A stretch of 64,000 nucleotides of DNA from an uncultured Piscirickettsiaceae bacterium (GTDB lineage Bacteria; Pseudomonadota; Gammaproteobacteria; Methylococcales; Cycloclasticaceae). The translations under genes were made by a program, and so were the position numbers. Location: positions 124,001 through 188,000 of the forward strand of contig CAJXSK010000001.1 of assembly GCA_913061075.1 (NCBI GenBank), given 5' to 3'. The notes under the pieces are model-generated. The model was not told where the DNA came from. It made no database searches and saw nothing but the letters and a program-made list of their open reading frames with translations. The stretch's first letter is position 1. Each line of letters starts with the position of its first letter. This document shows, in pieces, positions 1 to 64,000 of the stretch.

Positions 1-512
1 CCATTGCGGGTTCTGAAAATAACGGTGTTGAAGCATCTATTGATACGTTATTTGATGGAAAGCGAACCATTATTACCCCCCTAGATAAGCAAACAAACTC
101 AACGTTTAAAGAATCATGTTCTACTTGGTGGCAGGGGATGGGGGCTAGTGTTACGGAAATGACTGTTCAACATCATGATGAAGTATTGGCGGCAACAAGC
201 CATCTTCCGCACGTTATTGCTTTTGCATTAGTTGAGCTACTAAAAAACAAAGAAGATGAAAAAGAAATTTTTAAATTCGCAGCTGGTGGATTCAAAGATT
301 TTACACGTATAGCATCTAGTAACCCAGAAATGTGGGCAGATATATGCATGGCAAATTCTAAACAAATAGTTAAGTTACTTAATGAATATCAAAAGCTTAA
401 CGAGCATATCTCAAGTTTAATTGAGTCTTCTAATAAAGATGGTTTGTGTGAGTTGTTTGCATCAGCACAAGCGGCTCGCGAGAAATTTTTAACATTACAA
501 AGTCGATCATAA
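1..512 (+). CDS. tyrA: Prephenate dehydrogenase, C-terminal part (5' end outside window)
   Basis: NAD-dependent oxidation of prephenate to 4-hydroxyphenylpyruvate in tyrosine synthesis. The reading frame is open from base 3, so the gene enters from upstream. The first visible residues read IAGSENNGVEAS, matching the HPIAGSE..GV segment of TyrA dehydrogenases. It is followed by the all-helical C-terminal dimerisation domain, including a VTEMTVQHHDEVLAATSHLPH stretch split over about residues 48-68. The N-terminal Rossmann part is not visible. The stop lies 7 bases before aroA, so the two are probably co-transcribed. In several pseudomonads these two functions are fused; here they are separate. 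Identification is firm from the motif and context. Confidence 0.9.
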   Translation, partial: IAGSENNGVEASIDTLFDGKRTIITPLDKQTNSTFKESCSTWWQGMGASVTEMTVQHHDEVLAATSHLPHVIAFALVELLKNKEDEKEIFKFAAGGFKDFTRIASSNPEMWADICMANSKQIVKLLNEYQKLNEHISSLIESSNKDGLCELFASAQAAREKFLTLQSRS

Positions 513-519
513 AGAACGT

Positions 520-1824
520 ATGAATACTTTTTTAACGAAAGCGAGTACAAGCTTGTCTGGAATATTTCGAGTGCCAGGCGACAAATCTATTTCCCATCGC
601 TCAATAATGTTGGGTAGCTTGGCTGAAGGTGTTACAGAAGTCAGTGGTTTCTTAGAAGCTGAAGATGCGTTAGCCACACTAAAAGCATTCCAAAGTATGG
701 GCGTGAATATTGAAAGATTCGGTGAAGGCCAAGTTCGTATTCACGGTGTGGGTATGAGAGGTTTAAAAGCACCAAATGAAGAACTGTACGTTGGCAACTC
801 TGGCACCTCTATGCGGTTATTAGCAGGTTTGTTGGCCGGGCAACCGTTTGATTCTGTTTTAACAGGTGATGCCTCGTTGACTAGAAGGCCAATGAAACGT
901 GTCCTAGACCCGCTTAAAGAAATGGGTGCAAACATTGGTAGTAATGAAAAAGGTACAGCACCCATAAAAATTAATGGCGTGGCATCTTTATCGCCAATAA
1001 ATTACTTAATGCCGATGGGCAGCGCACAAGTTAAATCTTGTATATTGTTGGCTGGGTTGTACGCAGAAGGTAAAACAGAGGTAACAGAACCTGTTATTAC
1101 TCGGGATCATACAGAACAAATGTTAAGAGGCTTCGGTTACCCTGTAGAACGGGTAGGTAATACAATTTCGTTAGAGGGTGGTGGAAAGCTTACGTCTACA
1201 TCAATTGATGTGCCTGGAGATATTTCTTCAGCTGCTTTTTTAATGGTGGCAGCATCAATTACGCAAGGCTCAGATATCACCATAAACCATGTTGGCATTA
1301 ACCCAACACGAACTGGTGTGATTGATATTTTACTGGCGATGGGCGCGAATATTAGTTTGATCAATGAACGTGTTATTGGTGGTGAAAAGGTCGCCGACAT
1401 TCGCGTTAAATCAAGCCAATTAAAAGGCATCGATATACCAGAAGAATTCGTGGCATTAGCTATAGATGAATTTCCGGTTATTTTTGTTGCTGCAGCCTGT
1501 GCGAAAGGGAAGACGGTGTTAACAGGGGCAGAAGAGTTGCGTGTAAAAGAAAGTGATAGGATTCAAAGCATGGCAGAAGGCTTAGGCACTATTGGTGTTG
1601 ATGCAAGAGCGACAGCCGATGGTATGGTGATTAATGGCGGAGTAATTCAAGGTGGCGTTGTTGAAAGTCATGATGACCACCGAATTGCAATGTCTTTTGC
1701 AGTAGCGGGTCTTGTGTCACAGAATGGCGTTCAAGTGAACAATTGTGAAAATGTAAACACATCGTTTCCTGGTTTTGTTGAATTGGTAACAGGATGCGGC
1801 TTTAACATTAAAGCAAAAGTTTAA
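520..1824 (+). CDS. aroA: 3-phosphoshikimate 1-carboxyvinyltransferase (EPSP synthase)
   Basis: Transfers enolpyruvate from PEP to shikimate-3-phosphate, the sixth shikimate step, in the cytoplasm. At 434 residues it is of normal length. The N-terminus carries the PGDKSISHR substrate-binding motif (about residues 20-28). NSGTSMR lies near 93, LTRRPM near 119 and DDHRIAM near 385. All key basic residues of the family are visible. The start follows the tyrA stop by 7 bases. The stop overlaps the cmk start by one base (TAATG), suggesting translational coupling in a tyrA-aroA-cmk unit. Another shikimate gene, aroC, lies at 43.7 kb but is not linked. Confidence 0.97.
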   Translation: MNTFLTKASTSLSGIFRVPGDKSISHRSIMLGSLAEGVTEVSGFLEAEDALATLKAFQSMGVNIERFGEGQVRIHGVGMRGLKAPNEELYVGNSGTSMRLLAGLLAGQPFDSVLTGDASLTRRPMKRVLDPLKEMGANIGSNEKGTAPIKINGVASLSPINYLMPMGSAQVKSCILLAGLYAEGKTEVTEPVITRDHTEQMLRGFGYPVERVGNTISLEGGGKLTSTSIDVPGDISSAAFLMVAASITQGSDITINHVGINPTRTGVIDILLAMGANISLINERVIGGEKVADIRVKSSQLKGIDIPEEFVALAIDEFPVIFVAAACAKGKTVLTGAEELRVKESDRIQSMAEGLGTIGVDARATADGMVINGGVIQGGVVESHDDHRIAMSFAVAGLVSQNGVQVNNCENVNTSFPGFVELVTGCGFNIKAKV

Positions 1825-2495
1825 TGAAAGATATATCACCCGTTCTTACCATTGATGGTCCGAGTGGCTCTGGGAAAGGAACAATATCAAAATGCTTAGC
1901 TGAAAAGCTAGCATGGCACTATTTAGATAGTGGCGCCATATACCGAGCATTAGGCGTTGCAGTAACAACAGCTAACGTGGATCTGAATAAAGAGCAAGCG
2001 GTATGCGATCTAGCTAAAAATATTGACATTGAGTTTAAGCAAGACAACGTAAAGGAGTGGGTTGTAATACTTAACAACGTTGAAATACAAGATAAGTTGC
2101 AGAGTGAAGAAATAGGTGATGTCGCGTCTAAAATAGCGGTATATCCGGCGGTAAGAAAAGCCTTATTGGATAAGCAACGGGACTTTAATGTATCCCCAGG
2201 GTTAGTAGCTGATGGTCGTGATATGGGCAGCACCGTGTTTCCAAATGCCAAATACAAGGTATTTTTAACTGCAGATGCACAAACGCGAGGCAAAAGGCGC
2301 TATAAGCAGTTGATTGAGAAAGGAATTAATGCTAACCTTCGCACCGTTATTGAAGATATTGAACAAAGAGATGAGCGAGATAAAACCCGCTCAGCTTCAC
2401 CGTTAATAATTCCAGATGATGCGTTGGTTATAGACTCATCAAATCTTGAAATAAATGATGTTGTAAATCGTATAGTCAATTATATAAATAACTAA
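1824..2495 (+). CDS. cmk: Cytidylate kinase
   Basis: Phosphorylates CMP and dCMP with ATP in pyrimidine salvage. The 223-residue length is standard for the long bacterial form. The Walker A loop GPSGSGKGT is at about residues 12-20. The DSGAIYRA segment that contacts the nucleotide is near 33-40, and the DGRDMGSTVFP segment is near 130. The LID-type arginines (RDERDKTRS) sit near 181-189. Its ATG overlaps the last base of the aroA stop. The cmk-rpsA order seen here is widely conserved in gammaproteobacteria. Confidence 0.96.
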   Translation: MKDISPVLTIDGPSGSGKGTISKCLAEKLAWHYLDSGAIYRALGVAVTTANVDLNKEQAVCDLAKNIDIEFKQDNVKEWVVILNNVEIQDKLQSEEIGDVASKIAVYPAVRKALLDKQRDFNVSPGLVADGRDMGSTVFPNAKYKVFLTADAQTRGKRRYKQLIEKGINANLRTVIEDIEQRDERDKTRSASPLIIPDDALVIDSSNLEINDVVNRIVNYINN

Positions 2496-2599
2496 ACTAA
2501 ATATAGGTGATTTGGGCTGCAAAGGCTTAAATCTTTTTTTAACTTAACCTTTTCATATTCAGCTCTAGCCTGATAGAAAAGAAACATAAAGAGAATATC

Positions 2600-4264
2600 A
2601 TGAGCGAAAATTTCGCAGAATTATTTGAAGAAAGCATTAAAGCAGCAGAGTTAACTCCCGGCACGTTAATTACAGGTCAGGTAGTAGATATTAATAACGA
2701 CTCTGTTATTGTAAATGCGGGTCTAAAGTCTGAAGGCAATGTTCCTCGTTGGCAGTTTGTTAATGCAAAAGGCGAACTAGAAGTAGAAATTGGCGATGAA
2801 GTAGAAGTTGTATTAGACATGGTCGAAGATGGTCTAGGTGCAACATTACTTTCTAGAGACAAAGCTAAAAAAGCAGCTGCTTGGCGCACGCTAGAAAAAG
2901 CAGAGCAAGAAAAAGCAACGGTTATTGGTGTAATTACTGGAAAAGTTCGTGGTGGCTTCACTGTTGAAGTTGGCGGCTTAAGTGGTTTCTTACCAGGTTC
3001 ATTGGTTGACGTTAGACCATTAAGAGATACAACTTTCTTAGAAGGTAAAGACCTAGAATTCAAAGTTATCAAGCTAGATGAAAAACGTAACAATGTTGTT
3101 GTTTCTCGTCGTGCGGTATTAGAAACAGAATACAGTGCTGAGCGTGAAGCATTGTTAGAAAACCTTAAAGAAGGTGCAATACTTAAAGGTATTGTTAAAA
3201 ACCTTACTGACTACGGCGCATTTATCGATTTAGGTGGTGTGGATGGTTTGTTACATATTACTGACATGGCATGGAAACGCGTTAAGCATCCGTCAGAAGT
3301 AATTGAAATTGGCCAAGAGCTAGAAGTAACTGTTTTACGTTATGACCCAGAGAAGAAACGTGTTTCTTTAGGTATGAAACAGCTAGGTGAAGATCCTTGG
3401 GTAAATATCCTACAGCGTTACCCTGTTCAATCTAGATTGAATGGTACGGTGACTAATCTAACTGATTACGGTTGTTTCATTGAAATTGAAGAAGGTATTG
3501 AAGGCCTAGTTCATGTATCTGAAATGGATTGGACTAACAAAAACGTTAATCCATCTAAAGTAGTTTCTTTAGGTGATGAAGTAGAAGTGATGGTATTAGA
3601 AATTGATGATACTCGTCGTCGTATTTCTTTAGGCATGAAACAGTGTAAAGGTAACCCTTGGGAAGACTTCTCAGCTATTCACAAAAAAGGTGACAAGCTT
3701 AAAGGTGTTATTAAGTCTATTACTGACTTTGGTATCTTTATTGGCCTTGATGGCGATATTGATGGGCTGGTTCATTTGTCTGATATTTCTTGGGACGATA
3801 AAGGTGAAGAAGAACTTCTTAACTACAAGAAAGGTATGGAACTAGAAACAGTTATTCTTGCAATTGACCCAGATCGTGAACGTATTTCATTGGGTATTAA
3901 GCAATTAGATCAAGACCCATTCCAAGAGTTTTTAGGCAATAATGATAAGAATAGTATTGTTAAAGGTACTGTTAAAGAAGTAGATGCTAAAGGCGCGGTT
4001 ATTTTATTAGCAGATGGTATTGAAGGATATTTACGAGCTTCTGAACTACAAACAGACCGTGTGGATGACGCAAGAAATCTATTGAATGAAGGTGATGAAA
4101 TAGAAGCTAAGTTTATTGGTATAGATCGTAAAAATAAAACACTTAATTTGTCTATTAAAGCAAAAGATGTTGATGAAGAGAAAGCTGTTGTTAGTGATTA
4201 CTCTGCGAAAAATGCAAGTGCACCAACATTAGGCGATATTTTTAAAAACTCAATGGATAAATAA
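2600..4264 (+). CDS. rpsA: 30S ribosomal protein S1
   Basis: Ribosomal protein that binds mRNA leaders and helps start translation on structured messages. Its 554 residues hold six S1 (OB-fold) repeats at roughly 20-85, 105-170, 190-258, 275-345, 360-432 and 449-515. The middle repeats are the best conserved and share the pattern [18 protein letters not shown]. The first two repeats, which anchor the protein to the ribosome through S2, are more divergent, as in E. coli. A 104-base gap separates it from cmk and probably carries its own promoter and the leader used for autoregulation in enterics. I cannot identify that control element by eye. A hairpin follows the stop. Confidence 0.98.
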
Positions 4265-4274
4265 AGCTAAGTTA

Positions 4275-4304
4275 GACGAGGGGATAAAGCCCCTCGTCTC
4301 TTTA
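4275..4304 (+). terminator. Hairpin between rpsA and ihfB
   Basis: A 9-bp perfect stem (GACGAGGGG / CCCCTCGTC) with a 6-base loop is followed by TCTTT. The T tract is weak and the ihfB ribosome-binding site comes right after it. It is therefore likely an attenuating, partial terminator rather than a full stop. Confidence 0.7.
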
Positions 4305-4317
4305 TAAGGAACGATAC

Positions 4318-4623
4318 GTGACAAAATCGGAATTAATAGAAAAATTAGCAGAGCAGCAATTACACTTACCACATAAAGACGTGGAGTTAGCTGTTAAATG
4401 TGTGTTAGAAAAAATGAGCAGAGCACTTTCATCGGGTGATAGAATTGAAATTAGAGGCTTTGGTAGTTTTTCATTGCATTATAGGCCACCGAGAGTAGGG
4501 AGAAACCCTAAGAATGGGGAGGCTGTAGCACTATCGGGTAAATATGTTCCACACTTCAAGCCTGGAAAAGAATTAAGAACCAGGGTTGATGATTCTAAAG
4601 AGAAATATAAAATAAAGTTTTAA
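4318..4623 (+). CDS. ihfB: Integration host factor subunit beta
   Basis: DNA-bending nucleoid protein that pairs with IHF-alpha. IHF often assists sigma-54 promoters such as those found here at 25.0 and 26.6 kb (inference). The 101-residue protein has the HU/IHF fold. The DNA-binding arm [19 protein letters not shown] is at about residues 46-64 and carries the intercalating proline region. It starts with GTG, preceded by a TAAGGA ribosome-binding site. Position after rpsA is the conserved beta-subunit context, which separates it from ihfA and hupB. Confidence 0.96.
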
Positions 4624-4624
4624 G

Positions 4625-4648
4625 AAAAGCCCCTTTAGGGGCTTTTTT
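4625..4648 (+). terminator. Rho-independent terminator after ihfB
   Basis: A 9-bp stem (AAAAGCCCC / GGGGCTTTT) with a 4-base TTTA loop runs directly into six Ts. It ends the rpsA-ihfB unit. Confidence 0.92.
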
Positions 4649-4718
4649 CATATAAGAATATAAAGTAACCTGTTAATCTACCGATTGATTTTTTATTGCA
4701 CTTGATAAACATTAAATT

Positions 4719-5009
4719 ATGAAATTTATATATCTATTACACTTCATTGTATTTCTAGCATTAGGGTTCGTATTGTCTGTATCAAACTCAGCTCCCATTA
4801 ATATAAATTATTATTACGGTTGGTTGGAAATGCCTTTATCTTTTGCATTGCTTACGACGTTGGTTATTGGGGTATTGCTTGGGTTAACGGTGGGGTTCTT
4901 TAAAAACTTAACGTTACGTAGAAAAATATCAACGTTATCTAAACAAGCTTCAATCATAAATAAAGAAGTCACTAACCTTAGGACATTCCCTGTTAATTCT
5001 TCGAATTAA
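4719..5009 (+). CDS. lapA: Lipopolysaccharide assembly protein A domain protein (LapA, DUF1049)
   Basis: Small inner-membrane protein that works with LapB in controlling LPS synthesis (LpxC turnover in E. coli). Of 96 residues, two hydrophobic segments are visible at about 3-22 and 38-60. A short basic, coiled-coil-like cytoplasmic tail follows (LRRKISTLSKQASIINKEV). The NSAPININYY loop between the helices is typical of the family. The stop overlaps the lapB start by one base (TAATG). Placement between ihfB and lapB is the usual gammaproteobacterial order. Confidence 0.9.
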   Translation: MKFIYLLHFIVFLALGFVLSVSNSAPININYYYGWLEMPLSFALLTTLVIGVLLGLTVGFFKNLTLRRKISTLSKQASIINKEVTNLRTFPVNSSN

Positions 5010-6151
5010 TGGTTGAATTAGCCCTCGCATTACTTCCAGTAGCAGCTGCTACAGGTTGGTATGTGGCGCATAAACACTATAAAAATAGTACCAAGCATTC
5101 TACTTTAGATCATTCAACATACTTTCAAGGTCTAAACCACCTGATTAACGAACAATCAGATAAAGCCGTCGATGTATTCGTTAACCTTCTTGAAATTGAT
5201 AGTGAAACAATTGAAGTGCATCTTGCATTGGGAACATTGTTTCGAAAGCGCGGTGAAGTAGAAAAGGCTATCCGACTCCATCAAAATTTAATGGCTCGTC
5301 CTGAATTAGGGCATGTTGTTCGCTTGGGCGTTTTAAATGAACTGGGTATGGACTACATGCATGCAGGTTTGTTAGATAGAGCAGAATCTTTGTTCCTCGA
5401 ATTAGAACAGCATCCAGAGCACCGCTTAAATGTTACTAAGCAACTTCTTTCTATCTATCAACAAGAGAAAGAATGGCTTAAAGCCATTAATTATGCCCGG
5501 AAACTACAATCTTTAGACTCACCCCCTCAACATGTTTTATTGGCTCATTTACATTGTGAATTAGCGCTTATGTTGATTAATTCGCATGATGCCAAAGAAG
5601 CAAAGTCTAATTTAAAAAAAGCGTTAAAGTATGACCAGTTATGTGTTCGCTCTAATTTAATCAATGCTGAAATTGAACTAGTTAATAAAAAATATAAGGT
5701 GGCGTTGGAATACTTAATGTCCATTAAGCAGCAGAATAATAATTTCGTCCCGGTGTTTTTAGAAATGTTTATATTGTGTTTTAACCAACTCAAAAAACAG
5801 AATGAGAAGCTTCAGTTCTTAGCGATAGTTGAGTCAGAAATTAACTCGGACTTATTGACCAATGCATTTGTGTTGGCGTTAAGTGAGCAAAAGGGCAATG
5901 AGAATGCGGTTGTATTCCTAAAAAATAAATTGTCTGAAAGCCCCCGTTTGAGCGATATAACCAAACTTTCATCAATGCTTGTTGATAAAAGAGGTGACTT
6001 AGAAATTAAAACTTTATCTGATGCACTAAATGCTCTTTACCATCAGCGTCTCCACTTTCTTTGCAACAGATGCGGGTTTGATTCGGAAAAATTAAACTGG
6101 ATGTGTCCAAGTTGTAAACACTGGGGTACGATTACCCCAGTGAACAATTAA
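5009..6151 (+). CDS. lapB: Lipopolysaccharide assembly protein B
   Basis: Membrane-anchored TPR protein that in E. coli directs FtsH to degrade LpxC and links LPS synthesis to transport. Its 380 residues match the family. One N-terminal hydrophobic anchor lies at about 3-19. Tandem TPR helices follow from about 35 to 320. A C-terminal rubredoxin-like zinc ribbon has cysteines near 352, 355, 366 and 369 (CNRCG and CPSC). It is translationally coupled to lapA. No terminator hairpin is evident before the convergent acyl-CoA dehydrogenase gene 49 bases away. Confidence 0.95.
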   Translation: MVELALALLPVAAATGWYVAHKHYKNSTKHSTLDHSTYFQGLNHLINEQSDKAVDVFVNLLEIDSETIEVHLALGTLFRKRGEVEKAIRLHQNLMARPELGHVVRLGVLNELGMDYMHAGLLDRAESLFLELEQHPEHRLNVTKQLLSIYQQEKEWLKAINYARKLQSLDSPPQHVLLAHLHCELALMLINSHDAKEAKSNLKKALKYDQLCVRSNLINAEIELVNKKYKVALEYLMSIKQQNNNFVPVFLEMFILCFNQLKKQNEKLQFLAIVESEINSDLLTNAFVLALSEQKGNENAVVFLKNKLSESPRLSDITKLSSMLVDKRGDLEIKTLSDALNALYHQRLHFLCNRCGFDSEKLNWMCPSCKHWGTITPVNN

Positions 6152-6200
6152 CAGTTTTTATTAGCGTTGAATTGTATGTTCGTATTGTTACTTTAATCAA

Positions 6201-7985
6201 TTAAAATTGATCTGCATCTAATGCCATCAAACTTGTTGAACCCGCCATTATTGTAGAAAGAAGCGAGCTCGTTTGGGGCAATACTTTTTGCATAAAGAAC
6301 AATCCGGTTTTTATTTTATTATTATAAAAAGTCTCTGTCATATTGCCTGTTTTAGCATGAGCTTGTTCTGCCATCTGCGCCCACATATATGCCATTGCTA
6401 CAAGTCCCATAAGACGCAAATAATCAGTTGAAGCCGCTCCAGCTTCATCTGGGTTTGATAAACCTTTTTGAGCAATAAATAAGGTGGCATTTTGTAGTCT
6501 GCCAAAAGATTTAGCTAGTGGTAAAACAAAAGGCGCTAACTCTGGGTTGCTTTGGTTTTTTTCAATGAAATTTGAGACAGGGTGAAAAAAGTGCCTTAAT
6601 GACCGGCCAAGATGTGTTGGTAATTTCCTACCTACTAGGTCAAGTGCTTGAATGCCATTTGCACCTTCATATAATTGACAAATACGTGCATCACGAAGGT
6701 ACTGTTCTACTCCGTTTTCCCTAATATATCCATGTCCACCATATACCTGAATGCCAAGACTAGTTACTTCTTCACCAATATCGGTTAAAAAAGCTTTTAA
6801 AACGGGGGTCAGTAATGAAATCAGCTCATCTGCTTCTTTTCGGACGTGTTTATCGCTTGCATGGTGAGATATATCTAATTGCAAAGATAACCATGTGCTT
6901 AAGGCTCGTGAGCCCTCAGTATAGGACTTCATTGTCATTAACATACGCCTGATGTCGGGATGTACAATTAAAGAGTCAGCAGGCTTGTCAGGCTGTTTCG
7001 TTCCTGTTATTGAGCGCCCTTGTAAACGTTCTTTTGCGTAATCAACGGCACTTGAATAGGAGGCATGGGCCAGTGCTAACCCTTGTATGCCAACATGGAT
7101 ACGCGCACTGTTCATCATCACAAACATCGCTTTCATGCCTTTGTTCAAATCGCCAATTAAGTAGCCGGTTGAATTCTCGAACTCCATCGCACAAGTGGCT
7201 GATGCTTTGATGCCCATTTTATGTTCTATACCGCTGCAGACAACATTATTATCTGAACCTAGAGAACCGTCTTTATTAAGGTTTATTTTAGGAACTAAAA
7301 ACAAACTGATACCTTTTATACCTTCAGGCGCCCCAGGTGTTCTTGCTAATACAAGGTGTATGATGTTTTCGGTTAAGTCGTGTTCACCTGCAGAAATAAA
7401 AATTTTACTGCCGGTTATTTGATAACTACCATCTTCTTGAGGGATTGCATTGCTACGGATTAATCCTAAGTCAGTACCGCATTGTGGTTCAGTCAAACAC
7501 ATGGTGCCGCTCCATTTACCAGACACCATATTGGGTAAATATTGTTGCTTAAGTTCTTCAGCACCAAACTTATGAATAGCGTTATAGGCGCCAATCGTTA
7601 ATCCCATGTAAATACTAAAAGATATATTGCCTGAGACAACCATTTCGTCGACTGAGTTGGCAATGTAGTGGGGTAGGCCTTGTCCGCCGAATTCAGGATC
7701 ACAGGTGAAACTTCCCCAGCCACCGCTGGTCATTTCTTTATAAGCTTCCTTAAAACCGTCTGGGGTTGTTACAGCACCATCAATTAAAGTACAGCCTTGT
7801 TCATCGCCTGTACGGTTTAGGGGGAAAAGTAAATTCGCAGTAATATTAGCCGCTTCATCGTATATGGCATCCGTTAAATCAGGTGTCATATCTGAGAACG
7901 TTGGAACATCACTGAGTTTAGAGGTGTCTATAAACTCATTAGTGAGGTACTTTATATCTTCAAGGGGGGCTTTAAATAGTGCCAT
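6201..7985 (-). CDS. Acyl-CoA dehydrogenase, FadE/C-terminal-extended type
   Basis: FAD enzyme making the 2,3-double bond in acyl-CoAs, the first beta-oxidation step. At 594 residues it belongs to the long acyl-CoA dehydrogenase group with an extra C-terminal helical domain. This group includes Bacillus FadE and DmdC-like enzymes. Motifs are MCLTEPQCGTDL (FAD/substrate region, about 162-173) and QVYGGHGY near 413-420. The YEGANGIQA segment near 437-445 holds the expected catalytic glutamate. It starts 2 bases after the bifunctional gene upstream, so it is the last gene of the merR-thiolase-fadN-like operon. Chain-length range cannot be read from sequence. A methylthio-substrate role is possible but not supported by neighbours. 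Confidence 0.9.
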   Translation of the reverse strand: MALFKAPLEDIKYLTNEFIDTSKLSDVPTFSDMTPDLTDAIYDEAANITANLLFPLNRTGDEQGCTLIDGAVTTPDGFKEAYKEMTSGGWGSFTCDPEFGGQGLPHYIANSVDEMVVSGNISFSIYMGLTIGAYNAIHKFGAEELKQQYLPNMVSGKWSGTMCLTEPQCGTDLGLIRSNAIPQEDGSYQITGSKIFISAGEHDLTENIIHLVLARTPGAPEGIKGISLFLVPKINLNKDGSLGSDNNVVCSGIEHKMGIKASATCAMEFENSTGYLIGDLNKGMKAMFVMMNSARIHVGIQGLALAHASYSSAVDYAKERLQGRSITGTKQPDKPADSLIVHPDIRRMLMTMKSYTEGSRALSTWLSLQLDISHHASDKHVRKEADELISLLTPVLKAFLTDIGEEVTSLGIQVYGGHGYIRENGVEQYLRDARICQLYEGANGIQALDLVGRKLPTHLGRSLRHFFHPVSNFIEKNQSNPELAPFVLPLAKSFGRLQNATLFIAQKGLSNPDEAGAASTDYLRLMGLVAMAYMWAQMAEQAHAKTGNMTETFYNNKIKTGLFFMQKVLPQTSSLLSTIMAGSTSLMALDADQF

Positions 7986-7987
7986 AA

Positions 7988-10312
7988 TTAATTCCTTAAT
8001 GGTTTGCCAGTTTCAAGCATGTGTTGAACACGGTCTAATGTACTGTTTTGTTTAATCAGTGCCATAAAAGCTTTGCGTTCAAGTGTTAGGAGGTCGTCTT
8101 CTGAATGAAGTTCTGCAATATCAGTATCATCACCGCTTAAAATAAGCGCAAGCTGATCAGCAATAACACCGTCGTATTCTGTGGCTTTTCCAGACTGTAC
8201 AAAACCAGTGACAGCCAAATTGAGAGCAGTTCGTGCTGTTGCTCCTGGTAGCGAGATTTCCGGCGTTTCTGGTGTGTGGTAATCCATTGAAAGTTCTAAC
8301 GCTTTTGTTTTAGCATCGAATAGCAAGCGTTCACGGTTCATCGTAATACCGTCAGTAGCAGCCATAAATAAGTGGCCTTTTGCCTCAGCGGCAGACGTCG
8401 AAACAGTTGCAGTACTTATCAGCTCAAAGGCTTTGCTTATTGCTGGCATAGGGCCTTGAGGGCGCTTTCTATTTGTCATCCACCGTGTCAGCATTTCTTT
8501 ACTACCACCCCAGCCAGGAATTAAACCAACGCCTACCTCAACTAGGCCGATATAAGATTCAGCATGGGCCTGAATTGCATCACAATGTAGCAAGCTTTCG
8601 CAACCGCCGCCAAGTGCCATGCCAGAAGGAGCGCCAACAACAGGGAAGGGGGCATGTTTGAGTGCTTTGTATGTATCCTGTCCCGATTTCACCATGTCTT
8701 CTATTTGTGGCCATGCAGCGACATTGGCTGCAAATAACGCTAAACCAATATTTGCTCCGACAGAGTAATTTTCGGCTTCGTTATATAGAACAAGCGCTTT
8801 GTAATTGTTTGGAATAATCTTAATGGCTTTGCCGACCATGGTGAGTATGTCAGGGTCGATAGAATTCATTTTGCTGTGAAACTCTAAACAAAGTACACCG
8901 TCACCAATGTCCCATAAGCTAGCGGATGCATTGCTTTTAACGGGTTGTTGGTTGCGTTTAATGTCTTCTAGTAAGATGACACCATCACCACGTAGTAATG
9001 TTTCATACTCGCCATTTAAGTTTAAGCATTGACGTTGATTATCCTTAAACCGGTAAAAACTTTTACCCTTAGCAGAAGCTAGAAGAGGAGGAATAGTTAT
9101 ATTATCAGCTTCCAGTTTTTCAACAAACCAGTCGACGCCTAATTTATCAATCAGTTCAAAGGGGCCATATTTCCAGTTGTAGCCAAGTTTCATGGCGCGG
9201 TCAATTGCTTCAATATTGTTGCCTATTTCTGGAATTAGGCCGGCAGAATATGTCAGTGTTTTTGCTAATACAGACCAAGCAAATTGACCGCCTTTGTCAT
9301 CAAAACTAACCAGCTTTCGCAAATCTTTAGCAATGGCTGGTTTTAATGATTTTAAACGAGCTTTTTGGCTGGTTGCATAGTCGCCAGTTGTTAGATTAAC
9401 GGACTCCTTGATTTTTTTACCGCTGCTTTTGTTTAATCGATAAAAGCCACCTTTACCTTTACGTCCGGTATAACCTGCTTTAATCATGTTGGTAACAACA
9501 TCAGGCATAACGGCTTGCTCGTGGAAGGCGTCGGACTTGGGTAATGAATGAACCATGGACGCTAATATATGTGGCATTAAATCAATACCAACCAAATCCA
9601 TTAGGCCAAAGACACCTGTTTTGGGAATGCCCATCGGTCTGCCGCAAATAGCATCTGCTTCGTCGACTGTTAGCCCAAGACGGAGTGTTTCTAGCATGGC
9701 TGTTTGCATCCAATAAGCGCCAATTCGGTTAGCAATAAAACCTGGGGTGTCATTACAATTAACAATACCTTTGCCAAGTTCAAGATCGCAAAAGTCTGCG
9801 ATTGAATCGACGGCATCTTGTCGAGTATTAGGGCCTTGAACAACCTCTAATAAGCGCATATAACGAGGTGGGTTAAAAAAGTGAGTAATGAGAAAGTCTT
9901 GACTAAATTCTTTTGATAGGCCAGCGGTTAAATCGGCCAATGGTAAAGTTGATGTATTGGAAGAAACGATACTGCCGGGTTTACGAACAGCATCAATCTT
10001 TTTGTACAAGGACTGTTTTATATCTAAACGTTCGACGATGACTTCAATTATCCAATCCACATTGGCTAAATTGTTTAAATTATCTTCTAAATTCCCTGCG
10101 GTAATGAGCTTAGCATTACGTTTATGCATCAGGGCTGCAGGCTTCACTTTAAGTAATTTTTGAATGGCGCTTTGGGCAATAATATTTTTATTCGAAGCGC
10201 CCTCGGGAACGATGTCTAATAATAAGACCTTTTTACCTGCATTGGCAATTTGAGCGGCAATACCACTGCCCATAACACCAGCGCCGATAACGGCAACGGT
10301 TTCAATTTTCAT
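7988..10312 (-). CDS. Bifunctional 3-hydroxyacyl-CoA dehydrogenase / enoyl-CoA hydratase (FadN-like)
   Basis: Catalyses hydration and NAD-dependent oxidation in beta-oxidation. Domain order is dehydrogenase first: a Rossmann loop GAGVMGSGIAAQIA near the N-terminus, then two 3HCDH C-terminal domains. The crotonase domain is last, at about 480-700, with the oxyanion-type APSGMALGGGCE. This is the reverse of FadB/FadJ and matches Bacillus FadN. I start it at the ATG at 10312, giving 774 residues. An in-frame extension to 10360 would add 16 residues (MYWWWSRYRNH...) ahead of the glycine loop and run into the thiolase gene. The chosen ATG overlaps the thiolase stop by one base (TAATG). Confidence 0.9.
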   Translation of the reverse strand: MKIETVAVIGAGVMGSGIAAQIANAGKKVLLLDIVPEGASNKNIIAQSAIQKLLKVKPAALMHKRNAKLITAGNLEDNLNNLANVDWIIEVIVERLDIKQSLYKKIDAVRKPGSIVSSNTSTLPLADLTAGLSKEFSQDFLITHFFNPPRYMRLLEVVQGPNTRQDAVDSIADFCDLELGKGIVNCNDTPGFIANRIGAYWMQTAMLETLRLGLTVDEADAICGRPMGIPKTGVFGLMDLVGIDLMPHILASMVHSLPKSDAFHEQAVMPDVVTNMIKAGYTGRKGKGGFYRLNKSSGKKIKESVNLTTGDYATSQKARLKSLKPAIAKDLRKLVSFDDKGGQFAWSVLAKTLTYSAGLIPEIGNNIEAIDRAMKLGYNWKYGPFELIDKLGVDWFVEKLEADNITIPPLLASAKGKSFYRFKDNQRQCLNLNGEYETLLRGDGVILLEDIKRNQQPVKSNASASLWDIGDGVLCLEFHSKMNSIDPDILTMVGKAIKIIPNNYKALVLYNEAENYSVGANIGLALFAANVAAWPQIEDMVKSGQDTYKALKHAPFPVVGAPSGMALGGGCESLLHCDAIQAHAESYIGLVEVGVGLIPGWGGSKEMLTRWMTNRKRPQGPMPAISKAFELISTATVSTSAAEAKGHLFMAATDGITMNRERLLFDAKTKALELSMDYHTPETPEISLPGATARTALNLAVTGFVQSGKATEYDGVIADQLALILSGDDTDIAELHSEDDLLTLERKAFMALIKQNSTLDRVQHMLETGKPLRN

Positions 10313-11448
10313 TAGATTGACTCCAAAATGGTTGCGATACCTTGACCACCACCAATACATTGCGTTGCTAACGCATATTGTTTGTTTTCACGCACTAATA
10401 GTGCTGCTGCTTTACCTGTGATGCGAGCGCCAGTTGCTCCAAGAGGGTGGCCTAATGCAATGCCTCCGCCGTCAAGATTAACTTTTTCCATAGGTATATT
10501 TAGGTCTTGAATACAAGCGATAGATTGGCTTGCAAAAGCCTCATTAATTTCAACAATATCAATGTCTTCGATGTTCAAACCAGCCCGTTGTAAGGCCTTA
10601 TTTGTAGCGACGATTGGGCCTAATCCCATTGTTTCAGGTGCACAGCCTGCCACAGCAATGCTTTTAATTCGTGCAAGTGGTGTTAGGCCGTTTTCTTTTG
10701 CATATTCTTCGCTGCATACAAGTGTGGCTGATGCCCCATCTGTTAGTGGAGATGAGGATGCTGCCGTAACAGAGCCATCGGTAGAAAATGCCGGTTTAAG
10801 GTTGGCCAAGTCTTCAACGGTAGATTCTGGGCGAATACAACCATCAGTATCTACGGTGCCACTTTTGGTTTGAATCGAAATAATTTCATCTGATAAATAG
10901 CCATTTTTAAATGCGGTCGCCGCTTTTTGCTGACTTAAAACCGCAAACTGATCTTGTTGTTCTCTGCTTAGTTTGTATTTTTTTGCGACAATTTCAGCTG
11001 TTTCACCCATGCCTATGTATGCAGCCGGTAGTGTTTTATACAATGCAGGACTTGGCATGGGGTTGTAACCGCCCATAGGAATTCGGCTCATTGACTCTAT
11101 GCCGGCGCAAATGAAGGCATCACCCGCATTCATTTGAATGGCCCCCGCAGCCATATGTATCGCTTGCATCGAGGAGCCACAAAAACGGTTCACCGTAACG
11201 CCCGCAACAGACTGAGGTAAACCAGCCATTAAGCCAACAAGCCTAGCGATATTAAAACCTTGTTCGCCTTCTGGAAAAGCACAACCCATAATAATGTCTT
11301 CGATTGTTGTTGGGTCAACACCTGTTTTAGAAACAAGCCCAGAAACAACCTGTGCAGCGAGATCATCAGGCCTAACTTTAGCAAGGCTGCCTTTATGAGC
11401 AAAAGTTTGAGGGGACCTTACATAGGCTGCTATGACGACGTTTTTCAT
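10312..11448 (-). CDS. fadA: Acetyl-CoA C-acyltransferase (3-ketoacyl-CoA thiolase)
   Basis: Thiolytic cleavage of 3-ketoacyl-CoA, the last beta-oxidation step. The 378 residues hold all thiolase signatures. The nucleophilic cysteine is in NRFCGSSMQA (near residue 90). NEAFASQ lies in the C-terminal half, GHPLGATGAR has the catalytic histidine, and CIGGGQG carries the second cysteine. It lies 18 bases downstream of the MerR regulator and is coupled to the bifunctional enzyme. The operon thus codes for a complete FadN-FadA-FadE-like set. Thiolase II (biosynthetic, C4) cannot be strictly excluded, but the context favours degradation. Confidence 0.9.
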   Translation of the reverse strand: MKNVVIAAYVRSPQTFAHKGSLAKVRPDDLAAQVVSGLVSKTGVDPTTIEDIIMGCAFPEGEQGFNIARLVGLMAGLPQSVAGVTVNRFCGSSMQAIHMAAGAIQMNAGDAFICAGIESMSRIPMGGYNPMPSPALYKTLPAAYIGMGETAEIVAKKYKLSREQQDQFAVLSQQKAATAFKNGYLSDEIISIQTKSGTVDTDGCIRPESTVEDLANLKPAFSTDGSVTAASSSPLTDGASATLVCSEEYAKENGLTPLARIKSIAVAGCAPETMGLGPIVATNKALQRAGLNIEDIDIVEINEAFASQSIACIQDLNIPMEKVNLDGGGIALGHPLGATGARITGKAAALLVRENKQYALATQCIGGGQGIATILESI

Positions 11449-11466
11449 AATAACTCCATTATTTAA

Positions 11467-11859
11467 TTAAAGTTTTTGTAGTGTTTGGGTAGTTGCTTGG
11501 TGAATGTCTTCTAATTCACTCAATGTTAAGTTGATATCTTGTTGTTGTTGCCTTAGTTGCTCTATACGTTGCATAACACCAGCGTGTAATAGCTTTATTT
11601 GTTTGACCTGACTAGGGTCAGCATCGTATAGATCTAAAAACTCTTTTATTTCATCCAGAGAAAAACCGATTCTTTTTCCGCGAAGAATTAGCGTCATCCT
11701 TGCGTTATCTTGATAGTTATAGATTCGGCGGTTACCAACCCGCGTAGGGTTTATTAGTTCTTTTGTTTCATAAAAACGCAGGGTGCGAGCAGACACACCT
11801 AGCTTTTCACCTAATTCGCTAGCGGTATAAAGCTCTGTATTTGCAGATTTAATATTCAT
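11467..11859 (-). CDS. MerR-family transcriptional regulator of the beta-oxidation operon
   Basis: A 130-residue DNA-binding regulator. The N-terminal winged helix is at about residues 10-80 (GEKLGVSARTLRFYETKELI, then RVGNRRIYNYQDNARM). A C-terminal coiled coil for dimerisation spans about 85-128. No metal-binding cysteines are present, so it is not a metal or redox sensor. It resembles MerR proteins that govern branched-chain amino-acid or fatty-acid catabolism (LiuR-type), and an acyl-CoA-type ligand is inferred. It is first in its operon. The ATG lacks any ribosome-binding site and lies 5 bases from a candidate -10 box, so the message may be leaderless. A strong palindrome upstream is its probable operator. 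Confidence 0.85.
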   Translation of the reverse strand: MNIKSANTELYTASELGEKLGVSARTLRFYETKELINPTRVGNRRIYNYQDNARMTLILRGKRIGFSLDEIKEFLDLYDADPSQVKQIKLLHAGVMQRIEQLRQQQQDINLTLSELEDIHQATTQTLQKL

Positions 11860-11864
11860 ATGAC

Positions 11865-11902
11865 GTAATATGCATTAACTTAACGTTAACGTCAAGTTAA
11901 TG
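11865..11902 (-). promoter_or_regulatory. Promoter and near-perfect palindromic operator of the merR-fad operon
   Basis: Bases 11873-11902 form a 30-base inverted repeat with only one mismatched pair, centred on a GTTAAC core with flanking CATTAAC arms. On the minus strand a -35 box TTGACG (11895-11890) and a -10 box TATTAC (11870-11865) are 19 bp apart. This is the stretched spacing typical of MerR-activated promoters, with the palindrome between and over the boxes. An alternative -10 (CATATT) with 17-bp spacing exists. Binding by the adjacent MerR protein is inferred. Confidence 0.7.
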
Positions 11903-11936
11903 TTGAAATTAACATTTAAAAGACAATATCAACGTA

Positions 11937-13598
11937 TTATAAAGACCTTAATTCGCGGCGTAGAACCTTGCCAACATTGGTTTTAGGTAACTCTTTAATA
12001 AACACAATTTTGTCAGGTGTTTTATATCCGGTAAGGTTCTTTTTACAATGTTCAGCTAGTTGAGCTTCAGTTAAAGAGTCATCTTTTCGAACAACAAACG
12101 CTTTAACGGCTTCACCACGCTTCTCATCGGGGACACCGATAACGCCACATTCGAGAACACCTTCATGTTCAACAATGACATTTTCTATTTCATTGGGGTA
12201 CACATTAAAACCTGAGACTAAAATCATATCTTTAATACGATCAACAATATAAAAGAAGCCATCTCCATCCATTTTCGCGATGTCGCCCGTTTTAAGCCAG
12301 CCGTCATCAGATAAAACGTTGGCTGTTTCTTCAGGTAAATTCCAATACCCTTGCATTACTTGCGGCCCTTTAATGTTTAGTTCGCCGGGTTCACCATTGG
12401 TAATAATATTTCCATCATCATCCATCAGTTGGCAATAGGTTGATGGAATGGGTAAGCCGATACTGCCGTTATACTCTTTAAGATTAAGTGGGTTAATACA
12501 AGCAGCAGGAGATGTCTCAGTTAAACCAAAGGCTTCTGATAAGGTGCAGCCTGTTATTTGTTTCCATTGTGCAGCAACGGCCGGTTGAACCGACATGCCG
12601 CCGCCCAAGGTGATTTTAAGGTTTGAGAAATCAATGTCTTTAAAACCTTCAGTATTAATTAATGCGTTAAATAAGGTGTTTACACCCGTCATAGCGGTGA
12701 AGGGGATACTACTAAGTTCTTTTACAAACCCTTCGAAATCTCTAGGGTTAGTGATTAATATATTTTTTGCCCCAGCCTCCATAAAAACTAAGCAGTTCGC
12801 CGTTAGCGAAAAGATGTGATACAGCGGCAATGCGGTAATGACAATTTCTTCACCTTGTACTACGTCGTTCTTAATCCACTCGGCTGATTGCAACATATTC
12901 GCAACCATATTCTTATGTGTTAACACGGCACCTTTGGCTACGCCTGTTGTACCACCGGTGTATTGTAAAAAGGCAATGTCATCGTGGTTGAGAGAAGCAG
13001 GCGTTAATGAAAGGTTAGCGCCTTCGGATAGAACTGTTTTAAATGAAATAGCATTAGGCAATGAATAGCTAGGCACCATTTTTTTAAGGTACTTAACGAC
13101 TAAATTAATTACTAATGATTTCGGAAAATCGAGCATATCGCCCATCTTGGTGACAATGACATGTTCTACGTCGGTGTCATCTAGTACTTCTTCCACAGTG
13201 CTTGCAAAGTTTTCTACAACAATGATTGCTTTAGCGCCCGAGTCTTTTAATTGGTGACGTAATTCACGCGCGGTGTAGAGTGGGTTAGTATTAACAACCG
13301 TAAGCCCAGCCCTTAAAACGCCAAAAATAGAGACAGGATTTTGTAATAAATTAGGCATCATAATCGCGACACGATCACCTTTTGTTAGCCCTAATGTGTT
13401 TTGTAAATAAGCCGCAACGCAGCTGGTGGCTTGTGCGAATTCATTGTAAGAAAGTGTTTTTCCAAAGTTACTAAAAGAAGGTTGGTCGCCGAATTGAGCA
13501 ACGCTCTTTTCAAAAATTTCAACAACAGAGCTGTATTTATTGATATCAATATCAGCATCAACGCCGTCGGGATAGCTATTTAACCAAGGCCTGTCCAT
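11937..13598 (-). CDS. fadD: Long-chain-fatty-acid-CoA ligase
   Basis: Activates fatty acids to acyl-CoA through an acyl-adenylate at the inner membrane. The ATP/AMP loop YTGGTTGVAKGA is at about 212-223. The A4/A5 motif FGLTETSP is in the middle, and GWLKTGDIAKMD in the hinge region. The catalytic-lysine end PKTNVGKVLRREL closes the protein. I use the ATG at 13598 (553 residues). A strong AGGAG lies 7 bases ahead of it, while the ATG six codons earlier (13616) has none. Its 3' end lies 78 bases upstream of the merR operon, and a terminator separates it from the fadL gene upstream. Confidence 0.93.
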   Translation of the reverse strand: MDRPWLNSYPDGVDADIDINKYSSVVEIFEKSVAQFGDQPSFSNFGKTLSYNEFAQATSCVAAYLQNTLGLTKGDRVAIMMPNLLQNPVSIFGVLRAGLTVVNTNPLYTARELRHQLKDSGAKAIIVVENFASTVEEVLDDTDVEHVIVTKMGDMLDFPKSLVINLVVKYLKKMVPSYSLPNAISFKTVLSEGANLSLTPASLNHDDIAFLQYTGGTTGVAKGAVLTHKNMVANMLQSAEWIKNDVVQGEEIVITALPLYHIFSLTANCLVFMEAGAKNILITNPRDFEGFVKELSSIPFTAMTGVNTLFNALINTEGFKDIDFSNLKITLGGGMSVQPAVAAQWKQITGCTLSEAFGLTETSPAACINPLNLKEYNGSIGLPIPSTYCQLMDDDGNIITNGEPGELNIKGPQVMQGYWNLPEETANVLSDDGWLKTGDIAKMDGDGFFYIVDRIKDMILVSGFNVYPNEIENVIVEHEGVLECGVIGVPDEKRGEAVKAFVVRKDDSLTEAQLAEHCKKNLTGYKTPDKIVFIKELPKTNVGKVLRRELRSL

Positions 13599-13656
13599 GA
13601 TGTTCTCCTTTGTCATTTAGACACTAAATCATCGTTACTGTTTAATAATCGTACAC

Positions 13657-13684
13657 AAAAAAGTCCCAATATTGGGACTTTTTT
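13657..13684 (-). terminator. Terminator after the first fadL homologue
   Basis: A perfect 28-base palindrome: a GTCCCAAT/ATTGGGAC core between A6 and T6 tracts. It is bidirectional in form, but both flanking genes are on the minus strand, so it ends fadL before fadD. Confidence 0.9.
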
Positions 13685-13707
13685 ATTTAGAGCTAAAACA
13701 TAAATGT

Positions 13708-15066
13708 TTACATATCCCAGCGAAGTTGCGCGCTTAGAATGTCTGCAGCTGATTCGTACTCGCCTGAAAGTAGACTGCTTGAACCACCGACACGGTTGAT
13801 TTTGGTGTCAGGTACGAATATATGTGCGTAGCCAGTATCAATAGACATACTGTCATTTAATTGGTAGCTAGCACCAAATGTTAACCAATAGCGGTCATTG
13901 TCTGGGAACCTTGCTGAACGTGATGCCGCATTTCTAGCAGCGCCTTCGTCATAAGCGAAACCCGTACGGAATGTGAATGGACCATTTGTTGTGTATGTTG
14001 CGCCAATAGATAGGCGAATGTTGTCTTTTAACTTTAATTCTTCAGCGCTTGAAACTAATGGGCTATCAAATAAAATGAGTAATTCTGGTATAGAGCTCCA
14101 ACCCACCCAAGTTGCATCTGCCATAACAGCGATATTACTGCTCCATTGATGATGAATACTGATTGATAAGCTAGCTGGTAGGTCTGGTTGAGCTTCAAGA
14201 TCAGCATCAACAAAATTGGCTGCTATTGCGCCACCAAGGAAAGGTATAGAAGGTACAGCTGCAGGCACATCAAAATCAGCATCGCCCTCTAATTTATGTC
14301 TAATTTCAGAGCGATATGCTAAGCCAACGCGTGTTTGTTCAGACAATTGATATAGCGCACCAAAGTTGAAGCCGAATGAAATATCATCAGCTTCTAACTG
14401 TGAAAAGCCATCGGTTCCAGCAGGAACCCCAGCGCAGACAGCTATTGGTACTGCGTTTGCTAAGGCCGTACCAACACAGGCACTGGCGAAATCGATTTTA
14501 TTGTTAAGCGTAGCTTCTATATACTGAATGTTCACCCCAAAACCGAGAGATAAGTCTGGTGTTGCTTGCCAAGCAATAGCGGGGTTGACATTAACAGTTA
14601 CAATTTCAGCTTCAATCGTGTGGTATTTGCCGACCCAATCGTTTCCATATTTGGTGGCTAAACCAAAAGGGGCATTAATTCCAACGCCAACTTTAAGGTC
14701 GTTACTTAAACTGTGTACATAAAAGAAGTTAGGAACAACGGCAAATCGACCGCCGTCTTCAGCTGTATCAGCTGCGATAGGTCCGCCTAATGCAGTTGTA
14801 CTTCCTTCGTCATCATAATCAAAAGAAGGTGCAATAAGATGAACACCCTGAACTACTTGGTTGCCCTTAATGCGTGTCATACCTGCTGGGTTATACCAAA
14901 TGGTAGAAGCATCTTCTGCTGATGCGGCACCACCTGCGAACGCATTGCCTAAACCTAAAGCACTGTTTTCAGCAATGCCAAAAGCAGCTGAATAAGACGC
15001 GGTTGAAATAAGTGATAGAGACGACGCAAGAGTTAACGCGAGGACCTTAGAATGAGATAGCTTCAT
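13708..15066 (-). CDS. fadL: FadL/OmpP1-family outer-membrane transporter
   Basis: Outer-membrane beta-barrel with an N-terminal hatch that lets long-chain fatty acids or hydrophobic compounds into the cell. The 452 residues start with a signal peptide (about 1-27, ending ASYSA). The mature N-terminus reads AFGIAENSALGLGNAFAG. WYNPAGM, the family's NPA motif, is near residues 57-63. Strongly alternating barrel strands and a terminal aromatic-type strand ending LRWDM follow. It sits upstream of fadD, fitting coupled uptake and activation. Aromatic-hydrocarbon (TodX-like) substrates cannot be separated from fatty acids by inspection. Confidence 0.9.
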   Translation of the reverse strand: MKLSHSKVLALTLASSLSLISTASYSAAFGIAENSALGLGNAFAGGAASAEDASTIWYNPAGMTRIKGNQVVQGVHLIAPSFDYDDEGSTTALGGPIAADTAEDGGRFAVVPNFFYVHSLSNDLKVGVGINAPFGLATKYGNDWVGKYHTIEAEIVTVNVNPAIAWQATPDLSLGFGVNIQYIEATLNNKIDFASACVGTALANAVPIAVCAGVPAGTDGFSQLEADDISFGFNFGALYQLSEQTRVGLAYRSEIRHKLEGDADFDVPAAVPSIPFLGGAIAANFVDADLEAQPDLPASLSISIHHQWSSNIAVMADATWVGWSSIPELLILFDSPLVSSAEELKLKDNIRLSIGATYTTNGPFTFRTGFAYDEGAARNAASRSARFPDNDRYWLTFGASYQLNDSMSIDTGYAHIFVPDTKINRVGGSSSLLSGEYESAADILSAQLRWDM

Positions 15067-15094
15067 GTATTGCTCTCCTAATTAATTGTTAAAG

Positions 15095-15116
15095 ATTCTT
15101 GTCTTTATGCAAGAAT
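15095..15116. promoter_or_regulatory. Inverted repeat in the fadL/enoyl-CoA hydratase divergent promoter region
   Basis: ATTCTTG and CAAGAAT are separated by 8 bases, within the 153-base gap between the divergent genes. It could be an operator; no promoter boxes are convincing around it. Low confidence. Confidence 0.25.
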
Positions 15117-15219
15117 TAGTATTAGTTCTACGCTCAAATTAATGAAGTGGCAAACTATTTGTTGCAAAAAAACAAAAAAAAGGCAGACTGTTGATCAAGT
15201 TCATGTTTAAGGAAGAAAA

Positions 15220-16011
15220 ATGCCGTCAGTATTAATTGAGAAAAATGGTGTCGTTGCACGGCTTATTTTAAATCGCCCAGATAAGTTAAATGCGCTTAAC
15301 TTAGATATGGCACTTGAGTTGTTTAGATGCACTGAGGCGCTGAAAAATGATGACACTATTAAGTGCGTCATTGTCAGTGGAGCAGGTGACCACTTTATGG
15401 CGGGCGGTGATATTGAGTATTTCAAATCCCTTGTTGATGCGTTTGCTATAGAGGGTGAAAGTGCGTTACCAAATAATATTTTTGACCTGTTGCATGATGC
15501 GATTATGAACTTAACCACCATGGATAAACCGGTAATCGCTAGCGTAAAAGGTGCAGTTGCTGGGTTTGGTTTAAGCCTTATGTTGGCTTGCGACATGGTT
15601 GTTATTGCTGACGATGCTGTTTTATCGGTTGCCTATTGCAAAATTGGCACCACACCTGATGGCGGGATGACGTACTTTTTGCCTCGTGTAGTGGGGCAAA
15701 AACGCGCGATGCAATTAGCAATGACAGGTGAGCGGTTTTCATCCGAACAAGCAGAACGTTGGGGAATGGTTAACTATGTGGTGTCTGCTGATGCACTACT
15801 GGATAAAACTAATAAACTGGCCAAACAATTAAGTGATGGACCAAGTACCGTTTTAGCACGTACAAAAACTTTGCTTAACCAGAGCCCAGAGGCCTCATTG
15901 AAACAATGTCTTGATGTAGAGGCATCTACATTCTTTTCTTGCATGGTAGAACATGATTTTACGGAAGGAGTGACGGCGTTTAGTGAGCGACGTGAGGCCA
16001 TGTTTAAATAA
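15220..16011 (+). CDS. Enoyl-CoA hydratase/isomerase family protein
   Basis: Crotonase-fold enzyme of 263 residues, acting on acyl-CoA double bonds. The N-terminal LNRPDKLNALN motif is at about 17-27. The oxyanion-hole segment GDHFMAGGDIEYF is near 62-74. The second half of the active site, VKGAVAGFGLSLMLACDMVV, is near 108-127. The ribosome-binding site AAGGAAG is 5 bases ahead. It is divergent from fadL and 18 bases ahead of an SDR gene, forming a two-gene unit. Substrate unknown; it may serve side reactions of fatty or branched acid breakdown beside the bifunctional enzyme. Confidence 0.88.
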   Translation: MPSVLIEKNGVVARLILNRPDKLNALNLDMALELFRCTEALKNDDTIKCVIVSGAGDHFMAGGDIEYFKSLVDAFAIEGESALPNNIFDLLHDAIMNLTTMDKPVIASVKGAVAGFGLSLMLACDMVVIADDAVLSVAYCKIGTTPDGGMTYFLPRVVGQKRAMQLAMTGERFSSEQAERWGMVNYVVSADALLDKTNKLAKQLSDGPSTVLARTKTLLNQSPEASLKQCLDVEASTFFSCMVEHDFTEGVTAFSERREAMFK

Positions 16012-16029
16012 TGTAAGTAGAGTCCCCAT

Positions 16030-16875
16030 ATGAATGACCTAAAAGAAAACACCATGAATAGTCTAAAAGGAAAAACAATTTTTATTACAGGTGCAAGCCG
16101 TGGAATTGGAGAAGCAATTGCATTGCGCGTGGCGAGTGAAGGCGCAAATGTTGTTATAGCGGCTAAGTCGGATATAGCAAATGCAAAGCTTCCTGGAACC
16201 ATACACAGCGTTGCTAAGGCAGTAGATGATGCAGGTGGGCAAGGACTTGCCATTAAATTAGATATTAGAGATGACGAAAGCATCGCCATAGCAATGGCTC
16301 AAGCGGCAGAGCACTTTGGAGGAATTGACGTATTGGTGAATAATGCCAGCGCCATTAGTTTAACGGATACGCATAATACCCCAATGAAACGGTTCGACTT
16401 GATGATGGGCGTCAATACGCGGGGTACCTATGCTTGCTCTCAAGCAGCATTGCCATATTTAGCGGAAGCAGAAAACCCCCACATATTAATGTTATCACCA
16501 CCGCTAAATATGAACGCAAAGTGGTTTAAAAACCACACAGCCTATACCATTGCGAAATATGGAATGAGTATGTGCGTATTAGGCATGGCTGAAGAATTCA
16601 AACCAAAAGGTATTGCTGTGAATGCACTTTGGCCGCAAACGGTTATTGGCACAGCGGCACTAGCAATGTTTAAAAATATGGTTAACATCGAAAACTGCCG
16701 CACTCCAGCCATTGTTGCTGATGCAGCATGTGAAATTTTCAAGCTAGACAGTAAAGCACATACAGGCAACTTCTTTAGTGATGAGGAGATTTTACGCCAA
16801 AACGGGGTTAATGATTTCACGCAGTATGCTATCGACCCAACCAAGCCACTTCAGATAGATTTGTTTCTGGATTAA
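16030..16875 (+). CDS. Short-chain dehydrogenase/reductase (HSDL2-like)
   Basis: NAD(P)-dependent oxidoreductase of 281 residues. The cofactor loop TGASRGIGEA is at about 20-29. The structural NNAS motif is near 102-105, and the catalytic YTIAKYG tyrosine-lysine pair lies near 175-181. The serine of the triad is probably in LMLSPPLNM. Long internal segments resemble the hydroxysteroid-dehydrogenase-like-2 group linked to fatty-acid metabolism. An ATG eight codons in (16054) is a possible alternative start; neither has a clear ribosome-binding site. It is co-directional with the upstream hydratase. Substrate unknown. Confidence 0.82.
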   Translation: MNDLKENTMNSLKGKTIFITGASRGIGEAIALRVASEGANVVIAAKSDIANAKLPGTIHSVAKAVDDAGGQGLAIKLDIRDDESIAIAMAQAAEHFGGIDVLVNNASAISLTDTHNTPMKRFDLMMGVNTRGTYACSQAALPYLAEAENPHILMLSPPLNMNAKWFKNHTAYTIAKYGMSMCVLGMAEEFKPKGIAVNALWPQTVIGTAALAMFKNMVNIENCRTPAIVADAACEIFKLDSKAHTGNFFSDEEILRQNGVNDFTQYAIDPTKPLQIDLFLD

Positions 16876-16955
16876 CTTTCCTGACCATATTGAACGCCTT
16901 GTATTCGCCCCTAAAACAAGGGGGTAAACACCTTGAGATTTCTATCCTATTATAA

Positions 16956-16975
16956 TTTCTAATGTGCATTAGAAA
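16956..16975 (+). promoter_or_regulatory. Palindromic operator candidate ahead of the acyl-CoA synthetase-icmF operon
   Basis: Two perfect 9-base arms, TTTCTAATG and CATTAGAAA, flank a TG pair. The site lies 46 bases upstream of the synthetase ATG. Its size and symmetry suit a TetR- or similar-family dimer. The regulator gene is not in view, and the motif differs from the MerR operator at 11.9 kb. Confidence 0.55.
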
Positions 16976-17021
16976 ATGATAGACTATTTGCTAAATACCA
17001 GCTAAATGTAAGGGGTTTCAT

Positions 17022-18641
17022 ATGCCAAACATGAATAATTACGAATCCACAAAAGAGAGTTTTAAGCTAGAAAAACCAGCGTTATATAACTTTGGTTTTG
17101 ATGTCATCGATAAGCGAGCAGACACGGCAGATAAGCTGGCTTTTATTGAAATTGATGGTGCTGGTGAAAATATAAAACACCATCAATTCAGCGATTTACG
17201 CGATATTTCGAACCAGTTTGCTAATGGTTTGTTAGAGTTGGGTGCGCAAAAAGGTGAGCTGGCTTTCGTAATGATTCCGCGTATCCCTGAATGGTATGCC
17301 ATCATGATTGGCTGCTGCAAATTAGGCGTTGTTACCATGCCGGGCACTAACTTATTAACCTCTAAAGATATCGAATACCGTATCAACCGATCGAAAGCGA
17401 CGATGGCGATTGTTACGTCAGAGAATGCAGGTAAAGTTGAAGCGATTAAGAACAACTGTCCAACACTAGAAAAGTTGATTGTTATAGGTGAGGAAAGAGA
17501 CGGGTGGAAAACGTTTAAGCAATTGACAAATAGTTTTGACAAGTCACTAGATAAATCACAGCTAGAACCCAGTAAAGCATCGGATTTAATGATGATTTAC
17601 TTCACGTCTGGTACAACCGGTATGCCAAAAATGGTGGCGCGAGATAATGCGTACGCACATGCTCACACCATTACAGGCGAGTACTGGATGGACTTGCAAG
17701 AAAACGACATTCATTGGACATTGTCGGATACGGGCTGGGCAAAAGCAGCATGGGGCATGTTGTATGCGCCTTGGCAAATGGGCTCTGCGATGGTGTTGTT
17801 TAACGGCACTGGGTTTGATGCGGAATTACATTTGAATTTAATTGAAAAACTAGGCGTAACGACATTTTGTGCGCCGCCAACAGTCTACCGAGTTTTTGCT
17901 CAGATGGATTTGTCGAAATATAACCTTAGTTCAATTCGTCACGCAATCGGCGCGGGTGAGCCGCTGAACCCAGAAGTGATTAAAGTTTGGAAAGATGCCA
18001 CTGGAGCGGATATTTATGATGGTTATGGGCAAACAGAGACCATTAATATAGTTGCAAATTATCCTTGTTTGCCGGTGAAACCGGGCTCAATGGGTAAGCC
18101 GGTTCCAGGGGTTAATGTGCAGATTGTGGATGAAGATGGGCATGTTCTCGCAGCAAATTCTACCGGTAGTATTGCTATTGAAATCACTGAGCCTCTTCAA
18201 CCGGGTATGTTTGCTGGTTATTGGGAAGATGATGACGCCACGGCTAAGTGCTTTAAAAACGGTTGGTATCACACCGGTGATAACGGCATGATGGACGACG
18301 ATGGTTACTTCTGGTTTGTTGGCCGTTCAGACGACATTATTTCTTCATCTGGCTATAGAATCAGCCCATTTGAAGTAGAAAGCTCATTGTTAGAACACCC
18401 TGCTGTTTTAGAGTCGGCTGCCATTGGCAAGCCAGATGAGGCGCGTGGCGAAATTGTAAAAGCCTATATTATTTTGGCCGAAGGCTACACAGGGAACCCT
18501 GAGCTAACGAAAGAAATTCAAACATTTATGAAAGAAATAACCGCGCCGTATAAATACCCGCGCGAAATTGAATACGTCGAATCATTACCGAAAACCATTT
18601 CGGGCAAAATCAGGCGTATTGAATTAAGACAAAACTGTTAG
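17022..18641 (+). CDS. Acyl-CoA synthetase (medium-/branched-chain acid type), AMP-forming
   Basis: Adenylate-forming ligase of 539 residues that activates a carboxylic acid to its CoA ester. YFTSGTTGMPKMV, the AMP loop, is at about 194-206. The GYGQTE motif lies near 331-336, and the WYHTGDNG hinge region near 417. The terminal catalytic lysine is in LPKTISGKIRR. Its pattern (DTGWAKAAWG, HAIGAGEPLNPEV) is that of the medium-chain/benzoate-type synthetases rather than FadD. It lies 9 bases before icmF, so the acid it activates is probably turned into an IcmF substrate (isobutyrate, isovalerate, pivalate or butyrate). That assignment is inference. Confidence 0.85.
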   Translation: MPNMNNYESTKESFKLEKPALYNFGFDVIDKRADTADKLAFIEIDGAGENIKHHQFSDLRDISNQFANGLLELGAQKGELAFVMIPRIPEWYAIMIGCCKLGVVTMPGTNLLTSKDIEYRINRSKATMAIVTSENAGKVEAIKNNCPTLEKLIVIGEERDGWKTFKQLTNSFDKSLDKSQLEPSKASDLMMIYFTSGTTGMPKMVARDNAYAHAHTITGEYWMDLQENDIHWTLSDTGWAKAAWGMLYAPWQMGSAMVLFNGTGFDAELHLNLIEKLGVTTFCAPPTVYRVFAQMDLSKYNLSSIRHAIGAGEPLNPEVIKVWKDATGADIYDGYGQTETINIVANYPCLPVKPGSMGKPVPGVNVQIVDEDGHVLAANSTGSIAIEITEPLQPGMFAGYWEDDDATAKCFKNGWYHTGDNGMMDDDGYFWFVGRSDDIISSSGYRISPFEVESSLLEHPAVLESAAIGKPDEARGEIVKAYIILAEGYTGNPELTKEIQTFMKEITAPYKYPREIEYVESLPKTISGKIRRIELRQNC

Positions 18642-18650
18642 GAGTAGAAC

Positions 18651-21600
18651 ATGTCAGCAGCAGAAGAAACCGTTATAGACCCGCATAAAATAGTTAAATA
18701 TAAGGCTAAAAACCACGTGCGCTTTGTTACTGCCGCCAGCTTGTTTGATGGCCACGATGCTGCGATTAATATTATGCGTCGTATTCTTCAATCAACAGGC
18801 GCAGAGGTCATTCATCTAGGCCACAATAGGTCAGTACAAGAAGTAGTAAATGCGGCTATTCAAGAAGATGCGCATGGCATCGCTATTAGCTCGTACCAAG
18901 GTGGTCATGTTGAATATTTCAAATACATGATTGATTTGTTAAAAGAAAAAGACGCCGGTCACATTAAGATATTTGGCGGTGGCGGCGGCGTGATTGTGCC
19001 AGAAGAAATTGCAGAACTGCACGCGTATGGCGTCTCGCATATTTTCTCGCCACACGATGGCCAGTCAATGCAGTTGCAAGGCATTATTAACGAGATGATT
19101 GAAACCTCGGACTATGACTTAGCCACCAAAGATATTCCCACAAGCTTTGATGATTTAACAAGTAACGAATACCGAAAACTAGCTCGCTTAATTACTGGGT
19201 TGGATGAAAAAACAGTGTCTGATAAACAGGTTGCCGTGCTATCAGAAGGCGCTGCAGAACATGCTAAAACACCGGTATTGGGTATTACAGGCACTGGTGG
19301 TGCAGGTAAGTCATCGTTAACGGATGAGTTGATACGTCGTTTTACACTGGAATTGCCGGAGTTAAAAATCGCCATTATTGCGATTGACCCAACCAAACGT
19401 AAAACGGGTGGTGCTTTACTGGGCGACCGTATTCGTATGAACGCGATTAATCACCCGAATATTTATTTCCGTTCTATTGCAACGCGCAACACCCAAGGCG
19501 AGGTGCCAGAAGCGTTGCCGAATATCATCAACGCCTGCAAAGTGTCTGGGTTTGATTTAATCATTGTGGAAACGCCGGGTATTGGTCAGGGCGATGCGGG
19601 CATCGTGCCATACGTTAATACATCCATGTACGTGATGACGCCTGAATTTGGCGCAGCCAGTCAATTAGAAAAAATTGATATGTTGGACTTTGCAGATTTA
19701 GTGGTCATTAATAAGTTTGACCGCAAAGGCAGCGAAGATGCCTACCGTGATGTTAGAAAACAATATCAACGTAACTTCGAGTTATTTGCAACACCGGTTG
19801 AAGACTTACCGGTATATGGCACCATTGCGTCAAAGTTTAATGATGATGGCGTGACATCGCTGTATCAAGGTTTATTAAAAACATTTGAAGGCAAAGCGTT
19901 GAATACGTGGGAAGGCGAATTTTTCGCACCCGTTGAGGCAAAGCGTTCAACAACCAGTTCGTCCATTATTGCGGCAGAACGTCAGCGTTATTTGGCTGAA
20001 ATTGCCGAAACAGTGCGTGATTACCATAAAACGATTAAAGAGCAGGTAACGGTTGCTAGAGAACGCCAGCAGTTAAAAGAAGCGCAACGAATGCTTGGTG
20101 ATGAAGTACATGTTGATGATGCGTTTGCCAAGCAAATAGCGAAGCGTGAAGATGCATTAGACCCACGCTGCAAACGATTGTTAGAAGTGTGGGAAGACAT
20201 CAAAACAGCGTATAAAGAAGATACATACGTGACTAATAGCCGCGACAAAGAGTTCACTACCAATATTTCAACGTATTCATTGTCGGGTACGCGTATTCCT
20301 AAAGTTTCAACACCTGTGTTTGAAGATGATGGCGAGCAGCTACGTTTCTTGTTAAAAGAAAATGTACCAGGCAACTTCCCTTACACAGCCGGGGTGTTTG
20401 GCTTTAAACGAGAAGGCGAAGACCCGGCGCGAATGTTTGCAGGTGAGGGTGACCCGTTTAGAACGAATCGTCGATTTAAATTGTTATCAGAAAATTCAGA
20501 TGCAACACGCTTATCAACCGCGTTTGATTCTGTAACGCTATACGGAAATGACCCGGGCGTACGTCCAGATATCTACGGAAAAGTCGGTAACTCTGGCGTG
20601 TCTATTGCTACGTTGGATGATATGAAAGTATTGTTCGATGGCTTTGATTTATGTGCGCCTACAACATCTGTTTCATTAACTATCAACGGTCCAGCACCAA
20701 CGTTATTATCATTCTTCTTAAATACAGCGATTGATCAGCAGTGTGTAAAGTTTGAAACCGAAAAAGGCCATTACCCCAGCGAAGCTGAACGAAATGAGAT
20801 TAAAAATTGGTCGCTAGCCAATGTACGCGGGACTGTGCAAGCCGATATTCTAAAAGAAGACCAAGGCCAAAATACTTGTATCTTCTCTACAGAATTCAGT
20901 TTGAAAATGATGGGTGATATTCAGCAGTATTTCATTCAAAAGAAAGTCCGCAACTTCTATTCAGTGTCTATTTCTGGGTATCATATTGCAGAAGCCGGTG
21001 CGAACCCGATTTCTCAATTGGCATTTACCTTGTCGAATGGTTTTACGTATGTAGAAACCTATTTGTCTCGCGGCATGGATATCGATGATTTTGCGGCTAA
21101 CTTATCGTTCTTCTTCTCGAACGGTATGGATCCGGAATACACGGTGATGGGCCGAGTGGCTCGCCGTATTTGGGCCGTGGCAATGCGCTTTAAATATGGC
21201 GCGAACGATCGCTCACAAAAACTTAAATACCATATTCAAACGTCTGGTCGTTCTTTACACGCACAAGAGATGGACTTTAACGACATCAGAACGACGCTGC
21301 AGGCATTAATAGCTATTAATGATAACTGTAATAGCCTACACACGAATGCCTATGATGAAGCGGTTACAACTCCTACAGAAGAGTCTGTACGCCGCGCGAT
21401 GGCGATTCAACTAATTATTAATAAAGAATACGGTTTAGCGAAAAATGAAAACTCGTTACAAGGATCCTTCATTGTAGATGAGCTAACCGATTTGGTAGAA
21501 GAAGCGGTTCTACGTGAGTTTGAACGTATTTCAGAACGTGGTGGTGTACTTGGTGCAATGGAAACCGGATATCAACGCGGCAAAATTCAAGATGAATCCA

Positions 21601-21926
21601 TGAATTATGAAATGCTGAAACACACAGGTGACTTGCCTATTATTGGCGTGAATACGTTCAAAAACCCACATGCAGATGAGCTAGAAACAACGATTGAACT
21701 AGCGCGCTCAACAGAAGAAGAGAAACAAAGCCAATTAAGCCGTTTAAATGCCTGTCATGAGGATAATAAAGACAAGGCAACTCAAGCATTAAAAGCACTT
21801 AAAGAAGCTGTACAAAACAATGAAAATGTCTTTGATGTATTAATGGAAGCAGGGCGTTATTGCTCTCTAGGTCAAATCACGGATACTTTCTTTGAAGTGG
21901 GTGGGCAATATCGGCGCAATATGTAA
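18651..21926 (+). CDS. icmF: Fused isobutyryl-CoA mutase with G-protein chaperone domain
   Basis: Adenosylcobalamin enzyme that interconverts isobutyryl-CoA and n-butyryl-CoA; family members also act on pivalyl/isovaleryl-CoA. The domains run in IcmF order. The B12-binding domain has D33-x-H35, the axial histidine. A MeaB-like GTPase has P-loop GTGGAGKSS at 214-222. The mutase barrel fills the second half. Phe583 (GVFGFKR) and Gln740 (GQNTCIF) stand where methylmalonyl-CoA mutase has the Tyr and Arg that bind the carboxylate, so it is not a methylmalonyl-CoA mutase. The length of 1091 is standard. The fused GTPase loads and protects the cofactor, so no separate meaB is needed. It sits behind the synthetase gene with a good TAGGAG site. 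Confidence 0.95.
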
Positions 21927-22017
21927 AGAATCTCTTTGGTTTGTTTTGTAAACACTTTGTATGCGTCTTATTTTCTAATGACGCGAAGTGGAAGTGATTT
22001 GCTGTGACGAATCATAA

Positions 22018-22137
22018 TTCCCTCATCCTTTAAGGGGGAGGGCTAGGGTGGGGGTAAAATGCCCAAAACTAGCGTGATGCCTGTCCAGAGTTTTCAACTC
22101 CCATCCCAACCTTCCCTCCTGCGAGGGGGAAGGAGAC
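22018..22137. repeat. Palindromic intergenic repeat (REP/BIME-like)
   Basis: Two G- or C-rich blocks face each other. The first reads roughly GGGGGAGGGCTAGGGTGGGGG and the second is its imperfect complement CTCCCATCCCAACCTTCCCTCC. Smaller hairpins lie within each block (for example TCCCTC-CTGC-GAGGGGA). Such CCCTCACCC-type repeats are common extragenic elements in proteobacteria and are often mobilised by REP-associated tyrosine transposases, one relic of which lies just downstream. It occupies most of the 296-base icmF-transposase gap. Confidence 0.6.
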
Positions 22138-22162
22138 AATTCTAAGACTCTGAATTAATTGA

Positions 22163-22173
22163 GGACAGACCAC
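22163..22173 (+). repeat. Left inverted repeat of the IS200-like element
   Basis: GGACAGACCAC, matched exactly in reverse complement at 22938-22948, brackets the broken transposase. Surrounding bases are AT-rich on both sides. Confidence 0.6.
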
Positions 22174-22222
22174 GTTTAAAGGTGATGTTAAGATAGGGCA
22201 AACTTGTCAAGGAGGACAAATA

Positions 22223-22915
22223 ATGCCAAGGCGGCCACGCCTAGTTGTACCGAATATACCACTACACATTATCCAGCGAGGAAACAATCGACAGGCTTGT
22301 TTTTTTCGACGATGTGGACTATCAAACATACCTTGAATGGCTTTTTGAGTATGCGAAATCCACCGAATGTGCAGTTCATGCCTATGTGCTAATGACCAAT
22401 CACCAATCACGTTCATTTACTTGTTACACCAAAAAAGAAAGAACGTATTGGCTTATTGATGGAAGCGATTAGGGCAACGGTATGTGCAATATATTAATCG
22501 TACATACAAGAGAAGCGGCACCTTATGGGAAGGGCGGTTTAGATCTTGTGTAGCACAAGAAGATAACTATTTGTTGATATGCCAGAGATACATTGAATTA
22601 AACCCAGTTCGCGCGAATATGGTAAACAAACTTGAAGAATATAAATGGTCAAGCTACCGTCATTATGCTGAAGGTGAAGTTAGTGAGCAGCTAACACCAC
22701 ATTTTATATATCAAAGCTTAGGTGTAACAAATAAGCTTAGACAAAAGAATTATTGTGAGTTATTTAAAGGCGGATTAGAGCCAAGGCTGGTTAACAACAT
22801 ACGTGAAGCAACGAATGGCAACTTTGTATTAGGTGATAGTCGTTTTACAGAAGAAATAAGTGATGCATTAAAGCAACGGGTTGTTCGTAGAAAGGCTGGG
22901 CGACCGGCCGGCTAA
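22223..22915 (+). pseudogene. IS200-like (REP-associated tyrosine) transposase, frameshifted
   Basis: Y1/HUH-type single-strand transposase relic. The start has a strong AGGAGG site, and the protein begins MPRRPRLVVPNIPLHIIQRG. Three insertions break it: one extra T in the T7 run at 22300-22306; a 7-base tandem duplication (CCAATCA twice, 22396-22409) right at the catalytic NHVHLL motif; and one extra A near 22471. They add up to nine bases, so the C-terminal part (YINRTYKRSGTLWEGRF onward) returns to the original frame. The conserved tail RYIELNPVRANMV and KWSSYRHY is intact. It cannot yield a full protein. Inverted repeats flank it. Confidence 0.88.
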
Positions 22916-22937
22916 GTTGATTTAATTTAATTTAATT

Positions 22938-22948
22938 GTGGTCTGTCC
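22938..22948 (-). repeat. Right inverted repeat of the IS200-like element
   Basis: GTGGTCTGTCC is the reverse complement of 22163-22173. The same sequence is seen flanking small transposase genes in many gammaproteobacteria (from memory, not searched). Confidence 0.6.
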
Positions 22949-22981
22949 CCGATTGTTGATTGTTAGCAAGTTTATTAGGTA

Positions 22982-23011
22982 AAAAAAACCCTGCCGAAGC
23001 AGGGTTTTTTT
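22982..23011 (-). terminator. Terminator after the second fadL homologue
   Basis: A CCCTGC/GCAGGG stem with a 4-base CGAA loop, between A7 and T7 tracts. It serves the minus-strand gene ending at 23034 and could also stop plus-strand transcripts from the transposase relic. Confidence 0.9.
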
Positions 23012-23033
23012 ACAACAAGTAATCTTAGTTAGA

Positions 23034-24743
23034 TTATGGTAGTTCTACGTTAATACCAATACCCACGAAGACCTCTGCACCTATGTCTTGTTCAATTTCA
23101 CCGCTAGCAAAACCATCTTGAGCAATAGTGTCATTACTAAGTCCGCCAGGGCCGAAGATGTCAAGTAGGTTAACACCGAGTCCACCCGCAGGCCCAACCA
23201 AGTTTGCAACTTCTAATAGGTTGTTGGTTGTGCGTGATTCAGATTCACCAAATGCATAAGATGCGAATGCATTAACGCTCACAGCATCGGTAAAGTTGTA
23301 CCCAACACCAGCAGTAACATTATGCTGCCATATAACAGGAAGTAAAGACATTTGGACAATGTTAATCACGTCTTCAGCAACATTTGCAACAGGGTTAATT
23401 CCAGCTGGAAGTGGAGTGCCTGGTAGTATGCCAAGTACGCCGTCGGTACCTGCGGCTAAATCACCCAAAGGTATAGACCCTACGCCTTGTAAGCTACCTA
23501 ATGTTGTATTAGGTGTGTCTCTTAATATCTCTTCAGTCCAGCTATAACCACCACGGAAAGACCATTTGCCTGTTGTGTATTGTGCGCCTAAGGCAAGTTT
23601 GAATTGATTTTCGTATGCATCTTCATAAGCTGCAGCATCACCCCAATTTTTCCAAATAAGATCGGCTTCTACTAATAGAGGGCCCTTTTCGTAAGCTGCA
23701 CCGATAATAACTTCAAGTGGTTGTTCCACTTCAAGCCCTTGCCAGCCAGCACCAAGACCTCCTGCCGCACCAACTAGACCACCAATACCGTTCGCATACG
23801 TAGGTTCCATGTATATAATATTTTCGAATTCATATTTAACAGGGCCTTTAACAGCTAGGCTTGTCATAATGTTTTCGTTTACTTCATAGGTAGCACCTAA
23901 TGACCAGCCAAGTGCTAGGTCATGAACTGATGCTGTAGTACCACCAAAATCACTAAAGATATTTAAACCTTCGTCATTACCGCCAACACCAAATGCGCCA
24001 GCGCCTGTAGAGTCACCAGCAACATCAAAGAAGGCATTGCTTAAACCGCTTGTTTGGCCTGCTGTGCCTAATTGTGCTAAGCCAAAACCAATTGTAATTG
24101 CAGCACCTAAAGACAGTTTATCTGTTGCTTGATATGCAGCTGCGATATTTGCGTTAAAAGATATTACTTCAACTAACAATGGAATGGTTGCAGGACTAAG
24201 GGGAGTTATGCCGTCGTTTTGTGTTAAATTTGTGCCACCTGTTACATCAATCGGGTCATCACGATAATCAGCACCCAAACCAGCATCAGCCTCTAAACCA
24301 ACACCTAAAAATAGTTTTGGTGAAATTTGTAAGGCTATACCCAATGTAGGAACAATGTAGTTATCGGCATCTGAAGTATGGCTGCTAGTTGTTGAATCAG
24401 TGATGTTGCCTTGGTCGTATAGTGCACCAGCAATGCCGCCACCTGGGGTGTCACCTGTCGTTACTGTATGATTAACTTCAACATCTGTTAAAAAGATATG
24501 TGTTGCACCAAAGTTAAAGTTAACACCTTTAAACTGCGTTAATGTGGCTGGATTGCCGAAAACAGAAGCCGAAGCTTCTTGTGGTTTAGTGTATGCAGCG
24601 CCGGCCATGCCGCCTGCGATAGTGTGTGCTGACAAGTTAAGGTCTGTACCCGCGCTTGCCGCTTGAGCGCCTGTAGATGCAACAAGCATGGCCATGCCTG
24701 CTGCTACTCCAAGTGCTAGTGGTGTTTTGTTAAATGTTCTCAT
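23034..24743 (-). CDS. Large FadL/TodX-family outer-membrane protein
   Basis: Predicted outer-membrane barrel for hydrophobic substrate uptake. The signal peptide is about 1-28 (ending GAQA). The NPATLTQFKG family motif is near 68-77, and alternating barrel strands run to the end. At 569 residues it is about 120 longer than the fadL at 13.7 kb. The extra length lies in Gly/Ala/Pro-rich loops, for example around 230-260 and 405-450, so the extracellular side or the channel may be specialised. It stands alone between a terminator and a divergent flagellar gene. Fatty-acid, alkane or aromatic substrates are all possible. Confidence 0.85.
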   Translation of the reverse strand: MRTFNKTPLALGVAAGMAMLVASTGAQAASAGTDLNLSAHTIAGGMAGAAYTKPQEASASVFGNPATLTQFKGVNFNFGATHIFLTDVEVNHTVTTGDTPGGGIAGALYDQGNITDSTTSSHTSDADNYIVPTLGIALQISPKLFLGVGLEADAGLGADYRDDPIDVTGGTNLTQNDGITPLSPATIPLLVEVISFNANIAAAYQATDKLSLGAAITIGFGLAQLGTAGQTSGLSNAFFDVAGDSTGAGAFGVGGNDEGLNIFSDFGGTTASVHDLALGWSLGATYEVNENIMTSLAVKGPVKYEFENIIYMEPTYANGIGGLVGAAGGLGAGWQGLEVEQPLEVIIGAAYEKGPLLVEADLIWKNWGDAAAYEDAYENQFKLALGAQYTTGKWSFRGGYSWTEEILRDTPNTTLGSLQGVGSIPLGDLAAGTDGVLGILPGTPLPAGINPVANVAEDVINIVQMSLLPVIWQHNVTAGVGYNFTDAVSVNAFASYAFGESESRTTNNLLEVANLVGPAGGLGVNLLDIFGPGGLSNDTIAQDGFASGEIEQDIGAEVFVGIGINVELP

Positions 24744-25072
24744 TATTGAGTTCCCCTTTAAGTTTTTATTTAATAGATAGCTTTAATTAAAGTTACTAAC
24801 ATTTATAGTTATTAGTAGTGTAATGATATAGTACATGGTTGCATAAAAGCAACATTTTTTTACTGGTATAGTTATAAAGTTAACTTTTTGGTTTATATGC
24901 TATTTATTTCATATTTTATTTCAAATTGTTGTGTTTTTTTAACCATTTTAAAAAAGCAACACAATATAAAAATTAGGATTAATTGGATTTAAAAACATGT
25001 GTAGTTTTTAGTGGCATAGGTTTTGCTTTGTTCATAACTGACATCATTATTATGTACTAGGAGGACGACGCA
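24744..25072. other. AT-rich divergent intergenic region (large fadL / fliK)
   Basis: The 329 bases hold no open frame of note. The right end carries the sigma-54 promoter of fliK. The left part, rich in TTTATT and TTAATT runs, must hold the fadL homologue's promoter, but I see no convincing -35/-10 pair and no clear operator. Confidence 0.6.
25012..25027 (+). promoter_or_regulatory. Sigma-54 promoter of fliK
   Basis: TGGCATAGGTTTTGCT matches the -24/-12 consensus (TGGCAC-N5-TTGCW) with GG and GC exactly 10 bases apart. It ends about 45 bases before the fliK ATG, which has a GGAGG-type site. Dependence on a FleQ-type activator is expected from relatives; no fleQ is in the window. Confidence 0.8.
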
Positions 25073-26392
25073 ATGGCAGTACCCGTGGCTTTAAATTTAC
25101 CTATAAATAACGCCGTTAACTTAAGTTCTGATATTGGGGCTGGGTCTTATAATAATGCTTCGAATAGACAATTCTCTGAACATTTCGATAACCATGTTGA
25201 TCGGCTTAAAGATAAAGGGCATTCTTCTAACAGTGTAGAACGTAACAAGGCTGAAAACATAGAAAACAAGAGGTCTACAAAGGGAGTAGATGACAAACAC
25301 GCTTCTTCGAAATCTTTAGTTGAGAGCAGTCATGTTAATGATAAATCTACCCGGTTAGATGATAGATCTGATGGTTCTGTCGTTGCTGAGAATGGACAAG
25401 AAGAAGCAACGGGGTTACCGCTAGTGGCCACGGCAATGGTTGATGAAGGTGCTTTAACTGATGAATTAAGCCTTTCGATTAAAGGTGGCAATAGTTTGCC
25501 TATAACGGCAGAAAATGTTTCATCTGTTGATCTGGGTATTCAGACGATAGATGAAACGTTTTTAGGTGATGCAGTCTCTTCAAGTCTTGGTGCTATTACT
25601 ACTGATATTGTTTTTGACCCGTTAGCTCAAGCGACTGATTCATCATCTCAAATTGCGTCGATGTTGGTATCTAGCCAACTGCCAGTGGATAAAATTAGGT
25701 TAAATGGTAAGGCAGGTGTTGGCGATTTCCTTAACCCATTTAATGCTACGCCTGCTTTAGATAAGGCAATGCAAATTGACATCTCAGCCTTGATGTCTGA
25801 TAAGTTGTTTAAAGCTGATTCACTGACTCAATTGGGTAATGAGTTCGGGTGGGTTAAGTCAACGGGTACGGCAGAGTTACCATTGAACAATGCGGCGGGT
25901 GTTAATAACCAATCATTTAACATGACTCCTTTGAGTGCCGATAAGCCAACACTTCAATTGGATACGCCCATGAATAGTACGCGTTGGGGACAAGAGTTCG
26001 GGCAGCGTATTCAATGGATGGTTAACCAGTCTGTGAGTGGGGCACAAATTCGTATCACGCCTCAGAATATGGGGCCTATTGAAGTGAGAGTACAGATGCA
26101 GAATGATCAGGCTACGATTGCATTTACTGCCCAACACGGCGCTACCCGCGAAGCCATAGATGCGGCATTGCCAAGATTACGAGAGATGTTGAGCGACCAA
26201 AATGTTAATGTGGTGGATGTTGATATTTCACAACATTCATTTGCTGAACAGCGTGATCAGCAAGCCGAAAGCCAAAATGCTGACGATAATGGTGTTGCTG
26301 ATGGTGCTTTAAATGCCGATGGGTCAATATTTGATCAGCAAGAGAATAACCAACAACGACAATATAATGGGTTGTTCAGTGATTTTGCCTGA
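25073..26392 (+). CDS. fliK: Flagellar hook-length control protein
   Basis: Secreted ruler that measures the hook and switches the export gate to filament substrates. The 439 residues show the usual layout. A poorly conserved, polar N-terminal two-thirds (Ser/Asp/Lys-rich at 30-110) comes first. Then comes the conserved C-terminal Flg_hook domain at about 310-385 (VSGAQIRITPQNMGPIEVRV, ATREAIDAALPRLREML). A Gln/Asn-rich tail ends the protein. Transcribed from its own sigma-54 promoter and closed by a terminator before fliL. A second FliK-like gene lies at 40.1 kb. Confidence 0.9.
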   Translation: MAVPVALNLPINNAVNLSSDIGAGSYNNASNRQFSEHFDNHVDRLKDKGHSSNSVERNKAENIENKRSTKGVDDKHASSKSLVESSHVNDKSTRLDDRSDGSVVAENGQEEATGLPLVATAMVDEGALTDELSLSIKGGNSLPITAENVSSVDLGIQTIDETFLGDAVSSSLGAITTDIVFDPLAQATDSSSQIASMLVSSQLPVDKIRLNGKAGVGDFLNPFNATPALDKAMQIDISALMSDKLFKADSLTQLGNEFGWVKSTGTAELPLNNAAGVNNQSFNMTPLSADKPTLQLDTPMNSTRWGQEFGQRIQWMVNQSVSGAQIRITPQNMGPIEVRVQMQNDQATIAFTAQHGATREAIDAALPRLREMLSDQNVNVVDVDISQHSFAEQRDQQAESQNADDNGVADGALNADGSIFDQQENNQQRQYNGLFSDFA

Positions 26393-26437
26393 CGCTACTT
26401 AATGTAAGTAGTTTTTTAATAGCTGCGTAAAAAATAT

Positions 26438-26469
26438 AGCCAAGGCATAACGTATGTCTTGGCTTTTTT
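26438..26469 (+). terminator. Terminator after fliK
   Basis: AGCCAAG/CTTGGCT stem extended by CATA/TATG, with one G-T pair and an ACG loop, then six Ts. Confidence 0.88.
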
Positions 26470-26582
26470 ATGTGTGCCTGAATTTTGACGTACAAATACC
26501 TTGCGTGCCTATAATGACGACTTGTAATTGACATTCTTATATAAACGTATTGCAAGTGATTGAATTACATAGTAATAAATAA

Positions 26583-26598
26583 TGGCATAGCTATTGCT
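26583..26598 (+). promoter_or_regulatory. Sigma-54 promoter of the fliLMNOPQR-flhB operon
   Basis: TGGCATAGCTATTGCT keeps GG and GC 10 bases apart and matches the -24/-12 consensus nearly base for base. It lies 38 bases ahead of the fliL ATG. Confidence 0.85.
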
Positions 26599-26636
26599 TG
26601 CCTTGTCTTTAAACTTTATGTGTAGGGAGTGCCGTG

Positions 26637-27197
26637 ATGGCTGAAGAAGATCAAGAACAAGAAGAGGTTGTAGAAGGTAAGGGAGGGTCAAAAAAACTCA
26701 TCATAATGATTGTTGGTGGTGTTTTGGCCTTATTAATTATTGTTGGTGCGACATTATTTTTTACAGGTTTTTTTGACGCAAAAGAGCCCGTTGCTTCAGA
26801 TGACCCCGCTGCCGAGAAGACAGAAGAAACCGAGGACGGTGAAGAGGGCGATGATGAAGCGGCTGCTGCTGAAGAAGGGACTGAGACAGCTTACTTAGCG
26901 TTAACACCTGCTTTTATGGTGAACTTTCAAGGTTCAGGTATTAAGGTGATGAAAGTATCTATCAGCGTAATGGCAAAAAGTGAATCTAGTTTAGATGCTA
27001 TCAAATTGCACGATCCGGTTATAAGAAATAATATTTTGCTACTGTTATCTGCTGAAAACCCAGATGCACTTAAAACGGCAGAGGGAAAGCAAAAACTTCA
27101 AGGGGCAATACTTGAAGAAATAAACAAGGTATTGAAAGAAAGAAAGGTTAAAGCCTTGCCCGAAGCCGTGTTCTTCACAGATTTGGTGATGCAATAA
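26637..27197 (+). CDS. fliL: Flagellar basal body-associated protein FliL
   Basis: Inner-membrane protein around the stator that supports motor torque. The 186 residues begin with a short acidic cytoplasmic stretch. One membrane helix follows at about 19-41 (LIIMIVGGVLALLIIVGATLF). Next is a linker of about 35 residues made almost only of Asp, Glu, Ala and Thr (46-82). The periplasmic FliL domain, with YLALTPAFMVNFQG at its start, ends the protein. I start at ATG 26637 with AGGGAG 7 bases upstream; a GTG one codon earlier is also in frame. First gene of the export-gate operon. The long acidic linker is unusual for the family. Confidence 0.93.
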   Translation: MAEEDQEQEEVVEGKGGSKKLIIMIVGGVLALLIIVGATLFFTGFFDAKEPVASDDPAAEKTEETEDGEEGDDEAAAAEEGTETAYLALTPAFMVNFQGSGIKVMKVSISVMAKSESSLDAIKLHDPVIRNNILLLLSAENPDALKTAEGKQKLQGAILEEINKVLKERKVKALPEAVFFTDLVMQ

Positions 27198-28202
27198 ATG
27201 TCAGACGCGGATCTATTATCCCAAGATGAAATTGATGCGTTACTGCATGGCGTTGATGATGGTGATGTAGAAACTGAAACAGGTGCTGGTGTTCCTGGCG
27301 AAGCATCGGGTTATGATTTTACGAGCCAAGACAGAATTATTCGCGGCAGGATGCCAACGCTTGAAATGGTTAATGAGCGCTTCGCTCGGCATTTTAGGTT
27401 TAGCTTGTTTAATTTTTTACGCCGTTCTTCTGAAATTTCCCTTTCTGGAATACAAATGCTCAAATTTTCTGAGTATGTGCACAGTTTGTTTGTGCCTACT
27501 AATTTAAATATTGTAAAAATTAGGCCGCTACGTGGTTCAGCACTGTTTGTATTAGATCCAAGCCTTGTGTTTGCAATTGTTGATACGTATTTCGGAGGTT
27601 CAGGGCGTTTTCATAACAAAGTGGAAGGGCGAGAGTTTACTGCAACGGAAATTCGGGTAGTGCGATTTATCTTAGACCTTGTGTTTACAGATTTAAAAAA
27701 AGCTTGGGAGCCTGTATTAGATCTCGATTTTGAATATGTTAATTCTGAAGTTAACCCACAGTTTGCCAATATTGCTAGCCCAACCGAGGTAATGGTTGTT
27801 TCGACGTTGCACCTTGAGCTTGAAGGGGGCGGGGGAGATATACAATTCAGCTTGCCTTATTCAATGTTAGAACCGATTAGAGAGCTATTGGACGCAGGCA
27901 TCCAGAGTGATGGTGGTGATGGAGATGACCGCTGGAAGAACACATTACGAAGCGAAATAAAAACGGCTGAAGTGGAATTGAATACAACTTTTTTAAGAAA
28001 AGAGATGTCGCTTAAGGAAATTTTAGCTGTTCAAGAAGGTGACATTATTCCCTTAGATATGCCTGAACAAGTGATTATAGAATCGGGTGAGATGCCTTTA
28101 TTTAGAGGGAAATTAGGGGTTAGTAAAGATTATTATGCCGTTCAGCTTGAAGAAAAGTTCGAACGAGATGAAGTTAAAAAAGTGACACTCAAAGAAGGAT
28201 AA
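27198..28202 (+). CDS. fliM: Flagellar motor switch protein FliM
   Basis: C-ring protein that binds phosphorylated CheY and sets rotation direction. The 334 residues open with the CheY-binding LLSQDEIDALLHG peptide (about 5-17). A CheC-like middle domain spans about 50-230, and the FliMN C-terminal domain about 250-330. It starts on the base after the fliL stop, so translation is likely coupled. All partners needed for the switch except FliG (not in view) are adjacent. Confidence 0.96.
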   Translation: MSDADLLSQDEIDALLHGVDDGDVETETGAGVPGEASGYDFTSQDRIIRGRMPTLEMVNERFARHFRFSLFNFLRRSSEISLSGIQMLKFSEYVHSLFVPTNLNIVKIRPLRGSALFVLDPSLVFAIVDTYFGGSGRFHNKVEGREFTATEIRVVRFILDLVFTDLKKAWEPVLDLDFEYVNSEVNPQFANIASPTEVMVVSTLHLELEGGGGDIQFSLPYSMLEPIRELLDAGIQSDGGDGDDRWKNTLRSEIKTAEVELNTTFLRKEMSLKEILAVQEGDIIPLDMPEQVIIESGEMPLFRGKLGVSKDYYAVQLEEKFERDEVKKVTLKEG

Positions 28203-28205
28203 ATT

Positions 28206-28607
28206 ATGAGCGATGATGAAAACGAAACTAATGATGGCGCGGAGCATGAGGGTGCAGCAGTAGAAGTGGCAGATGTAGAACAAGCGGGTGTTGAAGCGGC
28301 ATCGTTTGACGAAGTGTCAGATAAGGGCATTTCTAGCAATGATAGTGAACTGAACTTAGACGTTATTTTAGATGTGCCCGTTACGGTTTCGATGGAGGTT
28401 GGCAATACTAAAATAAGCATTCGTAATTTACTTCAGCTTAATCAAGGTTCCGTTGTTGAGCTTGACCGATTAGCTGGCGAACCGATGGATGTATTAGTTA
28501 ACGGTACGCTGATTGCTCGTGGAGAAGTGGTTGTTGTTAACGATAAATTTGGTTTACGCCTAACCGATATTATTAGCCCTGCGGAACGCGTTAAGAAACT
28601 TAAATAA
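28206..28607 (+). CDS. fliN: Flagellar motor switch protein FliN
   Basis: C-ring base component that also docks the export apparatus. Of 133 residues, the first 45 are acidic and variable (DDENETNDGAEHEGAA). The FliN/SpoA domain fills about 50-132 (DVILDVPVTVSMEVGNTKI, NGTLIARGEVVVVNDKFGLR). The stop overlaps the fliO start by one base. Confidence 0.95.
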   Translation: MSDDENETNDGAEHEGAAVEVADVEQAGVEAASFDEVSDKGISSNDSELNLDVILDVPVTVSMEVGNTKISIRNLLQLNQGSVVELDRLAGEPMDVLVNGTLIARGEVVVVNDKFGLRLTDIISPAERVKKLK

Positions 28608-29044
28608 TGCGTGAAGTAGCCTATAAAGCTTTTTGGTTTATGACAGCATGTAGTTCAACTACCGCTTATGCCGAAGAAAAAATAGTCATTGGATCTAAAA
28701 GTGTTGAGCCTTTTTCGACAGCAAATCTTAGTGAATGGACTATAGGTTTATTTGCGGTTTTGGTTGTTATAGGTATTGTCGCTTGGATAGCAAAACGATT
28801 TAGTGGGTTTGGTGTTAATCAAGTTGGGCATATGAATGTTGTGTCAGGTATTTCTGTAGGGCATCGTGAAAAAGTGTTGCTAATAAGAGCAGGTGAACAG
28901 CACCTTTTGTTGGGCGTGGCGCCAGGGCGGGTTCAAACATTACATACATTCGAGAAGGGTGAAATTACTGATATTGCAGCGTCACAAACGAGTAACTTCC
29001 AAGAAACTATGCGCAATGCCTTGAGTAAAAAGGCAGAACAATGA
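28607..29044 (+). CDS. fliO: Flagellar biosynthetic protein FliO
   Basis: Membrane chaperone for assembly of the FliP ring. It has 145 residues. A hydrophobic, signal-like N-terminus (about 1-23, ending TAYA) is followed by a second membrane helix at about 45-63 ([19 protein letters not shown]). A small cytoplasmic domain ([20 protein letters not shown]) follows. It overlaps fliP by four bases (ATGA), a classic coupling arrangement. Confidence 0.9.
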
Positions 29045-29775
29045 GTAAGTTTTTCAGCTGTATTTTATTTGGTTTATTAGTCATGCCAGGTGGCGCTTTT
29101 GCGGCACAAGGGCTAGAGGCGATTACCATCGCTAATGATGGAAAAAGCTACTCCGTCACCTTGCAAATACTAGCAGTAATGACATTGCTGACCGTGCTAC
29201 CAAGCCTGTTGGTGATGATGACGTCGTTTACGCGAATTATTATCGTGCTGTCGATTCTTCGTCAGGCGATGGGTACACCACAAACGCCGAGTAACCAAAT
29301 TTTATTAGGTTTGGCCTTGTTTTTAACATTTTTTATTATGTCGCCCATTTTTGAAAAGGCTAATACAGAGGCATTGCAGCCTTATTTAAATGATGAAATA
29401 GTTGCAGATGTTGCTATTCCCAAAGCCATAGCGCCCTTTCGCGAATTTATGTTGAGACAAACCCGCGATAGTGACCTGGCAATGTTCGCAAGAATTTCAG
29501 GTGCTGAGCCAATCCAATCATCGGAAGATGTGCCGTTGTCGCTGTTATTGCCAGCGTTTGTTACCAGCGAACTTAAAACAGCGTTTCAAATTGGCTTTAT
29601 GATTTTTATACCGTTTTTAATCATCGATATGGTCGTCGCGAGTGTCTTAATGTCGATGGGTATGATGATGTTATCACCCTTAATTATTTCACTACCGTTT
29701 AAGTTAATGCTGTTCGTTTTAGTCGATGGCTGGGCGCTTATTATGGAAACATTAGCCGCTAGTTTTTTTAACTAA
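29041..29775 (+). CDS. fliP: Flagellar export gate protein FliP
   Basis: Core pore subunit of the flagellar type III export gate. The 244 residues start with a cleavable signal peptide (about 1-21, ending GGAFA), typical of FliP. Four membrane segments follow. The family-specific stretch [20 protein letters not shown] is near 59-78, and the C-terminal [17 protein letters not shown] near 205-221. The order fliO-fliP-fliQ-fliR is kept. Confidence 0.97.
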
Positions 29776-29786
29776 AGGATACCTAT

Positions 29787-30059
29787 ATGACGCCTGATAG
29801 TGTGATGGAGCTAGGACAAAGAGCATTACAAATCACCGTGATGTTATCCGCCCCAATTTTGTTGTCTGCGCTTGCCATTGGTTTATTGGTGGCGATGTTT
29901 CAAGCAGCAACACAAATAAATGAAATGACTTTAAGTTTTGTTCCTAAATTATTGATTACAGTAATAGTATTGTCTATATCTGGCCCTTGGATGCTCCGTT
30001 TAATCATAGGTTTTACACGAGATATATTTTTACAAATACCTGATATGGTTGGTGGGTAA
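29787..30059 (+). CDS. fliQ: Flagellar export gate protein FliQ
   Basis: Small (90 residues) export-gate subunit with two membrane helices, at about 16-38 and 52-75. The linking loop has the conserved QAATQINEMTLSFVPK stretch. It lies 11 bases after fliP and 5 before fliR. Confidence 0.95.
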   Translation: MTPDSVMELGQRALQITVMLSAPILLSALAIGLLVAMFQAATQINEMTLSFVPKLLITVIVLSISGPWMLRLIIGFTRDIFLQIPDMVGG

Positions 30060-30064
30060 CTAAC

Positions 30065-30847
30065 ATGATGATGGTCAGTGAAGCACAAATAATGGCCTGG
30101 TTAGGTGCGTTTATTTGGCCATTACTGAGGGTGAGTGCGATGTTCGTCGCTATTCCTATTTTTAGCGGTCGATTTGTTGATAATCGTATACTGATTGGTG
30201 TGTCGTTAATGGTAACCTTTTTTACAATTCCGCTCATTCCACAGCCTCCCCAAGTCGATGTATTTAGCCATGCGGGAATAATGATTGGTTTACAGCAAAT
30301 TTTAATCGGCATCATGATGGGTTTTGTTTTGCAAATGGTGTTTAGTGCCATTGTTTTTGCAGGGCAAGGTATCGCTTATAGTATGGGGCTGGGCTTTGCA
30401 TCTATGGTGGATCCGACGTCTGGTGTGAGTGTGCCGGTTATAAGTCAATTTTATTTGGTGTTAGCCACATTGTTTTTTTTAACGGTGGGCGGGCACTTAG
30501 TTTTAATCGAGATGTTGGTTGATAGTTTTAGAACCTTACCCATCGGATTAAATGGCATTGAACGAGTTGATATATGGGGCATGATCTCATGGTCAAGTCG
30601 AATATTTTCTGCTGGTTTATTAATGGCTTTACCTGCTATTACATCATTATTGATGGTTAATATTGCATTTGGGGTTGTGACGAAAGCAGCACCTCAGCTT
30701 AATATTTTTGCTGTGGGTTTTCCCATTACACTGGTATTGGGCGCCTTATTGATGTGGGTAACAGTACCGGCTGTGATGGGTAGTTTCGGTAATTTATTAG
30801 CTGAGAGTTACGGTGTTATTGGCGCATTTCTTCGGATAGGTAGCTAG
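30065..30847 (+). CDS. fliR: Flagellar export gate protein FliR
   Basis: Membrane gate subunit (260 residues) that closes the FliP-FliQ helical ring. About six hydrophobic segments are visible. Conserved pieces are WPLLRVSAMFVAIPIF near 18-33 and GQGIAYSMGLGFASMVDP in the middle. Three in-frame ATGs stand in a row at the start (30065, 30068, 30071), and the first used is uncertain. It ends 2 bases before flhB. Confidence 0.95.
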   Translation: MMMVSEAQIMAWLGAFIWPLLRVSAMFVAIPIFSGRFVDNRILIGVSLMVTFFTIPLIPQPPQVDVFSHAGIMIGLQQILIGIMMGFVLQMVFSAIVFAGQGIAYSMGLGFASMVDPTSGVSVPVISQFYLVLATLFFLTVGGHLVLIEMLVDSFRTLPIGLNGIERVDIWGMISWSSRIFSAGLLMALPAITSLLMVNIAFGVVTKAAPQLNIFAVGFPITLVLGALLMWVTVPAVMGSFGNLLAESYGVIGAFLRIGS

Positions 30848-30849
30848 CA

Positions 30850-31998
30850 ATGGCAGAAGAAGACAGCGGCCAAGAAAAAACCGAGGAACCCACGGCCAAA
30901 CGGGAAGATGATGCCCGAAAAAAAGGTGACATAGCACGGTCTAAAGAATTGAATACAGTTGTTGTACTCATGGTGGGATCCACTATGTTATGGATGGCAG
31001 GTGATCGAATCTTCAAAGGGATGTGGACTGTTATGGAAAAATCATTTTCTATTGATAGGTCGCTGATTTATGACCCTATTGCGACAGTGATGCGGTTGCA
31101 GCTTTTTATGCAGCATGCTGTTGGATTTATAGCGCCTTTTTTAGCAGCCATGATGGTAGCAGCACTCGCTGGACCTATCGCTATGGGCGGATGGGCTTTT
31201 AGTGCGGAGGCAATGGCGCCAAAGTTTTCAAAAATGAATCCGTTATCTGGCTTTAAACGGATGTTTGCCATACGAAGTTTGGTGGAATTGCTAAAGTCCT
31301 TACTTAAGTTTGTGTTGGTTTTAGGCATTATGTTTTTGCTAGCCAATGCGTACCTACATGAATTTATTCAGTTTAGTCGAATGTCTTTACGCGGTGCGCT
31401 TGTCCATGCCAGCGATTTAATGAGTCTATCGTTTGTAGTGCTATGTGCGTCTTTGTTACTTGTTGCTGCTATTGATGTGCCATTTAGCATTTGGGAGCAT
31501 AAGAAAAAATTAAAAATGACACGACAAGAGATAAAAGACGAGATGAAGCAAACGGATGGCCGTCCAGAAGTTAAGAGTAAGGTCAGGCAGTTACAACAAG
31601 AAATGTCGCAAGGTCGCATGATGGAGCAAGTTCCATTAGCAGATGTGATCGTTACGAACCCAACGCACTTTGCTGTTGCGTTGAAATACGATGAAAGTGG
31701 TACTGGCGCGCCGATGGTCGTTGCAAAAGGCTCAGACTATATTGCTGCACAAATTAGAAATATTGCCATTAGCAATGGCGTCACCATGGTCAGTTCACCG
31801 CCGTTAGCAAGAGCGTTGTTCTTCTCCACAAAAGTAGATCAAGAAGTACCTAAGGGATTGTACTTGGCAGTAGCACAAGTGTTGGCCTATGTTTTCCAAC
31901 TACGTGTGGCAACAGAAAAACGTTGGAAAAAGCCTAAGCCACCAAAGGATGTTTCTATTCCAGATGAATACCAACAATACGCAAACAGGACGCATTAA
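30850..31998 (+). CDS. flhB: Flagellar export switch protein FlhB
   Basis: Membrane protein that governs substrate switching with FliK. It has 382 residues. The N-terminus is hydrophilic (GQEKTEEPTAKREDDARKKG), and four membrane helices follow between about 35 and 215. The cytoplasmic domain contains the self-cleaving NPTH site (VTNPTHFAVALKY, near 267-279). The C-terminal tail is basic. It completes the export operon. A separate, cleavage-site-lacking copy of its C-terminal domain lies at 39.8 kb. Confidence 0.97.
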   Translation: MAEEDSGQEKTEEPTAKREDDARKKGDIARSKELNTVVVLMVGSTMLWMAGDRIFKGMWTVMEKSFSIDRSLIYDPIATVMRLQLFMQHAVGFIAPFLAAMMVAALAGPIAMGGWAFSAEAMAPKFSKMNPLSGFKRMFAIRSLVELLKSLLKFVLVLGIMFLLANAYLHEFIQFSRMSLRGALVHASDLMSLSFVVLCASLLLVAAIDVPFSIWEHKKKLKMTRQEIKDEMKQTDGRPEVKSKVRQLQQEMSQGRMMEQVPLADVIVTNPTHFAVALKYDESGTGAPMVVAKGSDYIAAQIRNIAISNGVTMVSSPPLARALFFSTKVDQEVPKGLYLAVAQVLAYVFQLRVATEKRWKKPKPPKDVSIPDEYQQYANRTH

Positions 31999-32023
31999 CA
32001 AATGAATAGAGCGAATAATTGAT

Positions 32024-34111
32024 ATGAATTTTGCTGGTTTTACAAAACTAATGGGTGACTTTGCGCGAAATGGATTAGGTGCACCAATTTTAGTGTTGGT
32101 GATGCTGTCTATGTTGGTGTTGCCTTTGCCACCCATCGCCTTAGATTTACTGTTTACATTTAATATAGCGTTGTCACTGATCGTTTTATTGGTGGTGGTG
32201 TATTCACACCGGCCGCTTGATTTTGCGGTTTTTCCTAGCTTTATACTCATTGCAACTTTATTAAGGCTTGGTTTGAACGTAGCCTCAACACGAGTGGTGC
32301 TGCTTGAGGGCCATAATGGTGGTGATGCGGCGGGTAAGGTGATTGAGGCGTTTGGCGCGTTTGTTATTGGCGGTAACTACGCGGTAGGGTTGGTTGTTTT
32401 CAGTATTTTAATCATCATAAACTTTGTTGTGGTTACCAAGGGTGCGGGTAGGGTGTCTGAGGTGAGTGCTCGGTTTACGTTAGATGCTATGCCGGGTAAG
32501 CAAATGGCGATTGATGCAGATTTAAACGCAGGCGTTTTGACACAAGATCAGGCGAAAGAAAGGCGAGCAGAAATTAGCCAAGAAGCTGACTTTTATGGGT
32601 CAATGGATGGTGCTAGTAAGTTTGTTCGTGGTGATGCTGTCGCAGGGATTTTGATTTTACTGATTAACATTGTCGGTGGCCTTGGCGTAGGAACTATTCA
32701 GCACGGCTTGCCTTTCTCGCAAGCAATGGAATATTACACCTTACTAACAATTGGTGACGGTTTAGTGGCGCAGATTCCAGCGTTGCTATTATCGACAGCG
32801 ACAGCGATTATTGTAACTAAGGTGAACAGTTCACAAGACATGGGTGAACAAATATCGTTTCAGGTTCTAAATAATACAAAAGCATTAGCGATTACGGCAG
32901 GTGTTATTGGTCTGCTGGGCTTGATTCCAGGGATGCCAAATTTTGTTTTCCTTACTATTTCTGGAGGAATAGGCTATGCAGCATTTCATATTTACAAAAA
33001 GCAATTAAGGGCGGAAGCGTTTGTTGAGCCCGAACCTATTGTTCAGGCCGTATCTGACGAACCTAAAGAGTTGACCTGGGACGATGTTGCACCGGTTGAC
33101 ATGATTGGCTTAGAAGTGGGATATAGATTGATTCCGTTAGTTGATAAAACGCAGGGCGGTGAGTTGATGTCGCGTATTAAAGGTGTGCGTAAGAAGCTAT
33201 CTCAAGAATTAGGGTTTTTAATACCGCCTGTACATATTCGAGACAACTTGGACTTATCTCCTAACATGTATAGGTTAACGTTAATGGGCGTTAATATTGG
33301 TGAAATAGAAATTCACCCGGATCGTGAAATGGCGATTAATCCTGGCCAAGTGTTTGGCGAAGTACAGGGTATAGCCACACAAGACCCCGCTTTTGGCTTA
33401 GATGCGATTTGGATTGAGAATAATCAAAAAGATCAGGCGCAAACCTATGGTTATACCGTGGTAGACCCTGGTACGGTTGTAGCGACACATTTAAGCCAAG
33501 TTATACAAACACATGCTCATGAGCTGTTGGGGCATGAAGAAGTGCAACAAATGCTGGATACATTGAAAAAGTCAGCGCCGAAACTAGTGGAAGACCTTGT
33601 GCCAGAAACATTGTCTTTGGGCGCGGTGGTGAAGGTATTACAAAACCTATTACAAGAAAGCATTCCAGTACGTGATATGCGCACGATTGCAGAGACATTG
33701 ATCGAACATGGTGTGGTGAGTCAAGATACTGGCGCGTTAACAGCAGCTGTTCGTATTTCGTTAGGCCGCTCAATTGTCCAGAAAATCAGTGGCTTAGATA
33801 AAGAATTGTCGGTTATTACACTAGACCCAGACTTGGAACGCTTATTGCAACAGAGTCTACAAGCGTCAGAAGATGGTGGCGCAGGGTTAGAGCCAGGGTT
33901 AGCAGAAAGAATGATCAAAGCATTAGAAGCCAGTACACAAAAGCTGGAAATGGAAGGGAAAAATGCCGTTTTATTAGTGTCAGCCTTTTTAAGACCCTGG
34001 TTGGCACGCTTTGTACGGCATTCAATCACCAACTTAAATGTGTTGTCGTATAACGAGATACCTGAAGATCGCCAAGTTCGCGTAGTTGGGAGCGTTGGTC
34101 AAAATGGTTAG
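32024..34111 (+). CDS. flhA: Flagellar export protein FlhA
   Basis: Largest export-gate subunit; energises export and docks chaperone-substrate complexes. The 695 residues split into eight membrane helices in the first 320 residues and a large cytoplasmic domain. The conserved cytoplasmic FHIPEP-type loop is visible as RFTLDAMPGKQMAIDADLN at about 149-167. The start ATG is 25 bases after flhB with no strong ribosome-binding site. No sigma-54 or sigma-28 site is evident here, so it is probably read from the fliL operon. Confidence 0.97.
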   Translation: MNFAGFTKLMGDFARNGLGAPILVLVMLSMLVLPLPPIALDLLFTFNIALSLIVLLVVVYSHRPLDFAVFPSFILIATLLRLGLNVASTRVVLLEGHNGGDAAGKVIEAFGAFVIGGNYAVGLVVFSILIIINFVVVTKGAGRVSEVSARFTLDAMPGKQMAIDADLNAGVLTQDQAKERRAEISQEADFYGSMDGASKFVRGDAVAGILILLINIVGGLGVGTIQHGLPFSQAMEYYTLLTIGDGLVAQIPALLLSTATAIIVTKVNSSQDMGEQISFQVLNNTKALAITAGVIGLLGLIPGMPNFVFLTISGGIGYAAFHIYKKQLRAEAFVEPEPIVQAVSDEPKELTWDDVAPVDMIGLEVGYRLIPLVDKTQGGELMSRIKGVRKKLSQELGFLIPPVHIRDNLDLSPNMYRLTLMGVNIGEIEIHPDREMAINPGQVFGEVQGIATQDPAFGLDAIWIENNQKDQAQTYGYTVVDPGTVVATHLSQVIQTHAHELLGHEEVQQMLDTLKKSAPKLVEDLVPETLSLGAVVKVLQNLLQESIPVRDMRTIAETLIEHGVVSQDTGALTAAVRISLGRSIVQKISGLDKELSVITLDPDLERLLQQSLQASEDGGAGLEPGLAERMIKALEASTQKLEMEGKNAVLLVSAFLRPWLARFVRHSITNLNVLSYNEIPEDRQVRVVGSVGQNG

Positions 34112-34132
34112 AGTTGTTAAAGGGAAAAAAAC

Positions 34133-35431
34133 ATGAAGATTAAAAGATTTTTTGCGGCAGATACGCGCGAAGCATTACGCTTAGTTAAAGAAGAGCTTGG
34201 TCCAGATGCCGTCATTTTGTCTAATACGCGAGCAGAAAATGGTGTCGAAATTGTTGCGGCGATGGATTATGACGAGAATGTTATTCAGCAACAGCTTGAT
34301 AAAAAAGAACGTGCTATAGATGTTCAGTTGGATGAAAAGCTAAAGCAAGATACATTATCTATCAATTGGAAAGAACCGCCAGAGCAAGCATTCCGTGAAG
34401 ATTTCACTCCAGCCAAACCTAAATCTATACGTGTAAAGCGTGAAGCAAAAACACACGCAAATAACGTCCGCACACCAAACCAATCGGTGTGGGTTGAAGA
34501 CCCAGCCATAAAGGCGGTTAAAGAAGAATTAAAAAAAATGCGCCATGATTTTAGAACGCAATTAAACGAATTATCGTGGGCCGATAAAATACAACAAAAC
34601 CCAGTGCGAATTGACGTGATACGTCGGTTACTGGATACGGGGTTTTCAAAAAATCTGAGTTTAAAACTAGCTGAAACGTGTATTACAGAAGATGAGATAG
34701 AAGAGTCTTGGCGTAAGTGTCTCAAAGCAATATCGTTGTGTATTCCTGTGTTGGATGATCCACTGCTTGATGAAGGTGGGGTTGTAGCTTTATACGGGCC
34801 AACAGGTGTTGGTAAAACAACGACGATCGCAAAAATAGCAGCACGGTTTAGAATGAGATATGGTACTAATCAGTTAGCACTAATAACAACAGATAACTAT
34901 CGCATTGGCGCACACGAGCAATTGAGTAATTTTGCTAAAATTTTGGGCGTACCCATGCGTGTTGCGTCAACCCAGGATGACTTAAAGAATGCCTTGTCAG
35001 ACTTTATTGACAAAAAGCTAGTGCTCATTGATACAGCGGGAATGAGTCAACGAGATATACGCATGACAGAACAGTTGGAATTGCTGGCCGATGAAACACT
35101 CAATATTGATAATTATTTAGTCGTTTCAGCAACAACAGAAAGCCGAGCGATGCGTGAAATATTAAAAACTTTCAGCAGTACTAAGCGTAAAGGTTGTATT
35201 TTAACGAAACTAGACGAAACCGATTGCCCTGGTAGTGCCTTATCTGCCATTATTGAAAACCAAATACCATTGTGCTTTGTGACAGACGGTCAACGTGTAC
35301 CGGAAGACTTACACTTTCCAAATCCAGAAAGCTTGCTAGCTGGTTTTGACGAGCCAGTTGAAGCGGCAGATGATATGGATATTGCGTTGTCTGTGTTAAT
35401 TGGTGAACAAACGCAATATGCGACTATTTAA
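34133..35431 (+). CDS. flhF: Flagellar placement GTPase FlhF
   Basis: SRP-type GTPase that marks the cell pole for flagellum assembly in polar flagellates. The 432 residues have a basic N-terminal domain beginning MKIKRFFAADTREALRLVKE. A charged linker and a helical N domain follow. The G domain has the P-loop GPTGVGKTTTIAK near 222-234 and DTAGMSQRD near 300-308. Together with fleN it points to polar flagellation. Its 3' end overlaps the fleN start. Confidence 0.96.
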   Translation: MKIKRFFAADTREALRLVKEELGPDAVILSNTRAENGVEIVAAMDYDENVIQQQLDKKERAIDVQLDEKLKQDTLSINWKEPPEQAFREDFTPAKPKSIRVKREAKTHANNVRTPNQSVWVEDPAIKAVKEELKKMRHDFRTQLNELSWADKIQQNPVRIDVIRRLLDTGFSKNLSLKLAETCITEDEIEESWRKCLKAISLCIPVLDDPLLDEGGVVALYGPTGVGKTTTIAKIAARFRMRYGTNQLALITTDNYRIGAHEQLSNFAKILGVPMRVASTQDDLKNALSDFIDKKLVLIDTAGMSQRDIRMTEQLELLADETLNIDNYLVVSATTESRAMREILKTFSSTKRKGCILTKLDETDCPGSALSAIIENQIPLCFVTDGQRVPEDLHFPNPESLLAGFDEPVEAADDMDIALSVLIGEQTQYATI

Positions 35432-36299
35432 ACAGGGGTTGAACCAAGCCTCAGGACTTGAAATGACAGAACCAAAGCCCGTTAGGGTTATTGCAATAGC
35501 GAGTGGAAAAGGCGGGGTTGGCAAAACCAATCTCTCTGTAAACCTTGGTATCTCCTTATCTAAACTGGGGAGACAAGTGGCTTTATTAGATGCTGATATG
35601 GGGCTAGCAAATGTTGATATCTTATTGGGGTTGCACCCTCAATATAACCTTTCTCATGTGCTAGACGGTGAAAAGACACTGAATGAAATAATGGTAGAAG
35701 GCCCGCAAGGGTTGAAGGTGATTCCAGCTTCATCAGGCATGCAAAAAATGGCTGAAATAGGCACGATGGAACAAGCCGGTATTATTAATGCGTTCAGTGA
35801 GCTGGGTGATGATATTGATGTGTTGATTGTTGATACAGCCGCGGGTATTCATGGTGGTGTGGTTAATTTTTCACGGGCTTGTCAAGAAGTTATCATTGTT
35901 GTGTGTGATGAACCAACGTCTCTAACAGATGCGTATGCCCTAATAAAATTATTGAATAGAGATCATGGGTTAAGTCGCTTCCATGTACTAACAAATATGG
36001 TTGAAACGGCGCATCATGGTAAAGCGTTATATCAAAAATTGTGTAAGGTGACAGACCGTTATTTGGATGTTGCGCTGCATTTTGTTGGTGCGGTACCGTT
36101 TGATAAAGGTCTCCGAAAAGCGGTTCAAAAACAACAAGCAGTTATTGAATCGATGCCCAATGCGGAATCCTCGTTGGCAATCAAAAATATTGCGCGTAAG
36201 ATTGATAAGTGGCCAATGCAACGTGGCGCAGGTGGCCATATGGAATTCTTTGTAGAGCGGTTAATACAGTCAAAAAATGAAGGAGCGTCAATAGTGTGA
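35418..36299 (+). CDS. fleN: Flagellar number regulator FleN (FlhG)
   Basis: MinD-like ATPase that limits flagellar number by acting on FlhF and the FleQ-type activator. SGKGGVGKTNLSVNLG (deviant Walker A) and DADMGLANVDILLGL are clear. I start at ATG 35418 (293 residues). This keeps the N-terminal NQASGLE helix, equivalent to the DQAxGLR motif that stimulates FlhF, and overlaps flhF by 14 bases. A later ATG at 35463 has a better AGGA site but would remove that helix. An upstream TTG at 35400 is less likely. Confidence 0.93.
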   Translation: MRLFKQGLNQASGLEMTEPKPVRVIAIASGKGGVGKTNLSVNLGISLSKLGRQVALLDADMGLANVDILLGLHPQYNLSHVLDGEKTLNEIMVEGPQGLKVIPASSGMQKMAEIGTMEQAGIINAFSELGDDIDVLIVDTAAGIHGGVVNFSRACQEVIIVVCDEPTSLTDAYALIKLLNRDHGLSRFHVLTNMVETAHHGKALYQKLCKVTDRYLDVALHFVGAVPFDKGLRKAVQKQQAVIESMPNAESSLAIKNIARKIDKWPMQRGAGGHMEFFVERLIQSKNEGASIV

Positions 36300-37003
36300 A
36301 TGGTATTGCGATGTATACCAATTTGCAGGCCAAAGATGCCGGGGAACTGGTAGCTAAACACGCGCCATTAGTAAAAAGAATTGCTTATCATTTGCTTGCA
36401 AAATTACCCGATACCGTTTTAGTTGAAGACCTCATTCAAGCAGGCATGCTGGGCCTGCTGGAAGCATCTAATAATTTTAGTGATACTCACGGCGCTAGTT
36501 TCACTACTTATGCGGGTATTCGTATTAGAGGGGCAATGTTAGATGACGTTCGTAGCAATGATTGGACGCCACGTTCTGTGCATCGAAAAGCGCGCGAAAT
36601 AACAAAGGTGATGCAAAAAATTGAACAAAAAACGGGTAGAGATGCGCGTGATACTGAAATTGCAGAACTATTAGAAATTACCCTCGATGATTACCATAAA
36701 ATATTAAACGATAGCAGTTGTTGCCGCTTATTCAGCACGAATGATTTGCAAGGTGATAATGACCGGTCTACATCCGAAAATATTTTAGAAAATATAAACG
36801 AAGCAGACTTTAGAGTCGCGTTGATAAATGAAATTGCAGGGCTGCCTGAACGTGAACGGTTGGTGATTTCTATGTACTACGACGACGAACTAAATCTAAA
36901 GGAAATTGGCAAAATCCTTAACGTCAGTGAGTCTCGAGCGTGTCAAATAAACAACCAAGCAATGCTTCGTTTAAAATCTCGACTTGCACATTTCTCCCCC
37001 TAA
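36296..37003 (+). CDS. fliA: RNA polymerase sigma factor for flagellar operons (sigma-28)
   Basis: Directs late flagellar and chemotaxis gene transcription. The 235 residues show regions 2 (LVEDLIQAGMLGLLEA near 42-57), 3 and 4, ending with the helix-turn-helix LNLKEIGKILNVSESRACQI. I take the GTG at 36296, which overlaps the fleN stop and has AGGAG 10 bases upstream. The ATG five codons later (36311) lacks a site. A sigma-28-type promoter follows directly before cheY. No anti-sigma flgM is in the window. Confidence 0.95.
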   Translation: MNGIAMYTNLQAKDAGELVAKHAPLVKRIAYHLLAKLPDTVLVEDLIQAGMLGLLEASNNFSDTHGASFTTYAGIRIRGAMLDDVRSNDWTPRSVHRKAREITKVMQKIEQKTGRDARDTEIAELLEITLDDYHKILNDSSCCRLFSTNDLQGDNDRSTSENILENINEADFRVALINEIAGLPERERLVISMYYDDELNLKEIGKILNVSESRACQINNQAMLRLKSRLAHFSP

Positions 37004-37048
37004 TACTGATTTTTTTAAATCAACCACAGTAAATTCTTAAATGTTGGC

Positions 37049-37075
37049 TAAACTTACTTATAAAGTGGTCGATAG
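37049..37075 (+). promoter_or_regulatory. Sigma-28 (FliA) promoter of cheY-motCD
   Basis: TAAACTTA, an exact 11-base spacer, then GTCGATAG. Against the consensus TAAAGTTT-N11-GCCGATAA it scores six of eight in each half. It lies 41 bases ahead of the cheY ATG and just after fliA. Confidence 0.65.
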
Positions 37076-37116
37076 TTAACGAGATAACTACGTTATGTCT
37101 CTGAGGTGTTTTCTTA

Positions 37117-37506
37117 ATGAATAAAAGTATGAAAATTCTAATTGTCGATGACTTTTCTACAATGAGGCGAATAGTGAAAAATTTATTAAAACAGCTTGGA
37201 TTTACCAACTTGGACGAAGCTGATGATGGGCAAACGGCGTGGCCGAAATTACAATCTGGGCATTATGATTTTTTAGTGACAGACTGGAATATGCCTGGTA
37301 TGACAGGAATAGAACTTGTGAAAAATGTAAGAGCTAACCCAGTTACCGCTAATATGCCGGTTTTAATGGTAACGGCGGAGTCTAAGAGACAACAAATTGT
37401 AGAGGCTGCTAACGCTGGAGTTGACGGTTATATTGTCAAACCATTTACAGCTGGAACGTTAAAAGAGAAGCTCGAAAAAGTTTGTGCTAAAAATGGTTTG
37501 GACTAA
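37117..37506 (+). CDS. cheY: Chemotaxis response regulator CheY
   Basis: Single-domain receiver that carries the chemotaxis signal to FliM. The 129 residues contain the acid pair D11-D12, the phosphoacceptor D56 (VTDWNMPGMTG), the conserved threonine in MVTAE and the lysine in VKPF. Almost identical in pattern to CheY of pseudomonads and enterics. In Pseudomonas the next genes are cheZ, cheA and cheB. Here motC follows directly, so the kinase and phosphatase must be elsewhere or absent. Confidence 0.95.
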   Translation: MNKSMKILIVDDFSTMRRIVKNLLKQLGFTNLDEADDGQTAWPKLQSGHYDFLVTDWNMPGMTGIELVKNVRANPVTANMPVLMVTAESKRQQIVEAANAGVDGYIVKPFTAGTLKEKLEKVCAKNGLD

Positions 37507-37553
37507 AGGGTAACTCGACGTCTGTGATGAAGATGAATTAATGGAATTGTAAC

Positions 37554-38291
37554 TTGGATATTTTAACGATTTTAGGCGTGGTTATTGGCTTTGGTGCTAT
37601 TCTGGGTGGCAATGTATTAGAAGGTGGCCACTTAAGTGGATTAGTGAATGGGCCAGCGGCATTAATTGTTATTGGCGGCACGGTTGGTGCTGCGTTATTG
37701 CAATCATCTGCTAAAACATATTATTTATCATTAAAGTTATTCGTGTGGATGTTCTTCCCGCCAAATTTAAAGTTAAAGAACAACATTGAAAAGGTTGTGG
37801 AATGGAGTTCCATTGCTAGGAGAGAAGGTTTGCTCGGTCTTGAAAGTGTTGTAGAAGAAGAACGTGATCCGTTCGCTCGTAAGGGGTTACAGTTGCTTGT
37901 TGATGGTGGTGAGCCAGAGGTAGTAAGAGATATTTTAATGCTTGAATTAGAGGTGTTAGAATCCAGACAATTACAGGCTGCTAAAGTATATGAAGCAATG
38001 GGCGGTTATGCACCGACAGTGGGTATTATTGGTGCGGTAATGGGCTTAATACATGTGATGCAGAATTTGTCTGACCCCAGTAAATTAGGGGCAGGGATTG
38101 CAACGGCTTTCGTGGCGACGATTTATGGCGTTGGCCTTGCCAATCTATTGTTTTTGCCAGTTGCAGCAAAACTTAAGGCATTAATTCAACTGCACTCACA
38201 ATCTCGCGAAATGATAATAGAAGGGATTACAGCCATTGCAGAAGGTGAAAACCCAAGAAATGTGGAAATCAAGTTGCAGGGGTATTTATAA
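37554..38291 (+). CDS. motC: Flagellar stator protein MotC (MotA family)
   Basis: Proton-channel stator subunit. The 245 residues have four membrane helices, two near the N-terminus and two at about 145-195. The conserved charged cytoplasmic loop (EVVEEERDPFARKGLQLLVDGG type) lies between, and GGYAPTVGIIGAVMGLIHVM is in the third helix. The start is TTG at 37554, because an ATG just upstream runs into a stop within three codons. Position after cheY and before a MotD-type partner favours MotC over MotA. Confidence 0.9.
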   Translation: MDILTILGVVIGFGAILGGNVLEGGHLSGLVNGPAALIVIGGTVGAALLQSSAKTYYLSLKLFVWMFFPPNLKLKNNIEKVVEWSSIARREGLLGLESVVEEERDPFARKGLQLLVDGGEPEVVRDILMLELEVLESRQLQAAKVYEAMGGYAPTVGIIGAVMGLIHVMQNLSDPSKLGAGIATAFVATIYGVGLANLLFLPVAAKLKALIQLHSQSREMIIEGITAIAEGENPRNVEIKLQGYL

Positions 38292-38293
38292 CG

Positions 38294-39319
38294 ATGGCTC
38301 GGCGTAAAAAGAAAGCAGAAGAACACGTTAACCACGAAAGGTGGTTGGTTTCGTATGCTGACTTTATAACGCTTTTATTTGCTTTTTTTGTAGTAATGTA
38401 TTCTGTTTCATCCGTTAATGAAGGTAAATATAGGGTGTTATCCAGTACATTAGATGGTGCTTTTAGTGGGCCAGTAAGAACGATGGAGCCCATTCAAATT
38501 GGCGACATCCTTCAAAATAAAGCGCTGATTGATAAGCTGATTGAATTGGAAAGTGTTGGAGATAAGCCTATACCCGATTTATATGCGGAAGAAACTAACC
38601 AGCAGTCTGTCAATATTGAAGATGACAATTTAGTTAATGAGCAGCAAAAAATAAAAGAATCGGACGTGTTAGAAGCACTCGGCAATCAATTAACAGAGGC
38701 ACTGTCGCCGTTAATTGATAGAGACCTCGTGTCCGTTGAAAAAAACGATTTATGGGTTGAAGTAGAAATGAACAGTAATATGCTATTTGGTAGTGGTGAT
38801 GCTACTCTATCTGATGAGGCGCTTCGCGTTTTATGGAAGGTGGCAAAACCGATTCGTAAGTTAAATAATCAAGTTCAGGTTGAGGGGTTTACAGATAATC
38901 AACCGATTAATACGTTTGAATATCCTTCTAATTGGGAGCTATCAGCAGCCCGAGCCGCTAGCGTTGTGCATTTGTTTGCTAAATATGGAATTAAACCAAG
39001 GCGCTTGTCGGCTGTGGGTTATGGAGAGTTTCACCCTATTGAGGAGAACACAACGCGGGAAGGTAGAGAAAAAAATAGACGGGTTGTTATTGTTATTCAA
39101 TCTAATGCTATTTCTCGTTTTGCTGATAAGGACGGTTCTAAGATTGAGCCCGTGGAAGGCACGGTGGAAGAATTACGTGACGCTTTAAAAGAATCTGTGG
39201 GTGACGAAGACATACCCATAAAAGTTGCGAAGGAATTTACGCCAAAGCAACAAGAAGAAAGAAAGCGTAAACTAGAAAAAGCAAGCAATAGTAGATTTAA
39301 TCAATTCTTAAGACGATGA
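38294..39319 (+). CDS. motD: Flagellar stator protein MotD (MotB family)
   Basis: Peptidoglycan-anchored stator partner of MotC. The 341 residues have a basic N-terminus (ARRKKKAEEH). A single membrane helix at about 20-40 contains the proton-carrying aspartate (SYADFITLLFAFF). A periplasmic linker and an OmpA-like domain follow at about 160-265 (VEGFTDNQPI, NWELSAARAASVV, GREKNRRVVIVI). The charged C-terminal tail is longer than in MotB. It starts 2 bases after motC. Confidence 0.92.
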   Translation: MARRKKKAEEHVNHERWLVSYADFITLLFAFFVVMYSVSSVNEGKYRVLSSTLDGAFSGPVRTMEPIQIGDILQNKALIDKLIELESVGDKPIPDLYAEETNQQSVNIEDDNLVNEQQKIKESDVLEALGNQLTEALSPLIDRDLVSVEKNDLWVEVEMNSNMLFGSGDATLSDEALRVLWKVAKPIRKLNNQVQVEGFTDNQPINTFEYPSNWELSAARAASVVHLFAKYGIKPRRLSAVGYGEFHPIEENTTREGREKNRRVVIVIQSNAISRFADKDGSKIEPVEGTVEELRDALKESVGDEDIPIKVAKEFTPKQQEERKRKLEKASNSRFNQFLRR

Positions 39320-39363
39320 TGCCTAAACGCCACATGCACCACAGCAATCGATGAGTAAGCGAA

Positions 39364-39756
39364 ATGGATAGTTATATGATGATTTTGGTTGGGACTATTA
39401 TTGTGGTTTTGGTATTTGCGTTAATGCAAATATTTAAACAAAAAAAACGAATCAATTCTTACGATCAAAAAATTGAAAAGTTATGGAAGAAAATTGAAGT
39501 GATGCAGCATGATGTATCAGCTTTATGTGCAAGTGGCCTTGGGGTTGATGAGAGGGTAGGTGGTACAGAGAAACGAGTGCGTTCTCTATTAGAACGATTG
39601 GAAGAATTAGAAGAAAGTGACTCTTCCGAACACCTTCAAGAATTTCAAAATGCAATTAAATTAGCGCAAGAAGGTGCCACGTCTGATGAAATCGTAGAAA
39701 AATGTAATTTGACATTAGATGAAGCGACACTTTTGCTTAGACTGCATAAGGCTTAA
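39364..39756 (+). CDS. DUF2802 family protein
   Basis: A 130-residue protein of the DUF2802 type often found near flagellar/chemotaxis genes. An N-terminal membrane helix (about 3-22, YMMILVGTIIVVLVFALMQI) is followed by a long coiled coil (about 30-110). The C-terminus has helix-turn-helix-like spacing (AQEGATSDEIVEKCNLTLDEATLLLRLH), resembling small DNA-binding tails. Function unknown. It lies 44 bases after motD on the same strand and is convergent with the next gene. Confidence 0.75.
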   Translation: MDSYMMILVGTIIVVLVFALMQIFKQKKRINSYDQKIEKLWKKIEVMQHDVSALCASGLGVDERVGGTEKRVRSLLERLEELEESDSSEHLQEFQNAIKLAQEGATSDEIVEKCNLTLDEATLLLRLHKA

Positions 39757-39760
39757 ATGA

Positions 39761-40054
39761 TCAGCCGTCTGTTTCACTAAACCCTTCTGGTACTTTGTCA
39801 GACAGTAAATAAGCAAAGGCAATCACCTCTGCAACAGCAATATAAAGAGCCTCTGGAATTGAATCACCAAGTGGAATGCTGCTGAGTAATTTCACTAACT
39901 CAGGGTTATTGTCTAACGGGACATCATTTGCCAATGCTATGTCGATAATTTCTTGGGCAATATCGCCCCTACCTTTGGCTGAAATCGTTGGTGCGTTTTG
40001 CCCGTCATATTTTAAGGCAACCGCAATGTCTGGCGGGTTAATAGTTTCTTTCAT
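39761..40054 (-). CDS. FlhB C-terminal domain paralogue (FhlB/EscU-tail family)
   Basis: A 97-residue soluble protein aligning with the cytoplasmic domain of FlhB (IAVALKYDGQNAPTISAKGRGDIAQEI). It has no membrane part. The self-cleavage NPTH of FlhB is replaced by NPPD at its very N-terminus, so it resembles the product left after cleavage. Such stand-alone proteins can partly replace the FlhB tail in Salmonella-type systems (family knowledge). It overlaps the upstream FliK-like stop by one base (TAATG), so the two are made together. Confidence 0.88.
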   Translation of the reverse strand: MKETINPPDIAVALKYDGQNAPTISAKGRGDIAQEIIDIALANDVPLDNNPELVKLLSSIPLGDSIPEALYIAVAEVIAFAYLLSDKVPEGFSETDG

Positions 40055-41358
40055 TAAGCCTTCTCGTTAAAGTTAGACGTCATAGACGTGTTTTTTTCAA
40101 GGTCAGGCTCAATCATAGTTTGTACGTCAAGTGACGTAGGAGTGAGTTTTGATACACGGAATCGTTCATGCAGCATGTTCAAATGACGTTTAAGAAGTTC
40201 ACCTGTTTGTTGGTTTTCGGCCCAAAAACTTGAGCTAATTTGCTCCCCTTGTAAGGTTAGTTTGTTTTTTATACGGCCTAGATTTGGCGGATTCATTTCC
40301 AAAGAAACGGTCCATTTGTTATCAATTTGTTTGGTTTTATTGGGCGTATCATCTTGTTGGATTTTGATAAATAGAGCATCTTCAGATTGTCCATTATAAA
40401 AAGGGATTTCAAGCTGTAAGGCTTGTCGTACTGCAGTGTCTGAGCTGGCGTTTGCTAACTGATTAATGGTGATTTTTGCCACGGCTCCTTCTACTTTGTT
40501 TAACACGTCTTGAACCTGCAAATGTAATTTTTGAGACGCTGAATTGGTTTGTAGCTGAGTTTGTTTGCTTAATTGAGTTAGTTCGCTTTTAATGCTTTTG
40601 GCTAGCCCAGCGTTAGAGGGGTTTATGCCAGGCCATGATTTTAAGATACTAATTAATTTAACCAAGTTGGCTTTTAAATCTACTGAGGTTACTTTAGATA
40701 AATCATTGCCCATTTTAGTAGTCAAAAGGGCTTGATTGTTTAGGCTCGTAAGTAATTGTTCCGGTTTTTTATTAACGACATCAATTAATGCGTTATTTGC
40801 TGTTGCTGCTGGTTTTGTAATAGTTTGAACGACGTTGTGTTCCAGAAATACGCCGGAGTTTTGTATTGCGCTTTTAATACCGTTTGCTGTTGAGAGTGAA
40901 TTAATCGTAGGTGATGTCCGAATAATTTCATTAGTAAGCGTACTGAACTGTTTTATTGAGGCATTTGTTGATAATGCTGTGCTGTAGGACGTGTTGATAT
41001 TTCTATTGAGCTCTTTTAACGGCGAAACAAAGTCTTGTATTGGAAGTTGTTTGGGTAAGGTATGGCGTAATATTGAGTTTATAAAGTTAGGTGAATGGGT
41101 TTGTTGTTTTACGTTCAAGATGATTTCGCCAGTCTTTCTTTCAACTTGAACTAAGACGGTTTGGCCGAGCGTCGATGTTGCGTTGCTTGATGCCCTAACT
41201 AATTTGTTACCTAACTGAAAAATAACTTCGTTTTTAGATGGGATGTTTTCAACAATCTTAGCGTAGAGTTCCTGGCCAGTTTTAAGGTTCTCAAGAGGTG
41301 AGCTGGAAGAGGAGGGTGAACTGGCCGGTGGTGTTATTGTAATGTTGGGTATTTTCAT
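40054..41358 (-). CDS. FliK-like hook-length control domain protein
   Basis: A 434-residue protein with a low-complexity, Ser/Asn/Thr-rich N-terminal two-thirds. A C-terminal Flg_hook-like domain is at about 345-420 (TVSLEMNPPNLGRIKNKLTL, TGELLKRHLNMLHERFRVSK). An N-terminal segment (about 25-90, GQELYAKIVENIPSKNEVIF) looks like a small beta domain. It differs from the fliK at 25.1 kb and is coupled to the FlhB-tail paralogue. The pair may act as an accessory substrate switch. The role is inferred. Confidence 0.82.
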   Translation of the reverse strand: MKIPNITITPPASSPSSSSSPLENLKTGQELYAKIVENIPSKNEVIFQLGNKLVRASSNATSTLGQTVLVQVERKTGEIILNVKQQTHSPNFINSILRHTLPKQLPIQDFVSPLKELNRNINTSYSTALSTNASIKQFSTLTNEIIRTSPTINSLSTANGIKSAIQNSGVFLEHNVVQTITKPAATANNALIDVVNKKPEQLLTSLNNQALLTTKMGNDLSKVTSVDLKANLVKLISILKSWPGINPSNAGLAKSIKSELTQLSKQTQLQTNSASQKLHLQVQDVLNKVEGAVAKITINQLANASSDTAVRQALQLEIPFYNGQSEDALFIKIQQDDTPNKTKQIDNKWTVSLEMNPPNLGRIKNKLTLQGEQISSSFWAENQQTGELLKRHLNMLHERFRVSKLTPTSLDVQTMIEPDLEKNTSMTSNFNEKA

Positions 41359-41377
41359 AATAAATACCGTTGTTTTT

Positions 41378-42625
41378 TTACTTGAAAAGCTGCTGAATAT
41401 CCAATAGTTCTTCGCGTGCGTTTTCAGTTACCCGTATGGAGTCGCTAGGGTCTTTCAATAGAGCTTCTAACCTGCTATAGGCTGGTACAGCATCTGCCAT
41501 AGGGTATTTATCGCTTTGTTCTGTATTCTCAAAGCTTAATAACTGAGCAACAATAATTAAATCGGTGTAATCACCCGCCGCATCCGTTTCTCTTTGCCAG
41601 TTTTCGGCGTTTAATGCGACAGAATGAAAGTCTTCAGTAAAGTTCCATTTTTCTAGGACCATTTTACCGACCGTAGGTGTTAGCTTTGTTACAGCTTTAT
41701 TAACTTCCTGAATATTAGACATTAAGTTCGGATGTTTGTCGGCATGCGTTAAAACGGGAATGGCACCGATGTCGTGAACCAACCCAGCTAACAGTGCTTT
41801 GTCAGCATCGAAGCCTTTAAGTTTTTTCGCTATGACAGCACAGATACCAGCAATATCGCGGCTGTGTAACCAAAGTTGCGAAATTTGTTCCTTAACATCT
41901 TTGGTCTTAGCATTAAAGACCATTCGCATGGTGAAGCTAGTGATCAAATTACCAATGGCTTTTAAGCCTAATCGGGTGATAGCTGGGGGCAATGATTCAA
42001 TTTTTTCACGGCCTCTAAATAATGGGCTATTAGCGACTTTTATTAATTGCGCTGTAATGGCTGGGTCGACCTGAGTAATTCGGGCGATTTTATCTGAAGA
42101 GATATTGTGGTCAGATATCGCTTTACGTACCTTTATGGCGGTATCTGGGATTGAGGGAATTTCTAATCGGTTATTTTGAATTTCTTGAGAAACCTCAAAA
42201 TAGAGTTGGTTGTAAACCAAAGACTCTTCGTGCATTTCTTCAACGTCTACATTCTCATTTGTGAGTCCAACAGTCTCGTTATTCATTAGGCCTTCCAAGG
42301 CCTCTTTTTCAATAACAAAAAAACTGACAGGGCTCAAGGCTACAGCAGTAGCGGAGCGAGGAATATTGTTCTCTAACGGAAAACGTGACTCAACACCGCC
42401 GCCTTCAATGATCCGTTCTCTCTTATTAGCGTCGGTAAGCTTTACTTTTCCTTCAAGTAGATAAATTTGTCTAGTATCATTACTGCCTTGAGAAAATATA
42501 AGCGTGTTAGCGGGTGCTTCCACTGTTTTGTATGAATCTAACAAGAGCTGTTTTTGGCTATCGGATAAATTCCTGATAGGAAAAAGTGAGATGATTTCTT
42601 CTTTTTTTAGAGCTCTTGAGTCCAT
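41378..42625 (-). CDS. Cyclic-nucleotide-binding domain and HDOD domain protein
   Basis: Signal-transduction protein of 415 residues. A CRP-like cNMP-binding beta roll fills about 15-115 (APANTLIFSQGSNDTRQIYLLEGKV). An HDOD domain fills about 150-350 (LEIPSIPDTAIKVRKAI, ARITQVDPAITAQLIKVANS, LLAGLVHDIGAIPVL). HDOD domains are non-catalytic relatives of HD phosphohydrolases that work in regulatory complexes. It lies 19 bases upstream of the FliK-like gene in the same minus-strand unit. The ligand is unknown; c-di-GMP, cAMP or none are possible. Confidence 0.87.
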   Translation of the reverse strand: MDSRALKKEEIISLFPIRNLSDSQKQLLLDSYKTVEAPANTLIFSQGSNDTRQIYLLEGKVKLTDANKRERIIEGGGVESRFPLENNIPRSATAVALSPVSFFVIEKEALEGLMNNETVGLTNENVDVEEMHEESLVYNQLYFEVSQEIQNNRLEIPSIPDTAIKVRKAISDHNISSDKIARITQVDPAITAQLIKVANSPLFRGREKIESLPPAITRLGLKAIGNLITSFTMRMVFNAKTKDVKEQISQLWLHSRDIAGICAVIAKKLKGFDADKALLAGLVHDIGAIPVLTHADKHPNLMSNIQEVNKAVTKLTPTVGKMVLEKWNFTEDFHSVALNAENWQRETDAAGDYTDLIIVAQLLSFENTEQSDKYPMADAVPAYSRLEALLKDPSDSIRVTENAREELLDIQQLFK

Positions 42626-42710
42626 ATTGGTTTAGCGAATAAGGTTTATCAGTTCGGGATGTCAGTTAAAATACTTTAATTATTATAAATATAGTCGCAA
42701 TTTGGGTTTT

Positions 42711-43634
42711 ATGGAAAATTATTTAGATAAATTAGTCACAAATTTAGATTATATTCAGTTTGGCGAAAAACTTTTTGTGGAGAGCGATTTGTATTATGGG
42801 CATGGCACATCCACGGCTTTTGATGAAGCAGCTTATATTGTACTGACCATAACGGGTGATATCACAAAGACTGATGAATCTGTTTATCAAAAAACAGTCA
42901 ATTTACAGAATAAGACACGTATTCAAGAATGCTATAAACGGCGTGTAGAGGAAAAAATCCCAGCGGCTTACATTTTAGGTGAAGCTTGGTTTTTTGGACT
43001 AAGATTTTTTGTAAATGAAGATGTTTTAATTCCAAGATCTCCTTTTGCAGAGTTAATTGCAGAAAGGTTCGAACCATTCTTAGCGAATGACGATATTAGA
43101 AATATTTTGGATTTGTGCACGGGGAGTGGATGCATTGGTATTGCATGCGCAACGGCTTTCCCTGATGCGTTGGTTGATTTGGCAGATATTTCTTCGGATG
43201 CCTTGGCTGTGGCAAATGAAAACATCCAACGCCATCATTTAACAGCTAGAGTGAATACCATCGAGTCGAACTTGCTGAATGATGTGCCTGCTAAAGGATA
43301 TGACTTAATCGTTAGCAACCCGCCTTACGTTGGGCATGAAGAGCTGGATGGCTTACCTGAGGAGTTCAGTAAAGAACCGCGCTTAGGGCTTGATGGTGGA
43401 AAAATGGGGCTGGATTTAGTGCACCAAATTTTATTCGATGCATCAGAGTATTTAACTGACGACGGGGTTTTGTACGTAGAAGTTGGTAATTCTGATGAAT
43501 TATTACAAGCGAGTTATCCTACAGTACCATTTTTATGGCAAGAGTTTGATTATGGTGGGCATGGCGTTTTTATGTTGACGAAAAGGCAGCTGTTAGAACA
43601 TAAGCAACAGTTTCTAGTTAACCTGCCTAACTGA
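42711..43634 (+). CDS. prmB: Ribosomal protein L3 N5-glutamine methyltransferase
   Basis: SAM-dependent methylation of a glutamine in ribosomal protein L3. From the ATG at 42711 it has 307 residues; a TTG three codons earlier is also in frame but less likely. The SAM motif ILDLCTGSGCIGIACA is at about 137-152. The glutamine-binding NPPY tetrapeptide (SNPPYVG) lies near 203. The N-terminal helical domain typical of the PrmB/PrmC family is present. PrmB is favoured over PrmC by its pairing with aroC directly downstream, the usual order in gammaproteobacteria. Confidence 0.93.
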   Translation: MENYLDKLVTNLDYIQFGEKLFVESDLYYGHGTSTAFDEAAYIVLTITGDITKTDESVYQKTVNLQNKTRIQECYKRRVEEKIPAAYILGEAWFFGLRFFVNEDVLIPRSPFAELIAERFEPFLANDDIRNILDLCTGSGCIGIACATAFPDALVDLADISSDALAVANENIQRHHLTARVNTIESNLLNDVPAKGYDLIVSNPPYVGHEELDGLPEEFSKEPRLGLDGGKMGLDLVHQILFDASEYLTDDGVLYVEVGNSDELLQASYPTVPFLWQEFDYGGHGVFMLTKRQLLEHKQQFLVNLPN

Positions 43635-43652
43635 AAGAGATACAATATAAAA

Positions 43653-44747
43653 ATGTCTGGAAATTCAATTGGAAAATTATTCACTGTAACTAGCTTTGGC
43701 GAAAGTCATGGTCACTCTATTGGTTGTATTGTAGACGGCTGTCCTCCGGGTATAGAGTTGTCTGAAGACGATCTACAAGACGATTTAGATCGTAGAAAAC
43801 CAGGGAAATCTCGGTTTGAAACGCAAAGAAAAGAGGCCGATAAAGTCAAAATTTTATCGGGTGTGTTTGAAGGTAAAACAACGGGCACACCGATTGGAAT
43901 GGTCATTGAAAATACAGACCAACGTTCTAAAGATTACGGCAATATCATGCATCAATTTAGACCGGCGCATGCGGATTACACGTATCATCAAAAATACGGG
44001 TTTCGTGACTACCGTGGTGGTGGTCGTTCCTCAGCTAGAGAAACTGCTATGCGAGTTGCAGCAGGCGGAGTTGCAAAAAAATACTTGAAAGCTGCTCATG
44101 GAATTGACATTAAAGGCTATTTGGCCCAATTAGGCCCAGTAGTAACTGAAAAGCTTGATTGGAAGCATATCGAAAATAGCGCATTCTTTTGTCCAGACCC
44201 TGATAAAGAACAAGAGATTGAAGACTATATGAAGGCGTTGAAAGGTAATTCGATAGGTGCGCGTATTAATGTTGTCGTTAGTAATATGTTTCCTGGTTTA
44301 GGCGAGCCTGTTTTTGACCGTTTAGATGCGGATATTGCGCATGCGATGATGAGTATTAATGCAGTAAAAGGCGTTGAGATCGGTGCTGGATTTAATGCCG
44401 TTACTCAAAAAGGCACAGAGCATCGTGATGAGATCACGCCTGATGGTTTCTTAAGTAATAATGCAGGTGGTATTTTAGGTGGTATATCAAGTGGGCAAGA
44501 TATTTTAGTGAGTATCGCTTTGAAGGCGACATCCAGCCTAAGTATTCCTGGTAAAAGCATTAATACCTCAGGTGAGCCTGTTGAGGTGGTTACAAAAGGC
44601 CGCCACGATCCGTGTGTTGGGATACGTGCGACACCTATCGCAGAAGCAATGATGGCCATCATTATTATGGACCATGTACTACGCCATCGAGCTCAAAATT
44701 TTGATGTGAATTCAACTGTCCCGATTATTCCTGCTGAAATCAAGTAG
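43653..44747 (+). CDS. aroC: Chorismate synthase
   Basis: FMN-dependent elimination of phosphate from EPSP, giving chorismate. The 364 residues match the monofunctional family. Signatures are [10 protein letters not shown] (about 10-19), [16 protein letters not shown] (about 125-140) and a C-terminal arginine segment ([18 protein letters not shown]). It is 18 bases after prmB and probably co-transcribed. The pathway's preceding enzyme, aroA, is at 0.5 kb. Confidence 0.97.
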
Positions 44748-44843
44748 TACTTAACTTCGCCGTCATTTGGCTAAGAAAGGTTATTGCTAGTGTTTTGTTT
44801 TTAAAAAGATAACTGGTGATATTAAGTGCAAAATGATTAATTA

Positions 44844-46034
44844 ATGAGTTCTTCTTCTCAGCCTTATTGGGCTCTCTCAAGTGTTTACTTTTTCTACTTT
44901 GCTTCATTAGGGATATTAATGCCTTATTTGGGGCTATATTTACAGTCGTTGGGTTATGTCGCTGCACAAATTGGTCTTGTTTTTGCCAGCATCCAAGGGA
45001 CTAAGATTATAGCGCCAAATATATGGGCATGGATTTCAGGAGGGCGCCAAGAAATCATAAAAATGGTTAGGCTCGCAGCATTGTTAAGTGTTGTGTTTTT
45101 TAGTTTTATGCTGATGAATAATACGTTGATGACTATTATTATCATTAGTTTTTTGTTTAGCTTCTTTTGGAACGCTTTATTGTCACAGTTTGAAGTGGTG
45201 ACATTGAATTTATTAGGGGATGAAACAGAAAGCTACGGCAAAATTCGCTTGTGGGGGTCGATTGGTTTTATTCTAGCGGTTGCTGGCGGCGGTTGGGTTT
45301 TAGATTTTATTGGCCTTAAGCACTGGCCGGTCATAACATTAGTTATCTTGAGTCTGGTTGTATTGGCAAGCATGTTTGTTAGAGGTGATCAACGGGTTAA
45401 CACCTCAAAAGCTGAAGGTTCAATGTTGTCGCTTTTAAAAAACAAACAAACAATTGCTTTTTTTATAATCCTTTTTCTTATCCAGGCATCACACGGTCCA
45501 TATTACTCATTCTTTTCAATCTCATTAAATGAAATTGGATTTACAGAAACAGAAGTTGGTTTACTGTGGTCATTGGGCGTTATCGCTGAAATTGTATTAT
45601 TTATGCTGATGCAACGGATACTCAACTATTTATCGTTACGTAACGTTCTGTTGATAAGCATTTTATTAACCATAGTGAGATGGTTAATAATGGGCTGGTT
45701 TCTAAACAATATGACCATGTTGATCATAGCCCAAACTCTACATGCAGTATCTTTTGGTGCGTTTCATTTAGTTGGCATTCAATTTGTTCATAAGCATTTT
45801 ACGGGTGATAACCAAGTAAAAGGTCAAGCGCTATACAGTAGCATTGGCTTTGGTGTTGGTGGTATGTGCGGAAGTTTGATAGCAGGATACTTTTGGGCGT
45901 TAATTGGTCATGAATGGGTGTTCACAATAGCAGCAGGTTTGAGTGTGTTGGCTTTATATGTAGCATGGCAGTGGGTCCACTTTCATCATTTCACAAACAA
46001 AATAATTATTGATGTAGGGCGTTCCCAAGAATAA
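44844..46034 (+). CDS. MFS transporter, HcaT (3-phenylpropionate)-like
   Basis: Inner-membrane transporter of 396 residues with about twelve hydrophobic segments in two halves. The N-terminal pattern (SSVYFFYFASLGILMPYLGLY) is that of the phenylpropionate/HcaT branch of the major facilitator family. So is the FGAFHLVGIQFVHKHF region of the second half. Substrate is not certain: this branch also holds nucleoside-like and sugar symporters. It follows aroC by 96 bases. An aromatic acid substrate would suit a hydrocarbon degrader, but that is inference. Confidence 0.8.
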   Translation: MSSSSQPYWALSSVYFFYFASLGILMPYLGLYLQSLGYVAAQIGLVFASIQGTKIIAPNIWAWISGGRQEIIKMVRLAALLSVVFFSFMLMNNTLMTIIIISFLFSFFWNALLSQFEVVTLNLLGDETESYGKIRLWGSIGFILAVAGGGWVLDFIGLKHWPVITLVILSLVVLASMFVRGDQRVNTSKAEGSMLSLLKNKQTIAFFIILFLIQASHGPYYSFFSISLNEIGFTETEVGLLWSLGVIAEIVLFMLMQRILNYLSLRNVLLISILLTIVRWLIMGWFLNNMTMLIIAQTLHAVSFGAFHLVGIQFVHKHFTGDNQVKGQALYSSIGFGVGGMCGSLIAGYFWALIGHEWVFTIAAGLSVLALYVAWQWVHFHHFTNKIIIDVGRSQE

Positions 46035-46145
46035 AGTTTACAGGCTTTTGGGTGCAAAATACTTGATTTATTTGTTCAACGGTGTTCTATTCATACAAGC
46101 GATTTTTCGCTAAATAATTATAAAAACTTTAAATAGGAGGAAGGC

Positions 46146-47114
46146 ATGTTGCATACAAGCCTGAGATTAGTAACAGGATTAATGTTTCTAGGTTACGGAG
46201 CGTTCTTGTTTGCGTACGAAACAGAAACTGACATTGTAGAACCAAAACTTGAAGCTGCGAAGGTGTACCAGGTAGCTGATTATCGTAATTCCGGTGCTGA
46301 TGGGAGTACTTTATATATTAAAAACTCAAACTTTAGAGTTGTTGATAATATAGGCTTTTATATACCAGACTTGGTTGTAAAAGCTACGCCAAATGACAGT
46401 TCCCAACCTTTAGTATTTGATGACCCAACTTCATTTTCTCTTACACCTTTAAAAGGTAGTGTTGTTTTAGATAGCGCTAAACTTGAAGCATTATTAAATA
46501 AAAAAGTATTTGCATTTAAGGGCGCAACGTTAAGAAATATCAAGGTTAAAACAGCAACGAATGTATTAACATTAAGTGGTCAATTAATACGAAAAGGCCT
46601 GTGGGTTCCTTTTGAGCTTAAGGGTGATATTAAACTAGAAGATGGACATATTTTAAAATACCGTCCTTGGAAAGTGGTTACCGATGGTCAAGATGCAACA
46701 AAAGTTCTTAAAGTAGCAAACGTTGAAATTGACGAACTATTAACGGTTAGAGGACCTGGAGCTAATCTTATAGGTAGCACGGTTGTTCTTGATACATTAA
46801 AACTTTTCCCACCACCTACACTTAATTTAAACATCGCAACAGCCTCCATGGAAGATCGCGGTTTAGTGTTAACGTTTGATAATGGGAGTGGTTCAGACGC
46901 TTCTACATTAGCTGACAGTAATAGCTATATTTTAATTAAGGGCGGTGATGTTAAATTTATGAAGGCAGTGCCAACGAATGCTAGGGTGCAAGTTATGAGT
47001 GCCTCAGAAAATGCAGATCTTGATTTTTGTTTATATGATTATAGAGATCAGCTTTCAGCAGGGTATTTGAAAGTAAAAGAAGATGGCGCAATATTGGCCT
47101 ATTTGAAAAATTAA
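46146..47114 (+). CDS. Secreted protein of unknown family, paralogue A
   Basis: I do not recognise this family. The 322 residues begin with a hydrophobic export signal (about 1-23, LVTGLMFLGYGAFLFA). The mature protein looks all-beta: it has repeated valine/leucine-rich strands and no cysteine pairs. Segments shared with the next gene are R(N/D)SGAD, NIGFYI, VFDD, GSVVL, LFPPP, NSYI and LYDYR. The middle (LTLSGQLIRKGLWVPFELKG, near 138-157) loosely recalls lipid-binding DUF2993-type repeats; I rate that weak. It has a very strong AGGAGGAAGG ribosome-binding site, so high expression is likely. Confidence 0.8.
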   Translation: MLHTSLRLVTGLMFLGYGAFLFAYETETDIVEPKLEAAKVYQVADYRNSGADGSTLYIKNSNFRVVDNIGFYIPDLVVKATPNDSSQPLVFDDPTSFSLTPLKGSVVLDSAKLEALLNKKVFAFKGATLRNIKVKTATNVLTLSGQLIRKGLWVPFELKGDIKLEDGHILKYRPWKVVTDGQDATKVLKVANVEIDELLTVRGPGANLIGSTVVLDTLKLFPPPTLNLNIATASMEDRGLVLTFDNGSGSDASTLADSNSYILIKGGDVKFMKAVPTNARVQVMSASENADLDFCLYDYRDQLSAGYLKVKEDGAILAYLKN

Positions 47115-47146
47115 AACGGCATCTGACCTGATTAGGAGTAAATAAA

Positions 47147-48442
47147 ATGCATTATAAAAAAATTATAAAAATTGCAATGGGCATGCTGTTAACTGTTGGA
47201 GTTTCAAGCAGTTTAATGGCTGATTCATTTATCAATAAGCAACAACAAGACCTTAAAAATGCTCGTGCACAATGGCAACAAAAAAACATACCATCAGGTA
47301 TGCAAGCGGGTGATTTGAGGGAGACAACTGAACGCGATTCTGGTGCTGATAATGTTTCAATGTACTTACAAAACGTTAATTTTGACGTAGTAGAAAATAT
47401 TGGTTTTTACATCGAAAAGTTAAAAGTAACGCTTGAACCTAAAGTGGCGGGTAATCCAGTTGTATTTGATGATGTTGAAAGCTTTACGATCAATGTTCAT
47501 AGTGGCTCGGTTGTTTTGAGTCCTCAAGTTATCACCGACTTATTCAATAATCATATTTTGGATTATTGGCCACGTCCTCTAGATGAGTTAACTATCACAA
47601 CAAAAGATGATTACTTAGAAGTTGAAGGAGATCTGAAACTTTGGAGTTGGTTTCCAGGTATTTGGTTACCTGCAGACCTAGGTGGTAAAATTGTTCTTAA
47701 TGGTGACAATAAGTTAGTCTACGAGATTGACGATGTGCGAGTTCTTGGTATTCCATTATACGGCTTATTAAGCGCTATCTTTATTGACCTTGACCTGTTG
47801 TTATCAATTGAAAGGGAAGGCGCTGAGTTAGTAGACAGTGTATTGGTGCTCGATCATACGTCAGTGTTTCCACCACCAGCACTTTCTGGCCGCATAGCTT
47901 CTGCTAGCTTAGATTCTGACGGTTTGCGTTTAGTGTTTGCTGATAATGATTCTGCTACATTCTCTAAACCTTCTGTGGCTGCAAATAGTTATATTTGGGC
48001 ACAGTCTGGTGATCCAAGGTTATTCGACATTGTTGTGAATAATGGCACTGTGCAAGTGCTTCCTGAAGATGCAAGCAAACCGCTTCGTTTTAATCTTTAT
48101 GATTATAGGAAACAAGTGGCTGCTGGAACGCTCAAGATGGCAAAAAATGGCGATATTATTGCAACTGTTCCCTCATCAGAAGGGCCAGATTATAGAGCAT
48201 CTGCTTCTTCATCTAACAGCTCATCTCCGGCGTCATCAGAACCAGATGCTGGGTGTGTGAACAGGGCTGGTTTTAATGTTTGCGAGGAGAAGGTAGTTAA
48301 AAAAATGACGCCAGTTAAAGCAGCTGTTGTTAAGGTTAAAGAAACTGTTGCTCCATTAACTACTGACGATAAAATTAGTCTTAAAACTGTTAAAGCAGGC
48401 ACATGTTTCAACCGTGCTGGTTTCGTAGTTGATTGTATGTAA
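47147..48442 (+). CDS. Secreted protein of unknown family, paralogue B, with repeated Cys motif
   Basis: The 431 residues start with a signal peptide (about 1-25, ending SSLMA) and contain the same beta-rich body as the gene 32 bases upstream, with the same landmark motifs. About 85 extra C-terminal residues form a Ser-rich linker (ASASSSNSSSPASS). Two near-identical cysteine motifs follow, CVNRAGFNVC and CFNRAGFVVDC, separated by a Lys/Val-rich stretch. The motifs could form disulphides or bind a ligand. Function is unknown. The pair ends with a strong terminator, so it is a two-gene operon. Confidence 0.8.
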   Translation: MHYKKIIKIAMGMLLTVGVSSSLMADSFINKQQQDLKNARAQWQQKNIPSGMQAGDLRETTERDSGADNVSMYLQNVNFDVVENIGFYIEKLKVTLEPKVAGNPVVFDDVESFTINVHSGSVVLSPQVITDLFNNHILDYWPRPLDELTITTKDDYLEVEGDLKLWSWFPGIWLPADLGGKIVLNGDNKLVYEIDDVRVLGIPLYGLLSAIFIDLDLLLSIEREGAELVDSVLVLDHTSVFPPPALSGRIASASLDSDGLRLVFADNDSATFSKPSVAANSYIWAQSGDPRLFDIVVNNGTVQVLPEDASKPLRFNLYDYRKQVAAGTLKMAKNGDIIATVPSSEGPDYRASASSSNSSSPASSEPDAGCVNRAGFNVCEEKVVKKMTPVKAAVVKVKETVAPLTTDDKISLKTVKAGTCFNRAGFVVDCM

Positions 48443-48460
48443 TAAGTGTTATTTGTTTGA

Positions 48461-48488
48461 AAAATGCCCCGTTTGGGGCATTTTTTTT
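48461..48488 (+). terminator. Terminator after the secreted paralogue pair
   Basis: A 10-bp stem (AAAATGCCCC / GGGGCATTTT) with a 4-base GTTT loop runs into eight further Ts. Confidence 0.93.
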
Positions 48489-48520
48489 ATATTTAAATTA
48501 TGATGTAAGCATAATACTTA

Positions 48521-49432
48521 ATGGATGATATTTGGATGAGTAATTTTCAGTCAAAAAAGTTAACTATTGGCATTTCATCAATGGCATTATTTGATTTGGT
48601 AGAATCAAATAAGATATTTGAGACAGAAGGGAAAGAGGCGTATTGTGCCTATCAAATTTCGCGCGAAGATGAAGTGCTTAACCCAGGGGTTGCTTATCCC
48701 TTAGTAAAAAAATTACTGAAACTAAATCATCGCTTACCAACACCATTAGTTGAGGTTATTTTACTGTCTCGTAATAGTGCTGATACTGGGCTGAGAGTTT
48801 TTAACTCGATAAAAGAGCATGCGTTAGATATCACTAGGGCTGCATTTACGAGCGGCAACTCACCTTTTTCTTACATTTCAGCCTTTGATGTAGATCTTTT
48901 TTTATCGACCTCTCCAGGCGATGTACGCCAGGCATTAGATACTGGCCATGCAGCTGCAACTATTCTTTCTGGAAAAGCTAATGATAGCGAGAATAGCGAT
49001 CTGTGTATCGCTTTTGATGGTGATGCTGTCATCTTTTCGGACGAATCAGAACGTATTTATAAAGAGAAAGGTTTAGATGCATTTACAGAAAATGAGCAAT
49101 TAGATGCCAAAAAACCGATGTCTGGTGGACCATTCAAATCATTTTTGTCGGCACTTCATAATTTACAAAGCCATTTTAATGAGGAAGAATCACCTATCAG
49201 AACGGCGCTTGTAACTGCGCGTTCAGCACCAGCGCATGAACGCGTCGTAAGAACATTACGGTCTTGGGATATTCGAATTGATGAAGCATTGTTTTTGGGC
49301 GGTCTAGAAAAAGGTGTTTTTCTTAAATCTTTTGGTGCGGATATATTTTTTGATGACCAAACAACGCATTGTGATTCAGCTAATCAGCACGTAGCGACAG
49401 GGCATGTGCCACATGGTGTTGCAAACGAATAG
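48521..49432 (+). CDS. 5'-nucleotidase (cytosolic NT5C1-like family)
   Basis: Predicted to dephosphorylate nucleoside 5'-monophosphates, a HAD-like family shared with animal cytosolic 5'-nucleotidase I. The 303 residues include LTIGISSMALFDL (about 14-26) with the family start. CIAFDGDAVIFSDESE near 161-176 holds the DGDA segment. TALVTARSAPAHERVVRTL and FFDDQTTHCDSA are further conserved pieces. The start could also be the ATG at 48536 (MSNFQSKK); neither has a strong site. It ends one base from the convergent fimX-like gene. Confidence 0.85.
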   Translation: MDDIWMSNFQSKKLTIGISSMALFDLVESNKIFETEGKEAYCAYQISREDEVLNPGVAYPLVKKLLKLNHRLPTPLVEVILLSRNSADTGLRVFNSIKEHALDITRAAFTSGNSPFSYISAFDVDLFLSTSPGDVRQALDTGHAAATILSGKANDSENSDLCIAFDGDAVIFSDESERIYKEKGLDAFTENEQLDAKKPMSGGPFKSFLSALHNLQSHFNEEESPIRTALVTARSAPAHERVVRTLRSWDIRIDEALFLGGLEKGVFLKSFGADIFFDDQTTHCDSANQHVATGHVPHGVANE

Positions 49433-51514
49433 TTAGTCTTTAAGACTAAAATCAAAGACCATTTTGTCAGCAGGTTTTTGTAAAAAGTACCCCTGCACAG
49501 CATTGATGCCAATATTCCATAATATAGCAAGAACGTTTGCATTTTCTACAGACTTTGCAATTGTTTTAACATTGTTTCTTTTTGTTACTTTAACAAGCTT
49601 TTCAATCACTTTTTTTGACGCGGGATCGTTTAGTAAACTCTGAGTAAACGAACCGTCAATTTTTAGATAATCCACAGAGTACTCTTTTAATAACGCGTCG
49701 GTGATTTCAGTGAAACCCACTTGATCAAATGCTATTTGACAACCACATTCATCTTTAGCAATAGAAATAAACTCTTTTAACGTATCAGGATCATCTTTTA
49801 AATCAGAAAAATTAATTTGAAACACTAAAAGGCTTGGGTCGATACCATAAAACTTTACATCGGCTATTAAGGTTTCGATGAATTGATCATATTTATACGT
49901 ATTGATAGATAATGTTATGAAAAATTTACGCTTAACACCTTGCCGTGAAGCTTGCCTAATTTGTTGAATAGTATTACGTAGAACCCACTCGTCTAGCTGA
50001 GATATAAGACCGGTTTTTTCTGCTGTTAAGATAAAGCTATCAGGAGGGATGTGTTTGTTCTTTTCATCCATAATGCGTAGAAGTACGGCATAGTTTTCGG
50101 TGTTTTTTTCTGACAAATCTACGATAGGTTGAAAAAGTGTTTGTAAGCGGTTTTCCTCTAATGCACTTTGAATGAGATTTACACTCTGTTTTTCTTCAAT
50201 TAGTTCATTAATGGGTGTGCTTATTGAGTCATATACGTGAATTTTTTCACCTTCATTATTGGATGCTTTGTCACATGCCTTATCTGCTTGTGATATAAGG
50301 TGTTCTGCTGATGTAACTCTTTGATCTAGAAAGCTAATGCCGATACTTAGCGACGCTTTAATATAATCACTTTCTTCTCCAAAAATAGTATCATTTGTAA
50401 GAGTAATAATTTTTTGGCAATGTAGTAAAAAGTCCGAGCGGTCTAATTCCGATGAAAATAATGTAAAAATAGAATCACCGTATTTGGCTAGTACATCTCC
50501 TTGACCGCATGATTCTTTAATAATTGATGTTATTGAGTGTATTATTTTGTCTGTTTGCTGAAGTGTATACTTGTTCCTAATTTGACGAAAATCATTAATC
50601 AAAATCACTGCTAAAGAGCCCTGTGTAGACTCTTCTTGGACTTTGCTGTTGATATGTTCGATGATGAATTTTTTGTTATGTATGCCGCTTTCATGATCAA
50701 AGCTGCGCAAATCGGTAAAGCCTTTATCTATGTTGCTCCAAGCATCCGGGTTATGAACAAGTACTTGAGTGCACAAGCTATTGGCGACCAAGCATTTCGT
50801 TTTATAAATTGTTGTAACAAATGATTCGCCCCCTCTTTTTTGAATTAAAACAGAACTTGTTTTGTTGTCTGGCAACGATTCAAGTGATGTGTTTAAAGTA
50901 CTTTTTTTATCGGAATGATTCGTGGAAGAGCTTGATTCACTAAATTCTTTGACAGTGGTTTGGGTTAATTTTTCATCGTCGGGAATATTAAATATTCTTT
51001 TGTATGCATCGTTAACAGACCAATATTGATTATCATGAATAAGTGCAACACCATCCTCGGTGTTGTTTAAGAATGAGTCAAAACGAGAATGTTCGTTCTT
51101 GGCTTTAATTCTCGACACATGAAATAATGAACGATGGTGTTGGAAGTTAAGTTCTCTATGAATTGAGTTTGTAGTTAAGTGAATAGGGCTTAATGTTCGA
51201 ATATCAATTACTTTATTTCCAAAAGAATTAATATCGAATTTTTCTAAATCATCAGTAAAGATTATTTTGGGTACTTGTTGCAGCTCGGCTTTCAATTGTG
51301 AATGTTGCTGAATGCTTTTTGTTGTATGGTTATTGAAGTTTATTAAAACTAAATCAACTTTTTGTAATTTCTTTATATGTTTTATACAGTTTTTGAAATT
51401 TGTATATTGAACGACAACGTTAGGAAAGTTGAGTAAGCTCTTCGATAATAATGTTTGCTCATCCTTGCTTAAATTTATCACCAGAATGTTAGAACTTGTA
51501 CTAACAGCGTCCAT
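49433..51514 (-). CDS. fimX: FimX-like degenerate GGDEF/EAL c-di-GMP receptor
   Basis: The 693 residues match Pseudomonas FimX in length and layout. A receiver-like domain without phosphoacceptor signature spans about 8-110, and a PAS segment about 150-260. A GGDEF domain is changed to GDSIF (near 345-349). An EAL domain has VLLR where active enzymes have EALLR, and its metal-binding DDFGTG is replaced by DQVGFTE. Both activities should be lost while c-di-GMP binding may remain. FimX controls type IV pilus assembly and twitching. No pil genes are in view. The gene symbol rests on motif signature and synteny with the unknown gene, the EF-P genes and psd. Confidence 0.82.
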   Translation of the reverse strand: MDAVSTSSNILVINLSKDEQTLLSKSLLNFPNVVVQYTNFKNCIKHIKKLQKVDLVLINFNNHTTKSIQQHSQLKAELQQVPKIIFTDDLEKFDINSFGNKVIDIRTLSPIHLTTNSIHRELNFQHHRSLFHVSRIKAKNEHSRFDSFLNNTEDGVALIHDNQYWSVNDAYKRIFNIPDDEKLTQTTVKEFSESSSSTNHSDKKSTLNTSLESLPDNKTSSVLIQKRGGESFVTTIYKTKCLVANSLCTQVLVHNPDAWSNIDKGFTDLRSFDHESGIHNKKFIIEHINSKVQEESTQGSLAVILINDFRQIRNKYTLQQTDKIIHSITSIIKESCGQGDVLAKYGDSIFTLFSSELDRSDFLLHCQKIITLTNDTIFGEESDYIKASLSIGISFLDQRVTSAEHLISQADKACDKASNNEGEKIHVYDSISTPINELIEEKQSVNLIQSALEENRLQTLFQPIVDLSEKNTENYAVLLRIMDEKNKHIPPDSFILTAEKTGLISQLDEWVLRNTIQQIRQASRQGVKRKFFITLSINTYKYDQFIETLIADVKFYGIDPSLLVFQINFSDLKDDPDTLKEFISIAKDECGCQIAFDQVGFTEITDALLKEYSVDYLKIDGSFTQSLLNDPASKKVIEKLVKVTKRNNVKTIAKSVENANVLAILWNIGINAVQGYFLQKPADKMVFDFSLKD

Positions 51515-51547
51515 TTAGGTACCAGAAGTATTTTACGTAGGTTTACC

Positions 51548-53311
51548 TTAACCTTCTTTGATTGTTTTTTGAAGGGTATATCGTGTGAATACGGCATTTG
51601 TTTCAACTAACTTAGAAATGGTGTAGGTTTCTAGCTGGCTCTCAATTTTCAATTCTAAATTGATTCGGGTGTTTTCTAGCGGGGATATGCTAATAATTGC
51701 ATCGGGTTGGTTTAATTTTTCAACGCTAGGTAAAAATAGAACCTCTCTAGAGCGTATTGATTTATCAGTATTGCATATAACACCCAATTTGATATTGGGT
51801 GCTATTAGTTCAACGCCTAATGAAATTCCATCACCTTCAAGATTATCAAGGCGACGAATGATTGCAAGTTCAAGTTTTTTTTCCTTTATTGTCTCAATAC
51901 CGATTAAATCAGCTGCTTGTAGTAAAGATTTATTTTCTTGCGAAACTTTGAACCTGAATCCAGATGCACTAGAGTCTTTTTGAATAGCATCTAAATGATT
52001 CGCATTTCCGGTTTGTTTGGTGTTTTTATTTTTGCTCCATATATCCACTGACTTTATTGTTTTGTGATCTGTTTCTTTAATAACACGACCTATATCTTTC
52101 TCGCTTCTTAAAAAATTATTACCATGAGTGTTATTCGCAAAAGGGTTGTTTTCTATAGGTATGATTTCAACATTGGATAGGCCAAATGTACTCTGTTTTT
52201 TGCCTGTCGGTTTTCTACCAAGTGAAACAGACGGGGTATCATTGGGAAATAATTTTTTAATAATGTTTTTAAACCCAGGGTAAATAACGATTTCTTTTGA
52301 CTCGTCCGTGCGGGCAAATTGTCGATTGTGCGGTTTTTGCCAGCAGGGCAGTAGTTTTTGAATGACAGCACTGTTTAGTAATGTTTTATTTGCAGATTTA
52401 TCTAACGCCAGTGATGTGAAGTGTTGCGTTAATAATTCATTTTCAAAGAAAAGAATGTTTTCTTCGTGTTCTTGATAAGCGTTAATATTTGTAACTTCTA
52501 GATTTTTATACGGATTAATAAAAAAACTGGTGTGTTCGGTTTTTTCTTTAGTTAGTGAAACAGTTTGTGCTTGACTATTAATAATATCGTGAATCTTTAA
52601 AATATCTCTCTGACGAAATCTATTCAACAAAGCAAGGTGGGTATAATTTATTTTAATGAACTCGTTAGTAATGTTGGAGGATGCATGTTTATTTTCACTA
52701 TTTATTCCAGTTTCTATATTATCCAACGCGTAATTTTGAGCATGGCATAGCAACGCGTTGGTTTCATCCCAATTGCAAACCGCGCTTGTGCGATAAGTTA
52801 ATGAAGAGAAAAGTTGGATAAGACTCAAGAGGCTTAATATTCTATGAATGATAATCGCTTGTTGGTGTTGATTAAATATACGGTGTTCTTTCTGATTCAT
52901 ATGGGATGTTTCAGAAGAAAAGCTGTCCGATTTAATAATATCTACGTATACATCTATGAATGCATTCAAGACTGACAGTAGTTTTTCTACCAAATAGTTT
53001 GATTTATCTTCTAGAGGAAACTTAGCATCGATGACTTCTTTAATACATTCATCATAAAACACATATAAATTGGGAATGATCTTTTCTATTAATGTGAACC
53101 TGGTTTTATCGCTAAGTTTGTTTGTGAGAATGGCTGATGCTGCAATGTTAAAATTTTCACCGATAACAGTTACATTTAATATGGGAAGGTTTTGAAGCCA
53201 TTTGCTAATACCGTCATCCGTGGGAGAAAATGGTAAGACTTGCGTGTCGATTATACTCGTTGGGTTACGAAGTCGATCTTCTTGAGATTTTTGAAACGAT
53301 TTGTTTTCCAT
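51548..53311 (-). CDS. Hypothetical protein next to fimX, possible PilZ-like C-terminus
   Basis: Not recognised with certainty. From the ATG at 53311 it has 587 residues; an in-frame TTG two codons earlier is less likely. The first 300 residues are mostly helical with no signal peptide or membrane helix. The centre is polar and Lys/Asn-rich. The last 140 residues are beta-rich (ELAIIRRLDNLEGDGISLGVELI), loosely like a PilZ barrel, but lack the RxxxR c-di-GMP signature. It is 33 bases upstream of the fimX-like gene in one operon, so a cytoplasmic signalling or scaffold role with it is inferred. Confidence 0.7.
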   Translation of the reverse strand: MENKSFQKSQEDRLRNPTSIIDTQVLPFSPTDDGISKWLQNLPILNVTVIGENFNIAASAILTNKLSDKTRFTLIEKIIPNLYVFYDECIKEVIDAKFPLEDKSNYLVEKLLSVLNAFIDVYVDIIKSDSFSSETSHMNQKEHRIFNQHQQAIIIHRILSLLSLIQLFSSLTYRTSAVCNWDETNALLCHAQNYALDNIETGINSENKHASSNITNEFIKINYTHLALLNRFRQRDILKIHDIINSQAQTVSLTKEKTEHTSFFINPYKNLEVTNINAYQEHEENILFFENELLTQHFTSLALDKSANKTLLNSAVIQKLLPCWQKPHNRQFARTDESKEIVIYPGFKNIIKKLFPNDTPSVSLGRKPTGKKQSTFGLSNVEIIPIENNPFANNTHGNNFLRSEKDIGRVIKETDHKTIKSVDIWSKNKNTKQTGNANHLDAIQKDSSASGFRFKVSQENKSLLQAADLIGIETIKEKKLELAIIRRLDNLEGDGISLGVELIAPNIKLGVICNTDKSIRSREVLFLPSVEKLNQPDAIISISPLENTRINLELKIESQLETYTISKLVETNAVFTRYTLQKTIKEG

Positions 53312-53395
53312 GAACAAAAAATAGTGTCTTTGATTAAGACTTAGTATAGTTGAGTTTTGAAAACTAACTAGTTGGTCTACAGAACTTATAAGTAT

Positions 53396-54409
53396 TTAAG
53401 TTATTAGGGTTTTATTGGCTTCTCCTTGAACTTCAGTAACGAGTTTTGGAACAAGGTAACCAGGAAGTATTTGTTGTATTTTTTTGTAAATAACGAGCGC
53501 ATCCTTTTGTGCTATATCAAAATGTGCCGCGCCATCAACTTTGTCTAATAAATGAAGATAATAGGGCTGAATGTCATTATCGAACAGCTTGTAACTTAAG
53601 TCGATGAGCGTTTTTGGATTATCGTTAACCCCTTTTAGAAGTACTGTTTGGTTCAATAATGAAATTTTAGCTTTTTTTAACGTGTTTATCGCACGTTCCA
53701 CATCGTCAGATAACTCCTGGGGGTGATTAACGTGTAAAACAAAAATTGTTTTGAGAGACGTGTTCTTTATTATATCTATAAGTCTGTTTGTGACTCTATT
53801 GGGCAAGACAACGGGAAGTCGCGTGTGGATGCGTAAACGCTTAATGTGTTTGATGGATTGTAATGCTTCAATAACATTAGCTAATCGTTGATCACTGAGA
53901 GTGAGGGGGTCTCCACCACTTAATATGACTTCTTCAATTTCTTCGTGGTTTTTTAGATACGTTAATACTTTTTCAAAATGTGCTGGGGTTGAACTATTGT
54001 TAGTATAAGGAAATGCTCTTCTAAAACAATAGCGGCAATGAATGGCGCAAGCACCGGTTACAATTAGCAACACGCGGCCGTAATATTTATGAATCAGACC
54101 AGGTAATATGGTTGCTTTATCATCCCCCACAGGGTCTTGTGTAAATAACGTGTTTTTGTCTAATTCTGCGGGCAGTGGTAGAACTTGTTTTAATAATGGA
54201 TCAAGCGGATCATTTTTATTGATTTTTGAGGCAAAACTACGTGTCACTAATAATGGAAATAATTTGTTAGCTCTTTCATGTTCTTCTAAATCATTAATAT
54301 CTAGGTTTAGATAGGCTAACAATTTATCTAACTGCGTAAATGCGCCACTGAGTTCTTGTTGCCAAGTTTGGGAGTTAGAAATTTTTACAACGCTGTCCAT
54401 CCGAAGCAT
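53396..54409 (-). CDS. epmB: EF-P lysine 2,3-aminomutase EpmB
   Basis: Radical SAM enzyme that turns alpha-lysine into beta-lysine for EF-P modification. The 337 residues fit EpmB rather than the longer KamA enzymes. The iron-sulphur motif CAIHCRYCFRR is near 119-129. LSGGDPLTL (SAM binding) is near 163-171, and a lysine/PLP-binding region (LLDKVDGAAHF) is in the last quarter. Divergent from efp with 59 bases between, the standard arrangement. Confidence 0.94.
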   Translation of the reverse strand: MLRMDSVVKISNSQTWQQELSGAFTQLDKLLAYLNLDINDLEEHERANKLFPLLVTRSFASKINKNDPLDPLLKQVLPLPAELDKNTLFTQDPVGDDKATILPGLIHKYYGRVLLIVTGACAIHCRYCFRRAFPYTNNSSTPAHFEKVLTYLKNHEEIEEVILSGGDPLTLSDQRLANVIEALQSIKHIKRLRIHTRLPVVLPNRVTNRLIDIIKNTSLKTIFVLHVNHPQELSDDVERAINTLKKAKISLLNQTVLLKGVNDNPKTLIDLSYKLFDNDIQPYYLHLLDKVDGAAHFDIAQKDALVIYKKIQQILPGYLVPKLVTEVQGEANKTLIT

Positions 54410-54468
54410 TATAATAAGCTTTACAAAGAATAACTCTAAAACTATTAAACTAAATAACGAGAATTAAT

Positions 54469-55038
54469 ATGTCAACGTACAGTACAAACGATTTTAAAAG
54501 CGGGCTTAAAATAATGATGGATAACTCTCCTTGCACAATTGTAGAGAATGAATTTGTTAGGCCGGGCAAAGGCCCAGCATTTAGCCGCGTTAAATATCGT
54601 AACCTAAAAACAGGTCGTGTTATTGATCGTACGTTTAAGTCTGGAGAAACGGTCGACGCCGCAGATGTGATGGAAATAGAAATGTCGTACTTGTATAACG
54701 ATGGTGAATTTTGGCATTTTATGGATGATGAAACTTTTGAACAGGTATCTGGTGATGCAGCCGCTGTTGGTGATGCGGCAAAATGGATGAAGGATCAAGA
54801 CAAATGCACAGTGATGTTGTGGAACGGGTCGCCTTTAACAGTTGAAGCCCCAAATTTTGTTGAACTAGAAGTGACTGATACTGACCCGGGTTTAAAAGGT
54901 GATACATCGGGTGGCGGTGGTAAACCAGCGACGCTAGAAACAGGCGCAGTAGTCCGTGTGCCTTTATTCGTGCAAATTGGTGAAGTGATAAAAGTAGACA
55001 CTCGTACGGGTGAATATTCTGCGCGAGTAAAAAGTTAA
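54469..55038 (+). CDS. efp: Translation elongation factor P
   Basis: Relieves ribosome stalling at proline runs. The 189 residues form the three OB/KOW domains of EF-P. The modified lysine is K34 in the loop RPGKGPAF, the form used for beta-lysylation by EpmA. EpmA and EpmB both lie beside it, so the lysine is almost certainly modified that way. The hydroxylase EpmC is not in view and is not needed for activity. Confidence 0.97.
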
Positions 55039-55046
55039 CTTAAACA

Positions 55047-56018
55047 TTGTCTAAGCAAGATAACAAACATTGGCCGCCGACTTGTTCGGCGGCTTTATTA
55101 CATAAGCGCTCTGAGTTATATCAGTCAATTAGGATTTTTTTTTCAGAAAAAGGGGTGTTGGAAGTTGATACGCCAATCTTGTCTCAATCCGCTAGTTGCG
55201 ACGTGAATTTAGACAGTTTTTCAACTACGTTTAACCAACGACCTTATTATCTTCAAACGTCACCAGAATTTGCTATGAAGCGGTTGTTGGCATCTGGCTC
55301 GGGCTCTATTTTTCAAATTGCTAAATCATTTAGGCAAGGCGAATCCGGTCGATACCATAATCCTGAATTTACGTTACTTGAATGGTATAGAGTTGAATTT
55401 ACAATGGCTGACTTGATAGAAGAGATACTCGAATTGTTGATGAATTGTTTTAACGAAAATTTATCATTTAGCAGTGTTAGTTATGAACGTTTATTTCACC
55501 GTTATACGAATATAAACCCCCATGAGGCGACTATTGAAGAGTTGCTGGCATATGCTGCTTCTGAAGGAAACCCTGAAATGGCGAGCGTTTGTGGCGATAG
55601 TTTGTCGAACTGTTTGGATTATGTGTTTAGCCAATATATCCAACCAAAGTTAAAACCGAACCTTGTTTATATCGTCACAGATTATCCTGTGTGTATGGCT
55701 ATGCTGGCCAAGCTTAGTGAAGGTTTGTCGCCCACTGCTAAACGGTTTGAAGTGTATTTCAGCAACATTGAATTAGCAAACGGTTACGAAGAGTTAACGG
55801 ATGCTTCGGAACAGCAGCAACGTTTTCAACAAGAGCTAGAAGAAAGGCGGGACGTTGGAGCGGATAGTGTGCCAATGGACAGGTATTTATTGGCCGCATT
55901 GGAGACAGGCTTGCCTAACTGTTCTGGCGTAGCGCTTGGTTTGGATCGTTTGTTGATGTTAATGACTAAAGCGGCATCAATTGATGAGGTATTAACTTTT
56001 CCTATCAATAGAGCGTAA
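55047..56018 (+). CDS. epmA: EF-P beta-lysine ligase EpmA
   Basis: Attaches beta-lysine to EF-P K34; homologous to the catalytic core of lysyl-tRNA synthetase without the anticodon domain. The 323 residues show motif 2 (IFQIAKSFRQGESGRYHNPEFTLLEW region near 88-113) and motif 3 (GVALGLDRLLML near 292-303). The start is TTG at 55047, 8 bases after efp. Its 3' end overlaps the convergent DUF2238 gene by 27 bases. Confidence 0.95.
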   Translation: MSKQDNKHWPPTCSAALLHKRSELYQSIRIFFSEKGVLEVDTPILSQSASCDVNLDSFSTTFNQRPYYLQTSPEFAMKRLLASGSGSIFQIAKSFRQGESGRYHNPEFTLLEWYRVEFTMADLIEEILELLMNCFNENLSFSSVSYERLFHRYTNINPHEATIEELLAYAASEGNPEMASVCGDSLSNCLDYVFSQYIQPKLKPNLVYIVTDYPVCMAMLAKLSEGLSPTAKRFEVYFSNIELANGYEELTDASEQQQRFQQELEERRDVGADSVPMDRYLLAALETGLPNCSGVALGLDRLLMLMTKAASIDEVLTFPINRA

Positions 56019-56621
56019 TTGCTTATCGTGAAAACGTGATAACAATAGCAATGCAGTAATGGCGCCGATTAATGCCATACCCATATCTGATTGGGTGTCC
56101 CAAATATATCCCTGAGTGCCCAAAAAGGCTTCTGCATCTTCACCCGCGGCTAACGCTGTCCACCATTCAATTAATTCGTAAAAGGCGCTAAAGCCTAAGC
56201 AAAAACTAATAATGAAGAAGTTCAGCCAGGCGCGTGTGCTGATGACGGATTGTCGAATCAAAATTTCTCTGGCAACAATTGCAGGAACAAATCCTTGTGC
56301 TAAATGTCCGACTTTATCGTAATTATTTCTACTGGATCCCATCCATTCAGCTATTGAGTCGAATAGAGGTACTTCTGCATAGGTGTAATGACCGCCAACC
56401 ATTAGTATGATGCAATGAATTAAGATTAGGAGATAGGTGAGTGACGTAAGAGGAAAAGAGCTGCGGGTCCAGATGATAAAGCCAAGGCCGATTAGAGCAG
56501 GAAGGACCTCTAAAAACCAGGTAAAGTAGTCTTTAGGCTCAATGGCTGACCAAACAAATACAGCTAGAAATAAGCCTAACCATGCAAGTGAACATTTAGA
56601 AATGTTTTGTGTAATGGGCAT
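55992..56621 (-). CDS. DUF2238 (YjdF-family) inner-membrane protein
   Basis: About 209 residues with five or six hydrophobic helices (for example LAWLGLFLAVFVWSAI and ILIHCIILMVGGHYTYA). The family stretch DKVGHLAQGFVPAIVAREIL is near 108-127, and WDTQSDMGMALIGA lies near the end. Molecular role unknown. I start at ATG 56621, four bases after the psd stop; a TTG start at 56645 would overlap psd. Co-transcribed with psd, so a membrane-lipid-related role is possible but unproven. Confidence 0.82.
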   Translation of the reverse strand: MPITQNISKCSLAWLGLFLAVFVWSAIEPKDYFTWFLEVLPALIGLGFIIWTRSSFPLTSLTYLLILIHCIILMVGGHYTYAEVPLFDSIAEWMGSSRNNYDKVGHLAQGFVPAIVAREILIRQSVISTRAWLNFFIISFCLGFSAFYELIEWWTALAAGEDAEAFLGTQGYIWDTQSDMGMALIGAITALLLLSRFHDKQLRSIDRKS

Positions 56622-56625
56622 TAGT

Positions 56626-57474
56626 TTATTTTTTGATTTTCCCAATCACTTGGCCAAGACGTACTGTGTCACCCTCGGCTAAATCTTTTGCCCAAGTGAC
56701 TCTATTTTTGCCGTAGAGAAGAACGACAGTGGAGCCCATATTAAAGCGGCCCATTTCATCGTTCTTTTTATACTTTAGTTTTTTATCGTTATAAGTCCAT
56801 TGGCGCACTTGATTGTGGCGGGGTGGTGTCACTTCGCCATACCAGACTGTTTCAATACTGGAGACAAAAACAGCACCGACCATCACCATTGCCATCGGGC
56901 CAGCAGGCGTGTCAAAAAACGCAATGACGCGTTCGTTACGTGCAAATAATTCATCAACGGCATTCACTGTTGTTTGATTAACGCTAAACAATTCACCCGG
57001 CACGTGAACCATTTTTTTAAGTGTGCCGCCAATAGGGAAATGTATACGATGATAATCTTTCGGTGATAAGTAGATGGTGCTAAATTGCCCGTCTTCAAAT
57101 TGGCTCGTTAGTTCATCGTTGCCCAGTAGAGCGGACAGGTTAAATGATTTGCCTTTTGCTTGAAAAACTTCGCCGTTTTCTATGCTGCCAATTTGGCTAA
57201 TGGCACCATCAACGGGGCATGCAATAGTGGTTCGCCCTTTTTCAAGGGGGCGAACATCTTCACGTAATGTCCTTGTAAAGAATGCGTTAAATGTTTCATA
57301 AGCCTCAGGATCTGATTCGGCAGCTTCAGACATATCAACACCAAACTGTTTGATTATGAGCTTGATAATGGTGTTCTTAACCCACGGTGTTTTACAACGA
57401 GCGAGTTTATGCATAAGTGCAGATAACATGTGCTTAGGTAGCACATGTTGCAGCATAATAAATAGTCTATCCAT
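56626..57474 (-). CDS. psd: Phosphatidylserine decarboxylase
   Basis: Pyruvoyl enzyme making phosphatidylethanolamine at the inner membrane. The 282 residues contain GSTVV near the C-terminus. Self-cleavage between Gly247 and Ser248 yields the short alpha chain with the pyruvoyl group. The residue before is Met (MGST) rather than the common Leu (LGST). Other signatures are SPKDYHRIHFP and FVSSIETVWYGEV. Closeness to the fimX locus matches Pseudomonas order. Confidence 0.95.
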   Translation of the reverse strand: MDRLFIMLQHVLPKHMLSALMHKLARCKTPWVKNTIIKLIIKQFGVDMSEAAESDPEAYETFNAFFTRTLREDVRPLEKGRTTIACPVDGAISQIGSIENGEVFQAKGKSFNLSALLGNDELTSQFEDGQFSTIYLSPKDYHRIHFPIGGTLKKMVHVPGELFSVNQTTVNAVDELFARNERVIAFFDTPAGPMAMVMVGAVFVSSIETVWYGEVTPPRHNQVRQWTYNDKKLKYKKNDEMGRFNMGSTVVLLYGKNRVTWAKDLAEGDTVRLGQVIGKIKK

Positions 57475-57487
57475 TATTCAATTCCAA

Positions 57488-58669
57488 TTATTTAAAGGTT
57501 GCCTTTTGTGCTGCTGGCAAAGCAACACCCGTGTTGATATTAGCACCCATGTCGCTTAATACAGACTCCAATGATGCTAAACAGAACATAACATTGCTAG
57601 GGTTAGCAGATTGCCCCATTAAACCGATACGCCAAACTTTACCGGCTAGTGCGCCAAGGCCAGCACCAATTTCTAAGTTGTATTCATGAAGTAAACGTTT
57701 ACGTACAATAGCTTCGTCAACGCCTTCTGGAATAGTTACAGCATTAAGCTGTGGTAGGCGAGATGTTTCCGGTACGACAAAACCAATACCCATGGCTTCC
57801 AAACCAGCTTTTAATGCAGAATGAAGTGTTGAGTGTCTGGCCCATGCGTTTTCTAGGCCTTCTTCTTGAAGCATTAATAACGATTCGTGAAGTGCGTAAA
57901 GACTATTAACCGGTGCTGTATGGTGATAAGAACGGCCACCATCGCTACCCCAATAACCCATCACTAGATTTAGATCTAAAAACCAACTTTGAACGCGTTC
58001 TTTGCGTTGTTTGATACGTTCTTGAGCACGTTCACTAAAACTGACTGGTGATAGCCCTGGAACGCAAGAAAGACATTTTTGAGTGCCAGAATAAATGGCA
58101 TCAATACCCCAATCATCAACGCGTAGTTCTGAGCCAGCAACCGACGTGACGGCATCTACAATCGTTAAGCAGTCGTATTGATGGGCCAAGGTACACAGTG
58201 TTTTAGCATCAGATAATGCGCCGGTGGAGGTCTCAGCATGAACAAAAGCCAAAACGCTGGCTTCAGGGTGCGCTTTTAGTGCGTCTTCAACTTTTTGAGG
58301 GTCAACGGCGTGGCCCCAATCGTCTTGAACCATAATGGCAATAGCGCCACAACGTTCAACATTTTCTTTCATCCGTCCGCCAAATACACCGTTTTGGCAC
58401 ACGATAACGGTATCGCCGGCCTCTAGTAGATTAGCAAAGCAGGTTTCCATGCCGGCAGAACCGGGCGCAGAAACAGGGAAGGTGAGTTGGTTATCTGTTT
58501 GAAAGGCGTATTGAAGTAGTGTTTTTACTTCGTCCATCATCATGCCAAAACTAGGGTCTAAATGACCGATGGTTGGGCGTGCTAATGCAGATAATACACG
58601 AGGGTGAACGTCGGATGGGCCGGGGCCCATCAGTGTGCGAACAGGTGGATTGAATGTTGTAATAGTCAT
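57488..58669 (-). CDS. PLP-dependent alanine/serine-glyoxylate (or -pyruvate) aminotransferase
   Basis: Fold-type I class V aminotransferase of 393 residues from the ATG at 58669. A longer frame reaching into ppsA is not used. The PLP lysine is in YSGTQKCLSCVPG near 191-203. The cofactor-binding TVVDAVTSVAG segment lies before it, and MGPGPSDVHPRVLSAL marks the family N-terminus. It probably converts glyoxylate to glycine with alanine or serine as donor. It starts 8 bases after ppsA. In this setting it may link glyoxylate/serine carbon to pyruvate and PEP; the exact substrates are unproven. Confidence 0.87.
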   Translation of the reverse strand: MTITTFNPPVRTLMGPGPSDVHPRVLSALARPTIGHLDPSFGMMMDEVKTLLQYAFQTDNQLTFPVSAPGSAGMETCFANLLEAGDTVIVCQNGVFGGRMKENVERCGAIAIMVQDDWGHAVDPQKVEDALKAHPEASVLAFVHAETSTGALSDAKTLCTLAHQYDCLTIVDAVTSVAGSELRVDDWGIDAIYSGTQKCLSCVPGLSPVSFSERAQERIKQRKERVQSWFLDLNLVMGYWGSDGGRSYHHTAPVNSLYALHESLLMLQEEGLENAWARHSTLHSALKAGLEAMGIGFVVPETSRLPQLNAVTIPEGVDEAIVRKRLLHEYNLEIGAGLGALAGKVWRIGLMGQSANPSNVMFCLASLESVLSDMGANINTGVALPAAQKATFK

Positions 58670-58676
58670 TAGTTGA

Positions 58677-61046
58677 TTAACCTTCGATTTTTTGGCCAGC
58701 CATGAACATCCACGTCTCAATAACGGTATCTGGGTTCAGTGAAACACTTTCAATACCTTCTTCCATTAACCATTTGGCTAAATCTGGGTGGTCGGATGGG
58801 CCTTGGCCGCAGATGCCAATGTACTTGCCTTTTTTGAGGCAAGCTTGAATCGCCATTGACAGTAGTTTTTTAATAGCCGGGTCACGTTCGTCAAATAAGT
58901 GAGCAATCAATGCGGAGTCACGATCAAGGCCTAGTGTTAATTGCGTTAAATCGTTTGAACCAATAGAGAATCCGTCGAAGTATTCTAGGAACTCTTCAGC
59001 CATGAGTGCGTTAGATGGCAGCTCACACATCATGATCAGTTCAAGGCCATTTTTACCGCTTTCAATGTCATTTTCTTTTAACAACTCGGTTACTTGGCGT
59101 GCTTCGTCTAGCGTGCGAACGAATGGGATCATGATTTTAACGTTGGTTAAGCCCATTTCATCTCGAACAAATTTAAGTGCGTCGCATTCCATGTCGAAAC
59201 ATTTGCGGAACGATTCGGAGATATAACGCGATGCGCCACGGAAGCCAATCATTGGGTTTTCTTCGTCTGGTTCATAACGATCGCCACCAATTAAGTTAGC
59301 GTATTCGTTAGATTTAAAATCAGACATACGCACAATAACGGACTTTGGCGAAAACGCCGCAGCAATGGTTGAAATGCCTTCTACCAAACGTTTAACGTAG
59401 TAGTCTTTTGGGCTGTCGTAGCAAGAGATACGTTTATTGATAGTTGCCTGTAAATCAGCAGGTAAGGTATCAAAATCCAGCAATGCTTTAGGGTGAATAC
59501 CAATCATCCGGTTAATGATGAATTCTAAACGCGCTAGGCCAACACCTTCGTGTGGTAGTGATGCGAAATCAAACGCACGGTCTGGGTTGCCAACGTTCAT
59601 CATTATTTTTACAGGAATGTCTGGCATCTCGTCTAAATTGATTTTATCAATTTGAAAATCTAGCAAACCTTCGTATATGAAACCGGTGTCGCCTTCGGCA
59701 CAAGAGACAGTGATCTCAGTACCTTGAGTAATATGGTCAGTGGCATCGCCACAACCAACAACGGCTGGGATACCTAACTCTCGCGCGATAATCGCAGCAT
59801 GGCAGGTTCTTCCGCCACGATTAGTGACGATCGCAGAGGCGCGTTTCATAATCGGTTCCCAATCAGGGTCGGTCATGTCAGTGACTAGCACGTCACCATC
59901 TTGTACTTGGTCCATTTGCGCAATGCTAGAAATAACACGCGCGGGGCCTTTGCCAATTTTCTGCCCGATACTGCGGCCTTCAACCAATACGTTAGCAGTT
60001 TTATTTAAGCTATAACGCTCGATTTCTTTACCAGCACGGCTCTGTACTGTTTCAGGGCGAGCTTGAACAATATATAACTGACCATCTAAACCGTCTTTAG
60101 CCCATTCAATATCCATAGGGCGTTCATAGTGCTTTTCAATCGTTATAGCGATTTTAGATAGCTTTTCCACTTCAGCATCGGTAAGTGAATAAACGCCGCG
60201 TGTTTCAGGGTCGGTATCAATGATTTTAACTGGGTCGCCAACTTCGTCGTTATAGACCATTTTGATGAGCTTGCTACCCAAGTTGCGGCGTAAAATGGCA
60301 GGGCGGCCGGCTTCTAGCGTTGGCTTATGAACGTAGAATTCATCAGGGTTTACAGCGCCTTGTACAACCATTTCACCTAAGCCATAACTGGAAGTAATGA
60401 ACACTGCATCGCGGAAGCCAGATTCTGTGTCTAGTGTGAACAATACGCCAGATGCGCTGATATCACTGCGTACCATGCGTTGAATACCCGCAGAAAGGGC
60501 GACTTCGCTGTGCTCAAACCCCTGGTGAACACGGTATGAAATAGCGCGGTCATTATAAAGGGACGCGAACACTTCTTTAATTGAGTGGATGACATTATCA
60601 ATGCCGTCAACGTTTAAAAACGTTTCTTGTTGCCCTGCAAACGATGCATCGGGTAAATCTTCAGCCGTTGCTGATGAACGAACGGCAACGGAGAATTCGC
60701 TTTTTGCTTCAGCTTGCATGGTTGCATAAGCTTCTTTTATAGCGCCTTCTAATGCGGGTTGGAATGGCGTATCAATAACCCATTGCCTGATTTCTTTACC
60801 GGCTTTGGCTAACGCATTAACATCGTCAACATCAAGAGCACGTAGTTTCGTGTTTATTCTGTCATCAATTCCACTTTGTGAGAGGAACTCTCTAAAAGCT
60901 TTAGCTGTAGTAGCAAAGCCACCAGGAACATCCACACCAACAGACGCTAAATTAGAAATCATTTCTCCAAGAGATGCGTTTTTACCACCAACGTGTTCCA
61001 CATCATCCATGCCCGTAGAATTGAGCCAAACTATGTAATCTTCCAA
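58677..61046 (-). CDS. ppsA: Phosphoenolpyruvate synthase
   Basis: Makes PEP from pyruvate with ATP for gluconeogenesis. The 789 residues have an ATP-grasp domain at about 1-340. The phosphohistidine swivel domain follows ([21 protein letters not shown] region near 410-430). The PEP-utilising barrel at about 480-785 ends CGQGPSDHP with the catalytic cysteine. It is divergent from ppsR, its regulator, across a 72-base gap. It would be needed for growth on fatty or hydrocarbon substrates. Confidence 0.97.
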
Positions 61047-61118
61047 CTTAGTATCCTTTGTTTAGTTTAAAATTTGAGTTAATCAGTTATTTTAACAAAA
61101 AAACCATCAAATTATTCA

Positions 61119-61940
61119 ATGAAAAGTAGAACAATCTTTTTTGTATCAGATAGAACGGCCATTACAGCTGAAACATTGGGCAATAGTTTGTTAACACAAT
61201 TTGAAGGTGTCGAACGTGAACGTCACGTTATCCCTTTTATCGATACGGAATCTAGAGCAGAATCAGTTAAAGAAAGAATAAATAATTCGTATACTGTTAG
61301 TGAGGGGCGTCCGTTAGTTTTTAGTACATTCACTGATGATAAATTACGTAAGATAGTCTCTGAAAGTGATTGTATATTCTATGATTTATTTAATGATTAC
61401 ATCTCTAGAATGGAGGCGGATTTAAGCCAAGAGTCTTCGCATGAGGTGGGTAAAAGCCATGGTTTGGTTGATAAAGGCTCGTATGAATCACGTATTAGAG
61501 CCGTTAACTATGCACTTGAATATGATGATGGGGCTCGGTTGGATCGTTATGACCAAGCAGAGGTTATATTAGTGGGCGTATCAAGAACAGGTAAAACGCC
61601 AACGTCTTTATTTCTTGCGCTTCAATACGGTATCTATACGGCGAACTTCCCAATTACAGACAGTGACTTGGATAATTACAGCATTCCAAGGCCCATTAAA
61701 CCGCATAAGAAAAAGCTGTTTGGATTAACCATTAGCGCAGAACAGTTAAGTAGAATTCGCGAGGAGCGAAGACCGGGTAGCCCCTACGCATCTTTGCGGA
61801 CATGCCAGAGAGAAGTATCCCAAGTTGAAGAGTTGTTTCATTCGGAAAATATTCCATTTCTGAACGTTACGTCAATCTCAATTGAAGAAATTGCAGCACA
61901 GATTCGTTTAACGCGCGATTTGGATGCTAAGCACTATTAG
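61119..61940 (+). CDS. ppsR: PEP synthase regulatory kinase/pyrophosphorylase
   Basis: DUF299 protein that inactivates PpsA by ADP-dependent phosphorylation and reactivates it by Pi-dependent dephosphorylation. The 273 residues carry the P-loop-like GVSRTGKTPTSLFLA near 152-166. The N-terminal motif FFVSDRTAITAETLGNSLL is near 7-25. Divergent pairing with ppsA is the standard arrangement and supports the assignment. Confidence 0.95.
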   Translation: MKSRTIFFVSDRTAITAETLGNSLLTQFEGVERERHVIPFIDTESRAESVKERINNSYTVSEGRPLVFSTFTDDKLRKIVSESDCIFYDLFNDYISRMEADLSQESSHEVGKSHGLVDKGSYESRIRAVNYALEYDDGARLDRYDQAEVILVGVSRTGKTPTSLFLALQYGIYTANFPITDSDLDNYSIPRPIKPHKKKLFGLTISAEQLSRIREERRPGSPYASLRTCQREVSQVEELFHSENIPFLNVTSISIEEIAAQIRLTRDLDAKHY

Positions 61941-62025
61941 CTTAATGGTTTAACTTTGTATTGCGGCAAGTAGCAATAACTCTTATCATCCCCGCAAATA
62001 TATTAAGCGGTAGGGCTATTAGTCA

Positions 62026-64000
62026 ATGAGTCAGCAAGTTTTTCATCCCGGCCAGCGTTGGGTTAGTCATTCAGAGTCTGAGTTAGGCTTAGGGATGGTA
62101 GAGGCCTTAGAAGGCCGTCATGTCACCATTTTTTATCCTGCAGTAGAGGAAACAAGGATATACGCCTTTAGCAACGCACCGTTAAGCAGGGTCATATATA
62201 ACGTTGATGACAGTGTTCGCCACAATAATGGTGATGTATTAACGATTAACGAAACCCAAGAACACAACCATTGCATGATGTATTTGTGTACCAATGGTCA
62301 AGGTGAAGACGTTATCCTGCATGAAATTGATTTGGATAGCGTTGGTGCGTTTAATGAACCTCAAAGCCGTTTGTTTACTGGTCAAATTGATAAAAATAAA
62401 CGGTTTGACTTACGTCTTAAAACGTTGGACTTTCAACGTAAACTCGACCTTTCCCCAAGTTATGGATTAACGGGGCCAAGAGTACAATTACTACCCCATC
62501 AATTTTACATTGCTAGCAAAGTAACCGAACGTAGTGCGCCACGTGTGTTGCTGGCAGATGAAGTTGGTTTGGGTAAAACTATCGAAGCCGGATTGATTTT
62601 GCACCAACAGTTACTAACGGGTTCTATCGAACGCGCGCTGATTGTTGTGCCTGATGCATTAATACATCAATGGTTGGTTGAGCTGTTACGTCGATTTAAC
62701 CTTTCGTTCACCATTTTAGATCATGAGCGTTGTGAAGCAATTCGAGAAGAAGGGGATATCAATCCGTTCGAAACGGCTCAGTTAGTGTTGTGCCAATTAT
62801 CGTTTCTTTCTGAACAACCGCAATATCATGCGTTGGCAAAAGCCGCTGATTGGGATTTGATGATTGTTGATGAGGCACATCATTTATTTTGGAATGAAGA
62901 TAACGTGAGCAACGAATACCGTTGTATCGAAGAATTGGCCCAAAAGACACCGGGTTTACTCTTGTTAACGGCAACACCAGAACAATTAGGTGTTACCAGC
63001 CACTTTGCGCGTTTAAGACTATTAGACCCAGACCGCTATTATGATTTGGCTGCTTTTAAAGAAGAGCAGGCAGGCTATAAAAAGATTAACGATATTATCA
63101 AGCGCTTAGTTGAAGAAACATCGCTAGAAACTGTCGTCGCAGATGTTGACATAAACCAGCAATTACTTGAATTGTTAGGTGAAGAGACGATGTCAGAAGA
63201 AGATCTGACGTTGGATGCGGTTATTGATGCACTGCTAGATAGACATGGCACAGGGCGTGTTCTGTTTAGAAACACCCGAGACAATATTGACGTGTTCTCA
63301 TCACGCGAGTTACATTCGTACGAATTACCTGCCTTAACGGTTGATGTGGAAAATGAGCCCGATGTCGATTTAGCCCTAAAAAGAGCATTGCTACCTGAAT
63401 TATTACTGGGTGATCGTTGGCTTGATTCTGATACGCGCGTTACTTGGCTACTGGATTGGTTAGCAACACATAAAGATGAAAAGGTGTTGTTAATATGTGC
63501 TCAACAACAAACGGCTGAAGAGTTGAATGCGTATTTAAAAATGCACACGGTGCTTTCATCGTCAGTATTTCATGAAGGCATGAGCTTAATTGCTAGGGAC
63601 AGAGCGGCGGCCTACTTTTCCGATATGGAAGAGGGTGCACAAATACTTATTTGTTCAGAAATTGGTAGTGAAGGCCGAAACTTTCAATTCGCACACCATT
63701 TGATATTATTCGATTTACCTTTAAACCCTGATTTATTAGAACAACGAATTGGGCGATTAGACCGAATTGGCCAAACCGACACAGTACATATTCATGTGCC
63801 CTGTATTGAAGGCTCTCCACAAACGATGTTAATGGAATGGTATGACAAGGGTCTGAATGCATTTTCGACGGTCTGTTCTACTGGGCACCATGTCTATGCG
63901 GCCGTTAAAGATGATCTTAAACAAGTATTATTAGCAGGCAAGTCAGACGAAGCATTCCAATCGGTCATTGATAAAACGGCTCTGTTAATGGAGCAAAGCA
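62026..64000 (+). CDS. rapA: RNA polymerase-associated helicase-like ATPase RapA, 5' part (cut by window end)
   Basis: Swi2/Snf2 ATPase that recycles RNA polymerase. The frame opens at ATG 62026 and is still open at base 64000 (658 codons visible of an expected 950 or so). Tudor-like N-terminal modules are at about 1-110. Then Walker A (ADEVGLGKTIEAG, near 180-192), DEAH (VDEAHH near 283-288), TATP and the second helicase lobe follow, with QRIGRLDRIGQ near 575-585. The C-terminal spacer and RNA polymerase-contact domains lie beyond the window. Confidence 0.95.
   Translation, partial: MSQQVFHPGQRWVSHSESELGLGMVEALEGRHVTIFYPAVEETRIYAFSNAPLSRVIYNVDDSVRHNNGDVLTINETQEHNHCMMYLCTNGQGEDVILHEIDLDSVGAFNEPQSRLFTGQIDKNKRFDLRLKTLDFQRKLDLSPSYGLTGPRVQLLPHQFYIASKVTERSAPRVLLADEVGLGKTIEAGLILHQQLLTGSIERALIVVPDALIHQWLVELLRRFNLSFTILDHERCEAIREEGDINPFETAQLVLCQLSFLSEQPQYHALAKAADWDLMIVDEAHHLFWNEDNVSNEYRCIEELAQKTPGLLLLTATPEQLGVTSHFARLRLLDPDRYYDLAAFKEEQAGYKKINDIIKRLVEETSLETVVADVDINQQLLELLGEETMSEEDLTLDAVIDALLDRHGTGRVLFRNTRDNIDVFSSRELHSYELPALTVDVENEPDVDLALKRALLPELLLGDRWLDSDTRVTWLLDWLATHKDEKVLLICAQQQTAEELNAYLKMHTVLSSSVFHEGMSLIARDRAAAYFSDMEEGAQILICSEIGSEGRNFQFAHHLILFDLPLNPDLLEQRIGRLDRIGQTDTVHIHVPCIEGSPQTMLMEWYDKGLNAFSTVCSTGHHVYAAVKDDLKQVLLAGKSDEAFQSVIDKTALLMEQS

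Follow-up and report, generated by a model that had tools for sequence, protein, structure and literature searches.

To our knowledge, how hydrophobic molecules, lipids among them, traverse the periplasm of Gram-negative bacteria is understood only in part, few bacterial carriers of the TULIP type have been described, and DUF4403 proteins are not known to be encoded as split genes. The E. coli protein YceB (DUF1439, PF07273; PDB 3L6I) has been described as a TULIP that binds lipids, and DUF4403 (PF14356) is a pseudodimer of two TULIP domains (PMC5507252, PMC6791001). LmeA, of the DUF2993 family (PF11209), belongs to a predicted TULIP family (PMC6791001). We compare these systems with a pair of adjacent genes, A and B, found in a 64,000-nucleotide stretch of an uncultured Piscirickettsiaceae genome (GCA_913061075.1, contig CAJXSK010000001.1, positions 124,001 to 188,000; hereafter the window). 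We propose that A and B make up, as its two subunits, a single protein of the cell envelope, a heterodimer that would bind a lipid or another hydrophobic ligand, a reading to which we assign a probability of roughly 0.42. The A/B family is best seen as a variant of the known two-domain proteins of the envelope and not as a new kind of system.

The host genome, that of a marine Cycloclasticus bacterium, is 2.26 Mb in size, and the gene order in the window is prmB and aroC (both named by eye), an MFS transporter gene, A, B, a terminator and a 5'-nucleotidase gene. Gene A (46146..47114, + strand), delimited from its open reading frame, orthologues and an AF2 model, encodes 322 aa with a signal peptide (residues 1-23) and a beta-rich core, and has no Cys tail. 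Gene B (47147..48442, + strand), delimited from its open reading frame, BLASTP, relatives and an AF2 model, encodes 431 aa that comprise a signal peptide (residues 1-25), an N-terminal QQ-containing helix, a beta-rich core homologous to A and a C-terminal tail. Both export signals are clear by eye, and the signal of the A relatives in Cycloclasticus ends ALA/YET. The first-pass annotation had regarded A and B as homologous secreted paralogues within one operon, a view open to refutation if the two bodies proved not to be homologous. They align over 277 residues with 37% identity (BLASTP, E 4e-52), they are separated by a gap of 32 bp with A first, and the description can be retained. The six landmark motifs that it had listed are common to both proteins and follow the same order (R(N/D)SGAD, NIGFYI, VFDD, GSVVL, FPPP, LYDYR), but the fifth had been given as LFPPP and reads VFPPP in B. 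Purifying selection on both genes is strong (dN about 0.12-0.23, dS saturated). The very strong ribosome-binding site and strong terminator noted at the outset are also borne out: AGGAGG precedes A (46135..46140, + strand, ATG 5 nt downstream), AGGAG precedes B (47134..47138, + strand, ATG 8 nt downstream), and an intrinsic terminator with a 12-pair stem and a T run follows B (48459..48486, + strand; -18.1 kcal/mol, z -4.2), none of 200 shuffles being equally good.

The suspicion that the family was unrecognised is corroborated by the searches. Neither A nor B has a Pfam match at E<=1, and their relatives give only spurious weak matches at E<=10; comparisons with NCBIfam (no match at E<=1), PHROGs and PDB sequences return nothing beyond chance for the family. 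No description of it was found in the literature on TULIP proteins, YceB and Cycloclasticus. The A/B family is without a name in the libraries searched. It was seen in genome assemblies only: tblastn searches of the plasmid records with B, the fused Burkholderiaceae protein described below and a Pseudomonadaceae B gave no match.

The idea that A and B could bind lipids, to be checked by structure prediction for a groove-type beta fold, finds a lead in the model of B and none in that of A. The AF2 model of A has a pLDDT of 81 and a pTM of 0.80; that of B has a pLDDT of 72, with a moderately confident core and a disordered tail. The two models were built from one mixed A/B alignment and are not independent of each other. 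No match with E < 0.001 was obtained for either model by Foldseek against the PDB. The first match of the B model is E. coli YceB (3L6I_A, probability 0.96, E 0.023, TM 0.41 on the YceB length), followed by weaker matches to LBP, SPLUNC1, LprG and plant fibrillin, and the order of strands and helices predicted for the core, b-a-b-b-b-b-a-b-(a)-b-b, agrees with that of YceB as read by eye. For the A model, YceB is not among the best 50 matches listed, and nothing stands out. At the profile level, hhalign comparisons of 42-110 family sequences with YceB or DUF4403 score no better than column-shuffled nulls; as a positive control, the same method aligns YceB with DUF4403-C at E 1.2e-5, from shallow alignments of 7 and 3 sequences. 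The DUF1439 profile matches none of 18 family members at E<=10, and the host genome contains no match to DUF4403 or to DUF2993 (PF11209). Sequence homology to YceB, DUF4403 and LmeA was looked for and not found, no Pfam or profile link rising above the null.

YceB is the protein whose fold the B model matches best, and it resembles A/B in having a similar order of strands and helices and an envelope location, but it is a lipoprotein of about 186 aa encoded by a single gene, whereas A and B are paired, measure about 300-400 aa after export and carry an extra N-terminal hairpin and a C-terminal beta region. DUF4403 is an exported protein that unites a pair of related domains, as does the fused A-B lipoprotein of Burkholderiaceae; its halves, however, are of about 200 aa, and A and B are split in the window. 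LmeA is exported like A and B, but a membrane helix at its N-terminus serves as an anchor, and members of the A/B family have no PF11209 match in Pfam. TULIP is the leading fold hypothesis for A/B, although membership is not established by the profile tests. We put the binding of a hydrophobic ligand by A/B at slightly below even odds. The fuller proposition, that A/B would constitute a new tubular lipid-binding family in which an obligate heterodimer of ancient paralogues serves as a BPI-like carrier, with a Cys-loop docking tail in one marine lineage, appears rather unlikely.

What is conserved is the A-B pair. The family is found in 12 of 61 relatives, each with at least two copies, and a profile search detects it in 2 further genomes among 369 of the class Gammaproteobacteria, as well as in Burkholderiaceae and in one genus of Pseudomonadaceae. 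In larger samples it is present in 95 of 379 Burkholderiaceae genomes (4 genera) and in 21 of 378 of Pseudomonadaceae (1 genus), again with at least two copies each; these last two family labels are our own reading from gene content. Altogether 130 genomes bear the family and none carries a singleton. Within Cycloclasticus the distribution is patchy, with the family present in 5 of 10 high-quality genomes; the pair is wholly absent from the other five (G004, G005, G014, G016 and G017). At every locus where the order was read, A comes first and B follows it on that strand. In the tree, A and B proteins form separate, well-supported clades (95/98), so the duplication is old, it predates these lineages, and both copies were retained. 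The exception is the long-branched first gene of the G230/G337 pair, which falls near the midpoint root and whose placement is not firm. One of these two genomes, G337, also has a further A-B pair on contig 25 (L059:4051-6176), which is very divergent and whose first member has a lipobox-like ALAGCSS; this pair adjoins a short-chain dehydrogenase gene and a DsbC-like gene, both named by eye.

The genes are separate in Cycloclasticus and Pseudomonadaceae, and in Burkholderiaceae they form one lipoprotein. There, a single open reading frame of about 760 aa carries the A and B domains in 16 of 16 translated loci, with about 11-20 residues between the domains and no second signal peptide on the B part, and the N-termini are lipobox-like (e.g. 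ALALLCAGCAE). Each half of the fusion groups with its own clade, A or B, in the tree. One Burkholderiaceae genus, g501, looks split by open-frame lengths and lies outside the 16 translated loci. Since A and B are always paired, and fused in the Burkholderia relatives, each is probably half of a single envelope protein. Fusion and obligate co-inheritance are the best evidence here for A and B acting together and argue strongly for it; from the same two facts we infer that A and B make physical contact.

We favour the following arrangement as a working model of the envelope heterodimer. A and B are exported, as their signal sequences show; they descend from one ancestral beta-rich domain and are inherited as an A-then-B unit. 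Their location is probably periplasmic, where the A-B heterodimer would be soluble in Cycloclasticus, and the fused lipoprotein would be tethered, probably to the outer membrane. The dimer may bind a lipid or some other hydrophobic ligand, in an arrangement that would resemble that of TULIP proteins such as BPI and DUF4403, with two related domains facing each other.

The C-terminal tail of B contains a Ser-rich linker (residues 351-364, 48197..48238, + strand) of low pLDDT, and two Cys loops located by motif search, CVNRAGFNVC (residues 370-379, 48254..48283, + strand) and CFNRAGFVVDC (residues 420-430, 48404..48436, + strand). The two copies of a Cys/Asn-Arg-Ala-Gly-Phe motif first reported in B are thus real, and their codons differ. 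The host genome has two DNA matches to the loop motif and none to a reversed-pattern control. A search for such tails across genomes had been suggested; the C-x-N-R-A-G-F loop is confined to the end of B, and within the genus the DNA pattern matches B tails only, with one exception. That single extra NRAGF match at the DNA level, in G004, falls within purM but in another frame and was set aside as chance. Most Cycloclasticus B proteins have two loops with different codons, and the B of G008 has lost the first. A single loop, CxNSxGFxxxC or CINSIGFNIC, occurs in G023 and G029, outside Cycloclasticus, and in the divergent G009. The loop is absent from the Burkholderiaceae, Pseudomonadaceae and UBA6134 proteins. 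By this sequence comparison the tail at first had a single Cys-bounded loop, which was then doubled within Cycloclasticus, and it is a lineage-specific arm and not a signature of the family. Because distant members lack it, the tail is likely not needed for the core function. The first-pass annotation had overlooked this lineage-specific nature, together with the obligate pairing and the fused form. Since B is exported and each loop has a pair of Cys residues, the tail may be a flexible Ser/Lys-rich arm whose small end loops are probably closed by disulphides and which likely docks the complex to a partner.

The strongest alternative is that the obligate envelope heterodimer is a structural or protein-docking module, such as a scaffold or the base of an adhesin, with no small-molecule ligand and with the Cys-loop tail as its docking part. 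The disordered Ser/Lys-rich tail with its Cys loops does resemble an interaction arm, and the lack of a significant fold match to ligand-binding proteins and of a profile link to TULIPs is consistent with such a role. However, lipid-binding proteins account for the top fold match of B and for many of the weak ones, and Burkholderiaceae and Pseudomonadaceae keep the core but have no such tail. We consider this alternative unlikely.

The gene neighbourhoods raise another possibility. The neighbours of the pair vary by lineage, and none is a clear lipid gene, some of the names being given by eye. The pair is followed by folA in Pseudomonadaceae; in Burkholderiaceae, pheS-pheT-ihfA-merR lies upstream or liv-type ABC genes adjoin. 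In the distant Gammaproteobacteria G230 and G337, a PEPCK gene lies directly 3' of the pair (L057:11240-12973 and L058:11042-12727), confirmed by Pfam in the former and by eye in the latter. In Rhodoferax sp. UBA6134 (L032), genes for a PQQ methanol/ethanol dehydrogenase and a c-type cytochrome lie directly 5' of A-B, and in Methylococcaceae UBA2780 (L061) A-B follows a pqq operon (pqqB, a gene of the PqqC family, a short ORF that by eye resembles pqqD, and pqqE) and a TonB receptor gene, the latter retained as a flanking gene in L031. At the Rhodoferax locus (L032:2541-11224), one strand carries the genes for the PQQ alcohol dehydrogenase and cytochrome c together with the A-B pair and a methyltransferase gene; the methyltransferase has weak similarity to cyclopropane-fatty-acid synthase, and genes matching TIGR03863 and TIGR03866 occupy the facing strand.

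It can be hypothesised from these loci that A-B assists PQQ-dependent alcohol oxidation in the periplasm, by handling the cofactor, lanthanide or the substrate. In the tree, the A-B proteins of these loci are nearest to those of Cycloclasticus among all the relatives from outside that genus, and a dehydrogenase of this type is present in Cycloclasticus too. Yet PQQ genes were not found beside the pair in the window, in Pseudomonadaceae, in Burkholderiaceae or in the G230/G337 lineage, where the neighbours are unrelated. Moreover, PQQ-type dehydrogenases are universal in the order sampled: all 61 relatives have matches to them, whether or not they carry A-B, which makes the co-occurrence uninformative. 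The PQQ context is suggestive for the closest-outgroup branch, not in general, and as an account of the family we judge the accessory role improbable. An extracytoplasmic enzyme with an active site at the R..S, FDD, GD and LYxxR positions is very improbable, for although charged residues such as R24, D69, D70, D193, D245 and R277 (A mature numbering) are invariant in 16 A and B sequences, neither the fold nor the sequence searches gave a match to an enzyme, most of the conserved positions are common to both paralogues and scattered over the domain as folding residues would be, and few stay invariant once distant members are included.

Whether as a ligand-binding heterodimer or otherwise, the family offers a handle for experiments, being widespread, unnamed, always paired and fused in Burkholderia. 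Should no lipid be bound, A/B would still be a conserved two-part envelope module without a family model. The eye-catching Cys repeats call for caution, as they are a local addition and not the core of the family. Elsewhere in the window, positions 51548-53317 encode a protein of 589 aa that Pfam does not match at E<=1; its gene adjoins a GGDEF-EAL gene, and a similar pair of open reading frames is found in another Cycloclasticus genome (L060:3005-6871).

What the first reader, a model, noticed from the sequence alone, without database searches (positions are those of the whole stretch)
49433..53311. FimX-like receptor in an operon with an unknown 587-residue protein
GDSIF in place of GGDEF, a VLLR signature without the catalytic glutamate, and loss of the EAL metal-binding acids all match FimX. 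The upstream gene is separated by only 33 bases, is cytoplasmic, and ends in a PilZ-like but signature-less beta domain. It may be an undescribed partner passing the c-di-GMP state to pili or to another machine.
Basis: partly seen in the sequence, partly recalled or inferred. Interest (0 to 1): 0.6.

Follow-up and report, generated by a model that had tools for sequence, protein, structure and literature searches.

The report
FimW–FimX pilus regulator gene pair
The two neighbouring genes encode FimX and FimW, a known pair of c-di-GMP-sensing regulators of type IV pili, here in a small-genome relative of Pseudomonas; the supposedly unknown partner is an already described kind of protein whose signal-binding motif was overlooked because a long floppy insert splits it.

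Summary
Window 49433-51514(-) encodes a degenerate REC-PAS-GGDEF-EAL protein whose best solved match is Pseudomonas aeruginosa FimX. The "unknown" 587-residue protein at 51548-53311(-) belongs to the FimW family: a profile of its same-genus relatives picks out one ORF, directly upstream of fimX, in 80 of 80 Pseudomonas-type fimX loci. Papers name that gene fimW, a c-di-GMP-binding regulator of pilus extension in a fimW-fimX operon. So the partner is described. Nor is it signature-less: RxxxR (330-334) and [D/N]xSxxG (446-451) occur together in 47 of 49 aligned homologues, but 96-115 residues apart. The predicted fold is a PilZ barrel (328-507) interrupted by a disordered insert. The genome has PilB, two PilT-family motors and PilZ proteins. 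FimW and FimX are present or missing together in 18 of 18 genomes of the genus. Ordinary as a find. The split PilZ, which Pfam misses, and the many FimW-like proteins away from fimX are modestly interesting. Binding and FimW-FimX contact were not tested.

The parts
51548..53311 (-). fimW, 587 aa: helical N-terminal domain (about 32-327), split PilZ domain (328-507, disordered insert about 361-434), extra C-terminal beta part (522-582)
   Evidence: Profile of same-genus proteins hits the ORF just upstream of fimX in 80 of 80 Pseudomonas-type loci; AlphaFold2 model pLDDT 83.2, pTM 0.82; PilZ structures up to Z 10.9 and 11.4
52310..52324 (-). RxxxR half of the PilZ signature (fimW residues 330-334, RQFAR)
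   Evidence: Columns 330 and 334 are R in 104 and 103 of 105 rows, invariant in 49 rows
51959..51976 (-). [D/N]xSxxG half of the PilZ signature (fimW residues 446-451, DSSASG)
   Evidence: S448 in 101, G451 in 104 of 105 rows; both halves together in 47 of 49 rows, 96-115 residues apart
49433..51514 (-). fimX, 693 aa: degenerate REC-like N terminus, PAS-like (144-210), degenerate GGDEF (GDSIF), degenerate EAL (YAVLLR)
   Evidence: Best solved match P. aeruginosa FimX 4j40, E 1.9e-55 over 267-691; Pfam EAL and GGDEF; residue map
53396..54409 (-). radical-SAM gene (called epmB here from recall), 84 bp upstream of fimW on the same strand; boundary of the cassette
   Evidence: PF04055; next to fimW in same-genus loci with enough sequence and in G029; abuts the 5'-nucleotidase gene where fimWX is absent (L152 and L153)
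48521..49432 (+). 5'-nucleotidase family gene, convergent, abuts the fimX stop; other boundary of the cassette
   Evidence: PF06189 E 5.2e-134; same boundary in L049, L050, L051

Best explanation
This is a fimW-fimX operon, probably cotranscribed with the upstream radical-SAM (epmB-like) gene. FimW is a cytoplasmic c-di-GMP receptor. Its PilZ barrel is interrupted between strand 1 (which follows RxxxR) and strand 2 (which leads into DxSxxG) by a roughly 100-residue insert that is mostly disordered in the model; the two halves come together to form one binding pocket. When c-di-GMP rises, FimW binds it and, by analogy with P. aeruginosa, dimerises and moves to the pole to promote pilus assembly. 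FimX is a catalytically dead receptor that, by analogy, licenses PilB-driven extension. Shown here: gene identity, operon-like layout, both signature halves, PilZ fold in the model, presence of pilus motors, joint presence and loss. Inferred from papers: polar recruitment, dimerisation, action on PilB. Not shown in anything I read: direct FimW-FimX contact.
For: FimX. FimW family: 80 of 80 loci, E 5.5e-23 to 7e-8, one hit per locus among 1930 ORFs; same strand, stop-to-start gap 56-210 bp, median 63, in the 78 loci whose fimX start was recognised. psd lies just before fimW in 5 of 5 Pseudomonas loci checked and is also in the window's neighbourhood. Papers: fimWfimX operon (PMC7314104); FimW is a c-di-GMP-binding extension regulator encoded with FimX (PMC11656802); dimerises and goes to poles on surface contact (PMC10212136); listed as a PilZ effector (PMC12564702). 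Signature. Fold. Adjacent in 12 of 12 same-genus genomes where an intact pair can be judged; same presence/absence in 18 of 18. Motors: PilB and two PilT-family proteins. Decay with the pili: G007 keeps only a fimW-5'/fimX-3' remnant and has no PilB or PilT-family hit.
Against: G015 (99% complete) has PilB and two PilT-family motors but neither fimW nor fimX, so the pair is not essential to the pilus there. Foldseek gave no match at E <= 0.001; the PilZ call rests on VIA-align 2, motifs and sub-threshold Pfam hits. Sequence identity to the Pseudomonas rows is only about 14-17%. The tree puts the window's protein on the side of the unlinked homologues, and Pseudomonas FimW with long-branched short paralogues, so strict orthology is not proven. 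Glu475 of FimX is Ala here, and changing all three EVL residues abolishes c-di-GMP binding in P. aeruginosa (PMC5595344), so binding by this FimX is uncertain. P. aeruginosa PA14 lacking fimW twitched like wild type in one study (PMC12288467), while a review calls fimW required for optimal twitching.
Confidence: 0.9

Rival explanations
1. The protein is a distant paralogue of FimW, not its orthologue: one of several FimW-like effectors, recruited next to fimX separately in this lineage and in Pseudomonas.
For: In one search the fimX-linked rows need two changes on the tree (0% of bootstrap trees with one); FimW-like proteins not next to fimX are common and sometimes several per genome.
Against: Same order, fimW then fimX on one strand, with psd nearby in both lineages, and in G029 of a third family; loss of the link in other families explains the tree as well; the tree is unrooted with long branches.
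Confidence: 0.2
2. FimW is a direct partner of FimX: the two form a complex that reads c-di-GMP at two affinities and hands the state to PilB. (This adds to the best explanation rather than replacing it.)
For: Tight operon and joint presence/absence in 18 of 18 genomes; joint remnant in G007.
Against: No contact was tested here; PMC11656802 states no evidence of functional interaction; many FimW-like proteins have no FimX nearby.
Confidence: 0.3
3. One reading: an undescribed, signature-less partner protein.
For: Pfam has no family for it at E <= 1 and NCBIfam only a chance match far below its cut-off.
Against: 80 of 80 Pseudomonas-type fimX loci carry a homologue in the fimW position; both signature halves are conserved.
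Confidence: 0.02

Closest known systems
FimW of Pseudomonas aeruginosa (locus number PA4958 is from recall)
   Same: Encoded just upstream of fimX; about 600 aa; RxxxR followed by [D/N]xSxxG at wide spacing in 80 of 80 Pseudomonas-type homologues (regex)
   Different: About 14-17% identity to the Pseudomonas rows; no P. aeruginosa locus was among the 80 fetched; function untested here
FimX of Pseudomonas aeruginosa
   Same: Degenerate REC-PAS-GGDEF-EAL, GDSIF; residues aligned with Q461, L477, R479 and D507 kept
   Different: Glu475 is Ala, F604 is D and F652 is S in the alignment; about 24-25% identity to five Pseudomonas rows
PilZ-domain c-di-GMP receptors (VCA0042, PP4397, Alg44, YcgR)
   Same: Barrel aligns at Z 8.8-11.4 over 80-92 residues; both signature halves present
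   Different: 96-115 residues between the two motif halves, against about 18-27 in the five own-genome PilZ proteins that carry both (read); large helical N-terminal domain

Membership tests
FimX | Closest solved relative is FimX over GGDEF-EAL | tested here: met
   4j40 E 1.9e-55, next non-FimX chain 1.4e-35
FimX | Degenerate GGDEF and EAL catalytic motifs | tested here: met
   GDSIF and YAVLLR; the Ala itself is not in Pseudomonas FimX
FimX | Binds c-di-GMP through the EAL domain and acts on PilB | not testable with these tools
   Known for P. aeruginosa (PMC5595344, passages)
FimW | Gene directly upstream of fimX, same strand | tested here: met
FimW | Homology to the Pseudomonas protein in that position | tested here: met
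   80 of 80 loci; 49-row alignment with 9 invariant columns
FimW | One clade with Pseudomonas FimW | tested here: inconclusive
   Unrooted tree, two changes, long branches
FimW | c-di-GMP binding, polar recruitment, role in piliation | not testable with these tools
   Published for P. aeruginosa (passages)
PilZ domain | RxxxR and [D/N]xSxxG | tested here: met
   47 of 49 rows have both
PilZ domain | PilZ barrel fold | tested here: met
   C-terminal model: 24 of the 25 best rows are entries with a PilZ domain (partly by recall of what the entries hold), Z 8.4-11.4
PilZ domain | Pfam PF07238 over its curated cut-off | tested here: not met
   No hit for the window protein; 2 of 10 and 3 of 10 homologues sub-threshold, E 0.0089-0.21
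PilZ domain | Motif halves about 20-30 residues apart | tested here: not met
   96-115 residues; hence described as a split variant

The most novel reading that the evidence does not exclude
FimW is one branch of a large, mostly unrecognised class of c-di-GMP effectors with a helical platform and a PilZ domain split by a long disordered insert. Profile libraries miss it. Most members sit away from fimX, some genomes hold several, and one sub-group has lost the binding signature, so the class may steer machines other than type IV pili. The insert could act as a tether that captures a partner when c-di-GMP closes the barrel.
Probability: 0.35. Interest if true: 0.45.

Novelty: new member of a known kind. 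Interest (0 to 1): 0.22.

Why it matters
It extends the FimW-FimX pair to a small-genome lineage, gives an independent set of homologues, and names the residues (R330, R334, D446, S448, G451) that should bind c-di-GMP in FimW, whose mode of action is still called unknown in papers. A genome that has PilB and PilT-family motors but neither gene (G015) is a natural test of what the pair adds.

Tried and rejected
Rejected: an undescribed partner; a signature-less beta domain; an active enzyme (degenerate GGDEF and EAL motifs). A viral-contig scan with FimW found no relative. A search of solved structures with FimW gave only chance matches. Foldseek alone gave nothing at E <= 0.001. VIA-align 2 rows for the helical N-terminal domain (14-3-3, designed bundles, Z up to 10.5) are within what helical bundles give by chance, so no function is read from them. 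No fold is claimed for residues 508-587. The FimX search at E <= 1e-60 in 26 chosen genomes is too strict to prove absence of FimX outside the genus; absence there is claimed only for the neighbourhood. Literature: 'FimX'+'PA4958' gave 0 papers, 'PA4958' 1, 'FimW'+'FimX' 8, 'FimW'+'c-di-GMP' 28, several of them on an unrelated Salmonella FimW, 'FimW'+'PilZ domain' 8. I read only FimW passages in a subset of these. None seen described the split, but the original FimW paper (Laventie et al. 2019, seen only as a reference) was not read, so I do not claim the split is unpublished.

Full report
What was checked. fimX lies at 49433-51514(-), 693 aa; the upstream gene at 51548-53311(-), 587 aa; 33 bp lie between. 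A radical-SAM gene on the same strand (53396-54409) ends 84 bp before the upstream gene, and a 5'-nucleotidase gene (48521-49432, +) meets the fimX stop tail to tail. The names epmB, efp, epmA and psd are my labels from recall of these families; only the radical-SAM and 5'-nucleotidase families were confirmed by profile.

FimX. Pfam gives EAL (E 9.5e-53), GGDEF (1.4e-17) and weak PAS. The best solved relative is P. aeruginosa FimX 4j40 (E 1.9e-55), ahead of the next non-FimX protein (1.4e-35). The GGDEF site is GDSIF, as in 4j40. On P. aeruginosa numbering, which I anchored on Gln461 and Glu475 as printed in PMC3527489 (passage), the window keeps Q461, L477, R479 and D507 but has Ala for Glu475. 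The three relatives aligned (G008, G014, G029) also have Ala; the seven Pseudomonas-type sequences have Glu. Changing EVL to AAA stops c-di-GMP binding in P. aeruginosa (PMC5595344, passages), so whether this FimX binds the signal is open.

The partner is FimW-family. I took the P. aeruginosa FimX fragment printed and scanned the species collection; the tool kept the best 80 of 124 confirmed loci, nearly all titled Pseudomonas or Pseudomonadaceae. P. aeruginosa itself was not among them. A profile built from 13 same-genus versions of the window's protein was run over all 1930 ORFs of at least 150 aa in these loci. It hit 80 ORFs, one in each of 80 loci, E 5.5e-23 to 7e-8. All are on the fimX strand; the stop-to-start gap is 56-210 bp, median 63, in the 78 loci whose start was recognised. 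One of the 80 (L053) is a shorter frame of 433 aa. Papers name this gene: a fimWfimX operon (PMC7314104, passage); [quoted passage not shown] dimerisation and polar recruitment after surface contact (PMC10212136, passage); a PilZ-domain effector (PMC12564702, passages). One study found PA14 fimW mutants twitching like wild type (PMC12288467, passage).

The signature is there, but split. In an alignment of 105 FimW-type rows, R330 is R in 104, R334 in 103, S448 in 101 and G451 in 104. In a 49-row alignment the invariant columns include R330, R334, G346, G451, R486 and G499. Both halves occur together in 47 of 49 rows, with 96-115 residues between them. In the five own-genome PilZ proteins that carry both halves the distance is about 18-27 residues (read). 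The AlphaFold2 model (pLDDT 83.2, pTM 0.82) has a helical N-terminal domain, a strand right after RxxxR (335-345), stretches of low confidence (361-403 and 414-434), then the rest of the barrel. VIA-align 2 aligns 329-507 with c-di-GMP-bound VCA0042 (3kyg, Z 10.9, 87 residues, 2.0 A) and similarly with PA0012 and Alg44. A model of residues 322-587 alone gives entries with a PilZ domain in 24 of the best 25 rows, Z 8.4-11.4; the exception is a phage neck protein. Foldseek by itself reached no E <= 0.001, and Pfam PilZ stays below its cut-off in all FimW-type proteins scanned.

Pili and co-occurrence. The genome has a PilB over the curated cut-off, two PilT-family motors, eight PilZ-domain proteins including a 118-aa one without the signature, and an MshE-like ATPase with an MshEN domain. 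Across 18 genomes of the genus, FimW and FimX are both found in 15 and both missing in 3 (G002, G015, G016). The pair is adjacent in 12 of 12 genomes where it can be judged; G003 and G013 are cut by contig ends, and G007 holds only a remnant with stops. PilB is over the cut-off in 15 of 18; the three others are G003 (80% complete), G007 and G016. G007 has no PilT-family hit and G016 only a short broken one. Against a simple story, G015 (99% complete) has the motors but not the pair, and there the radical-SAM gene abuts the 5'-nucleotidase gene.

Wider family. In an even sample of 201 genomes of the order, 132 have a match to the FimW profile, but many match only the N-terminal domain, as does a second protein in the window's own genome. 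Of the matches whose neighbourhoods I fetched outside Pseudomonas and the genus, only G029 has FimX next door; G027 has a GGDEF-EAL-like protein about 6 kb away. A tree of 34 rows needs two changes for the fimX link and does not settle whether the link is old and lost or was made twice.

Mechanism. Most likely FimW binds c-di-GMP in a pocket made by the two separated motif halves, and together with a catalytically dead FimX promotes PilB-driven pilus extension at the pole. Identity, layout, motif, predicted fold and co-occurrence are shown here; binding, dimerisation, localisation and action on PilB are taken from work on P. aeruginosa; direct FimW-FimX contact is a guess.

Verdict. A real and conserved gene pair, but a known kind.

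Noticed in passing
L140:3611-5131 (-) (G000 contig 6, about 54.1-55.6 kb): A second protein in the same genome shares the helical N-terminal domain of FimW (profile positions 8-326) but lacks the PilZ signature; similar short forms are common in the order.
   Followed up: partly
L133:913-2670 (+) (G000 contig 4): MshE-like pilus ATPase with an MshEN c-di-GMP-binding domain, so the genome probably has a second c-di-GMP-controlled pilus or secretion motor.
   Followed up: no
window 46146-47114 and 47147-48442 (+): Two adjacent genes are about 36% alike (cross-hits), have no Pfam family and stay next to the 5'-nucleotidase gene in G015 and G002.
   Followed up: no
L049:4069-4915 (G007): Remnant in which the start of fimW is followed directly by the end of fimX with stops, in a genome without PilB or PilT-family hits.
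   Followed up: partly
L151:3445-7011 (G133); L047, L141 and L142 (G041): Several FimW-like full-length proteins per genome, none next to fimX; in L151 two lie in tandem.
   Followed up: partly
L152:5434-5455 (G015): Clean absence of fimW-fimX: the two flanking genes abut, in a genome that keeps PilB and PilT-family motors.
   Followed up: partly
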